This document shows, one piece after another, positions 1 to 64,000 of a stretch of 64,000 bases of DNA. Position 1 is the stretch's first letter. Each line of letters opens with the position of its first letter. A model generated the notes under the pieces. The model did not search any database. It saw only the letters and a list, made by a program, of their open reading frames with translations, and was not told the DNA's origin. Source of the DNA: Sphingobacteriaceae bacterium (GTDB taxonomy: Bacteria; Bacteroidota; Bacteroidia; B-17B0; Aurantibacillaceae); the NCBI GenBank assembly GCA_002319075.1, contig NVQB01000001.1:3038001-3102000 (forward strand). The letters are read 5' to 3'. Made by a program: the position numbers and the translations under genes.

Positions 1-3000
1 CTCTACAATTACCTTTGCAAATAAAACAGATTTACCGTTGTTTTTTATAGTTACACTTGCAGTTTTTGCAAAATCAACATCTGAATAGTGCATTTGATAA
101 ATGGTTTTTTTGGAACTAACGGTTTTTTCATCGGATGCCACATGAGATGAAAAATGTAGTTCACCTGAAGATTCCTTAACACCCACGTAGGCGCACATAG
201 CTAAAAGTCCGTAAGCAGTTTCTTGTGTGCTTAACCAGTGCGCTGAACTTAATTCCTTAGCAAGCTCTTTTGCTAATGGCCAGGCTTTTGTTTTTTCATT
301 TAGCAAACTTAGTGTTTCAAGAATCATAGCTTCATCCCGTGTATCAGAACCGTAGCTGTACGATAATTCTTTATAAGTTTGAACCGTGGTTGGCAGATTT
401 TTGATCAGGGTAAGAGCTACTTCTGTTTGTCCTACTAATTTATATGCAGCGGCAAGTCTCCATTTAGCAGTAGCAGAAAGATTTTTTTCTTCACGTAAAC
501 GATTCATCGCTCCTATTTCAGCATTATTACTTAAGGCTAATACAAACAAACGGTAAGCCTGAATTATTTCATGAGTTTCATTTCCATGCGGGTGCGAATA
601 GGCGGTTGAATTAGCAGACCAGTTACGCGCTTGTTGCTGCTGATAGTTGATCCATCTTGCTTTTAAGTTTACAGGAAGATTATAACCCTGGTTTTCTGCT
701 TCAATCATAAAGTGTCCGGCATAATTGCTGCCCCACTCGCTGTCATAGCCTTCTCCAGGCCAGTAGGAGAAGCCTCCGTTAGATGTTTGAAATAATTGCA
801 AACGTTTTAATCCTGCTTTAATATTATAACTTACTTTTAATTTTTCAGCCTCTTTCATAGAGATGAGATTCATAACATACAGTTGTGGAAAGACAGAGGA
901 TGTAGTTTGTTCAATGCAACCGTGTGGATATTGAATGAGGTAAGCTAAACGCTTTTCAAGACCAAGAGAGGGTATGCCAGACAATTCGATAGTAGCCTTA
1001 TTGCTTCCGGAGATGCCTTTAAAATTAATTTCCGTAGTCCAGTCTTTGCCGGGTTCTAACACAAACTCTGTGCCTTCGCTAACTTTTGGATTTGCTGCAC
1101 GCACATCGAGTTCAATGTTCTGCACAGTTTTTTCTTTACCGCTTGTTGCTGTTATTTTTACTTTCGCTATGCCAAGTTTGGTCGCGACTTTTAATTTAAA
1201 GTTTATGACTTCATCGCCTACCTGAGTAAAGTGGGTGTTTTGAATTTTACTTCCGTCCGCTTCTAAAAATTCATTTACTTCTATTTCCACTTTCACATCT
1301 TTCACATGGTTTTCCATGGCAAAAATATTTACCGGCAAAGAAACGGACTCTCCTGGACCCAACACTCGCGGTAGTGTTGCAAGAATCATCAATGGTTTTC
1401 TAACCGCTACAGCTTTTTCAGCATTACCATAAGCACCGCCGTTTTCTGCTATTACCATCACGCGCACAGAACCAATGTAATTAGGAATGGATAGGGTATG
1501 AAATTTTTCCTGCCCAGCTTCTAAAACAAAAGGGCCCATAAATTTTACCATTGGCTTAAAGCGATTGGCCTTTACACTTTTGCCTGCGCCCCCGTCTCCA
1601 TCTCCGCCTATACTTAATAGTTTATCCAGTTTGCCCGCATAGGCCCCTATAACAGCGTCGTAAAGATCCCATGTTTTTACACCCAAGGCTTCGCGTGCAT
1701 AAAATGTGTTCCAGGGTTGTGGGGTTTTAAAACGGGTAAGATCTAACAGACCTTCATCGACCATTGCAAGAGTGTAAGTCATTTTTCTTCCTGTCTTTTC
1801 TTTCACTTTAATTCTGGTAGTGGATTCTGGTTTAATAACATCTGCCATAATAATTTCAGGATTCAAATGCGTTAAAGGTTCGTCGACTAACACGGGAACT
1901 ACGCCGTACATACGAATAGGTAAATCGTTTTTTGTATTGGCATGGGGTTGAAGTAATGTAACATGAATATAGGCATTGGGGGCCATTTCAGAGCTCGCTG
2001 CAAACTGATAGACAGTTTCGCCTTTTTTGGTAGGTATCCAGAATTTTTTTACGACTTTGTTCCCGGTCTCAATACTCACCAGCGCAAGGCCTTCAGCAGG
2101 TGAAGGGAACGATAATTTAATGTTTTCACCAGAAGTATATTTTTCTTTATCACAAGCAAAATTCAGCATGTTCGCATTTTCGTTGGTTGTTCTGTTAGCT
2201 CTGTTCCAATAGGGCCAGTCTACCGTTACAACTTTGCCCGTTTGATGTCCTCCTTTTAAATCGCTTACCGTAATTAGATACCGGCCGTATTCGGGATAGT
2301 TGACTTTAAAGTTAAATCCACTGCGCCCCTCGCCGGCATTTATAAAAGTGTCTTTTAAGACAATTGTGCCGCTGCGTGAAATATAATGGGAGAGGTCTTC
2401 TTCATTTTTTTCATACCACCAGCGCCATTGTACTTTATATATTTTGACTTGCAATTTCTCTGTTTTTACTAAGTTTCCTTTTTCATTTACACTTACAACA
2501 TCGAAGTGATAGTGTTTTCCTGTTTCTAAACTATTATCGTAATTTTTTGTCTCCGGCGTAAAAAGACCAATATAAGTTTTGTAAGGAGAGTAGGGCACGC
2601 TATAGCGGTCAATGCTAAAGTCACCGCCCTCCTCAAAAACCTTAGAGACATAAGTAGCACGGAGCATTCCTGGCGCGGTTTGACCTACATGCAAATAGGT
2701 GTTTAGCTGAGCTTCTCCTTTTTCATTTAAGTTCCCATCAAAAACTGCTTCCGACTCTGAATAGTAATTTCGAATAGGCGAATCAAATTCATACGCTTTA
2801 AATTTTTCGAAGACGGTTTTGCTTTGGTTGACACTAACGTTAACTAAAGCATGTAAATTTTTTGCGTTTGCTCCGTGCAGCCATTTAACCGAAAGCTTAG
2901 CTACGCTATCATTTATTTTGCCTTTTTCAAAGTCAAGATAAATTTTTAAGCGATTCGGTTTTACAGTTTCAATTTTAAAAATTTGTGAGAAGTTTCTGTT

Positions 3001-5217
3001 ACCAACCCACGCTATACCCTTGTAATTTCCTGTAATGGCCTCGGTACCGGTGGAGGTGCGAAAATCATAAAGTCCATTTAGATTTTTAGTTTTTGTAACC
3101 TGATAAACTACAGTTCCATTGGGATCTTGTAATTCAAACTTTACAGGGTGGTTTGCCGGTAAGCGTTTTTCTTTGTCCTGAAGTATAAAATTAATGTAGA
3201 GAGAATCGCCCGGACGCCAGACGCCTCGTTCTCCGTATAGAAAACCTTTCACACCTTTCTGAACTATTTCTCCTTCCACATCAAATTTGCTTAAAGAATT
3301 CGCATACCCATCCAGTAATTTTAAATAGCCACGTTGTTTGCCATTTTTTGCCAACATCAAAAAAGGTTTACTTTTTAACTGGAGATCCAGCATGCCATTG
3401 TTGTCTGTTATACCTTGTGCAATAAGCTGTTTTGTGTAATCGTAATACTCAATAGTTGTGTTGGCTAAAGGTTTTGCGGTTATAAGGTTGCTTACAAAAG
3501 CATGCGACAGTTTGGAGTCGTCCAGCTTATAGATTAAACCAATGTCTGATGCCAGAATGTTTCTGCTTACTGCTTTTCCATTGTAATAGTAATTATCACA
3601 AGAGCCATAGTCTTCGTTGTAATAGTTCCAGCTATCGTATCCATCAAAACCATAATAGTCCCAGTTGTTTTCACTCCAATTCTTTTCTTCTTTCTCGAAA
3701 GTCGTTTCCAGCGAATGCACTTCGTTTTCTTCCGCAGATCCTTCACAATCACACAAGGCGTATTTTTTTGAATACCGTATACTTACGCGGTAGAGTGCAC
3801 CAGGGTCGGGAGTTATAATCTTTCCAAGATCAATCACATGCATGTTCCATTGTTTTAGATTTAGTTTTTTATTATCATCCAGGCGAATCGTTTTTTCAGC
3901 AACAATTTTTCCAACGCGTGTCAGGTTATCATCACCATCTAAATTATTGCTTTGTAAAAACTGGTGTATGTTGTTTTCAAAAATTTTTATAACGCGAACA
4001 TCTACTGCTTTTAGGCTTACGGCTTCAAATGGAAAAATAAGTCCATTTGAATTTGGTAAAATACTACCATGACCTTTGATGCGCACTAACGGCTTAGGCT
4101 CCTCAAACTCAAAGACCTCGGAATAAGCATAATTCATTTTGTACCCTTTAAAATTTTTGATGCCATTGCTTACAGTGACACGTTTATTGCCAATAATTCG
4201 GTTTGACAGAAATACCTTCACCACGTTGTTTTCAACTGCATAGCTGAGTTGGTCAACACCTTCTATAGTAATGATACCTTTCAGGTTTTGAGTATAGTCT
4301 ATTGGATCGCTGAAGGTCAACTCCAGATACTGGTCTTCTTTATCTATAACTTTGGCCTGAGAAACAGAAAAATCGCCAAGAGCAGGAATTGTAACTTCTT
4401 GTTGGCCTTTGCCGGAAACTCCTATAGATTCTCCGTTCCATGTTACGATTAATTTACCAGCCTGTAATTTGCGCTCGATACTGTCTATATAAAAATAAAA
4501 TTCGTTGCCCTGAGTGGTGGTGGTAATTTTAACCGGTAAAACTTTTCCACTTTGCGTAACAGTCAGAACTTTTCTGATCTCAAGAGAATCTTCAAAATCC
4601 GAGCAGCTTAATTTGCCGCTTAATTTTTGCCATTCAATGTTATAATCATCATATGTTCGCAAACCGTCAATGTTTACAAAAATGTTTTGAGGATAGGTAG
4701 AAACCTGGAAAGTAAAGTTTTCGAGATCATCTTCTACTTTTGCAACCTCCTTTAATTTAAAATTTACTGTGTAAAATTGGTTTACGGGCATAATATCTGT
4801 TGGAATAAATTCAATTATGCGATCACTGATCCAAATTGCTTTTCCCTGCAGCGCAGGCTCAAACTCGAAAGCATCTTTAAGTAAATTGGAATCGGGGAGC
4901 TGACCCATTACTTTCGCAGAGCGCAAAGCCTGCAATGCGGCGGTATCATTAATACTTGTAATGGCTATCCTTTCTTCGTTTGGACTTTGCGAAAGTTCGA
5001 TACGGATATTTGATTTCCGGGAGATCATACCAGAGGTGTAACCGGCAATATATTTTCCAAAAGAAGGATTTACAGCTTTAACCTTAGGACGCGTTTGCGA
5101 GCAGGCACTAAACATGAAAGCCAGAAATCCAAACAAAGCAAAAAGCAAGAAGAGCAGGCTTATTTTGTTAAGGATTTTGTTTTTTAAAAGAAGAGAATCT
5201 GATGTTTCGGGTTTCAT
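1..5217 (-). CDS. alpha-2-macroglobulin family lipoprotein (C-terminus beyond left edge)
   Basis: The frame is open from ATG at 5217 to the window edge, giving the first 1739 residues. The N-terminus has a hydrophobic segment ending in the lipobox-like FMFSAC, so Cys39 is the likely lipidated residue. The middle is a long series of beta-sandwich-like stretches as in macroglobulin MG domains. Near residue 1430 is YPHGCIEQTTS, the GCxEQ thioester motif (Cys1434, Gln1437), followed by the alpha-helical thioester-domain type of sequence. Known family role: bacterial A2M proteins trap attacking proteases in the envelope by a covalent thioester after bait cleavage. In many Proteobacteria the gene sits next to pbpC; here the downstream neighbour is outside the window. 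A -7-like element (GATCTTTG) lies about 25 bases before the start. The family call is firm; the protease-defence role is inferred. Confidence 0.9.
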   Translation of the reverse strand, partial: MKPETSDSLLLKNKILNKISLLFLLFALFGFLAFMFSACSQTRPKVKAVNPSFGKYIAGYTSGMISRKSNIRIELSQSPNEERIAITSINDTAALQALRSAKVMGQLPDSNLLKDAFEFEPALQGKAIWISDRIIEFIPTDIMPVNQFYTVNFKLKEVAKVEDDLENFTFQVSTYPQNIFVNIDGLRTYDDYNIEWQKLSGKLSCSDFEDSLEIRKVLTVTQSGKVLPVKITTTTQGNEFYFYIDSIERKLQAGKLIVTWNGESIGVSGKGQQEVTIPALGDFSVSQAKVIDKEDQYLELTFSDPIDYTQNLKGIITIEGVDQLSYAVENNVVKVFLSNRIIGNKRVTVSNGIKNFKGYKMNYAYSEVFEFEEPKPLVRIKGHGSILPNSNGLIFPFEAVSLKAVDVRVIKIFENNIHQFLQSNNLDGDDNLTRVGKIVAEKTIRLDDNKKLNLKQWNMHVIDLGKIITPDPGALYRVSIRYSKKYALCDCEGSAEENEVHSLETTFEKEEKNWSENNWDYYGFDGYDSWNYYNEDYGSCDNYYYNGKAVSRNILASDIGLIYKLDDSKLSHAFVSNLITAKPLANTTIEYYDYTKQLIAQGITDNNGMLDLQLKSKPFLMLAKNGKQRGYLKLLDGYANSLSKFDVEGEIVQKGVKGFLYGERGVWRPGDSLYINFILQDKEKRLPANHPVKFELQDPNGTVVYQVTKTKNLNGLYDFRTSTGTEAITGNYKGIAWVGNRNFSQIFKIETVKPNRLKIYLDFEKGKINDSVAKLSVKWLHGANAKNLHALVNVSVNQSKTVFEKFKAYEFDSPIRNYYSESEAVFDGNLNEKGEAQLNTYLHVGQTAPGMLRATYVSKVFEEGGDFSIDRYSVPYSPYKTYIGLFTPETKNYDNSLETGKHYHFDVVSVNEKGNLVKTEKLQVKIYKVQWRWWYEKNEEDLSHYISRSGTIVLKDTFINAGEGRSGFNFKVNYPEYGRYLITVSDLKGGHQTGKVVTVDWPYWNRANRTTNENANMLNFACDKEKYTSGENIKLSFPSPAEGLALVSIETGNKVVKKFWIPTKKGETVYQFAASSEMAPNAYIHVTLLQPHANTKNDLPIRMYGVVPVLVDEPLTHLNPEIIMADVIKPESTTRIKVKEKTGRKMTYTLAMVDEGLLDLTRFKTPQPWNTFYAREALGVKTWDLYDAVIGAYAGKLDKLLSIGGDGDGGAGKSVKANRFKPMVKFMGPFVLEAGQEKFHTLSIPNYIGSVRVMVIAENGGAYGNAEKAVAVRKPLMILATLPRVLGPGESVSLPVNIFAMENHVKDVKVEIEVNEFLEADGSKIQNTHFTQVGDEVINFKLKVATKLGIAKVKITATSGKEKTVQNIELDVRAANPKVSEGTEFVLEPGKDWTTEINFKGISGSNKATIELSGIPSLGLEKRLAYLIQYPHGCIEQTTSSVFPQLYVMNLISMKEAEKLKVSYNIKAGLKRLQLFQTSNGGFSYWPGEGYDSEWGSNYAGHFMIEAENQGYNLPVNLKARWINYQQQQARNWSANSTAYSHPHGNETHEIIQAYRLFVLALSNNAEIGAMNRLREEKNLSATAKWRLAAAYKLVGQTEVALTLIKNLPTTVQTYKELSYSYGSDTRDEAMILETLSLLNEKTKAWPLAKELAKELSSAHWLSTQETAYGLLAMCAYVGVKESSGELHFSSHVASDEKTVSSKKTIYQMHYSDVDFAKTASVTIKNNGKSVLFAKVIVE

Positions 5218-5434
5218 TGGTTTTAAATTTATACCGCAAAGATCTGATGATTAAAAACAATGGGTCCTTTGCTTTTATAGGCCGTGCCTATTTATTTATT
5301 AAGTGCTGGTTTTTTGCGATTATTTGATTGGTTAGGGATCCATAAAATCACTTAACAGATTTTAGCGTTTGTTCTGTTTAAAACTCGACTCATAAGATTG
5401 ACCGAAGAAAATTAATTTTGATTCTCATCAGTGA

Positions 5435-5442
5435 TAACTTTA
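5435..5442 (+). promoter_or_regulatory. candidate -7 element of the small gene at 5447
   Basis: TAACTTTA resembles the Bacteroidota -7 consensus TAnnTTTG, and TTTTG lies at about 5416-5420, near the expected -33 spacing. The ATG follows only 4 bases later, so the transcript would be leaderless or nearly so. Called from motif alone. Confidence 0.35.
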
Positions 5443-5446
5443 ATGT

Positions 5447-5614
5447 ATGCAAAACACTCAAACACCTCCACCGAATAGCAACTTTATTAAGTCGCTTATA
5501 AAAATTGCCAATCCAGACTGGACGGCCGAACAAATAGAAGCCGCAGCGCAAAAAAAATTAGCTGAAATGGCAAATCCTGTTAATGATGACAATTGCGAGT
5601 ATTGCTCTAGTTAA
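5447..5614 (+). CDS. small hypothetical protein (55 aa) ending in a CxxC motif
   Basis: A 55-codon frame starts MQNTQTPPPNSNFIKSL and ends DDNCEYCSS. The middle (DWTAEQIEAAAQKKLAEM) reads as a charged amphipathic helix, and the only two cysteines form CEYC at the extreme C-terminus. A promoter-like element lies just upstream and a strong hairpin terminator follows 20 bases after the stop, so it is framed as a single transcription unit. I do not recognise the family. Possibilities are a small metal- or thiol-active protein or a precursor peptide; no modifying enzyme is visible nearby, so the second is weak. It could also be a chance frame, but composition and flanking signals favour a real gene. 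Confidence 0.55.
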   Translation: MQNTQTPPPNSNFIKSLIKIANPDWTAEQIEAAAQKKLAEMANPVNDDNCEYCSS

Positions 5615-5633
5615 GATGGGATCACGCCAAATC

Positions 5634-5669
5634 AAAAAGCCGTCGCGTTTTATCGTGACGGCTTTTTTT
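5634..5669. terminator. bidirectional rho-independent terminator
   Basis: AAAAAGCCGTC and GACGGCTTTTT form an 11-bp stem with a short loop and T-runs on both strands. It sits between the small gene on the plus strand (stop at 5614) and the oxidoreductase on the minus strand (stop at 5689), so it can serve both. Confidence 0.85.
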
Positions 5670-5688
5670 ATCTAAAATTGCAGGCTGT

Positions 5689-6609
5689 TTAATTGATCTC
5701 TAAAACAATTTTACCATTTATACCTCCGTTTGAAACGAGGTCCTGTGCAATAGCTGCGTCTTCTAATTTCATTACGCGCGCAATGCCTGGTTTTAATTTT
5801 CCTTCTTCCACAAGTTGTTTTCCGGAATCTAATTTTTGATAAGAAGGATTTGAAAAAACAAAGAGCGAAATTACGCCAGCTTTTTCAGAAAGTTCTGAAG
5901 AGAGAGCACTGACAATGCTTAAGAGGCGACCTCCCTTTTTTATTACCTCAAGCGATTTAAGCTGAGTTTCTCCACCAACGGTATCAGCAACCAGGTCTAT
6001 GTTTTTTACAAGTTTTGTAAAATCCTGTGTTTTATAATCAATCACTTCGTCGGCGCCCGATTTTTTTACAAGCTCCACGCCAGCGCCTGATGCAGTGCCA
6101 ATTACGTAAGCGCCTGCCAGTTTAGCCAATTGTACAATACTATTTCCAACAGCGCCTGCAGCACCGTGTACCAGCACCCTTTGGTTTTTTTGCAGATTAC
6201 CTTTTTCGAATAAAAGCGTATTGGCTGTGTTGATAGGAACGGCCAGCGCCACAGCATCGTTATACGATATGCTTTTTGGTTTTAGAGCTACCAGACTTTC
6301 TTTTACGGCTGCATACTCGGCGTAAGTTCCACCAAAGGTTGTACCAAAAACTTCGTCTCCGTTTTTTAGTCGCGTCACTTTAGAGCCAATAGCTTCTACA
6401 ATTCCAGCCAGATCAGAGCCCGGGATAAATGGAAAAGTAACAGGACTGGATTTTTGCATCAGTCCTGAGCGTACTTTCATGTCAAATGGATTAACGGTAG
6501 TTGCCTTTAGCTTCACGAGTACTTCATCTTCTTTTAAAATTGGTTTTTCGACTTCTGCTAATTTTAAAACGGAAGAATCGCCGTAAGTTGAAAATTGAAT
6601 GGCCTTCAT
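5689..6609 (-). CDS. NADP-dependent, zinc-independent quinone oxidoreductase-like MDR protein
   Basis: 306 residues, the normal size for the zinc-lacking branch of the medium-chain dehydrogenase/reductases. The N-terminal GroES-like part (residues about 1-120) carries NPFDMKVRSG and PGSDLAGIVE. The cofactor half has VLVHGAAGAVGNSIVQLAK (about 145-165), the glycine-rich nucleotide loop of this family, and no structural zinc cysteine cluster. Expected reaction: NAD(P)H-linked reduction of a quinone or enone in the cytoplasm; the substrate cannot be read from sequence. It starts 3 bases after the lipase stop, so the two are probably co-transcribed, and the shared terminator at 5634-5669 ends the unit. 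Confidence 0.88.
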   Translation of the reverse strand: MKAIQFSTYGDSSVLKLAEVEKPILKEDEVLVKLKATTVNPFDMKVRSGLMQKSSPVTFPFIPGSDLAGIVEAIGSKVTRLKNGDEVFGTTFGGTYAEYAAVKESLVALKPKSISYNDAVALAVPINTANTLLFEKGNLQKNQRVLVHGAAGAVGNSIVQLAKLAGAYVIGTASGAGVELVKKSGADEVIDYKTQDFTKLVKNIDLVADTVGGETQLKSLEVIKKGGRLLSIVSALSSELSEKAGVISLFVFSNPSYQKLDSGKQLVEEGKLKPGIARVMKLEDAAIAQDLVSNGGINGKIVLEIN

Positions 6610-6612
6610 AAT

Positions 6613-7716
6613 TTATTTTAATTTTTCGGTGAGGTACAAATAGCGTTCAATGCCGTGATTTAACCAAATTTGCTCCGGCTTTGTCGGAAACAGGTTTCTG
6701 TATTCTTCATCGGCGTAGAGAACAACTGTTGTTCCTATGCGCACATAATTATTGGTTTCATAATAAACTGGCTCTTTAAATTCTATAAGATTTTTTTTCA
6801 CTGCTATAGAAACCATGTCGCCTAAATATTTTTGATAGTCTCTTTGCGCTTTAAGAGCGGGTTTGCTTAGTTTTTTGTAAACGTGTTTTAAAACGATCCT
6901 GGTTCCGAATTTCTGTTTCTTCATCATAGGTTTTACATTTTTAAAAGGATTTACATCTGTAAAATCGTTTACGGTTTGTATAGAGAATGGAACTTCTGGA
7001 ACCCAATCGGCTGTGCTCACAGAATTAAAAGCCCAGTCTCGCGTGAGAGCTTCATAGGTATAGGCGTAATATAAATTACCTGCCTTTGGTGAAGCGCTGG
7101 AGTAGGTTTTAAAACGAATATCTCCGGGTATTCTATTTTTTGTTTTCATATCCTCGAGATAAGAAGTTAAAAGGTAGGTAATGGCACCGCCCTGGCTGTG
7201 GCCTGCAATAATAAATTCTTTAATGCCTTTTTTATACAACGAATCTATTTTAGGAAGTATGTCACGCGACAGATAGCCTGTAGAAACGAGAAAGCCAACA
7301 TGCACGGCAGCTTTATCATCGTCGCTTAAATGGTAATCAAAAATAAAGTTCTTTTCCAACTCTAATTTTCCTTTAGCTGGAACCATAGCTGCGTAATAAT
7401 TCACCAGCCAGCTTACGGGATTTGGTTTTATATCCGTTCCACGTATATTTATAACTGCAATGGGTTCGCTTTGGTTAATCCAAAGGTCCCACATGTTCTG
7501 CAGGCCAATCAAGGGAGAACGGTAGGCAAATTTATATTTCTGATCCAATGCAGGAATAGTACTTGGGTTTTTCCATTCAGAAGTATCAATGGCAATAAGG
7601 TAATCCATTTTAAGAATTTCAGCAAATTCTTTTTTGTCATAACCTGGTTTAAGATGCTGTGCTTTGCCTGAATAGAAAAAAAAGGCCGCAACTGTAAGGA
7701 GTAAAAATTTATTCAT
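6613..7716 (-). CDS. secreted class 3 (alpha/beta hydrolase) lipase
   Basis: I start this at ATG 7716 (MNKFLLLTVAAFFFYSGKAQ), which gives a clean signal peptide ending GKAQ; the frame stays open 21 codons further up to 7779 but that extension lacks signal character. 367 residues. The nucleophile elbow is GHSQGG within EFIIAGHSQGGAITYLL, preceded by AVHVGF and followed by KTYSSASPKAGNLYYAY, the arrangement seen in fungal-type class 3 lipases. Expected role: hydrolysis of acyl esters in the periplasm or outside the cell. No T9SS sorting domain is seen at the C-terminus, so export is probably by Sec only. The oxidoreductase gene follows after 3 bases. Confidence 0.85.
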   Translation of the reverse strand: MNKFLLLTVAAFFFYSGKAQHLKPGYDKKEFAEILKMDYLIAIDTSEWKNPSTIPALDQKYKFAYRSPLIGLQNMWDLWINQSEPIAVINIRGTDIKPNPVSWLVNYYAAMVPAKGKLELEKNFIFDYHLSDDDKAAVHVGFLVSTGYLSRDILPKIDSLYKKGIKEFIIAGHSQGGAITYLLTSYLEDMKTKNRIPGDIRFKTYSSASPKAGNLYYAYTYEALTRDWAFNSVSTADWVPEVPFSIQTVNDFTDVNPFKNVKPMMKKQKFGTRIVLKHVYKKLSKPALKAQRDYQKYLGDMVSIAVKKNLIEFKEPVYYETNNYVRIGTTVVLYADEEYRNLFPTKPEQIWLNHGIERYLYLTEKLK

Positions 7717-7861
7717 ACCTCTATTTTTGGATAAGATAAAGGTATAATTAAAACATTTAGTGTTTACTTTTTGTGTCAATAAAATGAAACCAGCATTTTA
7801 TGGCTCTGCTTTCTAATTCTTCAGGCTTGCCGCTTGACCCTTGCACTATAATGTACCTGGC

Positions 7862-8266
7862 TTACAGGGTGATTAATATTTCAGATATAATTTGTTCTAA
7901 TTTAGAATAGCTTGTTGGCTTAACATAAAACCCTCTGGCCCCAAAGTCCAGCGCCTTTACTGATTCTTTTATAGAGCGTGAGGTGGTAAGAACATAGGCG
8001 GGGATACCTTTGAAAAAAGCATTGGCTCTTAGTTTTTCCAATGTTTCCAGACCATTTAAAATTGGCATATTTAAATCTAAAATGATAACGTCGGGGGGAG
8101 ATTTATGCAAATTTTTTTGAGTGTTAAAAAGATAGTCAATAAGTTGCGAACCGTTATAAAGCGCCGTTAAACTACAACTGAAGTAAACTCCTTTCAGAGC
8201 TTCTTTAAAAAAAAATTGATCATCGCGATCGTCATCTACCATAACGATAGAATAATTGGTTTTCAT
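7862..8266 (-). CDS. single-domain response regulator (Rcp1-like)
   Basis: 134 residues made only of a receiver domain. The acidic pocket is VDDDRDD (residues 10-16), the phosphoacceptor is Asp64 in IILDLNMP, the conserved Thr/Ser region is VLTTSRS and the Lys is in FYVKPTS. There is no output domain, as in the Rcp1/CheY-like group that passes phosphate to or from hybrid kinases. It is closely related to the gene at 8315-8725 on the same strand, 48 bases away, so the pair looks like a tandem duplication. The nearest kinase candidates are the CheB-CheR fusion (9746) and the TPR kinase (14626); partnership is inferred from position. Confidence 0.9.
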   Translation of the reverse strand: MKTNYSIVMVDDDRDDQFFFKEALKGVYFSCSLTALYNGSQLIDYLFNTQKNLHKSPPDVIILDLNMPILNGLETLEKLRANAFFKGIPAYVLTTSRSIKESVKALDFGARGFYVKPTSYSKLEQIISEILITL

Positions 8267-8314
8267 TTGTGCCGGTCGTCAAGTAAAAGTAAAAACGTGT
8301 AGTTTCTTTATCAG

Positions 8315-8725
8315 TTAAATGGAAATTAAAATTTCTGCAATAATTTGAGGAAGTTTGCCGGCCGTTCCAGGTTTGCCATAGTAGCCCAGAGCTCCCATAT
8401 CAATAGCCTTTCTGGAGTCCTTTGGATTATCTGAAGTAGACATAACAAAAACCGGAATATCACTTAAAAGACTATTTGACTTCATTCGCTCGAGTGTATC
8501 AAAACCAGTAAATGAAGGCATATTTAAATCTAATATGATAAGATCAGGACTCGGTAAAAGATTGGCACTGTAATCCTCTTTCTTAAGCAAGAGATTCAGG
8601 AGTTCGATGCCAGAGTAAACGGATGTAAGTTCGCATTTAGCATTTATTTTTTTTAAGGCCTGTTGGAAAAAAAAGTGATCATCGGGATCATCATCCACCA
8701 GGATAAGCGAATAATTTTCTTTCAT
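8315..8725 (-). CDS. single-domain response regulator (Rcp1-like)
   Basis: 136 residues, receiver domain only. Acidic residues VDDDPDD at 10-16, phosphoacceptor Asp66 in LIILDLNMP, switch Thr/Ser in FVMSTSDNP, and conserved Lys in GYYGKPGT. It shares the FFFxxALK, LNMP and LExxK features with the next gene downstream (7862-8266), supporting recent duplication, though the C-terminal loops differ (GYYGKPG against GFYVKPT). It faces away from the plus-strand kinase cluster that begins at 9273, and may be transcribed on its own. No output domain; the partner kinase is not proven. Confidence 0.9.
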   Translation of the reverse strand: MKENYSLILVDDDPDDHFFFQQALKKINAKCELTSVYSGIELLNLLLKKEDYSANLLPSPDLIILDLNMPSFTGFDTLERMKSNSLLSDIPVFVMSTSDNPKDSRKAIDMGALGYYGKPGTAGKLPQIIAEILISI

Positions 8726-8890
8726 ATTATTCGTTTAAGTGTTTGTAAATGTAATCTAATCGACGACAAACTACTAGTTAAATTATTTTTAAAGCAAAGC
8801 TTGGAGAGTTTGAATGAAACTTTAACAGTCGTATATGTTATTGGCTAGTAATCTCGTCTTATTAGGCTTACCTTTATTAAAATAATCTCC

Positions 8891-9058
8891 ATGCCGCTCA
8901 TATCTTCTTACCACAACAAGCTTGCAACCGAAACCGTTTATCACAATCACAGTGATTGCGAAGAGGGAAATAAAATTAAGAAAGAGAACAAAGCGCAGGG
9001 TACCGGAAATCTTTTATGGTGTAAGAACTGTTCAAGATTAGTGAACAGCCGGAAATAA
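8891..9058 (+). CDS. small Cys/His-containing protein (55 aa)
   Basis: A 55-codon frame, MPLISSYHNKLATETVYHNH then SDCEEGNKI and LLWCKNCSRL. The pattern H-N-H-S-D-C-x-x-G-(x)n-G-T-G-x-L-x-x-C-x-x-C resembles small Bacteroidota proteins that I recall, with a C...CxxC arrangement suited to binding one metal ion. TACCTTTA about 20 bases upstream looks like a -7 promoter element. It stands alone between the minus-strand regulators and the plus-strand kinase cluster. Function unknown; metal binding is an inference from the cysteines and histidines. Confidence 0.6.
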   Translation: MPLISSYHNKLATETVYHNHSDCEEGNKIKKENKAQGTGNLLWCKNCSRLVNSRK

Positions 9059-9114
9059 GATCACGAATCCACTTTTATTCCCCAAACTGGGATTAATCCA
9101 TACATGTTTTAATT

Positions 9115-9134
9115 AACTAAAATAGTTTTTAGTT
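9115..9134. repeat. perfect inverted repeat, possible operator or weak terminator
   Basis: AACTAAAA-TAGT-TTTTAGTT is an 8-bp perfect inverted repeat with a 4-base loop, 57 bases after the small gene and 139 bases before the response regulator at 9273. AT-only arms and no clean T-run make a terminator doubtful; a protein-binding site is equally possible. Confidence 0.35.
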
Positions 9135-9272
9135 ATTCAGCTAAAGTTGGGTATTAAAGAGTATCTTTCCTCTATTAGCGAGGGTACACAAAAATCTCTC
9201 CCATTTTTTTTTCAGAGATCGCAACATAACCTGGAATAGTCTTAGCAACATTGTTTCGCAATTTTTTATAAA

Positions 9273-9722
9273 ATGACAGAACAATTTAATTTTTTGCTTG
9301 CTGACGACGACACGGATGATGGTTTTTTCTTTACCAAAGCCTTGAAAACAATCTTATCTTCAGCAGAGCTGAATATAGTTGAAGATGGTGATAAATTAAT
9401 GAAGTATCTCGATACTCATTTGGAGAATTTGCCAGATGCCTTATTCCTCGACATTAATATGCCGAGAAAGAACGGCGCTGAGTGCCTATTCGAAATAAAA
9501 ACCAATGAGAGATTAAAAAACCTTCCTGTAATTGTTTATTCTACATCCATGCATGAAAGCATGGCTGATAAACTCTACAAAAGTGGGGCTCATTATTATT
9601 TCCAGAAAACCAACCTCACAGAACTGGAGACAAATCTTCAAAATCTTGTAGGCTTAATGAAAAATAAAACATTCATGCGACCTATGCGGAAAGATTTTGT
9701 TCTCAAAACAACTGGCGCTTAG
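9273..9722 (+). CDS. single-domain response regulator (Rcp1-like)
   Basis: 149 residues, receiver only with a short C-terminal tail. Acidic pocket ADDDTDD (10-16), phosphoacceptor Asp60 in LFLDINMP, switch region VYSTSMHES and conserved Lys in YFQKTN. It is 23 bases upstream of the CheB-CheR-kinase fusion on the same strand and probably shares its transcript, making it the best candidate for a dedicated phosphate receiver or modulator of that kinase. Related to the two minus-strand regulators but more divergent. Confidence 0.9.
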   Translation: MTEQFNFLLADDDTDDGFFFTKALKTILSSAELNIVEDGDKLMKYLDTHLENLPDALFLDINMPRKNGAECLFEIKTNERLKNLPVIVYSTSMHESMADKLYKSGAHYYFQKTNLTELETNLQNLVGLMKNKTFMRPMRKDFVLKTTGA

Positions 9723-9745
9723 AAGCTGGATTTTTTTTTCTCAAA

Positions 9746-12700
9746 ATGACTCAAAAAATTAAAAAATTACCGGTAAAGGGATTGAAAAAAGCGGCTGTCA
9801 AAAATAAGCCTGCTCTAAATTCTTTCCCAATAGTGGCTATTGGGGCTTCCTCGGGTGGACTGGAAGCAGTTTCTGCTTTACTGCAAAATTTAACGGTGGA
9901 CACAGGCATGGCATTTATCTATGTGCAGCACTTAAACCGTGATCACAAAAGTATGTTAGCGACGCTATTAGCGCGGGCTACGAAAATGAAAGTGCAGAAG
10001 ATTGAGAACATGGAGTTGATTAAACCAAACAATATATATGTCATTCCGCACAACAAAGGTATTGAAGTAACAGATGGACATATTCAATTGCTCCCGCGCC
10101 CGGTGAGTAATACTACAAACCTTTCTGTTGATATTCTTTTTTCGTCATTAGCCGAAACGCATAAAGAAAATGTTATTGGAATCGTTCTTTCAGGCAACGG
10201 CAGCGATGGCACAAAAGGATTAAAGGCAATCAAAAAAGCAGGCGGATTAACGTTTGCACAAGATACAACAGCTAAATATCCAAGTATGCCTGAGTCAGCC
10301 ATTAATGCGGGTCTAGCAGACTACGTGTTATCTCCGGAAAATATTGCTGAGAAGCTTATTGCGTTTGGTAAAAAAGGAGTTTTAAACCGCGCGCGTAAAG
10401 AAAAATTGAAAGAAGATACTACTTATGATAGTAATCCTGATCTCAGCTCTGTTTTTGAAATTCTTTATAAAAGTAATGGGGTAGATTTCAGTCACTATAA
10501 ATTATCCACCATTAAACGCCGCATTCAAAGAAGAATACTCAAGAATAACACAAAATCGATTAAAGATTATACAAAACTTCTTGTTGCTGATGAAAAGGAA
10601 ACGAGTCTCTTATATGCAGATCTTCTTATAAATGTTACAGGTTTTTTCAGAGATACAGAAACGTTCAGGTATTTAAAGTCTACTTTGCTGCCAAAGCTGC
10701 TCAAAGACAAAAAAAAGAATGAAACGCTTAGGATTTGGGTAGCAGCTTGTTCTACGGGGCAAGAAGCCTATTCGATAGCCATGCTTATTTCTGAACTACA
10801 GGCAAAAGTAAAAGATAAGATTCAAGTGCAGATTTTTGCTACAGATCTTAGTGAAGCGGTCATCCAAATGGCGCGTACAGGCGAGTATGCAAAAGCTGAT
10901 CTTAAATCGGTAAGCCAGTTACGCCAGGATAAATTCTTTGTCAAAGTAAAAAACAAATACAAAATTCATCAGGATTTACGTGAAATGTGCGTGTTTGGAA
11001 CCTCTCATAATATTTTAAAGGATCCACCTTTTTCACGAATGGATTTTATCAGTTGCAGAAATCTTCTTATTTATTTTGATCCGCCGGCTCAAAAAAAGGT
11101 GCTTACTACTTTACATTTTGCGTTAAATGATAAGGGTTATTTAATGTTGGGTAAGTCGGAAACTATTGGATCTGCTTCCACTCATTTTTCGCAGCTTAAC
11201 ACTAAATTTAAAATTTATTCCCGTAAAAAAAATGCAGGAATAAGGAAAGTAACTGAGCTTACTCCGCGTTATCCTAAAACAAATATTGCTGATAGAACAC
11301 ATAAACCTTTTCTGCCAAAAAGCATAGATTTAGATTCAGGTAAACTCGACAGTGTTATTAATTCTGTTCTGCTTTCCAACTATATGCCGGCATGCGCTAT
11401 CATCAATAAAGAGATGGAGATCTTACAATTCAGAGGCTCAACTTCTTTGTTCCTTACGCATCCCTCTGGTAAAGCCAGTCTGAACATCTTAAAAATGACG
11501 CGTCCTGAATTTACCTTTGAATTACGAAATGCCATTTTACAATCTATTAAATCAAAGCAGGCTGTTATTAAAGGGAATATTGAAATTAAGATCAATGATG
11601 CTTACCAAATGATGTCTCTTGAAGTATCGCCAATTAAGTTTGATTGGGACGAGCCTTTGCTGATGATCGTATTTACTTTACAAGAGCAATTAGAAAAGTA
11701 TGCGGGCAGTTCAAATAACGAAAAAAATAATTCTTTACAAAAAGATCAACGGATAAAACGTTTAACAGAAGAACTGAGTCATGCGCGGAAAGAAATTCAT
11801 TCTGTCATTGAAACACAGGAAACAGCTTATGAAGAGTTGCAGACAGCTAATGAGGAAATAGTTTCCAGTAATGAAGAATTTCAAACTCTAAATGAGGAGC
11901 TGGAGAGTACGAAAGAAGAAATTGAAGCCGCCAATGAAGAGCTTATTGCAACGAACGCGGAATTAAAAAAACACAATGATCTTCTTGAGGAATCGTATAA
12001 CTATTCGCAAACTATCATCGCCACCATTCACGAACCAATGGTTGTTCTCACCAGTAATCTTCATGTTAAGTCTGCAAACAAATCTTTCTACAAAAAATTT
12101 AATGTCAATAAAGAAGACACGGAAGGAAAAACCCTCTTCGAACTTGGTAACAAACAATGGGATATCCCAAAGCTTCATGAGCTCTTAGAAACTCTGCTTT
12201 CAAAAAATTCTAATTTTGAGAATTTTGAAGTAACGCATACTTTTCCCGGTATGGGTGAAAAAATTATGTTACTTAATGCAAGTCGCATTATACAAAAAAC
12301 ACATCGTGAAAAGTTAATTTTACTGGCCATTAAAGATATCACCGAAAGGGCAATTCGGCAAAAAGTAGCGGATGATAAGATTGAACACGATATCAGGGGT
12401 CATAAACAAGATAAACTGGAGCTTGAAAAAGTAGTAAAGGGCAGAACAAAAGAACTGGAATTAAAGAATCTTGAACTGGAGACTGCAAACAAAGATCTAA
12501 TATCCTTTAATTATGTTTCCAGCCACGATTTACAGGAACCTTTGCGGAAGATTCAGACATTCGCAACTTTGATTTCTGAAAGTGAACGAGATAACCTTTC
12601 TGAAAAAGGAAAAGAATACCTCGATCGTATGACCCAAACCGCAACAAGAATGCGTTTTTTAATCGAAGATCTGCTTTCCTATTCCCGCACAAAAAGCGAC

Positions 12701-13198
12701 GATCGTGTTTTTGAACAAGTAGACCTTAATACACTTCTGGAGGACGTAAAAAAAGATTTTGAAGATGTTATGGAGAAAACAAATAGCTCAATAGAAGCTA
12801 AAAACCTTTGTGTAGTGAATGTAATTCCTTTTCAATTTCGCCAGTTAATGCATAACTTAATAAGCAACTCACTTAAATTTTCTAAAGAGGGATGCCCGAC
12901 TTTAATAGAAATTAAAAGTAAAATAAGTCTTGGCAAGTTTTACGGCGACAAAAGATTTATTCCGGAAAAAAAATACTGTCACATTGCTTTTTCGGATAAC
13001 GGGATTGGATTTGACACACAGTATGCTGAACGTATATTTGAAGTTTTCCAGCGCCTGCACTCCATAGCTGAATTTCCGGGCACAGGAATCGGTCTTGCAA
13101 TTTGTAAAAGGATTATCGAGAACCATGGAGGTTTTATAACAGCGAGTGGTGAGCAGGATAAAGGGGCGCGTTTCGATATTTATATACCTTCAAATTAA
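9746..13198 (+). CDS. CheB-CheR-PAS-histidine kinase fusion protein
   Basis: 1150 residues. Domains in order: CheB-type methylesterase (about 28-205; GASSGG Ser35, VQHL His62, GNGSDG Asp154 as the catalytic triad positions); CheR N-terminal and SAM-methyltransferase domains (about 230-495; VAACSTGQEAYSIAM, FATDLS, ISCRNLLIYF); a PAS-like stretch (about 535-640); a long coiled coil (about 670-745, many EE-L heptads such as QTANEEIVSSNEEF); a second PAS (about 750-865); a histidine kinase core with His927 in SSHDLQEPLRK; and an ATPase domain with N, G1 (DNGIGF) and G2 (GTGIGLAIC) boxes. No transmembrane segment is seen, so it is cytoplasmic. Known in this family: such fusions occur outside flagellar chemotaxis operons; their targets are mostly unknown. 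Flanked by receiver-only proteins at 9273 and 13216. Confidence 0.95.
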   Translation: MTQKIKKLPVKGLKKAAVKNKPALNSFPIVAIGASSGGLEAVSALLQNLTVDTGMAFIYVQHLNRDHKSMLATLLARATKMKVQKIENMELIKPNNIYVIPHNKGIEVTDGHIQLLPRPVSNTTNLSVDILFSSLAETHKENVIGIVLSGNGSDGTKGLKAIKKAGGLTFAQDTTAKYPSMPESAINAGLADYVLSPENIAEKLIAFGKKGVLNRARKEKLKEDTTYDSNPDLSSVFEILYKSNGVDFSHYKLSTIKRRIQRRILKNNTKSIKDYTKLLVADEKETSLLYADLLINVTGFFRDTETFRYLKSTLLPKLLKDKKKNETLRIWVAACSTGQEAYSIAMLISELQAKVKDKIQVQIFATDLSEAVIQMARTGEYAKADLKSVSQLRQDKFFVKVKNKYKIHQDLREMCVFGTSHNILKDPPFSRMDFISCRNLLIYFDPPAQKKVLTTLHFALNDKGYLMLGKSETIGSASTHFSQLNTKFKIYSRKKNAGIRKVTELTPRYPKTNIADRTHKPFLPKSIDLDSGKLDSVINSVLLSNYMPACAIINKEMEILQFRGSTSLFLTHPSGKASLNILKMTRPEFTFELRNAILQSIKSKQAVIKGNIEIKINDAYQMMSLEVSPIKFDWDEPLLMIVFTLQEQLEKYAGSSNNEKNNSLQKDQRIKRLTEELSHARKEIHSVIETQETAYEELQTANEEIVSSNEEFQTLNEELESTKEEIEAANEELIATNAELKKHNDLLEESYNYSQTIIATIHEPMVVLTSNLHVKSANKSFYKKFNVNKEDTEGKTLFELGNKQWDIPKLHELLETLLSKNSNFENFEVTHTFPGMGEKIMLLNASRIIQKTHREKLILLAIKDITERAIRQKVADDKIEHDIRGHKQDKLELEKVVKGRTKELELKNLELETANKDLISFNYVSSHDLQEPLRKIQTFATLISESERDNLSEKGKEYLDRMTQTATRMRFLIEDLLSYSRTKSDDRVFEQVDLNTLLEDVKKDFEDVMEKTNSSIEAKNLCVVNVIPFQFRQLMHNLISNSLKFSKEGCPTLIEIKSKISLGKFYGDKRFIPEKKYCHIAFSDNGIGFDTQYAERIFEVFQRLHSIAEFPGTGIGLAICKRIIENHGGFITASGEQDKGARFDIYIPSN

Positions 13199-13215
13199 TT
13201 TAAGAAAAAGAACCT

Positions 13216-13638
13216 ATGAATAAAAATGGTCCAGTTGTAGTAATTGAAGATGATGAAGATGATCAGTTCATGCTCAATGAAGTGTTTAAAAAATTAAATT
13301 ATAAAAATGAGGTCGTGTTTTTTAACGATGGAAATAAAGCCCTGGACTATCTTAATAAAACGGAAACTGTTCCGTTTTTAATTATTTCTGACATCAATAT
13401 GCCCATGATCAATGGTTTTGAACTTAGGAGTAAAGTATCTGTCAATGAAAAACTACATCTTAAATGTATTCCCTATCTTTTTTTCACCACTTCAGCAACC
13501 AAACAATCCGTAATAGATGCTTATGCTTTAACGGTGCAGGGTTTTTTCGTAAAGCCTAATAGTATGGATAAATTAGAAAGCAGTCTTCGTAAAATAATGG
13601 AATATTGGAAAGAGTGCATTGCTCCCAATGAATATTAA
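13216..13638 (+). CDS. single-domain response regulator (Rcp1-like)
   Basis: 140 residues, receiver only. Acidic pocket IEDDEDD (10-16), phosphoacceptor Asp59 in IISDINMP, switch region FFTTSATKQS and Lys in FFVKPNS. It lies 17 bases after the stop of the CheB-CheR-kinase gene, so co-transcription with it is very likely. Hybrid-free kinases of this kind commonly hand phosphate to such a CheY-like protein; that step is inferred here from gene order. Confidence 0.92.
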   Translation: MNKNGPVVVIEDDEDDQFMLNEVFKKLNYKNEVVFFNDGNKALDYLNKTETVPFLIISDINMPMINGFELRSKVSVNEKLHLKCIPYLFFTTSATKQSVIDAYALTVQGFFVKPNSMDKLESSLRKIMEYWKECIAPNEY

Positions 13639-13656
13639 TATTCCTTAAATTTGGAA

Positions 13657-14451
13657 ATGAACTATGCTACTGCAATAGCAGCTTCTCTTGTGGGAATTTT
13701 AATTGTTTCCATCCTTTATGCAAGATGGAAGAGAAAAAAAGAGCTTGGTAAAAGTTTGAGCGAGCCTTTTCCTGAAAAATGGACAAGCATTCTGGAACAA
13801 CAAATAGTCTTTTATCAGGAGCTGGACGAAACGGATAAAAAAGTTTTTAAAAAAAGGGTTCAGCTTTTTATTGCGACAAAAGTCATAAAAGGCGTAGACA
13901 TTGAAATAAGTGATGAAATAAAACTGATGGTAGCTTCCAGCGCAGTGATTCCCACATTTGCTTTTACTGATTTTAATTATCCGAATGTACATACGGTTTT
14001 AATTTATCCTAACAGTTTTGATTCCAAATTCCAAACCGAACGGTATGAGGGACACGAAGAAAACATTTCAGGGATGGTGGATGGAAGCTTCAGCAACAGC
14101 ACTGTCATTCTTTCTAAACCTGATCTGGTGCAAGCTTTTGACGGACTTCCACACAAAGAGAATGTAGGCATTCATGAATTCGTTCACTTGCTCGACAAAG
14201 ATGATGGTGTTATAGATGGCATACCCGAGTTGCTTATAAACAAGGCATTTGTGGCGCCATGGTTACATCTTATAAAAAATGAGATCACAAAAATTGAGAA
14301 AGGAAATTCCGATATAAATCCCTATGCCCTGACTAATAATTCAGAATTTTTAGCGGTGGTCGGCGAATATTTTTTCAATAATCCGGAGAAATTTAAACGG
14401 AAACATCCGGAGCTTTTTGAGGCCATGAGTAAGATCTTTAACAGGAAATAA
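13657..14451 (+). CDS. MtfA-like zinc metallopeptidase (family M90)
   Basis: 264 residues from ATG 13657; a TTG two codons earlier is possible. An N-terminal membrane segment (about residues 4-22) is followed by a cytoplasmic or periplasmic body. The zinc motif is HEFVH at His173-Glu174-His177, within GIHEFVHLLDKDDGVIDGIP, and the later SEFLAVVGEYFFNNPEKF supplies the third ligand position seen in MtfA (EFxAVxxEYFF). In E. coli MtfA is a peptidase that binds the Mlc repressor and affects glucose uptake; the membrane anchor here and the absence of a PTS system in view argue against the same role. It follows the response regulator by 18 bases and may belong to that operon. Confidence 0.88.
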   Translation: MNYATAIAASLVGILIVSILYARWKRKKELGKSLSEPFPEKWTSILEQQIVFYQELDETDKKVFKKRVQLFIATKVIKGVDIEISDEIKLMVASSAVIPTFAFTDFNYPNVHTVLIYPNSFDSKFQTERYEGHEENISGMVDGSFSNSTVILSKPDLVQAFDGLPHKENVGIHEFVHLLDKDDGVIDGIPELLINKAFVAPWLHLIKNEITKIEKGNSDINPYALTNNSEFLAVVGEYFFNNPEKFKRKHPELFEAMSKIFNRK

Positions 14452-14625
14452 CCTGGGCGTTTCTCTAAGATTGCACTCTCCCAAAAATCTTCTTTGCCAA
14501 ATTTTATCAGCTGATCTAAATCCTCTTGTTAAGGGAGTATTATTCGATATCCGCGTTTTAATGGCTATTTAATAATTTCAGATTGTGGAATATTAGTGTA
14601 TATTCAAATTCATAATGAAACCCGT

Positions 14626-16740
14626 ATGAATAATTGTTACCCGCTTGCCCGTCTTATCAGACACATCAGTTTAGTTTGCTGTTTTCTTTCTTTGTCCTTA
14701 TCAGCACAAAAAAGTATGCTGGATTCTCTCAGGTTAGAAATTCAGACAACAAAACAAGATACTATACGCGCATGGTGTTTGAATGATGTAGGGGAACTGT
14801 TGTACGCACAGTATCCGGATTCGGCAATTATTTTCTGGCAAAAATCGGCGCAGTTTTGTAGCGACAAGCTCAAAACAGCGACAGATAAAAAAATAAGACA
14901 CGCGTTTTTAGCAGCACAGGCAAGAGCCTGGGTGAATTGTGGCACCTATTATCAAGCAAGTCTTGGCCCGGATGAAGGTCTTAAATATTTTAAGAAGTCG
15001 ATGGACGTGAGCACTCAAATTGCAGACAAGGACGGAGAGGCAATTTGTTTGTTAAGTATGGGTAATGCTTATCTGAGAAAGGGAGACCTTCTGCAAGCGC
15101 TCGAATATTATCACAAAGCTTTAAAAATTTTCGAAAAAATTGACTCTCCCAGCAATATGGCTTATTGCCTCGGCAACATTGGTAATCTGTATGCAGAACT
15201 CGACGATATTGAGAACGCATTGAAATACACGAATCGTTCGGCGAAAATTTATGAAAAGCTAAACAATCAGCCCGGACTGGCATTTGCACTGAGCGGCGTC
15301 TCTGCCATTTACAGAGATAATGGAGATCCGGAATGCAAGGACTTGCCTGCGGTATGCGATTCAAAAAGTAAAAATAAATCACTGCAGGGCTATTTGAAAG
15401 TTTTGGATATTTGGTCAAAAGCAGGTGAACCAAGCGGCATTGCAAATGCAGCCAGCAACATTGCCGCCATCTACCGTATACAAGGCGATCTGGTAAAAGC
15501 TTTGCAATACGCCACCAGCTCTTACACTTTGTACGAATCTCTCAACAACAAACAAGGCATAAGTGCTTCTGCTAATGTGTTGGCTCGAATAATGGAAGAC
15601 AAGGGTGATTTTAAAGCAGCTGAAAAATATGCTGCCAGGTCTTTGGCCATTGCGAAAGATATTGGGAATATGAGAACCATGAGCGCTGTTCCACTGATTT
15701 TAAAGAGAATTTACGAAAGGAAAGGCGATTACAAGGCTGCTTTGGAAATGAATGAACTATCTGTGAGAATGCGGGATAGTATCAGTAATGAGAATACACG
15801 GAAAAAAAGCATTAAAAAGCAGTTTGAAGTTGAATACCAAAAACAGGCAGAAAAGGATAGTATTCTGAATGTCATTAAAATTGAGAAAGCACAACTTAAG
15901 CATGAACAGGCAATTGGTCAGCAACGGATCTACACATTCGGGGGTATTTTTGGTTCTGTTTTGATGTTGATTGTGGCGCTGGTTTCTTTCAGAGCATATA
16001 AAACGAAGCAAAAAGCTAACACCATTATCTCAAAACAAAATGCTCAAATTGAAATATCAAATAAAGACCTTCAAAGACAACACATGTTGAATCAAAAAAT
16101 ATTTTCAGTGATCTCTCACGATTTTAGAGGCCCAATTCTTTCACTTAACCTGGTGCTAAACAGATTTAAGGACGCCAGCACCAATGAAAAATTGAATGGC
16201 TATTTAAAGGACATAGGAACCTCCGTTCATAACGCCAATACTGTATTAAACAATCTTTTAAACTGGGCCAAAACGGAGATAGCTTTAGAATCTTTTGACA
16301 AAACAGATTGTTCAATAGAAGAGGTAGTTGAGAAAACGGAAAAAGAGTTTGCAGAAAAACTGGATGAAAAAAACATTGAAATTGTGCGCCATATTCCCGC
16401 CGGCGCAATGATCCGTCTCCCGCATGATATTCTGCAGATTGCCATCCGGAATTTAATTTCTAACGCGATTAAATTTAGTCACGGGGGTGGTAAAATCGAA
16501 ATCGTTTTCAATGCTGATAAAGAATCATTAGTAATTAAAGATTTTGGTACGGGCATGTCCGCCGAAAAACTGGCACAACTTTTTAATAACCAGGTAAACG
16601 CTGCTGTTGGCACTAATAAAGAAGAAGGTTTTGGCATTGGACTTTATATAGTTTCGGAATTACTGTATAAATACGGTTTCACTATCAGCGTAGAAAGTGT
16701 ACCAGGAGAAGGAGCTGCGTTTCAGATAGTCGCGCGCTGA
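14626..16740 (+). CDS. TPR-containing sensor histidine kinase
   Basis: 704 residues from ATG 14626; an in-frame GTG at 14596 would add ten residues ahead of the signal peptide (LVCCFLSLSLSAQ). The exported part (about 30-400) has tandem tetratricopeptide repeats, such as GDLLQALEYYHKALKIFEK and GNIGNLYAELDDIENALKY. One transmembrane helix follows (FGGIFGSVLMLIVALVSF), then a short coiled coil. The kinase core has His498 in SVISHDFRGPI, N box NLISNAIKF, G1 DFGTGM and G2 GFGIGLYIV. Known role: TPR kinases of Bacteroidota sense envelope or nutrient signals through the periplasmic TPR domain. The LuxR-type regulator 43 bases downstream is the obvious partner. Confidence 0.93.
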   Translation: MNNCYPLARLIRHISLVCCFLSLSLSAQKSMLDSLRLEIQTTKQDTIRAWCLNDVGELLYAQYPDSAIIFWQKSAQFCSDKLKTATDKKIRHAFLAAQARAWVNCGTYYQASLGPDEGLKYFKKSMDVSTQIADKDGEAICLLSMGNAYLRKGDLLQALEYYHKALKIFEKIDSPSNMAYCLGNIGNLYAELDDIENALKYTNRSAKIYEKLNNQPGLAFALSGVSAIYRDNGDPECKDLPAVCDSKSKNKSLQGYLKVLDIWSKAGEPSGIANAASNIAAIYRIQGDLVKALQYATSSYTLYESLNNKQGISASANVLARIMEDKGDFKAAEKYAARSLAIAKDIGNMRTMSAVPLILKRIYERKGDYKAALEMNELSVRMRDSISNENTRKKSIKKQFEVEYQKQAEKDSILNVIKIEKAQLKHEQAIGQQRIYTFGGIFGSVLMLIVALVSFRAYKTKQKANTIISKQNAQIEISNKDLQRQHMLNQKIFSVISHDFRGPILSLNLVLNRFKDASTNEKLNGYLKDIGTSVHNANTVLNNLLNWAKTEIALESFDKTDCSIEEVVEKTEKEFAEKLDEKNIEIVRHIPAGAMIRLPHDILQIAIRNLISNAIKFSHGGGKIEIVFNADKESLVIKDFGTGMSAEKLAQLFNNQVNAAVGTNKEEGFGIGLYIVSELLYKYGFTISVESVPGEGAAFQIVAR

Positions 16741-16783
16741 TGGCCTCTAACCCCTATATTTAGAAACTACTTATTTTAGATTT

Positions 16784-17407
16784 ATGGTAACAAAAATTGT
16801 TTTGGGAATATTTGACGACCACTCCTTTTTCATAAAAGGTCTTAGAGATTTTCTTGAGCAACATGAATTTATTAGTATCAAATTCACCGCAACTACAAAA
16901 GAGGCCCTGGAAAAAGAATTGGAGACTCATTTACCCGACATTTTAATTATGGATGTTTTGGCACCTGACGTTACAGGCCTTGAGTTATATCTGAATGCTT
17001 TAAAACAATACGATTCACTAAAAATAATTGCCTACACTTCCTTGCGAAGCGAGATATTAATTGATAGTTTATTAAGTATCGGGGTAAAAGGGTACGTGAA
17101 TAAAAATCAAACTCCCGAAGATTTGATTGAAGCTATAAAGGATGTGCACTATGATTTAATATCTGTACCCGACGAATACAAAGCGCTTATTCCTGAAACA
17201 ACACATGTAAAAGCCATTTTTACGGTGCGGGAATCCGAGATAATGAGACTCATAGCTATCGGACAAACTTCGGAGTTCATCGCTAAACAATTGTCTGTCT
17301 CGCTTCGTACCATTGAAAATATTAAGGTTAATTTATTTAAGAAACTCGAAGTGAAAAACGCTGCAGAGCTTATTCTTGCAGCCACCCGCTTGGGCTATCT
17401 CTCCTGA
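16784..17407 (+). CDS. NarL/LuxR-family response regulator
   Basis: 207 residues. Receiver domain with FDDH at 10-13, phosphoacceptor Asp57 in LIMDVLAP, and Lys in YVNKNQT; then a LuxR-type helix-turn-helix (about 143-205) with FTVRESEIMRLIAIGQTS and IAKQLSVSLRTIENIK. It is expected to dimerise and bind DNA when phosphorylated by the TPR kinase encoded just upstream. The next gene, starting about 140 bases downstream, is the giant T9SS protein, so this pair is a plausible local regulator of the adhesin locus; no operator was identified, so the link rests on position. Confidence 0.92.
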   Translation: MVTKIVLGIFDDHSFFIKGLRDFLEQHEFISIKFTATTKEALEKELETHLPDILIMDVLAPDVTGLELYLNALKQYDSLKIIAYTSLRSEILIDSLLSIGVKGYVNKNQTPEDLIEAIKDVHYDLISVPDEYKALIPETTHVKAIFTVRESEIMRLIAIGQTSEFIAKQLSVSLRTIENIKVNLFKKLEVKNAAELILAATRLGYLS

Positions 17408-17550
17408 GAACGTTTTTATCCCTTTTCTGTAATTTGCACAAAACTACTATTGTTTTCTGCTTCTCGTGATTCTATTATTGTTGTGGTTAAAAAATGCTAA
17501 ACATAACCCATTTATGGCATTCAAAAAAACCTGAATTAAAACAGAATCCC

Positions 17551-20500
17551 ATGGAAAAATTATTGAGTCTTAAAGGTTACCTGCAGTTAAATAAAATTGC
17601 AAAAGCCTTGTATCTAACCCTTCTACTTGCCGTTTTGAGTACTAAATCCTTTGGATACGGTATCGATCAAACCAGTTTCACGATTGATAAATGTACAGGA
17701 TATATCACGATAATTTACGCGGTACAAAACATCGGTTCCAGTGATGATGACTGGCTTACAGCTGGAAATCTTTTCTACAAAGATGTGAATAACAACTGGG
17801 TTCTTTTTCACAGTTATACAAACAATTGTAGCTCTAACAGTTGCTCAGGCGGGGGATCGGCAGGAGCAATAAATTATTTTTCAGGAGGGGTAACCCGCTT
17901 TAATGTTTCTTCGAGACCAGATGTTTATTTGAATCGGGTAGTTTTATATAACCGTCCTTCTGACATCAAGTACCCTTATGAATTCAGATTCGATTATTCA
18001 TGGGAAAACCATCAACAAACAACGCCCGACCAAACCGATAACAGTCCTTCCCATTACTCTTCTCCTATCTACCAGCAAACCATCGAAAAGCCCGATAACC
18101 TCACGGCATCAAACAATGTATGCGGGCAGGTAGATCTGGAATGGGAAAATCCATTTCAAACCTGGGAGGTTACCAATAGCTGCACAAATCAGACTTATCA
18201 GAATTTAATTTATAAAAACAATGTACTAATTGCCACGCTTCCTGGAGGTTCAACTAGTTTTACCGACTATACAGTTGCTGTTAATACAACGTATGACTAT
18301 AAGGTGAGGGCAGCTAACGTTAAAACTTTTTTTAGTATTTATAGTCTCTATTCTTCTATTGCAAACGGCGGATCAAAGCCATCGCCTCCGGCACCGAATA
18401 ATTTTGTTGCCACAGATAATTTGTGCAATAGCTCAATTGAATTGACCTGGGACTTTAATTATACCAGTCCAAAGGATTTTCTTATTAAGAGAAGTCTTGC
18501 ATTAAATGGAGTTTATACTACTATAGCCACCGTTTCTGCCAACGACAGATATTATTTAGACAATACCAATGTAACACGAGGTGTACAGTATTATTACGCG
18601 ATCACCTCGAGAAATACCTGCGATTACGAATCTGGTATCATCAAGACAAATGGCATTTCGCCGGTAGATCCCGCTGTGGCAACTAACCTGGTTCTTACTG
18701 CGGATGTGATCAATAATCAGTTTTTATTAAGCTGGACCGACAATGCTACCAACGAAGTTAAATATCAGGTGGAGAGACGTGATGATCAAAGTAACTCTGT
18801 AACATTTGATTTGAATGCAAACGCAACCTCTTATATCGATGATAATGTTTCGGCCTGTAAGGCTTACAGATATTACGTAAAAGTATTTTCCGGTTGCGTT
18901 CCTTCGGGTTTGGCTTCTGTGCCTACCGCCACGGCATCATTGCCGGTCCCCAACCTGAATACAACTTTTAACTCTGCAAAAAAACTTACTTGTTCGAAAG
19001 GCTATTTTGGAAATAGGGTAGAGCTGAGCTGGAGCAATAACAATGCTATTAATATTGACTTATTTAAAGTGTACAGGAAACAATTAGGAACAACGTTAGA
19101 TTCTGTGTTGATAGCTACATTACCAAGTAGCAGCGCGCTGTATATTGATAATACCGGCGATGCCCGTGTATTTTACCGTTACACGATTGTGGGAGCAAAA
19201 AATTGTTTGAATGTTGAATCCCTTACGAATATTTCCAGTGACATTGGTTTCCGCGATCCAACTGGTTTGGTAAGTGGTCATATTGAATACGCCGGTGGAA
19301 TTGCAGTGAGCGGAGCAAAAGTTTTTGTACAACAAAACGGCCAGTCGAGCGGAAATTCCTTGAGTTTTTCCGGTGGCTTGTTAACCGTTAGTGATAATGC
19401 CAGGTTAGAGCCGGGCGCACAAATGCGGATGGAGTTCTGGCTCAAACCCGATGGAAATAATGCTTCCTTTGTGGATAAGGCTAACGCTTTTTCATTTATA
19501 AAGTCAGGAACTAATTACCAGGCACAGGTATTCATTGGTGGTACGGCCAAAACTATCACAACAACAGCAGTCACTTCAAATCAATGGAACCACGTGGCGA
19601 TGGTATATGACGGTACTGCTTTAAAATTATTCGTGAACGGCGTCCTCTCGGCAACCGTGGCTGCGAGTGGTGATGTTACCGACAATTCCAGCAACCTTGT
19701 TTTTGGAAATGCTTTGTCTGCTTTTTTATTGGACGAGTTTCGTCTGATTGGCCAGGCGGCGAGCGATTCAGTTATAGCAGCGGAAGCTGGCAGGATTTTA
19801 AACGGTAACGAGACGGGATTCAAATGTAATTTACATTTTGATGAAGGCGTAGATTATTATGCTTATGACCCCTCAAAAGTTGGGAATGTATTTAATGCGA
19901 ATCACGGTGTGATGACAGGCTCTGTTGCGTGGAGTACTGATAAACCCACCTCTTCCCAATTAGGTTACTTCGGTGTAACGGATGCCCTGGGGAATTATTA
20001 CGTGTCGGGTATCAGATACACAGGTATAGGGGAAAATTTTAGTTTGGTTCCTTCTTTTCAAACGCACTCCTTCGCGCCAAATTCACGTTCGGTTTATATC
20101 GGCGACGCGTCTTACATTTATAATAACCAGGATTTTATTGACAACTCCTCTTTTCCCGTATCAGGAAGATTATTTTATAAAAATACTTCTTGTCCGGTAC
20201 CAGGAGCTAATTTAAAAATTGACGGTTCGGTAGTTATTTTAAATGGCCTGCCTGTTGTAACTGACGCCGCCGGCCTTTTCAGTATTACGGTGCCTATCGG
20301 AAATCACTTTATAACAGTAGAAAAAACTTCGCACGATATGGAAGATGGACGCTACCCGCCAATCGGTACTCATAATTTCCAGGCATCGGTATCCAACATC
20401 AATTTTGTAGATAGTACAACCAGAACACTAGTTGGTCGTGTGGTTGGTGGCTTAGTAGAAACCGACAAAGCACCGGGAATGGGACGCTCTGTTAATAATT

Positions 20501-23500
20501 TGGGCTCTGCCCGCATTAAGCTGGTGTCGCCCATTGCAGGAATTCCTTGCTTTTCAATTGTGGTGCAAACAAATAGCACAACGGGAGAATATTCGGCAAA
20601 CATACCTCCTTTACAGTACCGGATCGATTCCGCTTATGTAGTTACTAACTCTGTTGTTATCAATAAAAACAACTTAACCAACGCTAACAAGGTAATTGAT
20701 CTTACACAGGTAGGTGCCAGAACCACCGAGGTAGATACGCTTTTAGACAATCTGGGTGGTATTGTAAGTATTGATTCGGTTAAGTTTCACAGGCGCCTCG
20801 ACATGACTTACCGTATTGCTCCCTCAATAAATGTAACGAGGTTAGATGGCTCAACTTTTATTGGTGAAGACTCATTGTCTTTCGGATCGACGCGTTACAG
20901 TATAAAGCCAGTAGGTGCAGGCTGGGGAGATTTTGGATTTCCGGTATTTATGCAAGGCAAAACCTACAAAGCAAAAATACATGGAGCAGAAATTTACACC
21001 AATTCAGATAACGGCAATAAAGACACCGTAAGATTAAGCGGAAATGTTTTTGTAACTAATAATTTGGTTGACGGCGCAGATCCAAATCCCGTTGCACCAA
21101 TGACCAATGGTGTGGCCATCTACACATTTGTTTGTGGTGAGCCAAACAATGCTACAAACGCGCTTTTTCCGGCCTTAGATTATACCAAAGATATTCAGAT
21201 GGTTTTGGTTCCAGGCGGAGCAGCTTCTGTGGTATGGCGCCCGAACGCAGTACCCAATTCAGATTATCACGCTTATGTTTATGGACAAAAAATAACAGGA
21301 ACAGGCGTTTCAACACAGGGCCCTGAAAAAGTAGATTTTATTTTACGTGACCCTCCTGGCTCCGGAAGCTCCTCAAAATGGGGTACAGGAACTACCGTTA
21401 GTAACGTATCCAGTTATTCGAGAGGTGTTAGCCAGGAATCTGAAACTACAGTTTCTGTTTTGTTAGGTAAGCGGGCTTTAACCGGTGCGCTGGCTTATTA
21501 TGAAGCCATTGAAGTAGATAATACTGCCGGACTGGGCTTTAGCAATACTTACGCAAAAACAAAAGACAATACCTACACGGAAACCATGACTACCTATAAC
21601 ACGGTTTCTACAAGAGATGATGCGAATCATGTGGGTGCTCCCGCTGATATATTTATTGGACGCGCAAAAAACTGGCTCGTCGGACCAACTAACAATATCG
21701 AACTAAGAACTTCTGCAGCGTGTGCAGTAAGCGGTGCTTGTTTTGGGAACGTTGTAAACGGCTACCAGCTTGCAAAAACAGTAGGGTATGCCATTGCTCC
21801 AAATGGTGTAAGAACTCGTTTTTCATATACACAAGAAGAAATTGAAACCATTGTGATTCCAACTCTGGAAAGTATTCGTACTTCGTTTTTAGTAAACAAC
21901 ACTTCTAAATATACAACGCATCTTGCGGCAAACCATCCATTATTTGGAATAAATAATGATGATCCTTTATTGACAGTGAGATCCACAACAACGCCTGCTA
22001 TCTACGATCTTAGTGACACAACTGGAACTTCCTATACTGTGCGATGGTCAATTAGCAAGGATCTTACAAAAAATACAATTGACTCAGTAAGGGTGCTTAA
22101 TACACAAATAGCTTTATGGAAAAGAGCGCTGGCTCAAAACGAGCGTGAAAAATATATGTGTAAGAATAACGCCACAGGCGCAAGTCTTATTGATAATTTC
22201 ACCCTGGGCTCAGCTGTTGTTACAAGCGCCTATTCCGTAAATATGGATAACACAACTACCGAAACCTACGAACTGGCTCTCGGCTCTAATGCGAAAGCTA
22301 CGCTGGGTGCAGCTATCGGCGGCATAGGTTTTAAAGCAGATATTTCTTTAAGCGTATTTGAAACAAAAGGAGATGCCACTTCCAATGGTGTCACAACGTC
22401 TAATACGTTTGATTATACTTTAACGGATGGGGATCCTGGTGACATCATGAGTATTGATGTTTACAAATCTCCTGAAGGAACTGGAAACGTTTTTATTACA
22501 AGAGGTGGACAAACGATGTGTCCTTACGAGGATGCTGTTAACCTGCACTATTACAATCCTGCTAGTCCCAATGCAGAAATCGGTTCTCACTCTTACAATG
22601 CGGCTGGTTACTATGTGTTGGCAAATGCTACCGTACAACGTGAAATGCCCAACATTGTCATCACTCCCGCTATCCAGTATAATATTCCTTCTGCACAGGC
22701 TGCGTCTTACCAATTATTGCTTTCTAACCAGAGTCCTCTAACAGTTAACAACGATCTTAATTTAACTATTCGTGTGGCAAGTCAGAGTAACCCGAATGGG
22801 GCAGTATTAAAAATAGATGGCAACGATGCAAATACTACAGTAAACATTCCTTCTGGTGGTTCAGTTATTAAAACATTAACCATCGAACGTGGTCCTATCG
22901 AAATCGAATACGATAGTATCATGGTTATTTTTAGTTCAGTATGCAGCCAGGATATAGCAGACACGGCTTATGTAACGGTTCATTTTATTCCAACCTGCAC
23001 AGACTTGTCATTAATTAATCCAAGCAACAACTGGATCCTTAATAACGGTAACAACAATGTTGCCGATATACAGGTCTCCAATTATAATTACAATTACGGA
23101 ACGGCTTCTTACATCACCGGTACAACTACAACTATTTTAGGACTTAATAAGATCGGTATTGAGTTCAGACCGCTCAATTCTAATGTATGGACAGAGTTTA
23201 ACTCCTTCTACAAATATCCCGCAAGTGCTTTGCAAGACACTATTCCCAACAATCAGATTTATAGCGATTATAAGTGGAACATCTCCACCGTACCTGACGG
23301 CAATTATGAATTGAGAGCGCTGTCCTATTGTTTAAATAAAGATGCAAGCTTCTCAACCGTATCCTCGCCAATATTCGCCGGGATCATGGATCGTATCAAT
23401 CCTTCACCCTTTGGAACACCAACCCCTGGTGATGGTATTCTTGATCCTAACGATGATATTTCCATTCAGTTTAATGAGCCTATAGATATCAGCAGTTTAT

Positions 23501-26500
23501 CGGCGCTGAACTTTGACATAAGAGGAGTTTTAAATGGAGAAGCCATCAGGCATTCTGAAAGTCTTAATTTTAATGGTATATCAGGGTATGCTGAAGTTTC
23601 AGGAGGTGTTAGCATACAAAAACGCGATTTTACAATTGAGTTTTGGGCAAAATTAAATGCAACGGGTAGCGATCAGGTTGCCATAAGCCAGGGTGGAGAT
23701 CCTGTGCAAAACATGACCATTGGTTTTGATAATTCTGATAGATTCAGATTCACATTAGGAACGCAAACAGTAACCTCTGCTTCAGCTGTTTCCTTGCCGG
23801 GCGACTGGCACCATTATGCAGTAGTTTATGATTATACAGGAACAGATGCAAGTGTTTATATTGATGGGGCATTAGCAGGAACCAACTCTAACTTTACAAT
23901 TGATTACACAGGATCAGGAAAGTTGGTTTTTGGCAAAGCGATTCCGGCAAACAACCGTTTTTTAAACGGCAACTTGCACGATGTACGTCTTTGGAACAGG
24001 GCACGCTCTCTTTCAGATATTGTCATTACTATGAATAAAGTACTCAGCCGTAACCAGTCTGGTTTAGTGTATAACTGGAAAATGGATGAAGCAGACGGAG
24101 TAATTTCAGCGGATCATATAAGGTCCAGGAACGCTTCTGTTGTTGGCGCAACGTGGGAGGTAAATCCTAACGGAAATGCCGCACAATTTGATGGTAGCGA
24201 CGATAACCTGCAAATATCTTCCGGAAATATTACGCTCAATAAAGAAATGGATTTCACTCTCGAATTCTGGTTTAATTCTACACAATCAGGCGCGGCAACT
24301 TTATTCTCTAACGGTAAGGGCGATGGTGTAGGGGCAGATTCAACGGATTCGTGGAACATTCAAAAAGATGCGTCAGGTAACATTCACGTGTATCATAACG
24401 GTTTGGACTTTGTTGCAACTACCACAAATTATTTCAATGGCACCTGGCATCATTTCTCTTTAGTATTACAAAGAGGTGTTAACTTGTCGTCGTACATTGA
24501 TGGTAATCTTCAAAATTCTGTTCAGGCAGCACCATTCAAAAACTTATCGGGTTCTTATATGTATTTGGGAGCTCGTGGGTATTTTGCCAGCAACGTTATT
24601 AACTATGATAATTTTTATAACGGAAAGCTGGATGAATTCAGATTGTGGAACATATCCCGCAGAGCCGAACAGATTAAACGCGATAAACAGAACCGCATGT
24701 TGGGAGACGAATTTGGACTACAGGCATTTGTTCCATTTGAAAGTTATGCCATGGTTTTAGGAACGCCATCGCTAACCGCTACGTTTAATGACCAATCGGT
24801 GAATTCCCTTACTGTAAATGCACAAAACGGTGTGCAATCAATTAGTCAGACGCCAACAATTAAATTGCCACGTCCGGTACAGTCGGTTAACTATACCTGG
24901 TCTTTAAACAGCGATAAGATCATCTTAACCACAACTACTGCACCTGAACTAATCGAGAATGTAACCCTGGATATAACTGTGAAAAATGCCTACGACATGC
25001 ATGCTAACAGAATGCAGTCTCCAAAAACATGGATTGCATACATTAACAAGAACCAGGTAAAGTGGCAGGATGATCACTATGATTTTCAAAAAACAGTGGA
25101 TAGCACGATCACCTTTGTCGCACCAATTGTAAATACCGGTGGCGCATTAAAATCCTTTACTATTGCTGGTCTTCCGCTTTGGATGACAGCAAGCTCTAAC
25201 AGCGGAACCATAGCGCCTAACAGCGTACAATCTATTACTTTTACAATTCCTGCAGGTGGAAGCATTGGCGATTTCAATACAGACCTGACTGTTACAACCG
25301 ACTTTAATTATGCGGAGGTTTTACAGATCAATTTAAAAGTAAGAGGCATCGTTCCTTCCTGGTCAGTGAATCCTTCAGACTTTCAGTATTCTATGAGCAT
25401 TTTCGGGCAAATGAAAATTGATCATGTGATTGCTACGAATCCTGAAAATAAAATCGCAGCTTTTATCAATGGTGTTATCTGCGGTGTAGCCGATTTACAA
25501 TATGTTCCAGCTTACGACAGATATGAAGTGTTTTTAAGCGTTTACAGTAATACTATTACAGGCGACTCTATACGCTTCAACATTTATGATGCGGCAAGCG
25601 GTTTAACTTTTGTGAACGTAACGCCATTAGTAATGTTCGTTGAAAACGATGTGGTTGGTACAATTACAAGTCCAATTACTTTTACCGCAAATACGGAGAT
25701 TTTAAGAAAAATTCCTCTCAACGCGGGATGGACCTGGATTTCATTGCCTTTAGAATCTGCAAAATTACGCACGAGCAATTTATTGATGGCGAATCTTCAA
25801 TCCTCAACGGGTGATATAATAACAGGCACTTCCGACTATGATCAGTTCGATGCAAGTTCGGGATGGCTGGGGAATATTACACAGGGCGCAGGTTTTTTTA
25901 ATAACCAGTCTTATAAAATGAAAACAGCAAATGCCGATACGCTCATTCATATAGGAAGCCGTATTAACCCAGACTCAGCCTTAGCTACGATCAATGTTGT
26001 TCCGGGCTGGAACTGGATTGGGTATGTTTCAAATAAAAATGTGTTGGTAAATGAAGCTCTGGGAAATTACAATGCAGTTACCGGCGATTTAATTAAGAGT
26101 CAATATCAGTTTGCCTACTATGATAACTCCATCGGCTGGACGGGCAGTTTAACCCATATGAAACCAGCAATGGGTTATATGCTTCAGTCAGGTGGCATCA
26201 GTACATTTCATTATCCACTTTCAACATTTGTTGGAAGGCCGGTTTCAGAAAGCCAAATCATTGAACAGCAAGTTTTTCCTTTCACGCCTGAAGTATACGC
26301 AAACACTATGTCTGCAATACTTACAGGTAACATTTGTGCCGAAGCTTTAGATCAAAATAATCTTGTTATAGGAGCATTCGATGCTACTAATAGTTTAAGA
26401 GGGTATTCAAGCCCTGTGTTCAATGCTGCAACTGGTAAGTATAATTTTTATTTAACCCTCTATAGTAACACCGAGGGTGAATCTTTAAACTTAAACTATT

Positions 26501-26907
26501 TTAATGTAACGGATGGTTCCGTTTTACCAACGCATGAAGTTTTAACCTTTACTTCGAATGCTTTAAAAGGAAAACCAACAGCTCCTGTACTGGCAAACGT
26601 CGCAGACTCTCTGGCCTGCAGAGTGTCTGACATCACGGGTATAAGCGAGGTAAGTAGTGCTTCCGGAAACATTGGAGTCTACCCAAATCCTTTTACGGAT
26701 AACCTTACTGTTAGTTTCAATACAAGTGTTTCTGTAAAAGTAGAAGTGCTGGATGTATTGGGTAAAGTAGTTTATGTTACGAGCATAAAAAACAAACAAG
26801 AGCATACTATTAGTTTAGGGTCGGGTAACCCTATGTCTGCTGGTATGTATCTCCTGCGAATATCCGGTGATGTTAACAAGCAAGTCAAAGTAATTAAAAC
26901 AAAATAA
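17551..26907 (+). CDS. giant T9SS-secreted surface protein with laminin-G modules
   Basis: About 3118 residues from ATG 17551, which gives a signal peptide ending near KSFGYG; an in-frame ATG at 17494 would lengthen the N-terminus by 19 residues. Recognisable parts: fibronectin type III-like repeats (nt about 18080-18960); a laminin-G/concanavalin-like domain (19360-19760); a carboxypeptidase-regulatory-like domain (20150-20340); two more laminin-G domains (23560-24010 and 24170-24660), each with a W-H-H-Y/F-core such as GDWHHYAVVYDY; two copies of a module reading WSVNPSDFQYSMSIFG... IAAFINGVICG (25355-25690 and about 26280-26580); and a C-terminal type A sorting domain, VYPNPFTDNLTV to the end. 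It should be exported by T9SS and held on, or released from, the cell surface. Followed by the cadherin-type protein (19 bases) and PorP/SprF. Adhesin or glycan-binding is inferred from laminin-G. Confidence 0.92.
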   Translation: MEKLLSLKGYLQLNKIAKALYLTLLLAVLSTKSFGYGIDQTSFTIDKCTGYITIIYAVQNIGSSDDDWLTAGNLFYKDVNNNWVLFHSYTNNCSSNSCSGGGSAGAINYFSGGVTRFNVSSRPDVYLNRVVLYNRPSDIKYPYEFRFDYSWENHQQTTPDQTDNSPSHYSSPIYQQTIEKPDNLTASNNVCGQVDLEWENPFQTWEVTNSCTNQTYQNLIYKNNVLIATLPGGSTSFTDYTVAVNTTYDYKVRAANVKTFFSIYSLYSSIANGGSKPSPPAPNNFVATDNLCNSSIELTWDFNYTSPKDFLIKRSLALNGVYTTIATVSANDRYYLDNTNVTRGVQYYYAITSRNTCDYESGIIKTNGISPVDPAVATNLVLTADVINNQFLLSWTDNATNEVKYQVERRDDQSNSVTFDLNANATSYIDDNVSACKAYRYYVKVFSGCVPSGLASVPTATASLPVPNLNTTFNSAKKLTCSKGYFGNRVELSWSNNNAINIDLFKVYRKQLGTTLDSVLIATLPSSSALYIDNTGDARVFYRYTIVGAKNCLNVESLTNISSDIGFRDPTGLVSGHIEYAGGIAVSGAKVFVQQNGQSSGNSLSFSGGLLTVSDNARLEPGAQMRMEFWLKPDGNNASFVDKANAFSFIKSGTNYQAQVFIGGTAKTITTTAVTSNQWNHVAMVYDGTALKLFVNGVLSATVAASGDVTDNSSNLVFGNALSAFLLDEFRLIGQAASDSVIAAEAGRILNGNETGFKCNLHFDEGVDYYAYDPSKVGNVFNANHGVMTGSVAWSTDKPTSSQLGYFGVTDALGNYYVSGIRYTGIGENFSLVPSFQTHSFAPNSRSVYIGDASYIYNNQDFIDNSSFPVSGRLFYKNTSCPVPGANLKIDGSVVILNGLPVVTDAAGLFSITVPIGNHFITVEKTSHDMEDGRYPPIGTHNFQASVSNINFVDSTTRTLVGRVVGGLVETDKAPGMGRSVNNLGSARIKLVSPIAGIPCFSIVVQTNSTTGEYSANIPPLQYRIDSAYVVTNSVVINKNNLTNANKVIDLTQVGARTTEVDTLLDNLGGIVSIDSVKFHRRLDMTYRIAPSINVTRLDGSTFIGEDSLSFGSTRYSIKPVGAGWGDFGFPVFMQGKTYKAKIHGAEIYTNSDNGNKDTVRLSGNVFVTNNLVDGADPNPVAPMTNGVAIYTFVCGEPNNATNALFPALDYTKDIQMVLVPGGAASVVWRPNAVPNSDYHAYVYGQKITGTGVSTQGPEKVDFILRDPPGSGSSSKWGTGTTVSNVSSYSRGVSQESETTVSVLLGKRALTGALAYYEAIEVDNTAGLGFSNTYAKTKDNTYTETMTTYNTVSTRDDANHVGAPADIFIGRAKNWLVGPTNNIELRTSAACAVSGACFGNVVNGYQLAKTVGYAIAPNGVRTRFSYTQEEIETIVIPTLESIRTSFLVNNTSKYTTHLAANHPLFGINNDDPLLTVRSTTTPAIYDLSDTTGTSYTVRWSISKDLTKNTIDSVRVLNTQIALWKRALAQNEREKYMCKNNATGASLIDNFTLGSAVVTSAYSVNMDNTTTETYELALGSNAKATLGAAIGGIGFKADISLSVFETKGDATSNGVTTSNTFDYTLTDGDPGDIMSIDVYKSPEGTGNVFITRGGQTMCPYEDAVNLHYYNPASPNAEIGSHSYNAAGYYVLANATVQREMPNIVITPAIQYNIPSAQAASYQLLLSNQSPLTVNNDLNLTIRVASQSNPNGAVLKIDGNDANTTVNIPSGGSVIKTLTIERGPIEIEYDSIMVIFSSVCSQDIADTAYVTVHFIPTCTDLSLINPSNNWILNNGNNNVADIQVSNYNYNYGTASYITGTTTTILGLNKIGIEFRPLNSNVWTEFNSFYKYPASALQDTIPNNQIYSDYKWNISTVPDGNYELRALSYCLNKDASFSTVSSPIFAGIMDRINPSPFGTPTPGDGILDPNDDISIQFNEPIDISSLSALNFDIRGVLNGEAIRHSESLNFNGISGYAEVSGGVSIQKRDFTIEFWAKLNATGSDQVAISQGGDPVQNMTIGFDNSDRFRFTLGTQTVTSASAVSLPGDWHHYAVVYDYTGTDASVYIDGALAGTNSNFTIDYTGSGKLVFGKAIPANNRFLNGNLHDVRLWNRARSLSDIVITMNKVLSRNQSGLVYNWKMDEADGVISADHIRSRNASVVGATWEVNPNGNAAQFDGSDDNLQISSGNITLNKEMDFTLEFWFNSTQSGAATLFSNGKGDGVGADSTDSWNIQKDASGNIHVYHNGLDFVATTTNYFNGTWHHFSLVLQRGVNLSSYIDGNLQNSVQAAPFKNLSGSYMYLGARGYFASNVINYDNFYNGKLDEFRLWNISRRAEQIKRDKQNRMLGDEFGLQAFVPFESYAMVLGTPSLTATFNDQSVNSLTVNAQNGVQSISQTPTIKLPRPVQSVNYTWSLNSDKIILTTTTAPELIENVTLDITVKNAYDMHANRMQSPKTWIAYINKNQVKWQDDHYDFQKTVDSTITFVAPIVNTGGALKSFTIAGLPLWMTASSNSGTIAPNSVQSITFTIPAGGSIGDFNTDLTVTTDFNYAEVLQINLKVRGIVPSWSVNPSDFQYSMSIFGQMKIDHVIATNPENKIAAFINGVICGVADLQYVPAYDRYEVFLSVYSNTITGDSIRFNIYDAASGLTFVNVTPLVMFVENDVVGTITSPITFTANTEILRKIPLNAGWTWISLPLESAKLRTSNLLMANLQSSTGDIITGTSDYDQFDASSGWLGNITQGAGFFNNQSYKMKTANADTLIHIGSRINPDSALATINVVPGWNWIGYVSNKNVLVNEALGNYNAVTGDLIKSQYQFAYYDNSIGWTGSLTHMKPAMGYMLQSGGISTFHYPLSTFVGRPVSESQIIEQQVFPFTPEVYANTMSAILTGNICAEALDQNNLVIGAFDATNSLRGYSSPVFNAATGKYNFYLTLYSNTEGESLNLNYFNVTDGSVLPTHEVLTFTSNALKGKPTAPVLANVADSLACRVSDITGISEVSSASGNIGVYPNPFTDNLTVSFNTSVSVKVEVLDVLGKVVYVTSIKNKQEHTISLGSGNPMSAGMYLLRISGDVNKQVKVIKTK

Positions 26908-26926
26908 TTTTTAGTACCATTTAATT

Positions 26927-29086
26927 ATGAAGACCATGAAAAATTTAGTTTTAATAACATGTTTAATGATCTGCGGAAAAGCGATGGCGCAGGTGCCTTC
27001 GTCCTGGACGGTGAATGCTGCCGCTTATCAGTACCAGATGTCTATGACCTGCAAAGCGAATGTTGCCTGTGTGGAGTTGGCAGATACCAACAACTATATT
27101 GCGGCATTTGTAGGTACACAATGCAGAGGAGTGGCAAAAACAAAAGTGCTTTTTGGCAGCTCAAAATTGGGATTGCTAACCATTAAAAGCAATAGTGTTA
27201 CCGGAGAAAAAGTAAAATTTAAGATTTACAAAGCTACCGGCAATACCATTTTTAACAGTGTTGATTCCGTTATCTTTAGTCAGGGAACACAAACCGGCGC
27301 GCTGGCAAGTCCATTTGTTTTGTACACGAATCATGCTCCTACAGATGTTTCTATTTCGACTTCTACAGTTGCTGAAAATTCTTCGCTCGCTGCATCCATT
27401 GCTACTTTAACCACAACCGATCAGGATGCCGGAAGTACATTCAATTATTCTTTAACTACCGGTCAGCCTGAAAATACGCAGTTTTCAATAACAGGAAATC
27501 AATTGCTTGTGAATGCCAGCTACGATTATGAAACAGACTCCGTTAAAATCATTGAAATTCATTCTGATGACAACGGCGGATGTTCTTATACAGAAACTTT
27601 TACCATAAGTGTGATTAATAAAAATGACGCACCTGTAGCTTTGTCGTTAAGCTCGCCTTTACTTAGTGATCACCAGCAGTTAGGAAGTTTTATGGGTGAG
27701 TTTACAACAGTAGATCCCGATTTGAACGATACGCATAGTTATACGCTGGTTGCCGGAGTGGGAGGCGCAGATAACGCGCAATTTTATGTTCAGAACGACA
27801 CCTTATACAATATCTTTCAGTTGGATTACACCGCGCAATCCATTTATCATATACGCGCACGAACAACCGATCAAGGCGGATTGTTTTTTGAGAATACATT
27901 TACATTAACTGTTTCCAATGTAAATGATGCACCAAGTGATGTGCTGATTACTAATTATTTGATCGATGAGAACCAACCCTTAACAACGGCCATTGGCACC
28001 TTAACGGTTGTAGACAACGATCTTGCCGACACACATACCTTAACCATAGAGTCAGGCCTTGACAGTGCACAGGTATCTTTGTCAGGAAATGTACTGCAAA
28101 CGAATGCAGGCTATAATTTTGAATTAAAAGATACCCTGTATGTAAAAATTAGAGCTACCGATCCCTACGCAGCTTATTATGTAAAAACTTTCACCATAGT
28201 TGTCAGAGATATAAACGATGTTCCTACAAATAGTGCTTTGTCAAAAGACAGTATCCAGGAATTATCACCGGTGAATACGGTAATCGGTGCTTTCTCTTCA
28301 ACCGACGAAGATGCAGGCGCGACCCATGTTTATGCATTAACAGCGGGAGCGGGAGATACAGACAATAATTTGTTCCTGATTTCGGGAGGTCAATTATTAT
28401 CGAATTTAAGTTACACCTATACAGATCAGACTTACACGCTCAGAGTGCGCACCACAGATAATGGAGGACTGTTTTTTGAAAAGATTTTTCAGGTAAAAAT
28501 TTACAACAGAAATGAAGCGCCTTTAAGCATCATTTTAGACAGTATCGCAATTACCGAAGACAATGCCACATTTTCGCACGTAAGTAAAATTCGTACAGTA
28601 GACAGAGATAATCCCGATGCTTTTACTTATGCCTTGGCATATGGCTCTGGCGATGAAGATAATTCGGAGTTTGAAATTAAAAACGACAATCTCGTAATTC
28701 TGGGTAAAACAAATTACGACGTAAAAGATGTGTACCATATCAGGATCAGATCAACCGATCTCGAAGGTTTAAGTGTTGAAAATGCTTTTGAAATTACTAT
28801 AGCGGATATCAAAGGAAATACAATTCCGTTGCCATCAACGAACTATATTTCTCCTAACGGTGATGGAAAAAATGATTTCTGGAAAGTAGAGAACGTGGAT
28901 ATTTATAAAGAATTCGCATTAAAAATATTCGATCAGTTCGGACAAGTAATTTTTGAAACGGCAAATAATTATAACAACGAATTTGATGGCAGGTACAAAA
29001 GCAACGCACTGCCTACAGGAAACTATTATTACATTTTTAAGAACCAACGCATTAGTTACCAGGGAAACATCACTCTTGTAAACTAA
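26927..29086 (+). CDS. cadherin-repeat protein with T9SS type B sorting domain
   Basis: 719 residues with a signal peptide (ends KAMAQ). Residues about 23-135 are the same module as in the giant neighbour: PSSWTVNAAAYQYQMSMTCK ... NYIAAFVGTQCRGVA ... VKFKIYKATG. Then five cadherin-like repeats of about 95 residues (about 138-625), each with an (A/V)EN or related start, a TTDQDAG/TVDPD-type acidic motif and an (N)DAP linker, as in calcium-binding cadherin domains. The C-terminus (about 635-719) is the gliding-associated CHU_C/type B sorting domain: YISPNGDGKNDFW ... IFDQFGQVIFE ... GNYYYIFK. Proteins with this domain need T9SS plus a PorP/SprF-like partner; that partner is encoded 24 bases downstream. 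Confidence 0.92.
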   Translation: MKTMKNLVLITCLMICGKAMAQVPSSWTVNAAAYQYQMSMTCKANVACVELADTNNYIAAFVGTQCRGVAKTKVLFGSSKLGLLTIKSNSVTGEKVKFKIYKATGNTIFNSVDSVIFSQGTQTGALASPFVLYTNHAPTDVSISTSTVAENSSLAASIATLTTTDQDAGSTFNYSLTTGQPENTQFSITGNQLLVNASYDYETDSVKIIEIHSDDNGGCSYTETFTISVINKNDAPVALSLSSPLLSDHQQLGSFMGEFTTVDPDLNDTHSYTLVAGVGGADNAQFYVQNDTLYNIFQLDYTAQSIYHIRARTTDQGGLFFENTFTLTVSNVNDAPSDVLITNYLIDENQPLTTAIGTLTVVDNDLADTHTLTIESGLDSAQVSLSGNVLQTNAGYNFELKDTLYVKIRATDPYAAYYVKTFTIVVRDINDVPTNSALSKDSIQELSPVNTVIGAFSSTDEDAGATHVYALTAGAGDTDNNLFLISGGQLLSNLSYTYTDQTYTLRVRTTDNGGLFFEKIFQVKIYNRNEAPLSIILDSIAITEDNATFSHVSKIRTVDRDNPDAFTYALAYGSGDEDNSEFEIKNDNLVILGKTNYDVKDVYHIRIRSTDLEGLSVENAFEITIADIKGNTIPLPSTNYISPNGDGKNDFWKVENVDIYKEFALKIFDQFGQVIFETANNYNNEFDGRYKSNALPTGNYYYIFKNQRISYQGNITLVN

Positions 29087-29110
29087 AACCACATTATAAA
29101 AATTCACACA

Positions 29111-29998
29111 ATGAAAAAGCTTGTTTACATAGTACTTTTTTTCTTTACGGTAAGCGCCCGTGCCCAGGTCTTATCATACGATTTTTATTCTTTCAGGATA
29201 AATAACATGTTTAACGTGAATCCTGCCTATGCCGGCAAAGAAGATGGGTTCGATATTACTTTAAGTGCGCAAACGCAAAACAAAGGCGTATCCTATGCAA
29301 ACAAAAACTACATGTTTGGCATTGATGCAAAAATATCAAAAAAGCAAGCCTTGGGTTTAAAAGTCATTTCAGATTCAAGAGGGGCATTCCAGGTTTTGAA
29401 AACAGATCTTTCCTATGCCTACATAGCTAAGCTGGCAAACGATTCTAAATTTACTTTGGGATTATCCGGAGGCCTTCTAAATAACAGTCTGATGGTTAAC
29501 CGGATTGAAAATTTTCAGTCGCTCGACCAATCTGATCCCACACTCACAAAATCTTATTATAATACGAATCAGTTTGTAGCCGGTGCAGGATTTCTCTACA
29601 CTTTTAAAGACCTGGAAGTGAGTTTTTCCATGCCACACATCATATCCACCAATCAGCCTTTAAATGGATACGTTAACGCTGCGGTCTTTTATACTTTGAA
29701 AACAAAAAATGAACAATTTAAGTTCACCCCATGGATCTGTTATCAGAATATTCCGGTTACAAAAGATCTGGCTTCGGTGTTTCTTAAATCTATGTATGAT
29801 GACAAGGTGTGGGTGCAACTTGGCTACCAGACAAACAAATCATTTTGTGCCATGTTTGGTGTAACGGTTGAGAATTTAAATATTGGCTATGGTTACAAAA
29901 CCAGCAACCGCGAGTTTAACGCAGTAACATCGGGGCTGCACGAAATCACCTTTATCTTAAAAATTAAAGACTGGCATGGTATAGGACATGTGTTTTAG
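29111..29998 (+). CDS. PorP/SprF family type IX secretion outer-membrane protein
   Basis: 295 residues with a signal peptide (ends SARAQ). The diagnostic start of the family is present: FRINNMFNVNPAYAGKEDGF followed by alternating hydrophobic strands of a predicted 14-strand-type beta-barrel. Known role: SprF of Flavobacterium johnsoniae is needed for export and attachment of the giant adhesin SprB, encoded next to it; other PorP-like proteins pair with type B cargo. Here it follows the type B cadherin protein and the giant protein, probably in the same operon, so it is likely dedicated to one or both. This is inferred from known gene pairings and position. Confidence 0.92.
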   Translation: MKKLVYIVLFFFTVSARAQVLSYDFYSFRINNMFNVNPAYAGKEDGFDITLSAQTQNKGVSYANKNYMFGIDAKISKKQALGLKVISDSRGAFQVLKTDLSYAYIAKLANDSKFTLGLSGGLLNNSLMVNRIENFQSLDQSDPTLTKSYYNTNQFVAGAGFLYTFKDLEVSFSMPHIISTNQPLNGYVNAAVFYTLKTKNEQFKFTPWICYQNIPVTKDLASVFLKSMYDDKVWVQLGYQTNKSFCAMFGVTVENLNIGYGYKTSNREFNAVTSGLHEITFILKIKDWHGIGHVF

Positions 29999-30051
29999 AC
30001 ATTTGCCCGGGAAGATATTCTGAACCATTCTGCACAGCGTTCAATTTTAAT

Positions 30052-33000
30052 TTACTCCTTCACAAACTTTTTCACGTATAGTGTTTTAGTTGCATCTGTA
30101 AGACTGATGTAATATACTCCCGCAGCCAGTTCGCTTGCTCTTATTTTTGTTTCACCAGAACTGAGCTCTTGTTCTAAAACAATTTGCCCCAAGGTGTTTA
30201 TCAACTTCAAAGTCAAGTGGGATATCGAAGTACTGGAAATTACAAATTCATCCTGGAAAGGATTTGGAAAAACGCTTACATCTGAAGCATTCCCTTCCGC
30301 ATTGGCAATACCACTGCAATCTGAAACATTCTGAACAATGGACGCAGTTTGCGTACAACCACTCAGGTTAATTCCGGTAACAACATAAGTACTGGTAGTT
30401 ACTGGAGCTACAGCGTAATTTGCGCTCGCCGGACCTTGCTGCCAGTTATAGGTGTCGGCACCGCTGGCAGTCAGTAATACAAATTCGCCTGTGCAGGTTT
30501 GAGCCTGATCACTTGTAACGCTTATTACTGGGAGACTTACAACGCTTACCGAACTCACCACAAAAGATGTACTTGCACAACCAAACGAACTCGTTCCACT
30601 TACAGTGTAAGTGCTGTTCGACGAAGGGCTTATGTTAAAGCTTCCGCCGGTAACCGTGTAACTTCCGTTAGGCCCGGCACCGTTAGGGCTTATTACAAAG
30701 GTCTGTCCTGTGCAAACTGATCCGCTATTTACAGTAATGGTAGGCAGAGGGTTTACGTTCACACTGCTCACAACTGAATTGGAGTTACATCCCGGAACAT
30801 TCGATCCTACAAGAGTATAAGTTGTAAAACTCAAAGGTGAAACAACAAAGCTATTACCACTTACGGTATAGTTGGTGGCTCCAGTGGGAGTCAATGTAAA
30901 ACTCGAACCATAACAAACATTTCCACTGTTTACACTAATAACAGGCTTCTGGTAAACCGTTACAACGGCTACTACCGGCTGCTGCGAAACACAGCTGAAT
31001 TGATTTGAACCAATCACGGAATAGCTGGTAGTGGCAGAAGGCGATACGATATAATAGCCATTACTAAAAGTATAGCTCATGGCCCCGCTTGGATTCAGCG
31101 TAAACGACTCCCCGCTGCAGATGGAACCGCTACTTATAGAAATAGTTGGTGAAGGATTCACGGTTATTGTGGTAACCGCTGTGTTAGTCGAAGTACAGCC
31201 TTCTGCGCTCATTCCTGTCACAGAATAGTTGCTTGTTACAGAAGGTGAAATAACCGGTGAGCTACTGCTAAAACTATACGAAGAGGCTCCCGATGGAGTC
31301 AGAGTATAAGAGTCGCCGTTACAAATAATGCCGCTGCTCACCGTCACTGTTGGTCTTGCAAAAACAGTTACCGTGGCAAGCGCCGTATTGGAACTCACAC
31401 AGCCCAAAACACTACTGCCTGTTACCGAATAGCTGCTTGTAATAGTCGGCGATACTTGTGCTGAACCGCCGCTGATAGTGTAAGTGTTTGCACCTGTTGG
31501 TGAAAGTGAAAAGGATTGGCCGTTACAAATAGTACCACTGCTCACCGTAATACTTGGTTGCGCAAATACGGTTACCGTTATAGCTGGACTATTGGAACTT
31601 ATACAACCCAGGGCGCTCGATCCGCTAACCGTATACGTGGCAGTTTGGTTAGGACTAACCTGGGCCAAGCCAGAACTATAAGTATAGGTGCTGGCTCCAG
31701 ATGGAAGGATAGTAAAAGTACTGCCTGCGCAAAGTGTACCGCCATTTACACTAATAACCGGCGAAGGAGCCACACTGATGTTCGCGATCGCGGTCGACGT
31801 GCAACCTTCGGCATTGATGCCTGTAACCGTATAATTTGTGGTCGTATTCGGATTTACTACCGACGAATTTCCGCTGATAGAATAAGTTAAAGCGCCATTC
31901 GGAGCTATATCAAAATAATCTCCAGGACAAATAGTTCCATTGCTAACTGTAACAGTTGGACTTTGTGCATATACCACATCGAGCGTAAGATTTGGACTTG
32001 TACCACAGGAGTTGCTGGCGGAAATGCTCAGCGTTCCATTTTGATTTGGATTCACAGAAAAAATATTTGCCGAAATTGCAGTGTTGGTCCAAGCTGGCGG
32101 GAAAGTCCATGTATAAGCAGTTGCCGTTGCAATAGCAGCGATACTATATACGTGTTGGGCCAGGCTCGAGCATGCAAGTGTTGTGCCCATAATAGCCGTA
32201 GGAATCGCCGGAGCGCAATCATTAAATTTTACAAGAAAACCATCGTCCACCGCTGTTCCACCTATTGAAGTTTGAAAAGCACTACTGGTGGCAATCGCGG
32301 TTGCACTGCCGGTGGTAGCATGTGTTTCACCTGCCACATAATAACGGCCGGTAATATCTCCCGCACAGGCGAAGCCTACATCATCGCCTGTTCCACCATA
32401 ATAAGTGCTCCATTGCCTTTGACCAACGCCGTTGAATTTAGTAAAAAACGCATCTCTGTTTCCTGCATGGATATTTTGATGCGAGTTGGGACTGCTCATG
32501 ATAGAACTTGTGGAGGTGGTAGTTAAGCCTGAAAAGTATAAATTTCCGAGCGTATCATTAAAACACGAAAGCGCGATATCAAGTCCCGATCCGCCATAAT
32601 AAGTACCCCATTGTCTTACCCCCGAAGCATTAAACTTGGCAGCAAAGGCATCTGTAGTTGTTGTCGTGTTAACACTCTGATAGCTGTTGTTTGAAGCTAT
32701 ACTCGTGTCTCCTATACTGCTGCTTTGGCCAACTATAAATACATTGTTATTTTTATCAACCGAACAGGCGTAACCATAATCCTCACCGCTACCTCCGTAG
32801 TAAGTGCCCCACAAACGAGAACCATTTGCATCAAATTTCACAAGGAAAGCATCAGATGAACCGCCGCTGCCAGCCTGGTGAGACCCTGGCGAAGCAACAA
32901 CAGTTGCCTGGTTAAAGCTCCAGAAAAAAGTGCGGCCCGTCATATAAACATTGTTAAGAGTATCTGTTTTACATCCTGATCCTACATCATTGTAATTGCC

Positions 33001-34353
33001 GTAATAAGTGCCCCATTGTCTCACGCCCGATGCATCAAATTTTACAAGGAAAGCCGTAGTACTTCCTATCAAGCCCGTTTGAAAACCTCCGGAAGTAGCA
33101 ATATCAGAGCCGCTTGACGTTTGTCCTGACATGTAGATATTTCCGAGTTTATCTGTAGAACACGACAATCCGGTGTCAAAGCCGGTTCCCCCATAATACG
33201 TGCCCCATATACGCACTCCGGCGGAAGTGAATTTTACCAGGAAAGCATCGCCGTTGCTGGTAGTACTCGCGCTGTGAACGGTTTGGTGAGCCCCCGGCGT
33301 TGCAATAGATACCGTACCTGTAGACCATGTTTCTCCTGCCATGTAAATATTTCCTGAAGCATCAACGGTACACGCATGTCCGAAGTCGTCCGCGGCACCC
33401 CCGTAATAGGTAGACCATGTTCGGCTTCCCGCCCCGTTAAATTTTACCAGAAGCGCATCTCTGTAACTCGCCAAGGTTGTTTGATGCGCGCCAATGGTGG
33501 CCATACCGCTGCTTGCAGACTGTCCCACAGCGTAAACAACGTTTGCGCCATCTGTAACAACTCCTTCAAAATTATCTGTTCCACCTGCTCCATAATAGGT
33601 GCCCCACACTCTTGTAGGTGGATCTATTAAAAGGGGCAGCGAAGGATTGTAATTTTGAATACTAAAACTTAAAACATCATTGTCTATTTTCCACTTTGCT
33701 TTCAAAGCGATTCCATTCTGGTACACAAGTGGTGCGCCTTCCTGGATGGCTCCAAGCGGCGTTTTCAAAAGAAGACTGCCATCAGATTGAATTTCGATAT
33801 CCGCTCCTTTTATTTGTAATTTTATCTGTTGGTAATCGGTATTTGGCTTTACTACATAATCATATTTCAGCACACCGTTTTTATAATAATAATGCAGGTC
33901 AATATTCTTATAAATATTTTCAAGAGTTATATCCCCATAGCTCTGTACGTTTAAAACAGGGTCATTGCTGTAAGAGAGGTAATAATTGTTATATCCAACT
34001 AAAGGGAGCCCCTTTTTTACACTAACACCGCTGTTTGTACCAAGCCATTTCACATCCACACGATAAACCGTGCTGCTTGCGGGAGTACTGCGACTAAGTA
34101 AAGTCTTTGGATCAATCTGTTCTTTCCGGTTTTCCACCCGCGACAATTGATAACTAATGCCTTGCGCCCCAATGTGAAAATCCATGCGCCCGTCGAAGCC
34201 GCTAAATAAGATATCAGGACGCTGACTAAAATGCTGGTCATGAATCTGGCCCTTGTTTTCGGTAAAACCACGATTTTCATTTCCGGGTTTGGTTTCAATA
34301 GCAAAAAGACTTTGGCTGAGAACGAGCAGACTCGCTAAAATAGAGTTCTTCAT
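30052..34353 (-). CDS. SBBP beta-propeller / Ig-like repeat protein with T9SS type A sorting domain
   Basis: 1433 residues from ATG 34353 (MKNSILASLLVLSQSLFA, a signal peptide); ten more residues are open upstream. Domain order: an N-terminal domain common in front of SBBP repeats (FTENKGQIHDQ, about 25-245); seven or so beta-propeller repeats with the signature WGTYYGGxGxD and IYMAGxT (about 250-710); a PKD-like stretch; eight consecutive repeats of about 67 residues with two conserved cysteines each, pattern (S/T)SGxxCxGxxFxLxPxGAxxYTxS and GCxS (about 800-1330); and a type A sorting domain starting VFPNPFQDEFVI. It is a T9SS-secreted surface or released protein of unknown ligand. It is convergent with PorP/SprF. 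The repeats are slightly diverged at DNA level, not an assembly copy artefact by eye. Confidence 0.9.
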   Translation of the reverse strand: MKNSILASLLVLSQSLFAIETKPGNENRGFTENKGQIHDQHFSQRPDILFSGFDGRMDFHIGAQGISYQLSRVENRKEQIDPKTLLSRSTPASSTVYRVDVKWLGTNSGVSVKKGLPLVGYNNYYLSYSNDPVLNVQSYGDITLENIYKNIDLHYYYKNGVLKYDYVVKPNTDYQQIKLQIKGADIEIQSDGSLLLKTPLGAIQEGAPLVYQNGIALKAKWKIDNDVLSFSIQNYNPSLPLLIDPPTRVWGTYYGAGGTDNFEGVVTDGANVVYAVGQSASSGMATIGAHQTTLASYRDALLVKFNGAGSRTWSTYYGGAADDFGHACTVDASGNIYMAGETWSTGTVSIATPGAHQTVHSASTTSNGDAFLVKFTSAGVRIWGTYYGGTGFDTGLSCSTDKLGNIYMSGQTSSGSDIATSGGFQTGLIGSTTAFLVKFDASGVRQWGTYYGNYNDVGSGCKTDTLNNVYMTGRTFFWSFNQATVVASPGSHQAGSGGSSDAFLVKFDANGSRLWGTYYGGSGEDYGYACSVDKNNNVFIVGQSSSIGDTSIASNNSYQSVNTTTTTDAFAAKFNASGVRQWGTYYGGSGLDIALSCFNDTLGNLYFSGLTTTSTSSIMSSPNSHQNIHAGNRDAFFTKFNGVGQRQWSTYYGGTGDDVGFACAGDITGRYYVAGETHATTGSATAIATSSAFQTSIGGTAVDDGFLVKFNDCAPAIPTAIMGTTLACSSLAQHVYSIAAIATATAYTWTFPPAWTNTAISANIFSVNPNQNGTLSISASNSCGTSPNLTLDVVYAQSPTVTVSNGTICPGDYFDIAPNGALTYSISGNSSVVNPNTTTNYTVTGINAEGCTSTAIANISVAPSPVISVNGGTLCAGSTFTILPSGASTYTYSSGLAQVSPNQTATYTVSGSSALGCISSNSPAITVTVFAQPSITVSSGTICNGQSFSLSPTGANTYTISGGSAQVSPTITSSYSVTGSSVLGCVSSNTALATVTVFARPTVTVSSGIICNGDSYTLTPSGASSYSFSSSSPVISPSVTSNYSVTGMSAEGCTSTNTAVTTITVNPSPTISISSGSICSGESFTLNPSGAMSYTFSNGYYIVSPSATTSYSVIGSNQFSCVSQQPVVAVVTVYQKPVISVNSGNVCYGSSFTLTPTGATNYTVSGNSFVVSPLSFTTYTLVGSNVPGCNSNSVVSSVNVNPLPTITVNSGSVCTGQTFVISPNGAGPNGSYTVTGGSFNISPSSNSTYTVSGTSSFGCASTSFVVSSVSVVSLPVISVTSDQAQTCTGEFVLLTASGADTYNWQQGPASANYAVAPVTTSTYVVTGINLSGCTQTASIVQNVSDCSGIANAEGNASDVSVFPNPFQDEFVISSTSISHLTLKLINTLGQIVLEQELSSGETKIRASELAAGVYYISLTDATKTLYVKKFVKE

Positions 34354-34759
34354 AGAGTTGGGAATACCAGATAAAAATAACAAATTCCACCCTCTCTTTT
34401 TCCACTAAGAATCAACAATCCTTTGTCAGTAATACAACCGTAGTGGCTTTAGCACAGGAAGATGCCATACAACTGCTTTAAAGAGGACTAAGAAAAGTTG
34501 AGGGCCGGAAAAAGATATTTCAGGCTAAGTCATTAAAAGCTTAGCGCAGCAGCTTGACGTAATTAAAATGAAAGCAATAAAAGCCGCTAAAGATCAGATG
34601 AATAATGAACCTCAACCATAGACTCATTTAGGTACAGCCGTTCAAATAAACCAAGTTATACAAATCTTTCAGATTATCCAATGCCGCTTTTTCAAAAAAA
34701 ATGCTTTTGTTAGTGGTAATTAAACAAAGCGATTAACACTAAATAGTGCCTTAAAAATT
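34354..34759. other. intergenic region, divergent promoters, no gene seen
   Basis: 406 bases between the divergent SBBP-type gene and the Crp/Fnr gene. I see no RNA gene or repeat. A 17-codon frame (MKAIKAAKDQMNNEPQP) at about 34568 reads protein-like but is too short to support. No copy of the Crp/Fnr palindrome found at 35467 and 38512 occurs here, so autoregulation by that site is not indicated. Confidence 0.5.
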
Positions 34760-35401
34760 ATGTTTTCAGTCATTAAAAAAACCTTTGCCAAACGCACCAC
34801 TATTTCAGAGAAAGATGTAAAAAAAATTCTTTCTGCGCTTGAGGTGCGCCTGGTAAAACGCAAAAAGAACATACTTGATGCAGGTGATGAACCAGACTAC
34901 ATGTTTTTTTTGAACAAGGGTTTATTTCGTGGTTACATCTACGATGATCAGGGCGATGAACAAACTACCGATCTGATCTCGGAAGGCAATTGGTTTGGCG
35001 ACCTGAAAGCTTTTACAACGCAGAAAAAAGCAACTTTGTATCTGGAAGCACTCGAAGATAGTCAGGTGTTTTTACTAAGCAGGAAAGATATCTATCGCTT
35101 TTACGATGAAATTCCAATGTTCGAACGCTCGGTAAAACAAACTATGGAAAGCTATTATGTTAAGGCAATTGACAGGGCAAGAAAAATAAATTACGCCGGG
35201 CTGCATGCGCAAGACCGTTATAAAGAATTTGTGATGAAATGTCCTACACTCGAAAAACGCGTACCGGCCCTTTACCTCGCCTCTTATCTTGGAATTAAAC
35301 CTGAGACATTGAGCCGTTTACGACATCCGCACGAAAAAACGCAGGAATCTGCCTTAAATCATGAAAAAAAATTGAATGATGATCTAAAAAAGCAGGCATA
35401 A
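34760..35401 (+). CDS. Crp/Fnr-family transcriptional regulator
   Basis: 213 residues. The N-terminal half (about 15-130) is a cyclic-nucleotide-binding-type beta roll with ILDAGDEPDYMFFLNKGLFR and WFGDLKAF; the C-terminal half has a helix-turn-helix, PALYLASYLGIKPETLSRLR, as in Crp-like proteins. Only one cysteine is present (in KCPTLEK), so an FNR-style iron-sulfur cluster is excluded. The usual cAMP-pocket residues (RxS after the GE loop) are not evident either, so the ligand is unknown, as for most Bacteroidota members. Downstream are two promoters with perfect TTGAY-AAAT-RTCAA palindromes (35467-35480 and 38512-38525), the type of site such proteins bind; this protein is the natural candidate. 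Confidence 0.9.
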   Translation: MFSVIKKTFAKRTTISEKDVKKILSALEVRLVKRKKNILDAGDEPDYMFFLNKGLFRGYIYDDQGDEQTTDLISEGNWFGDLKAFTTQKKATLYLEALEDSQVFLLSRKDIYRFYDEIPMFERSVKQTMESYYVKAIDRARKINYAGLHAQDRYKEFVMKCPTLEKRVPALYLASYLGIKPETLSRLRHPHEKTQESALNHEKKLNDDLKKQA

Positions 35402-35466
35402 TGTGCTGGATGCGCTCTGTTAAGGCGATTCAACGGGTTTAACCTCTTAGTAAATTAAAAATTGAC

Positions 35467-35533
35467 TTGATAAATATCAAGAACTTAAGTGCGATTAATC
35501 AATCAATTTATTGCCTTCGGGCTTTTATATTTG
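35467..35533 (+). promoter_or_regulatory. Crp/Fnr-type operator and -7 promoter element of the TonB receptor gene
   Basis: TTGATAAATATCAA at 35467-35480 matches the Fnr consensus TTGATnnnnATCAA exactly. A degenerate second site lies 22 bases further on (half-site ATCAA at 35498-35502), then TATATTTG at 35526-35533 fits TAnnTTTG. With a start near 35537 the sites centre at about -63.5 and -41.5. The usual -33 TTTG is missing, as expected if an activator is needed. Spacing is identical to the promoter at 38512. Confidence 0.75.
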
Positions 35534-35570
35534 AAACCACACACTGCAAACGGACCATCTTTAAACCTTT

Positions 35571-38399
35571 ATGAAAAAAAAATCTACCCTTAACTTTTTC
35601 ATCATAATTCTTTTTCTTGTTTGTGCACAGCAGTTCAAGGCTCAGGAAGTTACGGGAATTTTAAAAGATGCAAAAACAAATGAACCTGTTATTGGCGCTG
35701 TAATTGTTATCAAAGGAACCACGCAGGGAACCACCTCTGATCTGGAAGGTAAATTTTCTCTTATAGCACCTACGCTTCCTTTTACTTTAGCCATTACAAA
35801 CATCGGTTACATGACGCTGGAATATCCGGTGACCTCCCTCAACAAACCTTTGAATATAAAATTAAAATCGGATGAGGTTAACCTGGAGGAGGTGAGTGTT
35901 GTGGCACGCGGACTCACCGAAAAACAAAAAGAATCGCCTTTAACGGTGGAAGCGCTCGACGCCAATGCCATCAAAGCAACTTCTGCCGCCAATTTTTATG
36001 AAGGACTGGGCCAATTAAAAGGCGTGGATCTTACTGCAGCCAGTATAGGTTTTCGCATTATTAATACACGCGGCTTTAATAGTACTTCGCCCGTTCGCTC
36101 TTTGCAAATCATCGATGCGGTAGACAATCAATCACCAGGCTTAAATTTTTCGTTAGGAAATTTTTTAGGGGCATCAGAACTCGACGTACAGAAAGCGGAG
36201 ATCATTGTGGGTGCCAGTTCGGCTTATTACGGCCCTAACGCCTTTAATGGCGTAATCAGTATGGTCACCAAAAGTCCCTTTATTAAGCCCGGCATAAGCG
36301 CTTCCATAAAAGTGGGAGAAAGGAATTTGTTAGAAACTGCTATTCGTTACGCGGAAGTTTTTAAAAATAAAAAAGGAGTTGAAAAATTCGCTTTCAAATT
36401 CAACGTTTTTTATATGCAGGCTCACGATTGGGAAGCAACAAATTTAGATCCTATAACAGGTTCGGTAGATGGCAAAAATAATTGGGGTGGATATAATGCA
36501 GTAAACAGGTACGGTGACGAGATTGTTTACCGCGCTGTCTCTTCGGGTCAGCAAATTAATTATCCAGGCTTGAGAAATTTTTACAGAACAGGTTATGAAG
36601 AAAAAGACCTGGTAAACTACGATACTAAGAACATAAAGTTAGGCGCTGCTCTACATTATAAACTTAAGCCGGAAACAGAACTCATCTATGCCTTTAATTT
36701 TGGAACCGGTACAACGGTGTATCAGGGTGATAACCGTTATAGCCTCAAAGACATCTTATTTTTTCAGAATCGCATAGAATTAAAAAAGGCAGACAAATAT
36801 TTTATTCGCGCTTATTCTACAAACGAAGACGCGGGTAATTCTTACGATGCGGTTACTACTGCTATCCTGCTTCAGAACCGCTCACGAAGCAACGCCGAAT
36901 GGGGCGACAAAGCCTACCGGAATTATTACGCGTCCAATATCGTCTCCCAGGTAAAGGCACTTCCTGGTTTTCCTAAAATAGGTCCCTTTATTAGTCCGGG
37001 CAATCCAAACAATTATTATTATGATTATGCTGCAGCCGATGCGGTGATGGAGGCAAACTCTGATCTGATGCAGCAATGGCACAACCAGGCCAGGGCAAGT
37101 GCTGATAACGGCAGCGGTAGCCCATACCTTGTTCCCGGAACTCCTGAATACAAAGAAGCATTTAACGATATTACTTCAAAACCCCTGGGGCAGGGCGGTT
37201 CAAGACTCATAGATAAGTCCGGACTTTATCACATACATGGTGAATACAAGTTTACGCCCACGTTCATGAACATCACCACCGGCGCTAACTTCCGTTTATA
37301 CACTCCAAAATCGCAGGGAACTATTTTTAGCGACACGGGCAATGTAGTCATCACTACCTACGAGTATGGCTTCTACGCGGGACTTGAGAAAAAAGTAATG
37401 CAGGACAAACTAAAATTGAACCTCACGGGAAGAGTTGACAAGAACAAAAACTTTGATTTTATAGTCTCACCTGCAGCTTCAGGAGTTTACACGTTCAACA
37501 AAAATAATATCTTACGTCTCTCCCTATCGGCCGGCATTCGTAATCCAACTTTACAGGATCAGTACCTTTATTACAGTGTAGGTAACGCTATCCTCCTCGG
37601 AAATTTGAATGGCTACGATTCTTTGGTGACCATTCCATCCATACAGGATTATTATAGCAATGTAACAGTGGATAGAAACAAACTTTCCTATTTTAATGTT
37701 GCTAAAATAAAACCGGAGAAAGTAAAGTCTATAGAGCTTGGATATAGAACGACTATTTTTGACCGCATATTTATTGATGGAAGCATTTACTACAGTTTCT
37801 ACCAGGATTTTTTGGGTTACCAGGTTGGTGGCGATGTTAAATTTAATCCGGGAAACACTAACGAAATTTCAAGCATCCAGGTATACAGGATCGCTGCCAA
37901 TGCCACGAACATTGTTACTACGCAGGGTCTGTCCATTGGAGCGACTTATTATTTCAAAAAATATTTTTCTTTTTCAGGAAATTACAGCTACAACGAATTA
38001 AATAAAAAAGGAACCGACGATCCCATCATCCCTGCTTTTAATACGCCAAAGAATAAATTTAATATCGGTATTAGTGGGCGCGAAATAAAAGCAAGGATCC
38101 GGACTTCTTCAAAAGGCAAAGAAGAGCCTAAATATATTTCGCTTGAAGATTTTGGATTCAGCATCAATTATAAATGGGTGGAAGCTTATGATTTTACAGG
38201 TTCACCGCAGTTTTCGGGTTATGTTCCTACCTACGACATGCTCGATGCGCAGATCAGCAAATACGTTCCTAAAATTAAATGCACCTTTAAATTAGGAGCC
38301 TCTAATCTTTTAAATAACCAGAAGTTCCAGGTTTACGGTGGTCCGAAAATTGGAAGAATGGCCTATTTTTCTGTTTTGCTTGAACTCGACAGAAAATAG
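35571..38399 (+). CDS. TonB-dependent outer-membrane receptor with carboxypeptidase-regulatory-like domain
   Basis: 942 residues. Signal peptide ends QQFKAQ. Residues about 25-105 are the N-terminal CarboxypepD_reg-like domain (GILKDAKTNEPVIGAVIVIK), residues about 115-240 the plug (SPLTVEALDANAIKAT, LQIIDAVDNQSPG, ASSAYYGPNAFNGVISM), the rest a 22-strand-type beta-barrel with aromatic girdles, ending KFQVYGGPKIGRMAYFSVLL. Role: TonB-driven uptake of a large or scarce compound across the outer membrane; the substrate is not readable, and no susD-type gene follows, so it is not a classic Sus pair. Its promoter holds a Crp/Fnr palindrome shared with the next gene, 232 bases downstream, suggesting both serve one nutritional task. 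Confidence 0.93.
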   Translation: MKKKSTLNFFIIILFLVCAQQFKAQEVTGILKDAKTNEPVIGAVIVIKGTTQGTTSDLEGKFSLIAPTLPFTLAITNIGYMTLEYPVTSLNKPLNIKLKSDEVNLEEVSVVARGLTEKQKESPLTVEALDANAIKATSAANFYEGLGQLKGVDLTAASIGFRIINTRGFNSTSPVRSLQIIDAVDNQSPGLNFSLGNFLGASELDVQKAEIIVGASSAYYGPNAFNGVISMVTKSPFIKPGISASIKVGERNLLETAIRYAEVFKNKKGVEKFAFKFNVFYMQAHDWEATNLDPITGSVDGKNNWGGYNAVNRYGDEIVYRAVSSGQQINYPGLRNFYRTGYEEKDLVNYDTKNIKLGAALHYKLKPETELIYAFNFGTGTTVYQGDNRYSLKDILFFQNRIELKKADKYFIRAYSTNEDAGNSYDAVTTAILLQNRSRSNAEWGDKAYRNYYASNIVSQVKALPGFPKIGPFISPGNPNNYYYDYAAADAVMEANSDLMQQWHNQARASADNGSGSPYLVPGTPEYKEAFNDITSKPLGQGGSRLIDKSGLYHIHGEYKFTPTFMNITTGANFRLYTPKSQGTIFSDTGNVVITTYEYGFYAGLEKKVMQDKLKLNLTGRVDKNKNFDFIVSPAASGVYTFNKNNILRLSLSAGIRNPTLQDQYLYYSVGNAILLGNLNGYDSLVTIPSIQDYYSNVTVDRNKLSYFNVAKIKPEKVKSIELGYRTTIFDRIFIDGSIYYSFYQDFLGYQVGGDVKFNPGNTNEISSIQVYRIAANATNIVTTQGLSIGATYYFKKYFSFSGNYSYNELNKKGTDDPIIPAFNTPKNKFNIGISGREIKARIRTSSKGKEEPKYISLEDFGFSINYKWVEAYDFTGSPQFSGYVPTYDMLDAQISKYVPKIKCTFKLGASNLLNNQKFQVYGGPKIGRMAYFSVLLELDRK

Positions 38400-38511
38400 T
38401 TTTTTTCCATTTTAAAATTAATTTTTTTATCCGCCTGACGGAGAAAATCGAAAATACTCAACAAGAGAAGTACTTACAGCTTGTTTTGCTTAAAAAAGGG
38501 GAATGCCATTA

Positions 38512-38578
38512 TTGACAAATGTCAATAAGCAGACTGGTATTTGTCAATCAATTTATTCTCTGTTGTGAATTACATTTG
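38512..38578 (+). promoter_or_regulatory. Crp/Fnr-type operator and -7 promoter element of the esterase gene
   Basis: TTGACAAATGTCAA at 38512-38525 is a perfect palindrome of TTGAC halves around AAAT. TCAATCAATTTATT occurs 32 bases from the box start and TACATTTG (TAnnTTTG) at 38571-38578, 59 bases from the box start; both distances equal those at 35467. The half-site change T to C is matched on both arms and in the proximal half-site (GTCAA for ATCAA). Confidence 0.75.
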
Positions 38579-38630
38579 AAAAAAGCAAGTACTCACTCAG
38601 TTGCGTTATAAACCATCTAAACATAAAACC

Positions 38631-40196
38631 ATGAAACAAAAACTACAAATTTTCGCTTTACTTTGCGGTCTGGCAATTTCTACCAATTGTTTTTCGCAAC
38701 GTTACTTATCAGAGATCTTTACGGCCGTAACTGTTTCTTCAGGTGTTACCTATGGAAATAATATTTCGGTATTAACCGGAACACCGGCGTCGCAACCCCT
38801 GGTGATGGATGTTTACCAGCCAACCGGAGATGTGCAGACTACGCGCCCTTTAATAATTATTTTACATGCCGGAAGTTTTCTTCCTGCGGTAGCCAGCACT
38901 CAGGCAATTGGTAAAAGAACAGACAGTGCCGTTGTAAACATGTGTATGAGATTTGCCAGACGCGGGTATGTGGCCGTATCGGCAGATTACCGTTTAGGAT
39001 GGAATGCCCTTTCAACCAATCAGGACATTAGAACGGGAACGATTCTGAATGCTGTGTACCGCGCTGCCCAGGATGCAAAAACCTGTGTGCGTTTTTTTAG
39101 AGATGACGCAGCCAATGCAAACACTTACAAAATTGATCCCACTAAAATTGCTTTAGGCGGTTTTTCAGGAGGCGGCTATGCTGTGTTAGCGGCAGTTTCT
39201 TTAAATAAGGCTTCCGAACTTCAAATCACAAAGCTGATCGATTTTACCCAAAATCCGCCCGCTCCCTATGTAAACCAGGCGGTAGCAGGTAATTTTGATG
39301 GAACAGATACTACACCGCTTAATACACCAAACTATGCTTCTTACAGTTCTTCGGTAAGCGTTGTGTTTAATATCGGCGGTGCTATTGGAGATACCAGCTG
39401 GATGGAAGCAGGTGAACCTCCTATCATCGGTATGCATTGTTACAAAGATCCGAATGCTCCTTACAAAACAGGAAATGTAATTGTAACGGCAACAGGTCAA
39501 TTTGTTATCGAAGCTTCAGGAAGTTATGACATTGTAAAAAAAGCACAAAGATTGGGTAACAATGCTATTATTAACAACGCTACTTATTCTGACGTTTACA
39601 CCACCAAAGCAAATGTGAACAATGCAGGCATCAAAGCTTTGTATCCTTTTATTACTCCAGCTCCGGGAGCAAACCTGTCGTGTACAGGAGCAAATGCTAA
39701 TGCACAAACAGAACAAGGTACACCTTGGGACTGGTGGAACGAATCGGTGTTTATAGCTTCGTATAACGCTTACAGCAGTACTACTAATGGACCAGTAGTG
39801 AATTGCCTGGCCAAACTTAGTAATCCTAACATGTCAGCAACACAAGGCAGAACTTACATCGATACCATTCAGGGATATTTAAATCCACGTTTGGTTTGTG
39901 CTATGGGACTTGCCGGTTGTTTATCGACTGTTGGCTTAAAAGAATATGCTTATTCAGGAAATTTAAACGTATTCCCGAATCCTGTTACATCGGAAATTAA
40001 CTATTCAGTTTCTGGTGGAAACACAATCAGCCGTGTTACTTTGTTAGATGCAACAGGTCGCCTTGTGTTAAGCGCAAATAACCTGAATGAAACATCTTTT
40101 AAACTGAATAGAAATAATCTCAGCGCCGGTTTATATTTTACAACCATTGAGTTAGGAAATAAAACGGTAGTTACTAAGAAAATAGTGATCGAATAA
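38631..40196 (+). CDS. T9SS-secreted alpha/beta hydrolase (esterase-like)
   Basis: 521 residues from ATG 38631; a TTG at 38601 opens ten residues earlier. The signal peptide ends NCFSQ. The hydrolase fold shows PLIIILHAGSFL (strand and oxyanion region), RRGYVAVSADYRLGW, and the nucleophile elbow GGFSGGGYAV (Ser in GxSxG), as in the esterase/lipase group that includes bacterial feruloyl esterases. The C-terminus (about 437-521) is a type A sorting domain, NVFPNPVTSEINYSV to KKIVIE, so the enzyme should be exported by T9SS to the surface or medium. It shares its promoter design with the TonB receptor upstream, suggesting that the esterase releases something the receptor imports; the substrate is unknown. 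Confidence 0.9.
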   Translation: MKQKLQIFALLCGLAISTNCFSQRYLSEIFTAVTVSSGVTYGNNISVLTGTPASQPLVMDVYQPTGDVQTTRPLIIILHAGSFLPAVASTQAIGKRTDSAVVNMCMRFARRGYVAVSADYRLGWNALSTNQDIRTGTILNAVYRAAQDAKTCVRFFRDDAANANTYKIDPTKIALGGFSGGGYAVLAAVSLNKASELQITKLIDFTQNPPAPYVNQAVAGNFDGTDTTPLNTPNYASYSSSVSVVFNIGGAIGDTSWMEAGEPPIIGMHCYKDPNAPYKTGNVIVTATGQFVIEASGSYDIVKKAQRLGNNAIINNATYSDVYTTKANVNNAGIKALYPFITPAPGANLSCTGANANAQTEQGTPWDWWNESVFIASYNAYSSTTNGPVVNCLAKLSNPNMSATQGRTYIDTIQGYLNPRLVCAMGLAGCLSTVGLKEYAYSGNLNVFPNPVTSEINYSVSGGNTISRVTLLDATGRLVLSANNLNETSFKLNRNNLSAGLYFTTIELGNKTVVTKKIVIE

Positions 40197-40219
40197 ATTT
40201 TTGATCTTTAAATGTTAAG

Positions 40220-40247
40220 AGAGCCGTCAGTGTACGGCTCTTTTTTT
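40220..40247 (+). terminator. rho-independent terminator of the esterase gene
   Basis: AGAGCCGT-CAGTGT-ACGGCTCT is an 8-bp perfect stem followed by seven T, 24 bases after the stop at 40196. It faces the convergent SRPBCC gene ending at 40276. Confidence 0.9.
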
Positions 40248-40275
40248 ATGGCTGAGAGAAAGCACCGCAAGAATA

Positions 40276-40698
40276 TCAGGACGCATGTTCCAGCATCTGT
40301 TTCAGCTTTACACCTAATAGCTGAGCCCAGCCATCTACAAACCTCTGTCTTGCAAAATGTGCATCATCGGGAAATGTCTCCAAACCTTCATGCGTTAATT
40401 TAAGCCGGGTTTTAGCACCTTCTTTAAACAACTCGAAGGTAACTTCTGAAAGCCCAGGATACCCTTTATAAACCCACGTATGGGCAAGGGTCTGTCCCTT
40501 AATAATTTTCGTCACTGTCCATTCTTTTTGAAACCGCGAACCATCATCTTTAAATTTAAACTCAAATCCAACTTCTGGCACAAATTCAATCAGTTGAGGA
40601 AAATACCATTCTTTCATTTTGTCTGTTTCAGATAGGTGCTGCCATACTTTCTCGATTGGTGCACTGTAAAGCTGTTCGGTTACAAAGGGATGATTCAT
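40276..40698 (-). CDS. SRPBCC-domain protein (AHSA1-like)
   Basis: 140 residues with no signal. It reads as a single SRPBCC/AHSA1 fold: an N-terminal strand with the family start pattern FVTEQLYSAPIEKVWQHLSE, then DKMKEWYFP, the glycine-turn region VGFEFKFK, TWVYKGYPGLSEVTFEL, and a long C-terminal helix WAQLLGVKLKQML. The family binds small hydrophobic ligands or, in AHSA1 proteins, helps an ATPase such as Hsp90; the bacterial members mostly have no known partner. It stands alone, converging with the esterase gene. Confidence 0.85.
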   Translation of the reverse strand: MNHPFVTEQLYSAPIEKVWQHLSETDKMKEWYFPQLIEFVPEVGFEFKFKDDGSRFQKEWTVTKIIKGQTLAHTWVYKGYPGLSEVTFELFKEGAKTRLKLTHEGLETFPDDAHFARQRFVDGWAQLLGVKLKQMLEHAS

Positions 40699-40953
40699 TG
40701 GGGAAGTTTAAGAGCACAAGTTAAACCTTTAGCCTGATTGATTCGTTTTTTTGGATCAGGTCCAAAAGGAGTGGTGTAAAACTCACCAGCTTTATACCAG
40801 CTCCCTGGTTCCTTGCACAATACTCCCTACTTACCCCGTACATATCCCGTCTTTTAGTACGAAACACATCCATTCACTCAGCTTCTCATACACCTTCCCT
40901 CAGAGGTCAAGGCACTCTTACTCATTCGTCCCATTTTTCGTCCAATTTCCAGC

Positions 40954-40961
40954 TATCTTTG
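40954..40961 (+). promoter_or_regulatory. -7 promoter element immediately before the gene at 40965
   Basis: TATCTTTG is an exact TAnnTTTG. Only three bases separate it from the ATG at 40965, so transcription would begin at or inside the start codon and the message would be leaderless. Confidence 0.45.
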
Positions 40962-40964
40962 TAT

Positions 40965-41558
40965 ATGGCATTTCAGGTCGGTGATATAAAACTCTCAGGT
41001 ACTGTATATGGTATTTCTTTTTACCACAGTGTCTTTGGCTGGCTGGCCAGGTGCAAAGGCGGGCCAAGTCGCAAACAATTCAAAACCTCACCGGTATTTG
41101 TCCGATCAAGAGAGAACAGCGAGGAATTCACAACTTGTGCACGGGCTGCTGCTGCTCTGCGCCGCCTGGTAATAAAACACACTGCTCATAGAGACAAAAG
41201 CCTTTACCACCGGCTCATGAAGTTGATGCGCCTGCTCGCAGATAACGATAAGGACTCTCTTCGTGGAAAGCGCGATCCAATGAAAGGGATGCAGACAATA
41301 GAAGCCAGGGCACTTTTAAAGGAATTCAAAATAAGCGAAAATCTTTGCCTGTATGATCTTCTGCTCATAGAAGGGCTGATTAAAAAATCTCATGATAAAG
41401 TGAAGGCATCCAAGACACCTGCTATCCCGTCAGCAGCTATTAAACGAAGACGAACCAAAAAGCTATCACCTTTTTATCCGCTTCCCAAAGCTCTGCCGGC
41501 ACACCTGTCTTTACGCCAGAGCCAGAAGCAAATACAGGTTAACACCGCTTTCGGTTAA
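40965..41558 (+). CDS. orphan Bacteroidota protein of the 'SGTxxxxSFY' type, probably altered at its C-terminus
   Basis: 197 residues from ATG 40965. The N-terminus reads DIKLSGTVYGISFYHSVFGW, ARCKGGPSRKQF and FVRSRENSEEFTTCARAAAA, then LADNDKDSLRGKRDPMKGMQ. From memory this matches the start of a frequent but uncharacterised Bacteroidota family in which the text runs SGTIGNLSFYKTxDGxLAREKGG and RTRENxxEFGRA. In that family an additional domain follows; here the last 50 residues are basic and low in order (KRRRTKKLSPFYPLPKALPA), which looks like a lost or replaced C-terminus. No signal peptide. It lies beside tRNA-Phe. Function unknown in the whole family. Confidence 0.65.
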   Translation: MAFQVGDIKLSGTVYGISFYHSVFGWLARCKGGPSRKQFKTSPVFVRSRENSEEFTTCARAAAALRRLVIKHTAHRDKSLYHRLMKLMRLLADNDKDSLRGKRDPMKGMQTIEARALLKEFKISENLCLYDLLLIEGLIKKSHDKVKASKTPAIPSAAIKRRRTKKLSPFYPLPKALPAHLSLRQSQKQIQVNTAFG

Positions 41559-41662
41559 AGGGGCAGATAGAAAGCTATTTATAGGTTTAGCATCTACACT
41601 GCAAGAAAACTTTATTCTCTTCCCCACAACTTTTGCGCATGATCCGAAAATTCTGAAGTGGC

Positions 41663-41698
41663 CCCGAAGTAGAAATCACTTCGTGCTTTCACTTCGGG
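41663..41698. repeat. imperfect stem-loop with GAAGT/ACTTC arms
   Basis: CCCGAAGT at 41663-41670 pairs with ACTTCGGG at 41691-41698; flanking GTGG and CCAC extend the stem with small bulges. It stands next to the larger inverted repeat at 41701-41760 and shares its ACTTC core words. Confidence 0.6.
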
Positions 41699-41700
41699 AC

Positions 41701-41760
41701 ACCACTGAAGTGAAAAACCCCTCCCGAAATAAATCGAAAGGGGTTTTCTACTTCAGTGGT
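41701..41760 (-). terminator. long inverted repeat acting as tRNA-Phe terminator
   Basis: On the minus strand, AAAACCCCT and AGGGGTTTTT form a terminator stem with a T-run just after the tRNA. Outside it, ACCACTGAAGT (41701-41711) and ACTTCAGTGGT (41750-41760) form an 11-bp perfect outer stem. The outer arm includes the last four bases of the tRNA gene, so the trailer could pair with the tRNA 3' end. Confidence 0.7.
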
Positions 41761-41829
41761 GCCTCCAGGAATCGAACCAGGGACACAAGGATTTTCAGTC
41801 CTTTGCTCTACCGACTGAGCTAAGGCACC
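41757..41829 (-). tRNA. tRNA-Phe (anticodon GAA)
   Basis: The minus strand folds as a cloverleaf: acceptor GGTGCCT/AGGCACC, D-arm GCTC-AGTCGGTA-GAGC, anticodon arm AAGGA-CTGAAAA-TCCTT with anticodon GAA, and T-arm CCTGG-TTCGATT-CCTGG. CCA is not encoded; the discriminator is A. The T-stem has a central T-T mismatch, unusual for a functional tRNA, but all other arms are intact. A terminator follows at 41712-41748. Confidence 0.95.
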
Positions 41830-41976
41830 CACTCACTTTAATTTACCCTCACTGTTACCAGTGCAAATAAATTTAGAGGTTGCAAAAATACGGTTTTTAT
41901 CCATCCCACAAAATTTTTCTCAAAAAAAATCTTAATTAAAATTTCTCCTGACTTTAATAATCTATCTTTATCACCC

Positions 41977-42702
41977 ATGAATTTAGTGCTTGATTTCGGT
42001 AATACACGCATCAAAACCGCTGTGTTTGAAGATACTACGCTTAAAGAGCAGCGTGTTTTTACCAGCGAAAACGAATTACTGGCTAATCTTGATTCTTTTC
42101 AAACTATTAAAAATTGTTTGATTGGTTCTGTAACAAATGACCACGCTAAAGCGTCTGAGTTATTGTCATCAAAATTTCAGACCATCGTGTTTAAAGCCAA
42201 TACCCCAATTCCTTTAAAGAATTCATATAAAAGTGCGTTGACCTTGGGTTCAGACCGCATTGCGGCTTCTGTAGGGGCCTGGGCGCTTTATCCTAATCAA
42301 AACGTTCTTACAATTGATGCCGGTACCTGTATTAAATACAACTTTGTAAACACCGATAATGATTACCTGGGAGGAGCCATCTCGCCGGGAATCCCAATGC
42401 GTTTAAAGGCTATGAACTATTATACACAGGCTTTACCGCTTGTGGAAGTAGACAAAAATTATGAAAAACTCATAGGTCAGACTACTGCCGAATCTTTATT
42501 GGGAGGAGCCTTATTGGCCTCTGCCTGCGAGGTAGATGGCATGATCGACCGTTATAACAATCAGTATAAAAATCTGCAGGTAGTGGTTACGGGTGGTGAC
42601 GCTGATTATTTGTGCAAACAACTTAAAAACCGTTTCTTTGCCGACCAAACTATTTTGCTGAGAGGCTTAAACACTATATTAAACTACAATCTTGAAAAAT
42701 AA
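41977..42702 (+). CDS. coaX: type III pantothenate kinase
   Basis: 241 residues, a normal size. The phosphate-binding start is LVLDFGNTRIKTAVF, the pantothenate/potassium region is ALTLGSDRIAASVGAWALYP, the second phosphate loop is LTIDAGTCIKYNFV, and GGAISPGIPMRLKAM plus VVTGGDADYLCKQL follow in family order. Reaction: ATP-dependent phosphorylation of pantothenate, the first step to coenzyme A, in the cytoplasm; this type is not inhibited by CoA. TATCTTTA six bases before the ATG suggests a very short leader. The next gene overlaps its end by 11 bases, a gene order (coaX, outer-membrane protein, lptC) that I recall from other Bacteroidota. Confidence 0.95.
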   Translation: MNLVLDFGNTRIKTAVFEDTTLKEQRVFTSENELLANLDSFQTIKNCLIGSVTNDHAKASELLSSKFQTIVFKANTPIPLKNSYKSALTLGSDRIAASVGAWALYPNQNVLTIDAGTCIKYNFVNTDNDYLGGAISPGIPMRLKAMNYYTQALPLVEVDKNYEKLIGQTTAESLLGGALLASACEVDGMIDRYNNQYKNLQVVVTGGDADYLCKQLKNRFFADQTILLRGLNTILNYNLEK

Positions 42703-44374
42703 GGCAAACATATTCCTGGTTTTTATCGCATTACTTCCGTTTTTAAGTCAGGCGCAAAACAATACTTTTAGTCCTTATTCCCGTTACGGTTTGGGAGAGC
42801 TTTCGCAGCCTACCTTTGCACACAATACAGGTATGGGTGGCGCGCATATTGCCTTAAAGCCCGATTCAACGATGCCGATTTTTATAAATGTGGGCAATCC
42901 TGCGTCTTATGCCCTCATTCGTTTAACCACACTGGAGGTAGGAGGAAGTTTTTTACACTCTACATTTAAAGGAAATAATAATACGAGTCTTACAAAATGG
43001 GGAACCAGTTTTGCCTATGGAGCATTGGGTTTTCCGGTAAGAAAAAACGGTGGCGCTGCTTTTGGCCTCATGCCTTTTAGCAGTGTGGGTTATGAAACGA
43101 ACACTACCATTAACCAGGAAAATATCGGCGCTGTTCAATACAAGTATTATGGCAACGGTGGCTTAAATAAAGCTTTTATAGGGTACGGCATATTACCTTT
43201 TAAAAACAAGTTAGCGAATTTCCGTTCTAAATATTCTTATTTGCCGGATTCTATGAGAACTCTTACCCGCGCGCAATATGTGCGTCGTCAACTAGTGAAT
43301 AAACTGGTGAGTGATTTATCTTTGGGATTTAACGTCAATTATATTTTTGGAAATGTGTCTAATAGCACCCGTATTGTTTATCCTAACTCTTTAACTTACA
43401 ACAACACTTACCGCGATCGCGTATTAACAGTGGGTGATTTTACCGGCAACTTTGGTGCACAAACCGGTGTTACTATTGACAGTACCCTGGATCACAAAGG
43501 CAGAAAAGCCAGGATCGCAGCCGAACTAAAAGTTCTAAGTGATCAAAACATGTATTCGAAAGCTAAATTAAAATTTATGGAAGATAGCATTGCTAGTGTC
43601 ACTAGATTCGATACGACTCTGGATAAAAAAGGCAAAAAAGCCAAAATTGCATCTGAAATTAAAATTTTAAGTGATCAGAATATTTATTCGGAAGCGCAAT
43701 TAAAAATGAAACGGGATAGTCTGGCGGCTGTGACGCCCTTATACCGCAGGGCCTACAAACAAAAACCTAAGTTCACTTTCGGGTACTTTATGAATCTGAA
43801 TAATGGTTTGAAATCAGATTATGTTACCGGTGTTTACAATTATGTGCTGAATGGTTCTGGCCAGGAAATTTTGCGCGATACTGTTTTATATCCTGTAAGC
43901 AAAGCCGGTACTATCCGTCTTCCACTTGAACAAGGTTTTGGCATTGGATTTAAAAAAGGAGAACGTTTAAACATGGTGGCAGATTTTGCTATAACCGACT
44001 GGACAACCTTTAAATACCTTAACGATCAAAATGATTTTAAGAAAAGTTACAGAGTTTCTGTGGGCGCTAATTTTGTTCCGGAGAAATACGCTGCAGGTAG
44101 AGGTTCTTTTGGCAGAAAAGTAAATTACCGCATAGGTGCTTCTTATCAAACCGGGTATTTAAGTATTGAAGACAATCTTATTTCTGATTATTCTGTGTCG
44201 TTGGGAATTGGTTTACCGGTTGGCATTAATCGTATCTCATCTATGGTGAATGTGAGTGCCCAATATGGTTTTATGGGTTCAAGCGATCCTAGTATACTTA
44301 AACAAAATTACTGGCGCGTTAATTTCGGTTTTACTTTTTGTGACCGATGGTTTCAGAAATACAGAGAAGATTAA
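42692..44374 (+). CDS. outer-membrane beta-barrel protein with an internal duplication
   Basis: 560 residues starting at TTG 42692; no ATG lies near the signal peptide (NIFLVFIALLPFLSQAQ), so the non-ATG start is well supported. The mature start FSPYSRYGLGELSQPTFAHN and many alternating strands point to an outer-membrane barrel. An inserted region (nt 43478-43738) consists of two 44-residue copies, STLDHKGRKARIAAELKVLS and TTLDKKGKKAKIASEIKILS plus flanks, rich in Lys and helix-forming. It overlaps coaX by 11 bases and lptC by 1 base, so translation is coupled. Its partner lptC suggests a role in envelope assembly, but the function is unknown. Confidence 0.82.
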   Translation: MKNKANIFLVFIALLPFLSQAQNNTFSPYSRYGLGELSQPTFAHNTGMGGAHIALKPDSTMPIFINVGNPASYALIRLTTLEVGGSFLHSTFKGNNNTSLTKWGTSFAYGALGFPVRKNGGAAFGLMPFSSVGYETNTTINQENIGAVQYKYYGNGGLNKAFIGYGILPFKNKLANFRSKYSYLPDSMRTLTRAQYVRRQLVNKLVSDLSLGFNVNYIFGNVSNSTRIVYPNSLTYNNTYRDRVLTVGDFTGNFGAQTGVTIDSTLDHKGRKARIAAELKVLSDQNMYSKAKLKFMEDSIASVTRFDTTLDKKGKKAKIASEIKILSDQNIYSEAQLKMKRDSLAAVTPLYRRAYKQKPKFTFGYFMNLNNGLKSDYVTGVYNYVLNGSGQEILRDTVLYPVSKAGTIRLPLEQGFGIGFKKGERLNMVADFAITDWTTFKYLNDQNDFKKSYRVSVGANFVPEKYAAGRGSFGRKVNYRIGASYQTGYLSIEDNLISDYSVSLGIGLPVGINRISSMVNVSAQYGFMGSSDPSILKQNYWRVNFGFTFCDRWFQKYRED

Positions 44375-44943
44375 TGATTAAGTCTTTGCGCATAGTTCTT
44401 TTTTTCTTTATCCCGGTAAGCATCGGGATTTTTTCTTCTTGCTCAAATGATCTTAAAGATGTGATGGCTCTTCCACGTAACGAGTTAAGTCCCTCTACTA
44501 TTGGCGACAGTGTTACGATGTTATATTCAGATACGGCACAACTAAAAATAATGCTTACGGCCAACCGTATGTTGTTTTTTGATAAGAATGTAAGCGAGCC
44601 TTTTAAGGTAATGCCAAAAGGATTTTTCGTAACTTTTTTTGATAAAGATGAAAAAGTTTCTGCTACTTTGCGGGGTAATTACGGTGTGAGTTACGATGTG
44701 AGCAACAAGATGGAAGCCAAATATGCGGTAGAGGTTGTAAATAAAGATGGCGTGAAACTAAATACAGAAAAGCTTATCTGGAATGCCAATACCCAAAAAA
44801 TTTATACCGACGCTTATGTGGTTATTACTACGGCAACGGAACAAATTACGGGCTATGGTTTAGAAAGTAACCAGGATTTTACCAAATACAAATTAAAAAA
44901 GATCAAAGCAATATTACAATTAAAAGACAATGAGCAGCAATAA
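44374..44943 (+). CDS. lptC: LPS export ABC transporter periplasmic protein LptC
   Basis: 189 residues from ATG 44374, whose A is the last base of the previous stop (TAATG). The N-terminus has a hydrophobic stretch and SSCS, a lipobox-like cysteine, so the protein may be lipid-anchored rather than simply membrane-spanned. The body has the LptC pattern: DSVTMLYSDTAQLKIMLTAN, PFKVMPKGFFVTFFDKDEKV, and the repeated beta-jellyroll text LRGNYGVSYDVSNKMEAKYA and LIWNANTQKIYTDAYVVITT. Role: passes LPS from the inner-membrane LptBFG complex to LptA in the periplasm. The next gene overlaps it by 14 bases. Confidence 0.9.
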   Translation: MIKSLRIVLFFFIPVSIGIFSSCSNDLKDVMALPRNELSPSTIGDSVTMLYSDTAQLKIMLTANRMLFFDKNVSEPFKVMPKGFFVTFFDKDEKVSATLRGNYGVSYDVSNKMEAKYAVEVVNKDGVKLNTEKLIWNANTQKIYTDAYVVITTATEQITGYGLESNQDFTKYKLKKIKAILQLKDNEQQ

Positions 44944-45184
44944 TGAGTTTCAAAACAAAGCCTACGTTTTCTTAGAACGTCTTTGGTTAGTAGCAGCTAT
45001 ACTGGGCGTGTGTCTGGTGGTTTATTTTCTAATTATGAAAGATAACGACAGCGCCTTGTTCTTTTTTGGATTTTTTATTTTGTCAGCACTTCTTTATTTA
45101 TTGCGAAAACGTCAACGTGTTAAGTTTCAAAAGTTTTTGGAAAACAAAGACGAATACGTGCCTGGTAAGGATAAAAAATTCTAA
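44930..45184 (+). CDS. small two-pass membrane protein
   Basis: 84 residues. Two hydrophobic helices (about residues 17-35 LWLVAAILGVCLVVYFLIM and 42-57 ALFFFGFFILSALLYLL) separated by an acidic MKDNDS loop, then a basic tail (RKRQRVKFQKFLENKD). It overlaps the end of lptC by 14 bases, so it is translationally coupled and probably belongs to the same envelope operon. I do not recognise a named family. Confidence 0.75.
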   Translation: MSSNNEFQNKAYVFLERLWLVAAILGVCLVVYFLIMKDNDSALFFFGFFILSALLYLLRKRQRVKFQKFLENKDEYVPGKDKKF

Positions 45185-45217
45185 AGTTTGTTCTTCCCTT
45201 AAAAACGGAGAAAAGAG

Positions 45218-45225
45218 TACATTTG
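45218..45225 (+). promoter_or_regulatory. candidate -7 promoter element before the glycosyltransferase
   Basis: TACATTTG is an exact TAnnTTTG, about 42 bases before the ATC at 45267 where the reading frame of the glycosyltransferase can first begin. No good -33 element at the usual distance. Confidence 0.4.
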
Positions 45226-45266
45226 CAGGAACGCTCGTCCCAAACTTAAATTAAGCATCTTAGCTC

Positions 45267-46793
45267 ATCAAAACTTTAAAGGCAATACTCCGTCATAACA
45301 CAGCGTTTGTTCTGCTGCTGATCTGCTTTGTTATAGCGCTTTTTTCTTTTCACTATTACGGTGCTTCCTGGGATGAGGTGATGCAGCATTCTATTGGTGA
45401 AATTGCCTGGAACTATGTGGTGGATGGTGACAGGTATTTGTTTAATTATGTCGACGGCGACCATGGAGTGGGATTTGAACTTCCTCTTATTATTTTAGAA
45501 AAACTATCGGGTTTAAAAGATCCGCATGATATCTGCCTGATGCGGCACCTGGCGACGCATGTGTTTTTTCTCCTGAGCGCGTTTTTTTTCTATAAACTTT
45601 GTTTTCTTTTATATAGCAGCAGGTTTTTAGGTGTCGTAGCATTTTTGCTTTTCGCTTTTCACCCGGTACTTTACGGGCATTCTTTTTTTAATACGAAAGA
45701 TCTTCCTTTCTTAAGTCTGTTCACTATCTGTCTGTATCTGGCGGCAAAATTATTTCAGAATAAAAACATACTCAACACTGTTGTTCTGGGCATTTGCCTG
45801 GGTGTACTGGTCAATATCCGTATGATGGGTTTGCTATTACTTTTTTCGGTTTTATTCTTTCTGAGCATAGATGCCATTCGCGAAAAAAAATATTTCGATC
45901 GTCACGCGCTGATTTTACTTTTTGTAGCTGTCCTGGCATTGTATGGTAGCTGGCCATACTTATGGGAACATCCTATAGAAAGATTTATGGTAGCATTTAA
46001 AAGTATGTCGCACTACGCATGGACAGAGACCAATTTGTACGACGGGAAAAATGTGCCTGGTAACCAGATTGGCTGGGAGTACATTCCTTTATGGTTTGCA
46101 GTTACTACACCGCTTCCCTGGTTGCTTGCCGGATTGTTTGGGATTGGGGCTTTTGTAAGCTGCATTATTAAAGAGCCGTTTTATGTTTTTGATTTACAGG
46201 GAAAGATGAACGTTCTGTTCCTGATTTGTTTTTTTGTTCCCATACTTGCTGTGATAGCTCTGCATTCTGTGGTGTATGATAGCTGGCGGCATTTATTTTT
46301 TATCTACCCTTCCTTTTGTATGCTTCTTTTGTTTGGTTTAAATTACCTGATGTTGAAGTATAAAAAAATAATCAGGCTAGGATCTGCCCTGAGTTTTAGT
46401 TTTGTTATTGGTTTTACGATTTTTAATTTTCCTTTCGGGCATGTTTATTTTAGTCCGCTTGTTTCTTTGCATTCCCAACCTGAATATCTCCGTAAACACT
46501 ACGACATGGATTATTGGGGAACATCGTATAAACAATCTCTGGAGTATATTCTCGCGCATGATTCATCGGCCCTTATAAAAGTATTTCCTGAAAATTACCC
46601 CGGGAATTTGAATGCTGCCATGTTACCGCCAGAGCAACGCAAGCGCATTTTAATTGTTCCAAACCTGGATGAAGCTACTTATTTTGTTACCAACTACCGT
46701 TTTCACCCACAGGATTATGCTTTTGAAGATAAAAAAGTCTACACTATAAAAGTTCTCAATAGCACTATTAATGCCGTTTATAAGCTCCGTTAA
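45267..46793 (+). CDS. GT-C type membrane glycosyltransferase (ArnT/PMT-like), non-standard start
   Basis: The first ATG is at 45378, but it lies after the first membrane helix and the acidic motif: the open frame continues upstream to 45264 and reads FVLLLICFVIALFSFHYYGA then SWDEVM. The SWDE part corresponds to the catalytic acidic residue in loop 1 of ArnT/PMT-like enzymes, so the real start should be near 45267 (ATC) or 45285 (ATA). From 45267 the protein has 508 residues and about ten membrane helices, with FHPVLYGHSFFNTKDLPFLS and WRHLFFIYPSF. Reaction: transfer of a sugar from a lipid-phosphate carrier outside the inner membrane; acceptor unknown. Confidence 0.75.
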   Translation: MKTLKAILRHNTAFVLLLICFVIALFSFHYYGASWDEVMQHSIGEIAWNYVVDGDRYLFNYVDGDHGVGFELPLIILEKLSGLKDPHDICLMRHLATHVFFLLSAFFFYKLCFLLYSSRFLGVVAFLLFAFHPVLYGHSFFNTKDLPFLSLFTICLYLAAKLFQNKNILNTVVLGICLGVLVNIRMMGLLLLFSVLFFLSIDAIREKKYFDRHALILLFVAVLALYGSWPYLWEHPIERFMVAFKSMSHYAWTETNLYDGKNVPGNQIGWEYIPLWFAVTTPLPWLLAGLFGIGAFVSCIIKEPFYVFDLQGKMNVLFLICFFVPILAVIALHSVVYDSWRHLFFIYPSFCMLLLFGLNYLMLKYKKIIRLGSALSFSFVIGFTIFNFPFGHVYFSPLVSLHSQPEYLRKHYDMDYWGTSYKQSLEYILAHDSSALIKVFPENYPGNLNAAMLPPEQRKRILIVPNLDEATYFVTNYRFHPQDYAFEDKKVYTIKVLNSTINAVYKLR

Positions 46794-46815
46794 ATTTCTG
46801 GGCTGAAGTGTAAAT

Positions 46816-46974
46816 TTACTTAGCGAGCAAATGCAGTCCCCCTAAAATTGCTAAGATGATCGCGGCTATTACTCCTGCAGCGAATACCAGTTTAACTACA
46901 AAGCCTCTGTTACGAATATCGTAGCCCGAATTTAAAAGGGTGAGTTGGTTTAATAGGACAGTAATTTTGTTCAT
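46816..46974 (-). CDS. small single-pass membrane protein (52 aa)
   Basis: A 52-codon frame from ATG 46974: MNKITVLLNQLTLLNSGYDI then RNRGFVVKLV and a hydrophobic helix FAAGVIAAIILAILGGLHLL, ending AK. It is below the size of most gene tracks but has a clear amphipathic N-terminus, a basic stop-transfer edge and one membrane span. It stands in the gap between the glycosyltransferase and the ABC permease and is transcribed against both. Function unknown. Confidence 0.55.
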   Translation of the reverse strand: MNKITVLLNQLTLLNSGYDIRNRGFVVKLVFAAGVIAAIILAILGGLHLLAK

Positions 46975-47143
46975 CGTTTTGAATGTTAGGGAATCACTGG
47001 ATTACTTTTCCAAAGGTATTCTAAATCCTGAAGAACCTTTGGAGGGTTTATGAAAGCCGCCATTTACTTTTCCAGAGTTAAGGCTGCATAACCGCTCATC
47101 CGAAAAGTAGATCCTGAAAATGAATTTGACGTAACTTTAACGC

Positions 47144-48385
47144 ATGCTTTTTATCCTCTTTAAAGAAAGTTTATTATTTGCCTGGCAATCGCTGGTAGGA
47201 AATAAGCTGCGTTCTTTTTTAAGTTTATTAGGTATCACCATTGGCATCTTTGCCATCATTCTTGTTTTTACCATTGTTGACGGCCTCGAAAGTAATATTC
47301 GTGGAAGTGTGGAATCTTTAGGCAATAACGTGGTGTATGTTCAAAAATGGCCATGGACCTTTGGTCCCGATTACCCCTGGTGGAAATACATTAACCGTCC
47401 AACTCCCCAATATTATGAGCTCGATGAATTACAAAGGCGTTGCAAAACCACTGAAGCCATCGCCTACCGCATAGGTGCAAGAAGAACCATCAAATACAAA
47501 TCCAACAGTATTTCTAACGCAGTAGTAGGGGGCATTTCGCATGAATTTTACAAGATTAAAAGTTTTGATTTAAGCTCTGGAAGGTACTTTACACAAAACG
47601 AAACCGATGCCGGGTATCGCATGGTTCTGATAGGAGCCGAAATAGCGGCTGGTCTTTTTGGAAACGAGGATCCTTTAGGTAAACAAATAAAAATAGCGGG
47701 ACAAAAAGCAACGGTTATCGGCGTCATTAAAAAAGAAGGCGAAAGTTTACTCGGAATGAGTTTCGACTACCAGGTTATTACTCCTTTTAATTTTGCGCGT
47801 TACATGATCGATACCCGGGCAGAAAGTTCAGATCCTACCATTTATGCCAAAGCAAGGCCAACTATCAGCAATGCAGAGATGATGGATGAATTAACAGGGG
47901 TGTTGAGAGGTCTGCGGAAATTAAAGCCAGCCGCCGATCCAAATTTTGCCTTGAATGAAACCAGTTTAATCAGTAAAGCCTTCGATGCTTTATTTGACAT
48001 TATTGGAACCGCAGGATGGATCATAGGTGGCTTTTCTATCCTCGTAGGTGGATTTGGAATCGCGAACATTATGTTTGTCTCGGTAAGAGAAAGAACCAAC
48101 TTAATTGGCATTCAAAAAAGTTTGGGTGCTAAAAATATTTTTATCCTTTTCCAGTTCTTAAGTGAAAGTGTCTTGTTGAGTTTTATAGGCGGTTTTTTCG
48201 GACTTCTGTTAACCTACATAATAACTGAACTGGGAAAAGGAGCCATAGGTATGGATATTAGTTTAAGCAGCACGAATATCATACTGGGTTTTACCATCTC
48301 TATCCTGATTGGAATCATTAGTGGCTTTATTCCGGCTTATAGTGCCTCTCAATTAGATCCTGTGGAAGCGATTAGAACAAATTAA
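47144..48385 (+). CDS. ABC transporter permease (MacB/FtsX type)
   Basis: 413 residues. One N-terminal membrane helix (FLSLLGITIGIFAIILVFTI), a large periplasmic MacB-type domain (about 45-275; GNNVVYVQKWPWTFGPDY and GRYFTQNE), and three C-terminal helices with IGGFSILVGGFGIANIMFVSV and VRERTNLIGIQKSLGAKN, the classic FtsX-domain signature. Role: works with an ATPase and an adaptor to move substrates or lipoproteins across the envelope by mechanotransmission. No ATPase gene is adjacent in the window, so the partner is elsewhere. Ends ASQLDPVEAIRTN, typical of complete members. Confidence 0.9.
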   Translation: MLFILFKESLLFAWQSLVGNKLRSFLSLLGITIGIFAIILVFTIVDGLESNIRGSVESLGNNVVYVQKWPWTFGPDYPWWKYINRPTPQYYELDELQRRCKTTEAIAYRIGARRTIKYKSNSISNAVVGGISHEFYKIKSFDLSSGRYFTQNETDAGYRMVLIGAEIAAGLFGNEDPLGKQIKIAGQKATVIGVIKKEGESLLGMSFDYQVITPFNFARYMIDTRAESSDPTIYAKARPTISNAEMMDELTGVLRGLRKLKPAADPNFALNETSLISKAFDALFDIIGTAGWIIGGFSILVGGFGIANIMFVSVRERTNLIGIQKSLGAKNIFILFQFLSESVLLSFIGGFFGLLLTYIITELGKGAIGMDISLSSTNIILGFTISILIGIISGFIPAYSASQLDPVEAIRTN

Positions 48386-48465
48386 TTTTGAACTGCCACT
48401 TTAATTCCTGATCTTTGGTCGAAGACAGCTTTTATTATCCAAATTTTAACCCTAACCCCACAATT

Positions 48466-48618
48466 ACGAAAACAAATCGATTTCTAGCCTTAGTTGCTTT
48501 CTGTGCATTATTTATAATGAATTGATGCCAAAAGAAAAGTAATGATTCACTTAATTCTAATAATTTATCAGGAGTAGGAAATCAAAAGTCTAAATGCATA
48601 TATACTCAAGAACAGATT
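48466..48618 (+). pseudogene. decayed 5' end (signal peptide) of the following lipoprotein gene
   Basis: In the same frame as the gene at 48619, the upstream DNA reads K-T-N-R-F-L-A-L-V-A-F-C-A-L-F-I-M-N, then a TGA stop at 48523, then CQKKSNDSLNSNN. An ACG codon at 48466 sits where ATG would be expected, and replacing TGA by GGA would give an N-G-C lipobox. Two single-base changes therefore explain the loss. Seen in sequence; the ancestral state is inferred. Confidence 0.6.
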
Positions 48619-49455
48619 ATGGGTGCAATTACTAAATTTAAGGGTCAAACTGCAATTTCAAATGAAGCTAATTCAAAATTGATTTCTGCAGACAGTATTC
48701 CTCTCGATTCTTCGGTTTGGGTGGTTGAGGCAACTCTAAATTATGACTTTGACCACATAACAGCAAATGCAAATAAATCTGTTTATAGATACAAAACCTT
48801 TGAGTTGAGTGTACCGTTAAAGGGCGATCTTAACATTGACAGTGACGTTATTGAAGATTTATATGATCAAATAGGTGATACTATTAATGGATTCTTGGGT
48901 GTAAATGATAGAATCAAAATTATCGACATTTCTGCATCAGTTAACTCAAGTGGAACTCAAGCTACTATAAAAACATATGCTATATCTTATTTGTTAAACT
49001 TTAGCTATTTATGTTCTCCATTAAGTCCTGGGAATACAATTACAAAATCCAATAATTTATTCTCTTGTATAGCAACTATCGATGGCTCTGCGCTTTTCGA
49101 AAATCAAGTCAATACGTGTTATTTTTATTTACCTTATAACTGTGCAAGAAATTTCTTTACTGATGTTCAATCCTTGATTTTTTGGGGATATGATTATCCC
49201 TCATGCCTTTATTATAATACTTTTGGACCTGCTACGTATAATGATTGTAATCCCATAAGTTACAATGGAATTAATAATTTTGCGTCTAATACAAATGTTC
49301 TATGTAATACTAACAAACCCAATTTCGGGCACATTCCTACTCATGCTTTTGTTTTATGGTGGCCACATTATAGCGGTGTATCTGCGGGAGCTATAGATGA
49401 GGCTTATTGGATGCTCCAAACAACTTATGGTGTACCATATTATTACTGTTATTAA
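48619..49455 (+). CDS. hypothetical protein, probably the body of a lipoprotein with lost leader
   Basis: 278 residues from the internal ATG 48619. Without the upstream part the protein has no signal peptide, yet it reads like an exported protein: beta-rich, with cysteines in CSPLSPGNTITKSNNLFSC and CARNFFTDV, and aromatic loops (FWGYDYPSCLYYN). The upstream in-frame sequence supplies a leader interrupted by TGA (see entry at 48466). If the internal ATG is used, the product stays in the cytoplasm and may not work. The 3' end lies 2 bases before the next ATG. I recognise no family. The stretch is AT-richer than its neighbours. Confidence 0.6.
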   Translation: MGAITKFKGQTAISNEANSKLISADSIPLDSSVWVVEATLNYDFDHITANANKSVYRYKTFELSVPLKGDLNIDSDVIEDLYDQIGDTINGFLGVNDRIKIIDISASVNSSGTQATIKTYAISYLLNFSYLCSPLSPGNTITKSNNLFSCIATIDGSALFENQVNTCYFYLPYNCARNFFTDVQSLIFWGYDYPSCLYYNTFGPATYNDCNPISYNGINNFASNTNVLCNTNKPNFGHIPTHAFVLWWPHYSGVSAGAIDEAYWMLQTTYGVPYYYCY

Positions 49456-49457
49456 AC

Positions 49458-50960
49458 ATGGTTAAGGGATTAGTTAGAATAGTTCAAACAATTATGACAC
49501 TTTTAATTGTTGTGTCGTGGTTAAATGGCCAGGTTTTATATAGCAAACAAGGACTGCAAAACAACTACTTCTCTGGGATAACTGAAGAAATTTCGGGAAA
49601 CTTTTTATTTGTTAACCATAACGAAACTCAATCTGCGAATGGATTTGAAGTTAGAGAACAACTGATTCGATTGTCGCCATTTGGACAAGTAATTGATACA
49701 TTAAACCTTGAAGATAATTTCAGTTGTCTAAAACCTCCAGTTTATTTTCAAGGGAATTATTTATTTTTCGGGACCCTTTTTCAGTCTTCTTCATCGACTG
49801 TGTCCGCAATGCCTTTACTGTTAAAGTATGACCAAAATTTTAATCTTGTAGAGCGAAAGGAGCTTTTTTCTAATTCAAGTTCGAATGTATATGCAACGAA
49901 AATGTTAACTGCGCCTGGCAACTTTTATTTTGCAATCAATCTAGATGGTAATCCAAAAAAGTCCATAATTTATACAACAGATTTTCTTTTTAACATTCTA
50001 GATTCTTCACTTATAGACGGAAATATTCAAGACATAATAGTGCATAATAACCATTTAGTCGCATCAGGTTTTTTCTTTTCAGCGAATTCTGGAGGTTACT
50101 GCCAGACTGCGGAACTTGACTCTTCTCTTCAAATTCTAAATGTTTTAACACTTAATAATTTATCATATATCCCTGAATGCGGAATACAGGTGGGAATAAT
50201 GGGTTCTACAACATTAGTAGATATTGATGAATTAAAATATTTGGTCACAGGTAGTGGGGTAGTAACTAACACTAATTGCTCTACAGGGTTCAGAAAAAAT
50301 ATCTCAGCGATAATTCATAATACAGCTTCTATCTTCAGTTCAAATTTGATTGGCCTCGAAAACGTAGATAATATGAATTTTCTTCCGGGATTATTTACTT
50401 CAAAATATTTGAAGCAAGTTTATTCGGTTAGTTATGTCATAAGAAGCTATATTCCTGCACCAGACCCTCGAAACGTTACCACAAAAATAGCTATTGCGAA
50501 GATGGATACCTCGGGAGCACTTCAATGGTTAAAGCACTACGGAGAGGATAAATACTACCTGCCAATTTCAATTTTTGCAACTTCTGATGGTGGCGCAATA
50601 TTAACAGGGTTGCGATATGATACCGTCAATCCTGTGGTCGCGAATGTTGGGGAGGGTTTTGTAATGAAAATAGATAAGTCGGGTAATGAAATATTTGTAG
50701 GTCTAATTGATAAAAATGCACCTAACATTAAATTTCATAAGTGTTTCCCTAATCCGGCGTTAGACGAAATTAAATTTGAATTGCCCCTTGAAAAAAGTGC
50801 CACTATTTCCATATATAATGAACTTGGTATCGAAATAGATATTTTTTTAGATTACCATAGCCGTTCATCCATTAGTACGGTCCATTTATCGAGTGGACTG
50901 TACACTTATAAAATAAAAACAAAAAGCAGTGTTTATTCGGGTAAATTTGTGAAAGAATAA
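49458..50960 (+). CDS. T9SS-secreted hypothetical protein with type A sorting domain
   Basis: 500 residues from ATG 49458; the frame extends 17 residues upstream but inside the preceding gene. Signal peptide VKGLVRIVQTIMTLLIVVSW ends near LNGQ. The body has weak beta-propeller character: LLKYDQNFNLVERKE, AKMDTSGALQWLKHYGE, and IFATSDGGAILTGLRYD resemble blades of secreted Bacteroidota propellers. The C-terminus (about 430-500), KCFPNPALDEIKFELP to GKFVKE, is a T9SS type A sorting domain. It starts 2 bases after the previous gene's stop, so the two form a unit. Ligand or activity unknown. Confidence 0.82.
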   Translation: MVKGLVRIVQTIMTLLIVVSWLNGQVLYSKQGLQNNYFSGITEEISGNFLFVNHNETQSANGFEVREQLIRLSPFGQVIDTLNLEDNFSCLKPPVYFQGNYLFFGTLFQSSSSTVSAMPLLLKYDQNFNLVERKELFSNSSSNVYATKMLTAPGNFYFAINLDGNPKKSIIYTTDFLFNILDSSLIDGNIQDIIVHNNHLVASGFFFSANSGGYCQTAELDSSLQILNVLTLNNLSYIPECGIQVGIMGSTTLVDIDELKYLVTGSGVVTNTNCSTGFRKNISAIIHNTASIFSSNLIGLENVDNMNFLPGLFTSKYLKQVYSVSYVIRSYIPAPDPRNVTTKIAIAKMDTSGALQWLKHYGEDKYYLPISIFATSDGGAILTGLRYDTVNPVVANVGEGFVMKIDKSGNEIFVGLIDKNAPNIKFHKCFPNPALDEIKFELPLEKSATISIYNELGIEIDIFLDYHSRSSISTVHLSSGLYTYKIKTKSSVYSGKFVKE

Positions 50961-50965
50961 GTCGT

Positions 50966-51304
50966 TTGTCGCGTCCCCGCATTATATCTATTATCTGTAT
51001 CATTGGCTACCTGGCGGTGTTATTTACATTTCCGCAGGTATTTTCGCCTCCTATAAAGAAGCTGGGCATTTTTATGCCGGCGGTGTTCGGAATATTGGTC
51101 TCGGCGCAATTTATTGCCTGCGTGGGCGTGTGGTATTATAAGCAATGGGGTGTAGAACTTTACCTCATAGCCTTTTTTGCCAAGACCATTTTCTTCTTAA
51201 CTACGGGTCAAACCGGGTTCAGCTTTTATTTTGGGGGACTTATCTCATTGATCTCTATCATTTTACTCCTGAAGTATTACAGGCGAATGAATCCAAACCT
51301 TTGA
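50966..51304 (+). CDS. small four-helix membrane protein
   Basis: 112 residues, TTG start at 50966 (SRPRIISIICIIGYLAVLF); no ATG lies before the first helix, so the TTG is likely. Four hydrophobic helices with short basic loops and a basic C-terminus (KYYRRMNPNL). No catalytic motif. It follows the T9SS cargo by 5 bases. Function unknown. Confidence 0.7.
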   Translation: MSRPRIISIICIIGYLAVLFTFPQVFSPPIKKLGIFMPAVFGILVSAQFIACVGVWYYKQWGVELYLIAFFAKTIFFLTTGQTGFSFYFGGLISLISIILLLKYYRRMNPNL

Positions 51305-51485
51305 AAAAACGTGTCTTTCTTTGTGAGCGATTCACCTCGTTTTACGCGCCAATCACCGAAAAAATCGTTAGTTTTTCAAAAAAGTTTGTTTCATGAAAAT
51401 AAAATTGTATATCTTTAAATAGGAATTAAAAAATGAGTAAATTTTCATTCCCTCACTAGAACGTACATTTTAATCACTAGAACAC

Positions 51486-53702
51486 ATGGTTGGCGAAGTA
51501 GGAACAACAGAAATCCTTGACACACTAAAAAGCTTTTTTGGCTTTGACGGATTTAAAGGGAACCAGGAAAAAATTATAAAAAACTTATTGAATGGCAAAG
51601 ATACTTTCGTGATCATGCCCACTGGTGGAGGGAAAAGTTTGTGTTATCAGCTGCCTGCTCTTATGAGTGAAGGAACTGCCATCGTAGTGTCGCCTCTTAT
51701 TGCTTTAATGAAAAACCAGGTGGATGCCATTCGTGGTTTCAGTAAAGAAAACGGAATCGCCCATTTTCTTAACTCTTCCTTAAATAAAAGTGATATTACG
51801 CAGGTTAAAAGTGATGTTTTATCCGGAAAGACCAAGTTACTATACATAGCGCCTGAAACTTTAACCAAAGAGGATAATATCGCCTTTTTTAAAGAATTTA
51901 AAATTTCGTTCTTCGCTATTGACGAAGCACATTGTATTTCAGAATGGGGACATGATTTCAGGCCTGAATACCGCCGTTTACGTCCTATTATCGACGCCGT
52001 GGGTTCAGTTCCGGTAATGGCTCTTACAGCAACCGCTACTCCTAAAGTGCAGCAGGATATTCAAAAGAATTTGGGTATGATGGCTGCCGATCTTTATAAG
52101 TCTTCGTTTAACCGCGATAATTTATACTACGATGTCCGTTCAAAACAAAACGTCATTAAAGAGATTATTAAGTACGTTAAGGCAAATTCGGGCAAAAGCG
52201 GTATTATCTATTGCCTGAGCCGTAAAAAGGTAGAGGAAATAGCAGAAGCCTTAAAAGTTAACGGAATTAAAGCGGCGCCCTATCATGCCGGTTTGGATGC
52301 AAAAGAAAGGGCCAAAACCCAGGATGGTTTTTTAATGGAAGATCTGAATGTGATTGTTGCTACAATTGCCTTTGGAATGGGAATTGATAAGCCGGATGTA
52401 CGTTTTGTAATTCACCACGATATTCCAAAATCATTAGAAGGGTATTACCAGGAAACGGGCCGTGCGGGACGAGATGGAGGAGAGGGAAAATGCGTGACTT
52501 TTTACAGTTACGACGATATTATGAAGTTAGAGAAGTTTATGAAAGACAAACCGGTTGCCGAACAGGAAATCGGCAAACAAATGCTTTCTGAAACTGCCTC
52601 TTTTGCTGAAACCAGCAGTTGCCGCCGTAAGTTTTTACTTCATTATTTTGGAGAAGAGTTTGATGAGGTAAGATGTAATGGTATGTGCGATAATTGCCGT
52701 CATCCAAAACAAAAGTTTGAAGCTAAAGATGATCTTGAACTGGCATTAGAATGTGTGACCGAGATCAAGGAAAAACATAAAATTAAGGATGTTATTAATG
52801 TCCTTATGGGCACATTAACAGCTACTGCTAAAACCTATAAGCATGATCAGATTGAAACCTGGGGTAAAGGGGTAGATCATGATAAAGATGATAAGTTCTG
52901 GCAGGCCGTTTTGCGTCAGACCATTGTAAACGGATTTTTGTCAAAAGACATTGAAAATTATGGGTTATTGCGTTTAACAGAAAAAGGTAAAGCCTTTTTG
53001 AAAAAACCGGTAAGTATTAAATTTGCGAGAGACCATGATTATGCAAATGGTGATCATCCGGGTAATGACGATGATATTGTGTTAGGCGGAAAAGGCGGTG
53101 GCAATGCAGCTGATGAGGTTTTGTTCACTTTATTGAAAGACCTCGTTAAAAAAACAGCGAAAGCGAAAGGCTTACCTCCTTATGTTATTTTTCAGGAGCC
53201 TTCTTTAGAAGAAATGGCCATTCAATATCCTATCACCATGGATGAAATGACCAAAATTAGCGGTGTTGGTTCGGGTAAAGCTGCAAAATTCGGGAAACCT
53301 TTTGTAGACCTTATTAAAAAATACGTAGAAGAAAATGAGATCGATCGTCCGGTGGACATGGTCATTAAATCGGTTGTAAATAAATCGGGTTTAAAAGTTT
53401 ATATCATTCAAAATATTGACCGTAAGATTGGGTTAAAAGAAATGGCTAAGAGTAAGAATCTTACATTGCCAAACCTCTTAAAAGAAATAGAAACCATCGT
53501 TGAATCTGGAACCCGAATAAACATCAATTATTACATTGATGATTTGATGGACGAAGAAAAACAAGATGAGATCATGGAATACTTTAAAGAAAGTGAGACG
53601 GATAGTGTTGAAGCTGCTTTAAAAGAACTCGGAGAGAACGATTATTCAGAAGAAGAAATTCGCGTGATGCGGATTAAATTCTTGTCTGACTTCGGAAACT
53701 AG
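51486..53702 (+). CDS. recQ: ATP-dependent DNA helicase RecQ
   Basis: 738 residues. Helicase motifs in order: Q-like FKGNQEKIIKNLLNGKDT; Walker A MPTGGGKSLCYQ; DEAH box FAIDEAHCISEWGHDFRPEY; motif III ALTATATPKV; motif V FGMGIDKPDVRFVIHHD; motif VI QETGRAGRDGGEG. A RecQ zinc-binding region follows (CRRKFLLHYFG, NGMCDNC), then the winged-helix (RQC) domain and an HRDC-like C-terminal domain with PPYVIFQEPSLEEMA. Role: 3'-5' unwinding in recombination and repair. The -7-like TATATCTTTA lies about 75 bases upstream. A terminator follows at 53729. Confidence 0.97.
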   Translation: MVGEVGTTEILDTLKSFFGFDGFKGNQEKIIKNLLNGKDTFVIMPTGGGKSLCYQLPALMSEGTAIVVSPLIALMKNQVDAIRGFSKENGIAHFLNSSLNKSDITQVKSDVLSGKTKLLYIAPETLTKEDNIAFFKEFKISFFAIDEAHCISEWGHDFRPEYRRLRPIIDAVGSVPVMALTATATPKVQQDIQKNLGMMAADLYKSSFNRDNLYYDVRSKQNVIKEIIKYVKANSGKSGIIYCLSRKKVEEIAEALKVNGIKAAPYHAGLDAKERAKTQDGFLMEDLNVIVATIAFGMGIDKPDVRFVIHHDIPKSLEGYYQETGRAGRDGGEGKCVTFYSYDDIMKLEKFMKDKPVAEQEIGKQMLSETASFAETSSCRRKFLLHYFGEEFDEVRCNGMCDNCRHPKQKFEAKDDLELALECVTEIKEKHKIKDVINVLMGTLTATAKTYKHDQIETWGKGVDHDKDDKFWQAVLRQTIVNGFLSKDIENYGLLRLTEKGKAFLKKPVSIKFARDHDYANGDHPGNDDDIVLGGKGGGNAADEVLFTLLKDLVKKTAKAKGLPPYVIFQEPSLEEMAIQYPITMDEMTKISGVGSGKAAKFGKPFVDLIKKYVEENEIDRPVDMVIKSVVNKSGLKVYIIQNIDRKIGLKEMAKSKNLTLPNLLKEIETIVESGTRININYYIDDLMDEEKQDEIMEYFKESETDSVEAALKELGENDYSEEEIRVMRIKFLSDFGN

Positions 53703-53728
53703 ACACAAATTACACAAATTACACTACT

Positions 53729-53755
53729 AAAATCCCGCTATGGCGGGATTTTTTG
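53729..53755 (+). terminator. rho-independent terminator of recQ
   Basis: AAATCCCGC-TATG-GCGGGATTTTTT: a 9-bp stem with a T-run, 27 bases after the recQ stop. The tandem 22-bp array begins about 70 bases later. Confidence 0.9.
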
Positions 53756-53822
53756 CTGGCTGATAATTAAAAATTAGTTTAGACTGCGCCCGGACTAACA
53801 CCTTGACCGGTTTTAAAAAAAG

Positions 53823-54194
53823 TGTCACTTCGAGCGTAGTCGAATGTCACTTCGAGCGTAGTCGAATGTCACTTCGAGCGCAGTCGAATGTCACTTCGAG
53901 CGTAGTCGAATGTCACTTCGAGCGTAGTCGAATGTCACTTCGAGCGTAGTCGAATGTCACTTCGAGCGTAGTCGAATGTCACTTCGAGCGTAGTCGAATG
54001 TCACTTCGAGCGTAGTCGAATGTCACTTCGAGCGTAGTCGGATGTCACTTCGAGCGTAGTCGGATGTCACTTCGAGCGTAGTCGCATGTTACTTCGAGCG
54101 TAGTCGAATGTCACTTCGAGCGTAGTCGAATGTCACTTCGAGCGTAGTCGAATGTCACTTCGAGCGTAGTCGAATGTCACTTCGAGCGTAGTCG
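53823..54194. repeat. tandem array, 17 copies of a 22-bp unit
   Basis: The unit is TGTCACTTCGAGCGTAGTC plus GAA, repeated head to tail without spacers for 372 bases; the last copy is cut short. Differences: copy 3 has GCGCAG for GCGTAG, two copies end GGA, one has GCATGTTAC. Each unit holds the inverted repeat TTCGA-n6-TCGAA. Not a CRISPR because there are no spacers. It lies between two terminators. Confidence 0.97.
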
Positions 54195-54211
54195 AGAAGA
54201 GACTGATAGAA

Positions 54212-54241
54212 AAAAAATTCCCGCTTGGGCGGGAATTTTTT
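54212..54241. terminator. terminator between the 22-bp array and the minus-strand lipoprotein
   Basis: AAAAATTCCCGC-TTGG-GCGGGAATTTTT: a 12-bp perfect stem with A/T-runs on both sides. It lies 22 bases past the stop of the minus-strand gene ending at 54263 and closes the array side as well. Confidence 0.9.
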
Positions 54242-54262
54242 ATGTAGATCAATGATGCCTAA

Positions 54263-55519
54263 TTATGGGTCGAGTCTGTATAAAGTTCTAACAGAATTAT
54301 TTTCTGATACTGCGAAAACAAATATTCTGTGCGTTAACAAGCGAATCACAACAGAGTTTCCGGTGGGCAATCCGGTAGTTACCGGTGTCCATTTAATAGC
54401 TTCGTCTCCGGTAATGTAAACATTATTTCCAGCTGCGGCGTAAATCGACCCTAGGTTTTCTGTGAAGGCTCTGGCCGGTACATTTAATAGATTGTTATCG
54501 GTAATATTCTGCCATTGCTCCCCATTATTAAATGACAAATAATTCCCTGTCGCTGATCCTAAAAACAATTTAGTCCTAAGATTTTTTACGACATACGGAT
54601 TTGAAAAGGGAGGATCGCCGGCGTAAGAAAAAGCGGACATCTCTTCATCCCAATAATATTGTTTTGATGTTAGTGAATCATAAATTGAAACGCCTACTTC
54701 GCTCACCCACATAGATGTGGGAGTGATTGAATTTGCAAGGGTTAACTTTGTCCACTTACTTTCGCTATTGGATTTTCGATATATTTCTCCGCCCGTTAGT
54801 ACATACACATTTTCGTTGTAGGCAGTCATGCCAGTAATCCTGAGAGAATCCAGACCTGTGTTGATCTGTTGCCAGTTAGAGCCGATATCTTTGCCATAAA
54901 AAACACCTGCATTTGAAGTTCCCACATAGATATAATCTTCATTTTGGACCAGATGACGGGTTTTCTGATTATTCAAACTTGACGGCATCCAGGATTTTCC
55001 ATCATATATACTATAGTAAAGCCCGTTAGACTCTGTGCTTGCGTACATTACTGATTCCACCGAAATCAGATCATTGATCTTACCGGGTACTTGTTGGTTT
55101 AATGTCCAAATCCCTTTCGTATGAAATATCAGCTGCATGCCATAACTAGTACCTGATGCATTCACTATATACGATCTAAGATAATACACTGTACTGTTTT
55201 TTAAATTGGTGAGATTAACAGCGTGTATTCCAACTTCTACATTAACATTGATTTTATTTGAGGCAGTGGTGGGATCTGGCGATTCGCTCCAGCAGATCCC
55301 GGCTTCAGTAACAGTTTCAGAGCCAAGCTGTGCGATGTAAATACCGGATACCGCAGAATTGTTAGTTATGTCTTTGGCACCCAATGCAAGAAAGGAAGTG
55401 TTAACCACAACTGGTTCGCCGGAAGCAGTGGGTTCAGGATCATTTTTCCTTTCTTTTTTACAAGAAGACAAAATGAACACCGTACATAGCGTTAAACAAA
55501 AACCTAGTGTAGTTTTCAT
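54263..55519 (-). CDS. lipoprotein with fibronectin/Ig-like and BNR-type propeller domains
   Basis: 418 residues. Lipobox LSSCKK (Cys20) after a hydrophobic leader, with KKERKNDPEP after it, so probable outer-membrane lipoprotein. Residues about 45-130 form a fibronectin-like domain of the kind ITNNSAVSGIYIAQLGSETV ... GICWSESPDPTTAS ... YYLRSYIVNASGTSYG, common in secreted Bacteroidota proteins. The rest resembles a BNR/sialidase-type beta-propeller with recurring GxxWxxxxxGL motifs (SNWQQINTGL, KWTPVTTGLP). No catalytic residues of a sialidase are evident. Function unknown; adhesion or glycan recognition is possible. Confidence 0.8.
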   Translation of the reverse strand: MKTTLGFCLTLCTVFILSSCKKERKNDPEPTASGEPVVVNTSFLALGAKDITNNSAVSGIYIAQLGSETVTEAGICWSESPDPTTASNKINVNVEVGIHAVNLTNLKNSTVYYLRSYIVNASGTSYGMQLIFHTKGIWTLNQQVPGKINDLISVESVMYASTESNGLYYSIYDGKSWMPSSLNNQKTRHLVQNEDYIYVGTSNAGVFYGKDIGSNWQQINTGLDSLRITGMTAYNENVYVLTGGEIYRKSNSESKWTKLTLANSITPTSMWVSEVGVSIYDSLTSKQYYWDEEMSAFSYAGDPPFSNPYVVKNLRTKLFLGSATGNYLSFNNGEQWQNITDNNLLNVPARAFTENLGSIYAAAGNNVYITGDEAIKWTPVTTGLPTGNSVVIRLLTHRIFVFAVSENNSVRTLYRLDP

Positions 55520-55627
55520 GATAAGGTAGTAGTTAAAGATTATAAATGATTTTTGGGCTGGGCGAAAGTAATTATTTTAATTGAAATGAATAATTTATGC
55601 GTGTTTTTTTCGTTTCTTTAAAACGCA

Positions 55628-57196
55628 TTGTTTTCTGAAAAAATACATAGATACATTTTCTTATTCGGTCTGTTTGGCCTGGGCTTTGGTATGATGATTG
55701 GCGCGGTTCCAACAAGTGTTCCTGAGATTATTTTAGGAGCTAACTGGTTGCTCGAAGGTGATTTTAAACGTAAATTCAATCAACTAAAGGTCAATAAAGT
55801 ATTCTGGGTTTTAATTGCTGTTTTTTGCCTGCATGTTTTAGGGTTGCTTTATACTAGTAATCTATCTGCAGGTAGTGAAGATGTCAAGATTAAACTGCCT
55901 TTGTTTATTCTTCCACTTTTTATTTTTAGTGCAAAACCACTTACGCAAAAAGAATTTTATGCTACTCTCTACTTTTTTATCCTGGGCTGCGTGGCTAATA
56001 CTTTATGGTGCCTGACCTACAGTTTTGTGCTACATAACAACGAAGTAATACGCAATGCTTCGCGTTTTATGAGCCATATCCGCCTCGGACTTTACCTGAA
56101 TGTGGCGATTGCTTGTTGTGTGTATTTTGCCTGGCGTTCGGAAGCGTTTCTTAAAAAATTGTTGTGGGTGGCTCTGGTTATTTATTTTGTTTTTGTGCTT
56201 TATGCTCTTGGTCTTGCCTCCGGACTTATAAATTTCGCCATCCTGTTTTTACTTGCCATTTGCTTTTTTATTTACCGGCAGAAATTATGGGTAAAACTCG
56301 CCGGTATTTTAGTTGTGCTTGGATTTATTACCATGGGCATTTATTATATTATGGACATTAAGAAGTCGCAGCTAGATGTACGTTCAGACAAAACAAATGA
56401 ACCGCAAAACTATGCACCTTCAGGTCGTCCCTATTTGCACTATGGCAAGGGCGGACAAAAAGAAAACGGAAATTATATTTATATAAATGTTCAGCCCGAA
56501 GAATTACAAAGAGCCTGGAAAAAGGAATTTGCCGCCGATAGTTTTCACTATGAGTCAGAAACTAATCTTCAGCGCTATGTAGTTCTTGTGCGTTATATGG
56601 CTAGTAAAGGACTGAATAAAGATTCTGTAGGCTATACCAAATTAAGCGATGCTGATAAACAAAACATTCAAAAAGATATTGCGAATTTTGAATATCCCTC
56701 CTGGTCGTATCTTCACAAACGCACTTATGAATTGGTAAATGAATACGATGAATTTTTAAACGATCGTTTTGTAAATGGACATTCCTTAACTATGCGTCTT
56801 TATTTTTGGGATGCAGCGCTTCATGTAATAAAAAAGAATTTTGTATTTGGGGTGGGTACAGGAGATGTGCAGGATCAACTTACAAAGACCTATAGAGAAA
56901 CAAAATCTCCATTAAATGAAGAGTGGTATAAGCGTCCGCATAACCAATTTTTAACGATTACTACAGCGCTTGGAATTTTAGGATTAGGTGTTTTTTTACT
57001 GGGTTTACTATATCCTGCATCAACACTAAAAAATGAGCTTCCGAAATTGTTCTGGCCCTTTTTTCTCATTGCGGTGCTTTCTTTTTTCATTGAGGATACG
57101 CTGGAAACACAGGCGGGTTGTACGTTTTATGCCTTCTTTTCAGGTTTGTTTCTTTCCGTTGGGTGGTGGCGAAAATTAAAACACATAGAGACATAG
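55628..57196 (+). CDS. O-antigen ligase family membrane protein
   Basis: 522 residues, TTG start at 55628 (MFSEKIHRYIFLFGLFGLGF); the next in-frame ATG (55691) would cut the first helix. About ten membrane helices; a large exported loop lies at about 255-420 and ends at the Wzy/WaaL signature, ETKSPLNEEWYKRPHNQFL, followed by helices GILGLGVFLLGLL and FWPFFLIAVLSFFIEDTLE. Role: joining O-antigen or another surface glycan to lipid A-core in the periplasm. Its last few codons (HIET and stop) are already inside the 104-bp tandem array, so the natural C-terminus was altered or extended by that array. Confidence 0.85.
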   Translation: MFSEKIHRYIFLFGLFGLGFGMMIGAVPTSVPEIILGANWLLEGDFKRKFNQLKVNKVFWVLIAVFCLHVLGLLYTSNLSAGSEDVKIKLPLFILPLFIFSAKPLTQKEFYATLYFFILGCVANTLWCLTYSFVLHNNEVIRNASRFMSHIRLGLYLNVAIACCVYFAWRSEAFLKKLLWVALVIYFVFVLYALGLASGLINFAILFLLAICFFIYRQKLWVKLAGILVVLGFITMGIYYIMDIKKSQLDVRSDKTNEPQNYAPSGRPYLHYGKGGQKENGNYIYINVQPEELQRAWKKEFAADSFHYESETNLQRYVVLVRYMASKGLNKDSVGYTKLSDADKQNIQKDIANFEYPSWSYLHKRTYELVNEYDEFLNDRFVNGHSLTMRLYFWDAALHVIKKNFVFGVGTGDVQDQLTKTYRETKSPLNEEWYKRPHNQFLTITTALGILGLGVFLLGLLYPASTLKNELPKLFWPFFLIAVLSFFIEDTLETQAGCTFYAFFSGLFLSVGWWRKLKHIET

Positions 57197-58110
57197 AAAG
57201 GATAGAGAGGCCTGGGATAGAACTATTCTTACCGCACTCCCTAAAAAACCTTTGCGTGCTTAGCGTCTTTGCGCGAGAAAAAAAAAACATAGAAACATAG
57301 AAAGGATAGAAAAGCCTGGGATAGAACTATTCTTACCGCACTCCCTAAAAAACCTTTGCGTGCTTAGCGTGTTTGCGCGAGAAAAAAACACATAGAAACA
57401 TAGAAATGATAGAAAAGCCTGGGATAGAACTATTCTTACCGCACTCCCTAAAAAACCTTTGCGTGCTTAGCGTCTTTGCGCGAGAAAAAAAACACATAGA
57501 GACATAGAAAGGATAGAAAGGCCTGGGATAGAACTATTCTTACCGCACTCCCTAAAAAACCTTTGCGTGCTTAGCGTCTTTGCGCGAGAAAAAAAACACA
57601 TAGAAACATAGAAAGGATAGAAAAGCCTGGGATAGAACTATTCTTACCGCACTCCCTAAAAAACCTTTGCGTGCTTAGCGTCTTTGCGCGAGAAAAAAAA
57701 CACATAGAAACATAGAAAGGATAGAAAAGCCTGGGATAGAACTATTCTTACCGCACTCCCTAAAAAATCTTTGCGTGCTTAGCGTCTTTGCGCGAGAAAA
57801 AAAACACATAGAAACATAGAAAGGATAGAAAAGCCTGGGATAGAACTATTCTTACCGCACTCCCTAAAAAACCTTTGCGTGCTTAGCATTTTTGCGCGAG
57901 AAAAAAAACACATAGAGACATAGAAAGGATAGAAAGGCCTGGGATAGAACTATTCTTACCGCACTCCCTAAAAAACCTTTGCGTGCTTAGCGTCTTTGCG
58001 CGAGAAAAAAAACATATAGAGACATAGAAAGGATAGAAAAGCCTGGGATAGAACTATTCTTACCGCACTCCCTAAAAAACCTTTGCGTGCTTAGCATCTT
58101 TGCGCGAGAA
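57176..58110. repeat. tandem array, nine copies of a 104-bp unit
   Basis: The marker GGGATAGAAC recurs at 57213, 57318, 57421, 57525, 57629, 57733, 57837, 57941 and 58045, i.e. every 103-105 bases. Each unit also has CCTTTGCGTGCTTAGCGTC and an A-rich run. Two sub-types alternate (catagagacatag with gaaaggcc; catagaaacatag with gaaaagcc). The period is not a multiple of three. The array spans the whole gap between the convergent O-antigen ligase and M23 peptidase genes and starts inside the former. Confidence 0.97.
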
Positions 58111-58118
58111 CTCTAAGT

Positions 58119-58991
58119 TTAAAAGGCCACAAATTCCTGCGGATTAATAGGAGAGCCATTAAACCACAATTCAAAATGAAGATGAGGTCCGCGGCTTTTT
58201 TCGCCGGTATCTCCTACCACGGCAATGGCTTCACCGGACTTAACACGGTCGCCCATTACTTTTAAGAAGGAGGCGCAATGTTTGTAAATACTGATGAGGT
58301 TATTGCTGTGTTGCACTTGTACCACGTTACCATCGCTGGCAGAAAAACCGGTGAATATTATTGTTCCATCCAGTGTAGATTTTATCGTCTCATCCTGTTT
58401 GGTAACAATGTCCACTCCAAAATGATCTTCCGTTAAATTAAAAGACTCGGTTATAATTCCTTTTACGGGTGTAAAAAAAACCGCTTCAGAAAGTCCGGTA
58501 TATTTTAATTTCGCAAGGCTACTATTAGTGTTTCCTTTATTTTCTTCATACTCTTTGCGAAACTCGATGTCATTTGAGCTGGGTTGCGTATTTACCTTCG
58601 CATATTTCCCGGTAGTATCTTTTCCCGGTTTTGGCGTCTTGGTTTCCACCTTTTCTTCCACCGCTTTTAGTACCGTGCTTAAATAAACGTCACGTGACCC
58701 AACGGCTTGTTCTAAAGAATCGGCTTTTATATTCAGATCGAGGATTTGTTTACGCTCTGCAATATCTCCGTACCCAGGAATATACTCTCTCAAAGGCGTA
58801 AATGCCACCAGACTTATTACCAGAGTGGTCATAACAATGGTTATTGCCGCCATTCCTATAATAATACCAGCAGGAGACAGGCGGAGAGAGAATTTCTCAC
58901 CAAAAGTAGTGTCGTTTAGTATCACCAGGCGGTATTTTTTGCTCAGAAAACGTCTGAATCTTTTCCACCGGGTTGGTTTTGGAGTCTCCAT
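58119..58991 (-). CDS. M23 family (LytM-like) metallopeptidase
   Basis: 290 residues. An N-terminal cytoplasmic basic part, one membrane helix (about residues 37-62, IIIGMAAITIVMTTLVISLV), a periplasmic coiled-coil linker, and a C-terminal LytM domain (about 175-290). Zinc ligands: His and Asp of HFGVDIV, and HLH of GPHLHFELWF; all four expected positions are present, so it should be active. Role: cutting of peptidoglycan cross-bridges, typically in division or cell-shape control. The stop lies 8 bases past the 104-bp array. It is divergent from the TetR gene. Confidence 0.93.
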   Translation of the reverse strand: METPKPTRWKRFRRFLSKKYRLVILNDTTFGEKFSLRLSPAGIIIGMAAITIVMTTLVISLVAFTPLREYIPGYGDIAERKQILDLNIKADSLEQAVGSRDVYLSTVLKAVEEKVETKTPKPGKDTTGKYAKVNTQPSSNDIEFRKEYEENKGNTNSSLAKLKYTGLSEAVFFTPVKGIITESFNLTEDHFGVDIVTKQDETIKSTLDGTIIFTGFSASDGNVVQVQHSNNLISIYKHCASFLKVMGDRVKSGEAIAVVGDTGEKSRGPHLHFELWFNGSPINPQEFVAF

Positions 58992-59031
58992 AAAATGTAA
59001 AGATGCAAAAAATAATAATTTCGTCAGGAAA

Positions 59032-59063
59032 CTTGCAAGACAATTAAAGTTTCCGTAGTTTTG
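59032..59063 (+). promoter_or_regulatory. promoter of the TetR-efflux operon
   Basis: TAGTTTTG at 59056-59063 is an exact TAnnTTTG; CTTG at 59032-59035 lies 20 bases upstream in the -33 position. The predicted start is about 15 bases before the ATG at 59082. Confidence 0.6.
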
Positions 59064-59081
59064 TGCCCGAATTTAAGATAA

Positions 59082-59696
59082 ATGGAGCCACAAGAAAAAA
59101 TATTAAAAACGTCTTTAGGATTGTTTTTTAAATATGGCATCAAGCATATTACGATGGACGACATCGCCAAAGAGCTTGGTATGTCTAAGAAAACAATTTA
59201 CCAGTTTTATAAAGAGAAAGACGATTTAGTGAATCAATTATGCAACAATGAACTAAACACTCAGGAAGCTCACTTTGAAGACATGAATAAGTCGGCCAAA
59301 GATCCTATTCATGAAATAATGTTAATTTCTGATAAAATGAGGAATATGATGCAAAACATTAATCCAATGTTTTTTCTCGACTTGCAAAAATTTTATCCTA
59401 CAGCTTACCAAAGATTTATTTCGTTCCGCGAAAACTGCGCCTATAAACTTGTTATTCTCAATATTAAAAAAGGCATTGAAACGGGCGTTTATCGTCCTGA
59501 CCTTGATCCTGAACTTATCTCCCGTTTAAGAATGGCGCAGATCGACATGTTGATGTTTGGAAATTATTTCTCTTACGAAAAAACAAGTTTTGCAAAAACA
59601 CATACTGTAGTGCTGGATATTTTTATTTATGGGATCTGCACCATAAAAGGGCATAAGCTATTTAATAATTACAAAAAAATAAACGAAGAAGAATAA
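59082..59696 (+). CDS. TetR/AcrR-family transcriptional regulator
   Basis: 204 residues. The N-terminal helix-turn-helix is typical: LFFKYGIKHITMDDIAKELG then MSKKTIYQFYKEKDDLVNQL (residues about 12-55). The larger C-terminal ligand domain is not conserved enough to name a ligand. It is the first gene of an operon with an outer-membrane channel, a periplasmic adaptor and an RND pump, with gaps of 5, 18 and 32 bases, so it is likely the local repressor of the efflux system. Inducer unknown. Confidence 0.92.
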   Translation: MEPQEKILKTSLGLFFKYGIKHITMDDIAKELGMSKKTIYQFYKEKDDLVNQLCNNELNTQEAHFEDMNKSAKDPIHEIMLISDKMRNMMQNINPMFFLDLQKFYPTAYQRFISFRENCAYKLVILNIKKGIETGVYRPDLDPELISRLRMAQIDMLMFGNYFSYEKTSFAKTHTVVLDIFIYGICTIKGHKLFNNYKKINEEE

Positions 59697-59701
59697 CTAT
59701 T

Positions 59702-61063
59702 ATGAAACACCTAAGTAAACTTACACTCATCCTGGTTTTAGTGATGACGATGTATCAAACAGAAGCTCAGGAGGCTAACAAAACAAGTTTCAGTCTGCAG
59801 GAGTCTATCGACTACTCACTAAAACACAGTCCTAACTATTTAAATGCGGAACTGGATCTGAAGAGTGCAGATTTCAGACGCAAAGAAATTACGGGTATGG
59901 GACTTCCACAAATTGCCGGAAGTATTGATTTTAAAGATTATTTAAGCATTCCAACATCTTTGCTACCGGCGCAAATTTTTGGCGGACCAGAAGGAACTTT
60001 CTTACCCGTTAAGTTTGGTACGAAATACAATGCAACAGCAGGGTTAAGTGCCAACTGGAATATTTTGAATAGCGATTATTTTTTCGGCTTACAAGCTCAG
60101 AAAGAATATATGAACCTATCTAAAATTAGTGTAACAAGAAGTAAGGCAGATTTAGTTTCTCAGGTAACGAAAGCTTATTATACGGTTGTGATAAGCCGTG
60201 ACCGATTAAAATCTCTTGATGCTAATATTGTAAAATTGAAAAAAACATATGATGATACCAAGGCTACAAACGCACAGGGTATTATGTTTGAATTGATCGA
60301 TGTGGAACGTCTGGAAGTACAATATAATAATCTATTGACGGAACAGGAGAAAACTCTAAGACTTATTGAGATCTCTGCGTCCTTATTAAAATTTCAAATG
60401 GGTTACGCAGTAAATGATCCTATTACTTTAACGGATAGTTTAAATGTGGAGAGTAACTTTCAGGAGTTAAGCAAAACGGTAGACGTAACACAACGTCCTG
60501 ATTACAAATTATTAACGTCACAACAAACACTTTTAGATCTGGATGTTAAAAGGTTAAAATATCAATTTCTTCCGTCTTTAACACTTTATGGATCTTACCA
60601 ATACAACGCACAGCGTAACGAATTTAATTTTTTTGAGGCGTCAAACGGTGATCCCTCAAAAAAATGGTTTAAAGTAGCTCTTGTAGGTGCAACCCTTAAC
60701 CTCAATATTTTTACAGGATGGCAGCGTATGAACAGGATTGAACAAACCAAGATCACTGCTTATAAAAACCAGAATACGATTAAAAACCTTGAATTAGCAG
60801 CTCAACTGGAAGCGAGCACTGCAAGTGTAAATTATACAAATGCATACTCGAGTTTATTGCGTCAGAAAAAGAATCTTGAATTAGCGGAGCATGTTGCTGA
60901 GGTGGCGCGCAAAAAATATCAAAGTGGCATAGGTAGCAATATTGAAGTTGTTACAGCGGAGTCAGATTTAACAAGTGCCCAGACAAACTATTACAATTCT
61001 GTGTTCGATATGATTGTAGCTAAAACAGATTATTTAAAAGCAACAGGAACATTGGTAAAATAA
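59702..61063 (+). CDS. TolC-family outer-membrane efflux protein
   Basis: 453 residues with a signal peptide (ends YQTEAQ). Two OEP repeats are visible: SLQESIDYSLKHSPNYLNAE at the start of the first, and the second around RPDYKLLTSQQTLLDLDVKR; long helices with QVTKAYYTVVISRDRLKSLD and VAEVARKKYQSGIGSNIEVV fit the alpha-barrel. Role: trimeric outer-membrane exit duct joined to the adaptor and RND pump encoded downstream. It starts 5 bases after the TetR gene. Confidence 0.93.
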   Translation: MKHLSKLTLILVLVMTMYQTEAQEANKTSFSLQESIDYSLKHSPNYLNAELDLKSADFRRKEITGMGLPQIAGSIDFKDYLSIPTSLLPAQIFGGPEGTFLPVKFGTKYNATAGLSANWNILNSDYFFGLQAQKEYMNLSKISVTRSKADLVSQVTKAYYTVVISRDRLKSLDANIVKLKKTYDDTKATNAQGIMFELIDVERLEVQYNNLLTEQEKTLRLIEISASLLKFQMGYAVNDPITLTDSLNVESNFQELSKTVDVTQRPDYKLLTSQQTLLDLDVKRLKYQFLPSLTLYGSYQYNAQRNEFNFFEASNGDPSKKWFKVALVGATLNLNIFTGWQRMNRIEQTKITAYKNQNTIKNLELAAQLEASTASVNYTNAYSSLLRQKKNLELAEHVAEVARKKYQSGIGSNIEVVTAESDLTSAQTNYYNSVFDMIVAKTDYLKATGTLVK

Positions 61064-61126
61064 CATTCAAAAATTAAGGAAATGAAATCAAGAAATAATA
61101 CTAACACCACTACAAAAAATAAAGTT

Positions 61127-62263
61127 ATGATCAAGAATTCTACATTAATGCTTCTGCTAGCCGTTATAATGGTAGCTTGCGGTGGCGGTGGTTCTGATAA
61201 AAAAGCAGAACTCGAAAAATTAAAAAAACAAAAAGCTGATCTTGAAGTGAAGATTGCTGCATTACAGGAAGAAGTTTTAAAAAGCGATACCACTATTAAA
61301 GAAAAAATAACAGACGTTGTGGCAATACCGGTAACCATTGCTCCTTTCAAAACTTACATTGAAATTCAAGGACGTATTGATGCAGATGAAAATGTATTTG
61401 TTTCCTCTGAAATGCCAGGAACTATTACAAAAATTAATGTAAAAGTAGGCGACCAGGTTTCTAAGGGAACTGTTCTTGCAGAAACGGATGCACGAGCTAC
61501 CCAACAGCAAATAGCAGATTTAAATACAAATCTCGAACTTGCCAAACAAGTATACGACAAAACGAAAAGTCTTTGGGACCAAAAAATTGGTACGGAAATT
61601 CAATACTTACAAAGCAAAAACAACAAAGAAAGTCTTGAAAATAAAATTGCAACAATGCAGGAACAAGTGCGTATGAGCAAAATTATTTCCCCTATCAATG
61701 GAACTGTAGATAACATCAGTATTAAATTAGGTCAGTCTGTTGCCCCTGGTATGCAAGCTATCAGTGTAATTAATTTTTCTAACTTAAAAGTAAAGGCAGA
61801 AATTGCAGAAAGTTATGCAGCGCGCGTTAAAACCGGCAACGAAGTACTTGTTCTTTTTCCTGATACAAAAGATACAATTGCTTCAAAAATTAACTATGCT
61901 TCAAGAGGCATTAACGCTTTAACAAGAACATTCGGTGTTGAGGTGTATTTAGATACTAAAGGAGAATACCACCCAAATATGGTAACTAAATTAAGAATTA
62001 ACGACTACACTTCTCCAAAACCAGAGATTACTGTACCGGTTAAATTTATTCAAAAAGGGGCCACAGAAAGTTTTGTGTTAGTAGCTGAAGGTGGAAAAGC
62101 GGTAAAGAAGATCGTGAAGATCAATCATGAGTATGCTGGCATAGCTGAAGTAACTGAAGGGCTAAAAGAAGGCGACATGATCATTACAGAAGGATACGAC
62201 CTTATTAATGATGGCGACAAGATCGCAGTTGCTGCTCCGGCAGCTAATGAGGCAAAAAAATAA
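61127..62263 (+). CDS. efflux RND transporter periplasmic adaptor subunit (HlyD family)
   Basis: 378 residues from ATG 61127 (IKNSTLMLLLAVIMVACGGG), a lipoprotein leader with VAC; an ATG at 61082 opens 15 polar residues earlier, which suits a lipoprotein less well. Domains: a short coiled coil (AELEKLKKQKADLEVKIAAL), a lipoyl-like half with GTITKINVKVGDQVSKGTVL, a helical hairpin, the second half IISPINGTVDNISIKLGQSV, and the beta-barrel region ending in VTEGLKEGDMIITEGYDLIN. Role: bridges the RND pump to TolC. Confidence 0.92.
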   Translation: MIKNSTLMLLLAVIMVACGGGGSDKKAELEKLKKQKADLEVKIAALQEEVLKSDTTIKEKITDVVAIPVTIAPFKTYIEIQGRIDADENVFVSSEMPGTITKINVKVGDQVSKGTVLAETDARATQQQIADLNTNLELAKQVYDKTKSLWDQKIGTEIQYLQSKNNKESLENKIATMQEQVRMSKIISPINGTVDNISIKLGQSVAPGMQAISVINFSNLKVKAEIAESYAARVKTGNEVLVLFPDTKDTIASKINYASRGINALTRTFGVEVYLDTKGEYHPNMVTKLRINDYTSPKPEITVPVKFIQKGATESFVLVAEGGKAVKKIVKINHEYAGIAEVTEGLKEGDMIITEGYDLINDGDKIAVAAPAANEAKK

Positions 62264-62295
62264 TTTTCATAATACGAACACGAAAATAAAGTATC

Positions 62296-64000
62296 ATGTT
62301 AGATAAAGTAAAAGAATTTAAACCCTCCAGTTGGGCCATAGATAATAAGGTAGCTATCTATATAGTTACGATCATTATCTGTATCATGGGGATCAGAGCT
62401 TATAACTCGCTCCCTAAAGAACAGTTTCCGGATATTACGGTTCCTACTATTTATATCAATACCATTAATGGTGGTAACTCTCCAACCAATATCGAAAACA
62501 CAATCACCAAACCGATAGAAAAACGTTTGAAAGGAATTTCTGGTATTAAGAAATTTAATAGTACTTCCCTTCAGGACGTTTCGGTAATTGTGGTGGAGTT
62601 CCGTACCGATGTAAAAGTAGATATCGCGAAATCAAAAGTAAAAGATGCTGTGGATGAAGCGCGTGCTGATATACCACAAACATTAACACGCGAGCCTATC
62701 ATTAAAGAAATCGCCTTCTCTGAGATCCCGATCATGTACATTAACATTGCCGGTAACTACGATTTAAAACTCCTGAAAAAATATGCTGAAGATCTTCAGG
62801 ATAAAGTAGAAGGTTTAAAAGAGATCAACGAAGTAAAATTGGTTGGTGCTCTGGAGCGTGAGATCCAGGTAAATATTGACGCCTATAAATTACAGGCTGC
62901 TCAGTTAACAATGGACGATGTATCGCGTGCCATTTCTTCTGAAAACCTTACTATTTCAGGTGGTAATATCCCTTTAAATGGGATGAAGCCAACGATCAAT
63001 ATAAAAAGTGAATTTAAAGATCCGAAAGAAATTGAAGAAATTCTTGTAACCTCTGCAGTAGGTGCGAGACTTAAGATTAAGGACTTTGCAACTGTAGTGG
63101 ATGGTTTTGAAGAAAAAGAATCTTATTCAAGTTCAAGTGGAAAAAACGTTATCACCTTAAACGTTATTAAACGTTCGGGAGAAAACTTAATTAACGCTGC
63201 TGATAAAATCAAAGCCACGATCGAGGAAATGAAAAAGACAGAATTTCCTAAAGGACTTGAAATTACTATCAGTGGTGACCAAAGTAATAAAACGAAGGTT
63301 ACTTTACAGGATTTAATTAATACCATCATCATTGGGTTTATACTCGTAACGGTTGTATTGATGTTCTTTATGGGAGTAACCAATGCCTTATTCGTGGCGC
63401 TTTCTGTACCACTTTCAATGTTCATTGCCTTTTTAATTATGCCAAGCATTGGATTCTCATTTAATATGATCGTGCTCTTCTCCTTCATTCTCGCCCTGGG
63501 GATTGTGGTGGATGACGCCATCGTAGTAATTGAAAATACGCACCGTATTTTTGATAATGGTAAACGCGATATTAAAACAGCCGCTAAGATGGCTGTTGGT
63601 GAAGTATTCTTACCGGTACTGTCAGGTACCATCACAACACTTGCACCTTTTATTCCATTGGTTTTCTGGTCGGGTATTATTGGTAAGTTCATGTACTTCT
63701 TACCTGTTACTTTAATTATATCCTTATTAGCGTCCTTATTTGTTGCCTATATTATTAATCCTGTGTTTGCGGTTGACTTTATGAAGTCGCACGACGAAGA
63801 AAGCAAACAACATGGTAAAATAACAAAGGCTGCACGTTTACAATTAATGTTGTATGCTTTTATCGCTATCTGTTCTTATGCAAGCGGACATATTGCTATT
63901 GGTAACTTCACAGCTTTCCTGGCGGGTTTCCTTGTACTAAATCGTTTATTGCTTTACAAAGCTATCGAAGCCTGGCAGTTTAGAATCTGGCCTGGTTTTG
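62296..64000 (+). CDS. RND efflux transporter (AcrB/MexB type), C-terminus beyond right edge
   Basis: 568 residues are visible and the frame is open to the edge. Typical text: an N-terminal helix then NSLPKEQFPDITVPTIYINT, SGIKK, porter-domain VDEARADIPQTL and EINEVKLVGALEREIQVNID, and transmembrane helices IIIGFILVTVVLMFFMGVT and FSFILALGIVVDDAIVVIEN, the motif that carries the proton-relay Asp pair (VDDAI). FLPVLSGTITTLAPFIPLVF follows. Role: proton-driven export of drugs, lipids or other compounds through TolC. It starts 32 bases after the adaptor. The substrate is not predictable from this part. Confidence 0.95.
   Translation, partial: MLDKVKEFKPSSWAIDNKVAIYIVTIIICIMGIRAYNSLPKEQFPDITVPTIYINTINGGNSPTNIENTITKPIEKRLKGISGIKKFNSTSLQDVSVIVVEFRTDVKVDIAKSKVKDAVDEARADIPQTLTREPIIKEIAFSEIPIMYINIAGNYDLKLLKKYAEDLQDKVEGLKEINEVKLVGALEREIQVNIDAYKLQAAQLTMDDVSRAISSENLTISGGNIPLNGMKPTINIKSEFKDPKEIEEILVTSAVGARLKIKDFATVVDGFEEKESYSSSSGKNVITLNVIKRSGENLINAADKIKATIEEMKKTEFPKGLEITISGDQSNKTKVTLQDLINTIIIGFILVTVVLMFFMGVTNALFVALSVPLSMFIAFLIMPSIGFSFNMIVLFSFILALGIVVDDAIVVIENTHRIFDNGKRDIKTAAKMAVGEVFLPVLSGTITTLAPFIPLVFWSGIIGKFMYFLPVTLIISLLASLFVAYIINPVFAVDFMKSHDEESKQHGKITKAARLQLMLYAFIAICSYASGHIAIGNFTAFLAGFLVLNRLLLYKAIEAWQFRIWPGF

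Follow-up and report, generated by a model that had tools for sequence, protein, structure and literature searches.

Both a TonB-dependent receptor gene and a secreted esterase gene in the 64,000-nucleotide stretch of Sphingobacteriaceae bacterium DNA that we analyzed (the window) are preceded by the same composite site, made up of a TTGAY-N4-RTCAA palindrome, a weakened operator 22 bp on and a TAnnTTTG -7 box. Across genomes this composite recurs at fixed spacing, co-occurs with a family of short Crp/Fnr regulators, one of which (P0001) is encoded at 34760 in the window, and stands in kindred gene contexts. We consider it probable that the 34760 protein activates both promoters through their tandem operators, in a system for ester scavenging. 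As a kind of system this is an ordinary one, a tandem Crp/Fnr promoter, with a grammar that is unusually clear and conserved.

Composite sites at the receptor and esterase promoters

A sequence-only reading of this DNA had described, at each promoter, a palindrome followed after exactly 32 bases by a half-site and after exactly 59 bases by a TAnnTTTG element. Letter checking reproduced these coordinates and spacings exactly (Table 1), with the half-site TCAATCAATTTATT at 35499 and 38544, and the second, degenerate site that it had reported 22 bp away is likewise present at both promoters, with intact right halves ATCAA and GTCAA. The palindromes had also been called perfect, which holds for the TTGAY and RTCAA arms but not for the whole, in which 12 of 14 positions are symmetric and the central A-A pair is mismatched. 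Similarly, the T-to-C change between the two promoters does affect both arms of the distal site as well as the proximal half-site, but its interpretation as co-varying operator evolution is not supported by comparison: the composites of other genomes are all T/A/A (8 of 8), leaving the C/G variant to one promoter. Single palindromes elsewhere in the window's genome are often mixed C/A.

Table 1 Coordinates of the regulator, receptor and esterase genes and of the promoter elements in the window
Feature	Positions	Strand	Basis
Short Crp/Fnr-family regulator P0001, 213 aa, helix KPETLSR; candidate activator of both promoters	34760..35401	+	Pfam, PDB profile, AF2, Foldseek
Distal operator, receptor promoter, TTGATAAATATCAA	35467..35480	+	Letters checked, pattern searches
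Proximal degenerate operator, receptor promoter, GTGCGATTAATCAA, right half intact	35489..35502	+	22 bp on from distal
-7 box TATATTTG, receptor promoter	35526..35533	+	TAnnTTTG consensus as in PMC9723704
TonB-dependent receptor P0003, 942 aa	35571..38399	+	Pfam TonB_dep_Rec_b-barrel 1e-20, Plug, CarbopepD_reg_2
Distal operator, esterase promoter, TTGACAAATGTCAA	38512..38525	+	Letters checked, pattern searches
Proximal degenerate operator, esterase promoter, CTGGTATTTGTCAA, right half intact	38534..38547	+	22 bp on from distal
-7 box TACATTTG, esterase promoter	38571..38578	+	Letters checked
Secreted alpha/beta-hydrolase esterase P0002, BD-FAE family, type IX tail, 521 aa	38631..40196	+	Pfam BD-FAE 1.7e-13, Por_Secre_tail 1.4e-12

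The two promoters are identical at 31 of 34 motif positions and at 14 of 33 positions between motifs; outside the motifs, identity is 14 of 60 positions upstream and 15 of 40 downstream. A segmental duplication of the promoter was rejected on account of this scant likeness beyond the motifs.

We next asked how rare such sites are. By itself, the palindrome TTGAYNNNNRTCAA is unremarkable for the window and within chance (2 observed vs. 0.63 expected, with at least 2 in 11 of 100 shuffles), while genome-wide it occurs at 64 sites vs. 25 for the backwards pattern, 33 of the 62 sites with known placement lying between called ORFs; the motif as such therefore seems to be in use in the window's genome. 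A genome search for the palindrome with TAnnTTTG 40-50 bases on recovered the window pair in the 5.65 Mb genome, but its total of 3 sites (2 of them the window pair) equals the 3 of the reversed control, and without the proximal half-site this combination proves nothing. The full composite (TTGAY-N4-RTCAA palindrome, N16-18, RTCAA, N20-25, TAnnTTTG) yielded 7 matches in 5 of 87 family genomes vs. 0 for the reversed pattern, and its 2 copies in the window's genome are the window pair. In a spacing-free scan of 468 spacer combinations (spacers 8-25 and 10-35) over 1.43 Mb of DNA, a figure that counts overlapping loci, we identified 10 distinct composites, with N17 as first spacer in 10 of 10 and a second spacer of N22 in 8 and of N23 in the window's 2. 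Three of these composites (one in genome G011 and two in G036) had entered the scan through the pattern search; the other 7 had not, 1 of them lying in a stretch extended from a locus that was retrieved by protein match. AT-rich DNA does yield palindromes and -7 boxes, and both the palindrome alone and its pairing with a -7 box behave as chance would have them, but the excess of the full composite over its reversed control and the fixity of its spacing make chance an extremely improbable explanation of the window sites. One of the G036 composites pairs two complete palindromes at an interval of 22 bp. Its proximal site is thus a Crp-type operator in its own right, a hint at the nature of the degenerate proximal site in the window.

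Promoter geometry and a candidate mechanism

With the -7 box spanning -12 to -5, as given in PMC9723704, the operator centers fall at -42.5 and -64.5 in the window and at -41.5 and -63.5 in 8 other composites; the earlier placement at -63.5 and -41.5 thus holds for the composites of other genomes, with the window's own sites at about -64.5 and -42.5. The layout is that of a tandem class II promoter, in which an operator near -41.5 is accompanied by another one, farther upstream and on the same helical face. Single palindromes past Crp genes of the type found at 82139 in the window's genome stand at a class II offset of 36 to the -7 box in four genomes, which calibrates the class II position. 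By eye, no TTG stands 17-19 bases before either window -7 box. Class II spacing together with the lack of a TTG at the -33 distance is typical of activator-dependent promoters. The window promoters are likely to be of this kind, each combining a strong anchor with a weak class II site that would be filled cooperatively.

Binding, activation and cooperativity by the 34760 protein are inferred, as are the substrate of its system and the existence of an inducer, and the mechanism we propose is as follows. By analogy with Crp/Fnr proteins, the 34760 protein would act as a dimer. Bound to the strong TTGAY-N4-RTCAA operator some 64 bp before each transcription start, it would assist a second dimer in occupying the degenerate operator, which lies two helical turns (22 bp) farther downstream. 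This second dimer, at the class II position beside the -7 box, would recruit RNA polymerase, and receptor and secreted esterase would thereby be switched on together, with the esterase cutting its substrate outside the cell and the receptor importing a product.

The short Crp/Fnr regulator, its relatives and their predicted targets

A Crp/Fnr gene just upstream of the pair, at 34760, had been part of the original claim, and Pfam, profile alignment and a structure model all bear it out. P0001 has the cyclic-nucleotide-binding-like N-terminal barrel of the Crp/Fnr superfamily (PF00027 cNMP_binding, 1.9e-14, 53.8 bits vs. a cut-off of 27.5), and its C-terminal HTH with recognition helix, for which Pfam returned no match in P0001, is seen in the profile alignment, the model and the Foldseek comparison. 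A profile built from ten short Crps aligns with PDB 3dn7 over its full length (1.7e-48) and also with Aliivibrio fischeri FNR, in both cases through the HTH, and the ETISR of the latter lines up with the ETLSR of P0001. The AF2 model (pLDDT 89.9) has helices at 150-188, and its best Foldseek match is A. fischeri FNR (TM 0.78 over 203 columns). P0001 is accordingly a predicted CRP/FNR-fold protein with an FNR-type reading helix. Its one cysteine is residue 161 of 213, and no N-terminal cysteine cluster for a [4Fe-4S] center was found in it; an FNR-type iron-sulphur sensor is therefore not expected, and against NCBIfam Fnr it scores 23 of 228 bits, far under the cut-off. In cAMP-binding CRP, the phosphate-binding cassette carries a conserved Glu and Arg. 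Compared by eye with this cassette, P0001 shows FGD-KAF without an obvious Arg. The main contacts of Escherichia coli FNR to the FNR box are Glu209, Ser212 and Arg213, according to PMC4505428, and PMC1274295 associates replacement of Arg180 by Ser or Pro with TTGAC-type motifs; in the P0001 helix, a Pro stands before the Glu. In the window's genome (G000), P0001 has 25 matches at E<=0.01, including partial ones.

The composite follows close relatives of the 34760 gene, giving comparative support to the regulator-operator link that had been drawn from the window alone. Relatives at E<=1e-40 occur in G001, G011, G072 and G090, which with the window's own genome makes 5 of 87 family genomes, and the composite occurs in G000, G001, G011, G090 and G036, an overlap of 4 of 5 genomes each way (Fisher p=1.1e-5). 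Where the two part company, related sites are still seen: in G072, which has a relative and no exact composite, a close approximation with N18 and a single mismatch in the -7 box overlaps the stop codon of the regulator gene, and in G036, which has composites and no close P0001 relative, one site comes immediately after a different ETLSR Crp gene, with a second about 2.7 kb beyond the first. Three composites surround the ETLSR Crp of G050, a genome of another family, and most of the 10 composites have a short-Crp gene no more than a few kb away. The G001 relative lacks a start codon and has Glu changed to Lys in its helix, with the composite intact; it looks decayed.

We also compared short Crps by their reading helix. 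Among those with an ETxSR helix, a class defined after the data had been seen and including P0001 and two relatives, 6 of 11 have a palindrome within 150 bp of the 3' end, vs. 0 of 37 others (p=3.8e-5), whereas for any Glu at the helix position the association is not significant (6 of 35 with Glu vs. 0 of 13 without, p=0.17). Duplicates and ORFs that do not fit the helix expression (e.g., at loci L021 and L028) were excluded from this count; the L028 locus has an ETLSR Crp whose end is followed after about 35 bp by a palindrome, and this case would have favored the ETxSR link. Taken as a whole, the link of the regulator to both window promoters is probably real.

The genes behind the relatives' operators support the uptake and esterase regulon that the sequence-only reading had proposed, in that the composite stands before lipid-uptake and esterase-type genes. 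In all four relative genomes (G001, G011, G072 and G090) the operator precedes a DUF2147 gene identified by Pfam, which is followed by FadL and then a GDSL lipase in G011, G072 and G090; neither FadL nor lipase follows DUF2147 in G001. In G072 the next gene after the lipase encodes a T9SS BD-FAE esterase that is 36% identical to P0002 over 279 residues. Pfam also places beta-oxidation-type and related genes near the regulator, namely acyl-CoA dehydrogenase (G001, G090), thiolase (G001, G011), 3-hydroxyacyl-CoA dehydrogenase (G011) and an acyl-CoA-binding/thioesterase protein (G072, G090); in G011, operator and regulator are on different contigs. The theme of these loci is thus the import and degradation of fatty acids and esters, and because the regulator family stands before FadL and lipase genes beside beta-oxidation genes, the window system most likely acts on esters of fatty acids or on other lipid-like esters. 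The uptake protein at the relatives' loci is FadL rather than a TonB receptor. Within the G000 stretches searched by tblastn, a single DUF2147 turned up, in the vicinity of Crp genes around 870 kb; neither FadL nor GDSL gave a match.

Receptor and esterase genes are adjacent in 11 other genomes (60 searched, own included) and convergent in two of them (G004 and G005), which points to a shared function; for the receptor's substrate, NCBIfam returned sub-cut-off matches only. Conserved operators at orthologous receptor and esterase promoters were sought and not found in the stretches examined. Fourteen further genomes match the receptor at E<=1e-150 (G012 was examined in part, its receptor start lying outside). 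None showed a palindrome before receptor or esterase or, by tblastn of the examined stretches, a P0001 relative near the pair, and G105 and six relative loci (57-65% identity) had neither an operator at the pair nor a P0001 relative, a seventh relative locus, L231 (28%), being excluded from the operator check. The palindromes that do occur lie elsewhere, two in the orthologue stretches of G038 and G046 and a third inside the L225 receptor gene, and look-alikes with one or two mismatches were at scattered positions. As far as the compared sequences go, the operator wiring of receptor and esterase is seen in the window's genome only, and the simplest reading would be that the window's lineage acquired the operators along with the regulator; the co-occurrence at the window pair carries little statistical weight because it is a single event.

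Rival regulators and known systems

The leading competing explanation is that the window sites belong to a global FNR-like regulator using the same palindrome, a protein of 231 aa (helix KENLVR) encoded at genome position 4288243, and that the adjoining Crp is incidental. NCBIfam places this protein nearest Fnr, under the cut-off, and the genes around it, judged from their sequences, resemble cbb3-oxidase assembly genes. All 11 genes of its type (at least 52% identity, 9 genomes, query included) carry TTGAYAWWTRTCAA no more than 100 bp upstream, window site 1 is the same 14-mer as at 4288035, and TTGAYAWWTRTCAA has 14 sites vs. 0 for the control in G000, with the control as frequent as the real pattern in several other genomes. 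The 4288243 protein could bind the window's distal sites. No composite was found, however, in the stretches around 4288243-type genes, and G036 and G050 have composites but only longer homologues of about 33% identity, with most composites keeping close to short-Crp genes instead; we regard this explanation as rather unlikely.

Another ETxSR short Crp of the same genome might act at the window sites, alone or by cross-talk, and there are five others (82139, 2982720, 3517252, 4206822 and 4549910), all of the same helix class and three with a palindrome past their end. Yet the 82139 type comes with one class II site rather than a composite, here as well as in G026, G007 and G033, and the composite follows P0001 relatives, so that such a substitution seems very unlikely. 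As to mode of action, the 34760 protein could repress by covering the promoter, since the proximal site adjoins the -33 region and a dimer bound there could exclude polymerase; this is hard to square with the class II spacing and the TTG missing by eye, which fit an activator-dependent promoter, and with the distal site being the stronger one, and we judge repression improbable. Activation by the 34760 protein through the tandem operators is the reading that we carry forward.

Among known systems, FadR-type regulons co-control fatty-acid uptake and degradation through a GntR or TetR regulator. They share the theme of co-control with the window system, whose regulator is a Crp/Fnr protein instead. 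PDB 3dn7, annotated as a 'cyclic nucleotide binding regulatory protein', resembles P0001 in its full-length match, size and C-terminal HTH but has PEYLSE where P0001 has PETLSR. FNR of E. coli and A. fischeri has the same fold, ETxSR helix, TTGAT-N4-ATCAA box and class II position, whereas P0001 lacks the N-terminal Fe-S cysteine cluster and falls far short of the Fnr cut-off, and the window adds tandem sites 22 bp apart and lipid- or ester-type neighbors. The FNR-like nitrogen-oxide regulators HcpR1 and DNR resemble the window system in their TTGACnnnnGTCAA and TTGATnnnnATCAA motifs (PMC1274295), but their targets are nitrogen-oxide genes rather than uptake and esterase genes. Searches of the open-access literature yielded no target for short Crp proteins of the P0001 kind in Bacteroidota, nor any paper from that phylum dealing with such regulators or with tandem FNR sites spaced 22 bp apart.

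We tentatively suggest, as a possibility somewhat short of an even chance, that the ETxSR short Crps of Bacteroidota use a fixed grammar that works as a cooperative switch, in which a full palindrome centered at -63.5 is joined by a weaker one exactly 22 bp farther along, at -41.5, and by TAnnTTTG, and that regulator and operators were rewired here as a unit from a FadL/lipase/beta-oxidation operon to a TonB receptor and a secreted esterase. The conserved receptor-esterase pair would, on this evidence, have a role in lipid-ester scavenging. Regulator, exact operator grammar and target genes are predicted together, making the window a ready test case, and for other Crps targets may be assigned by seeking TTGAY palindromes immediately downstream of genes with an ETxSR helix.

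Operators around other Crp/Fnr-type genes

The FNR-like gene at 4288243 in the window's own genome is encircled by five clustered TTGAYAWWTRTCAA sites, with cbb3-oxidase-like genes near. We also found a TTGAYAWWTRTCAA site directly upstream of its orthologues in eight other genomes, which suggests that this FNR-like protein may be a global regulator controlling its own gene (autoregulation).

Past another short Crp, with an ETLSR helix, we observed in four genomes one palindrome with TAnnTTTG exactly 36 bases on, followed by a small gene of similar sequence across the four (L115, L237, L238, L239). Judged by its spacing, this is a textbook class II arrangement. In G050, a genome from another family, all three composites (palindromic operator, half-site and -7 box) have identical N17/N22 spacing, and the genes after them resemble, by eye, NAD(P)-binding protein, YceI and DoxX.

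Features and their coordinates
Feature	Location	Positions or remarks
Five TTGAYAWWTRTCAA palindromes	L093 (G000:C1:4275600-4295500)	4277721, 4283376, 4287754, 4288035, 4288973
Three composites	L263 (G050:C3:384000-396000)	starts 5950, 5188, 2650; minus strand; around one short Crp
Other ETLSR short Crp	L115 (G000 82067-82675)	counterparts in L237, L238, L239
BamG-family protein	window 42692-44374	
LptC-family protein	window 44347-44943	
Open reading frame	window 17494-26907	3137 aa

The window's regulator and its relative in G001

P0001, the window's short Crp/Fnr-family regulator, has 25 residues beyond helix residues LSRLR (window 35327-35401), vs. ~8 to 12 in its four relatives, and these extra residues form a C-terminal extension. 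Its relative in G001 (L113 8046-8591) is without a start codon and has its key Glu replaced by Lys, although its composite operator is intact; this regulator may be decaying, or another Crp may use the site.

Sequence between the operators, and other window genes

By eye, a TTTC-like stretch, roughly GTnnTTTCnTAT, recurs between both operators in several composites (G001, G011, G090, G050, G036). No such GTnnTTTCnTAT-like stretch was seen by eye in the window's two promoters, which in its place have TCAATTTATT in common after the proximal site. Elsewhere in the window, the BamG-family and LptC-family genes overlap and form one run downstream of type III pantothenate kinase.
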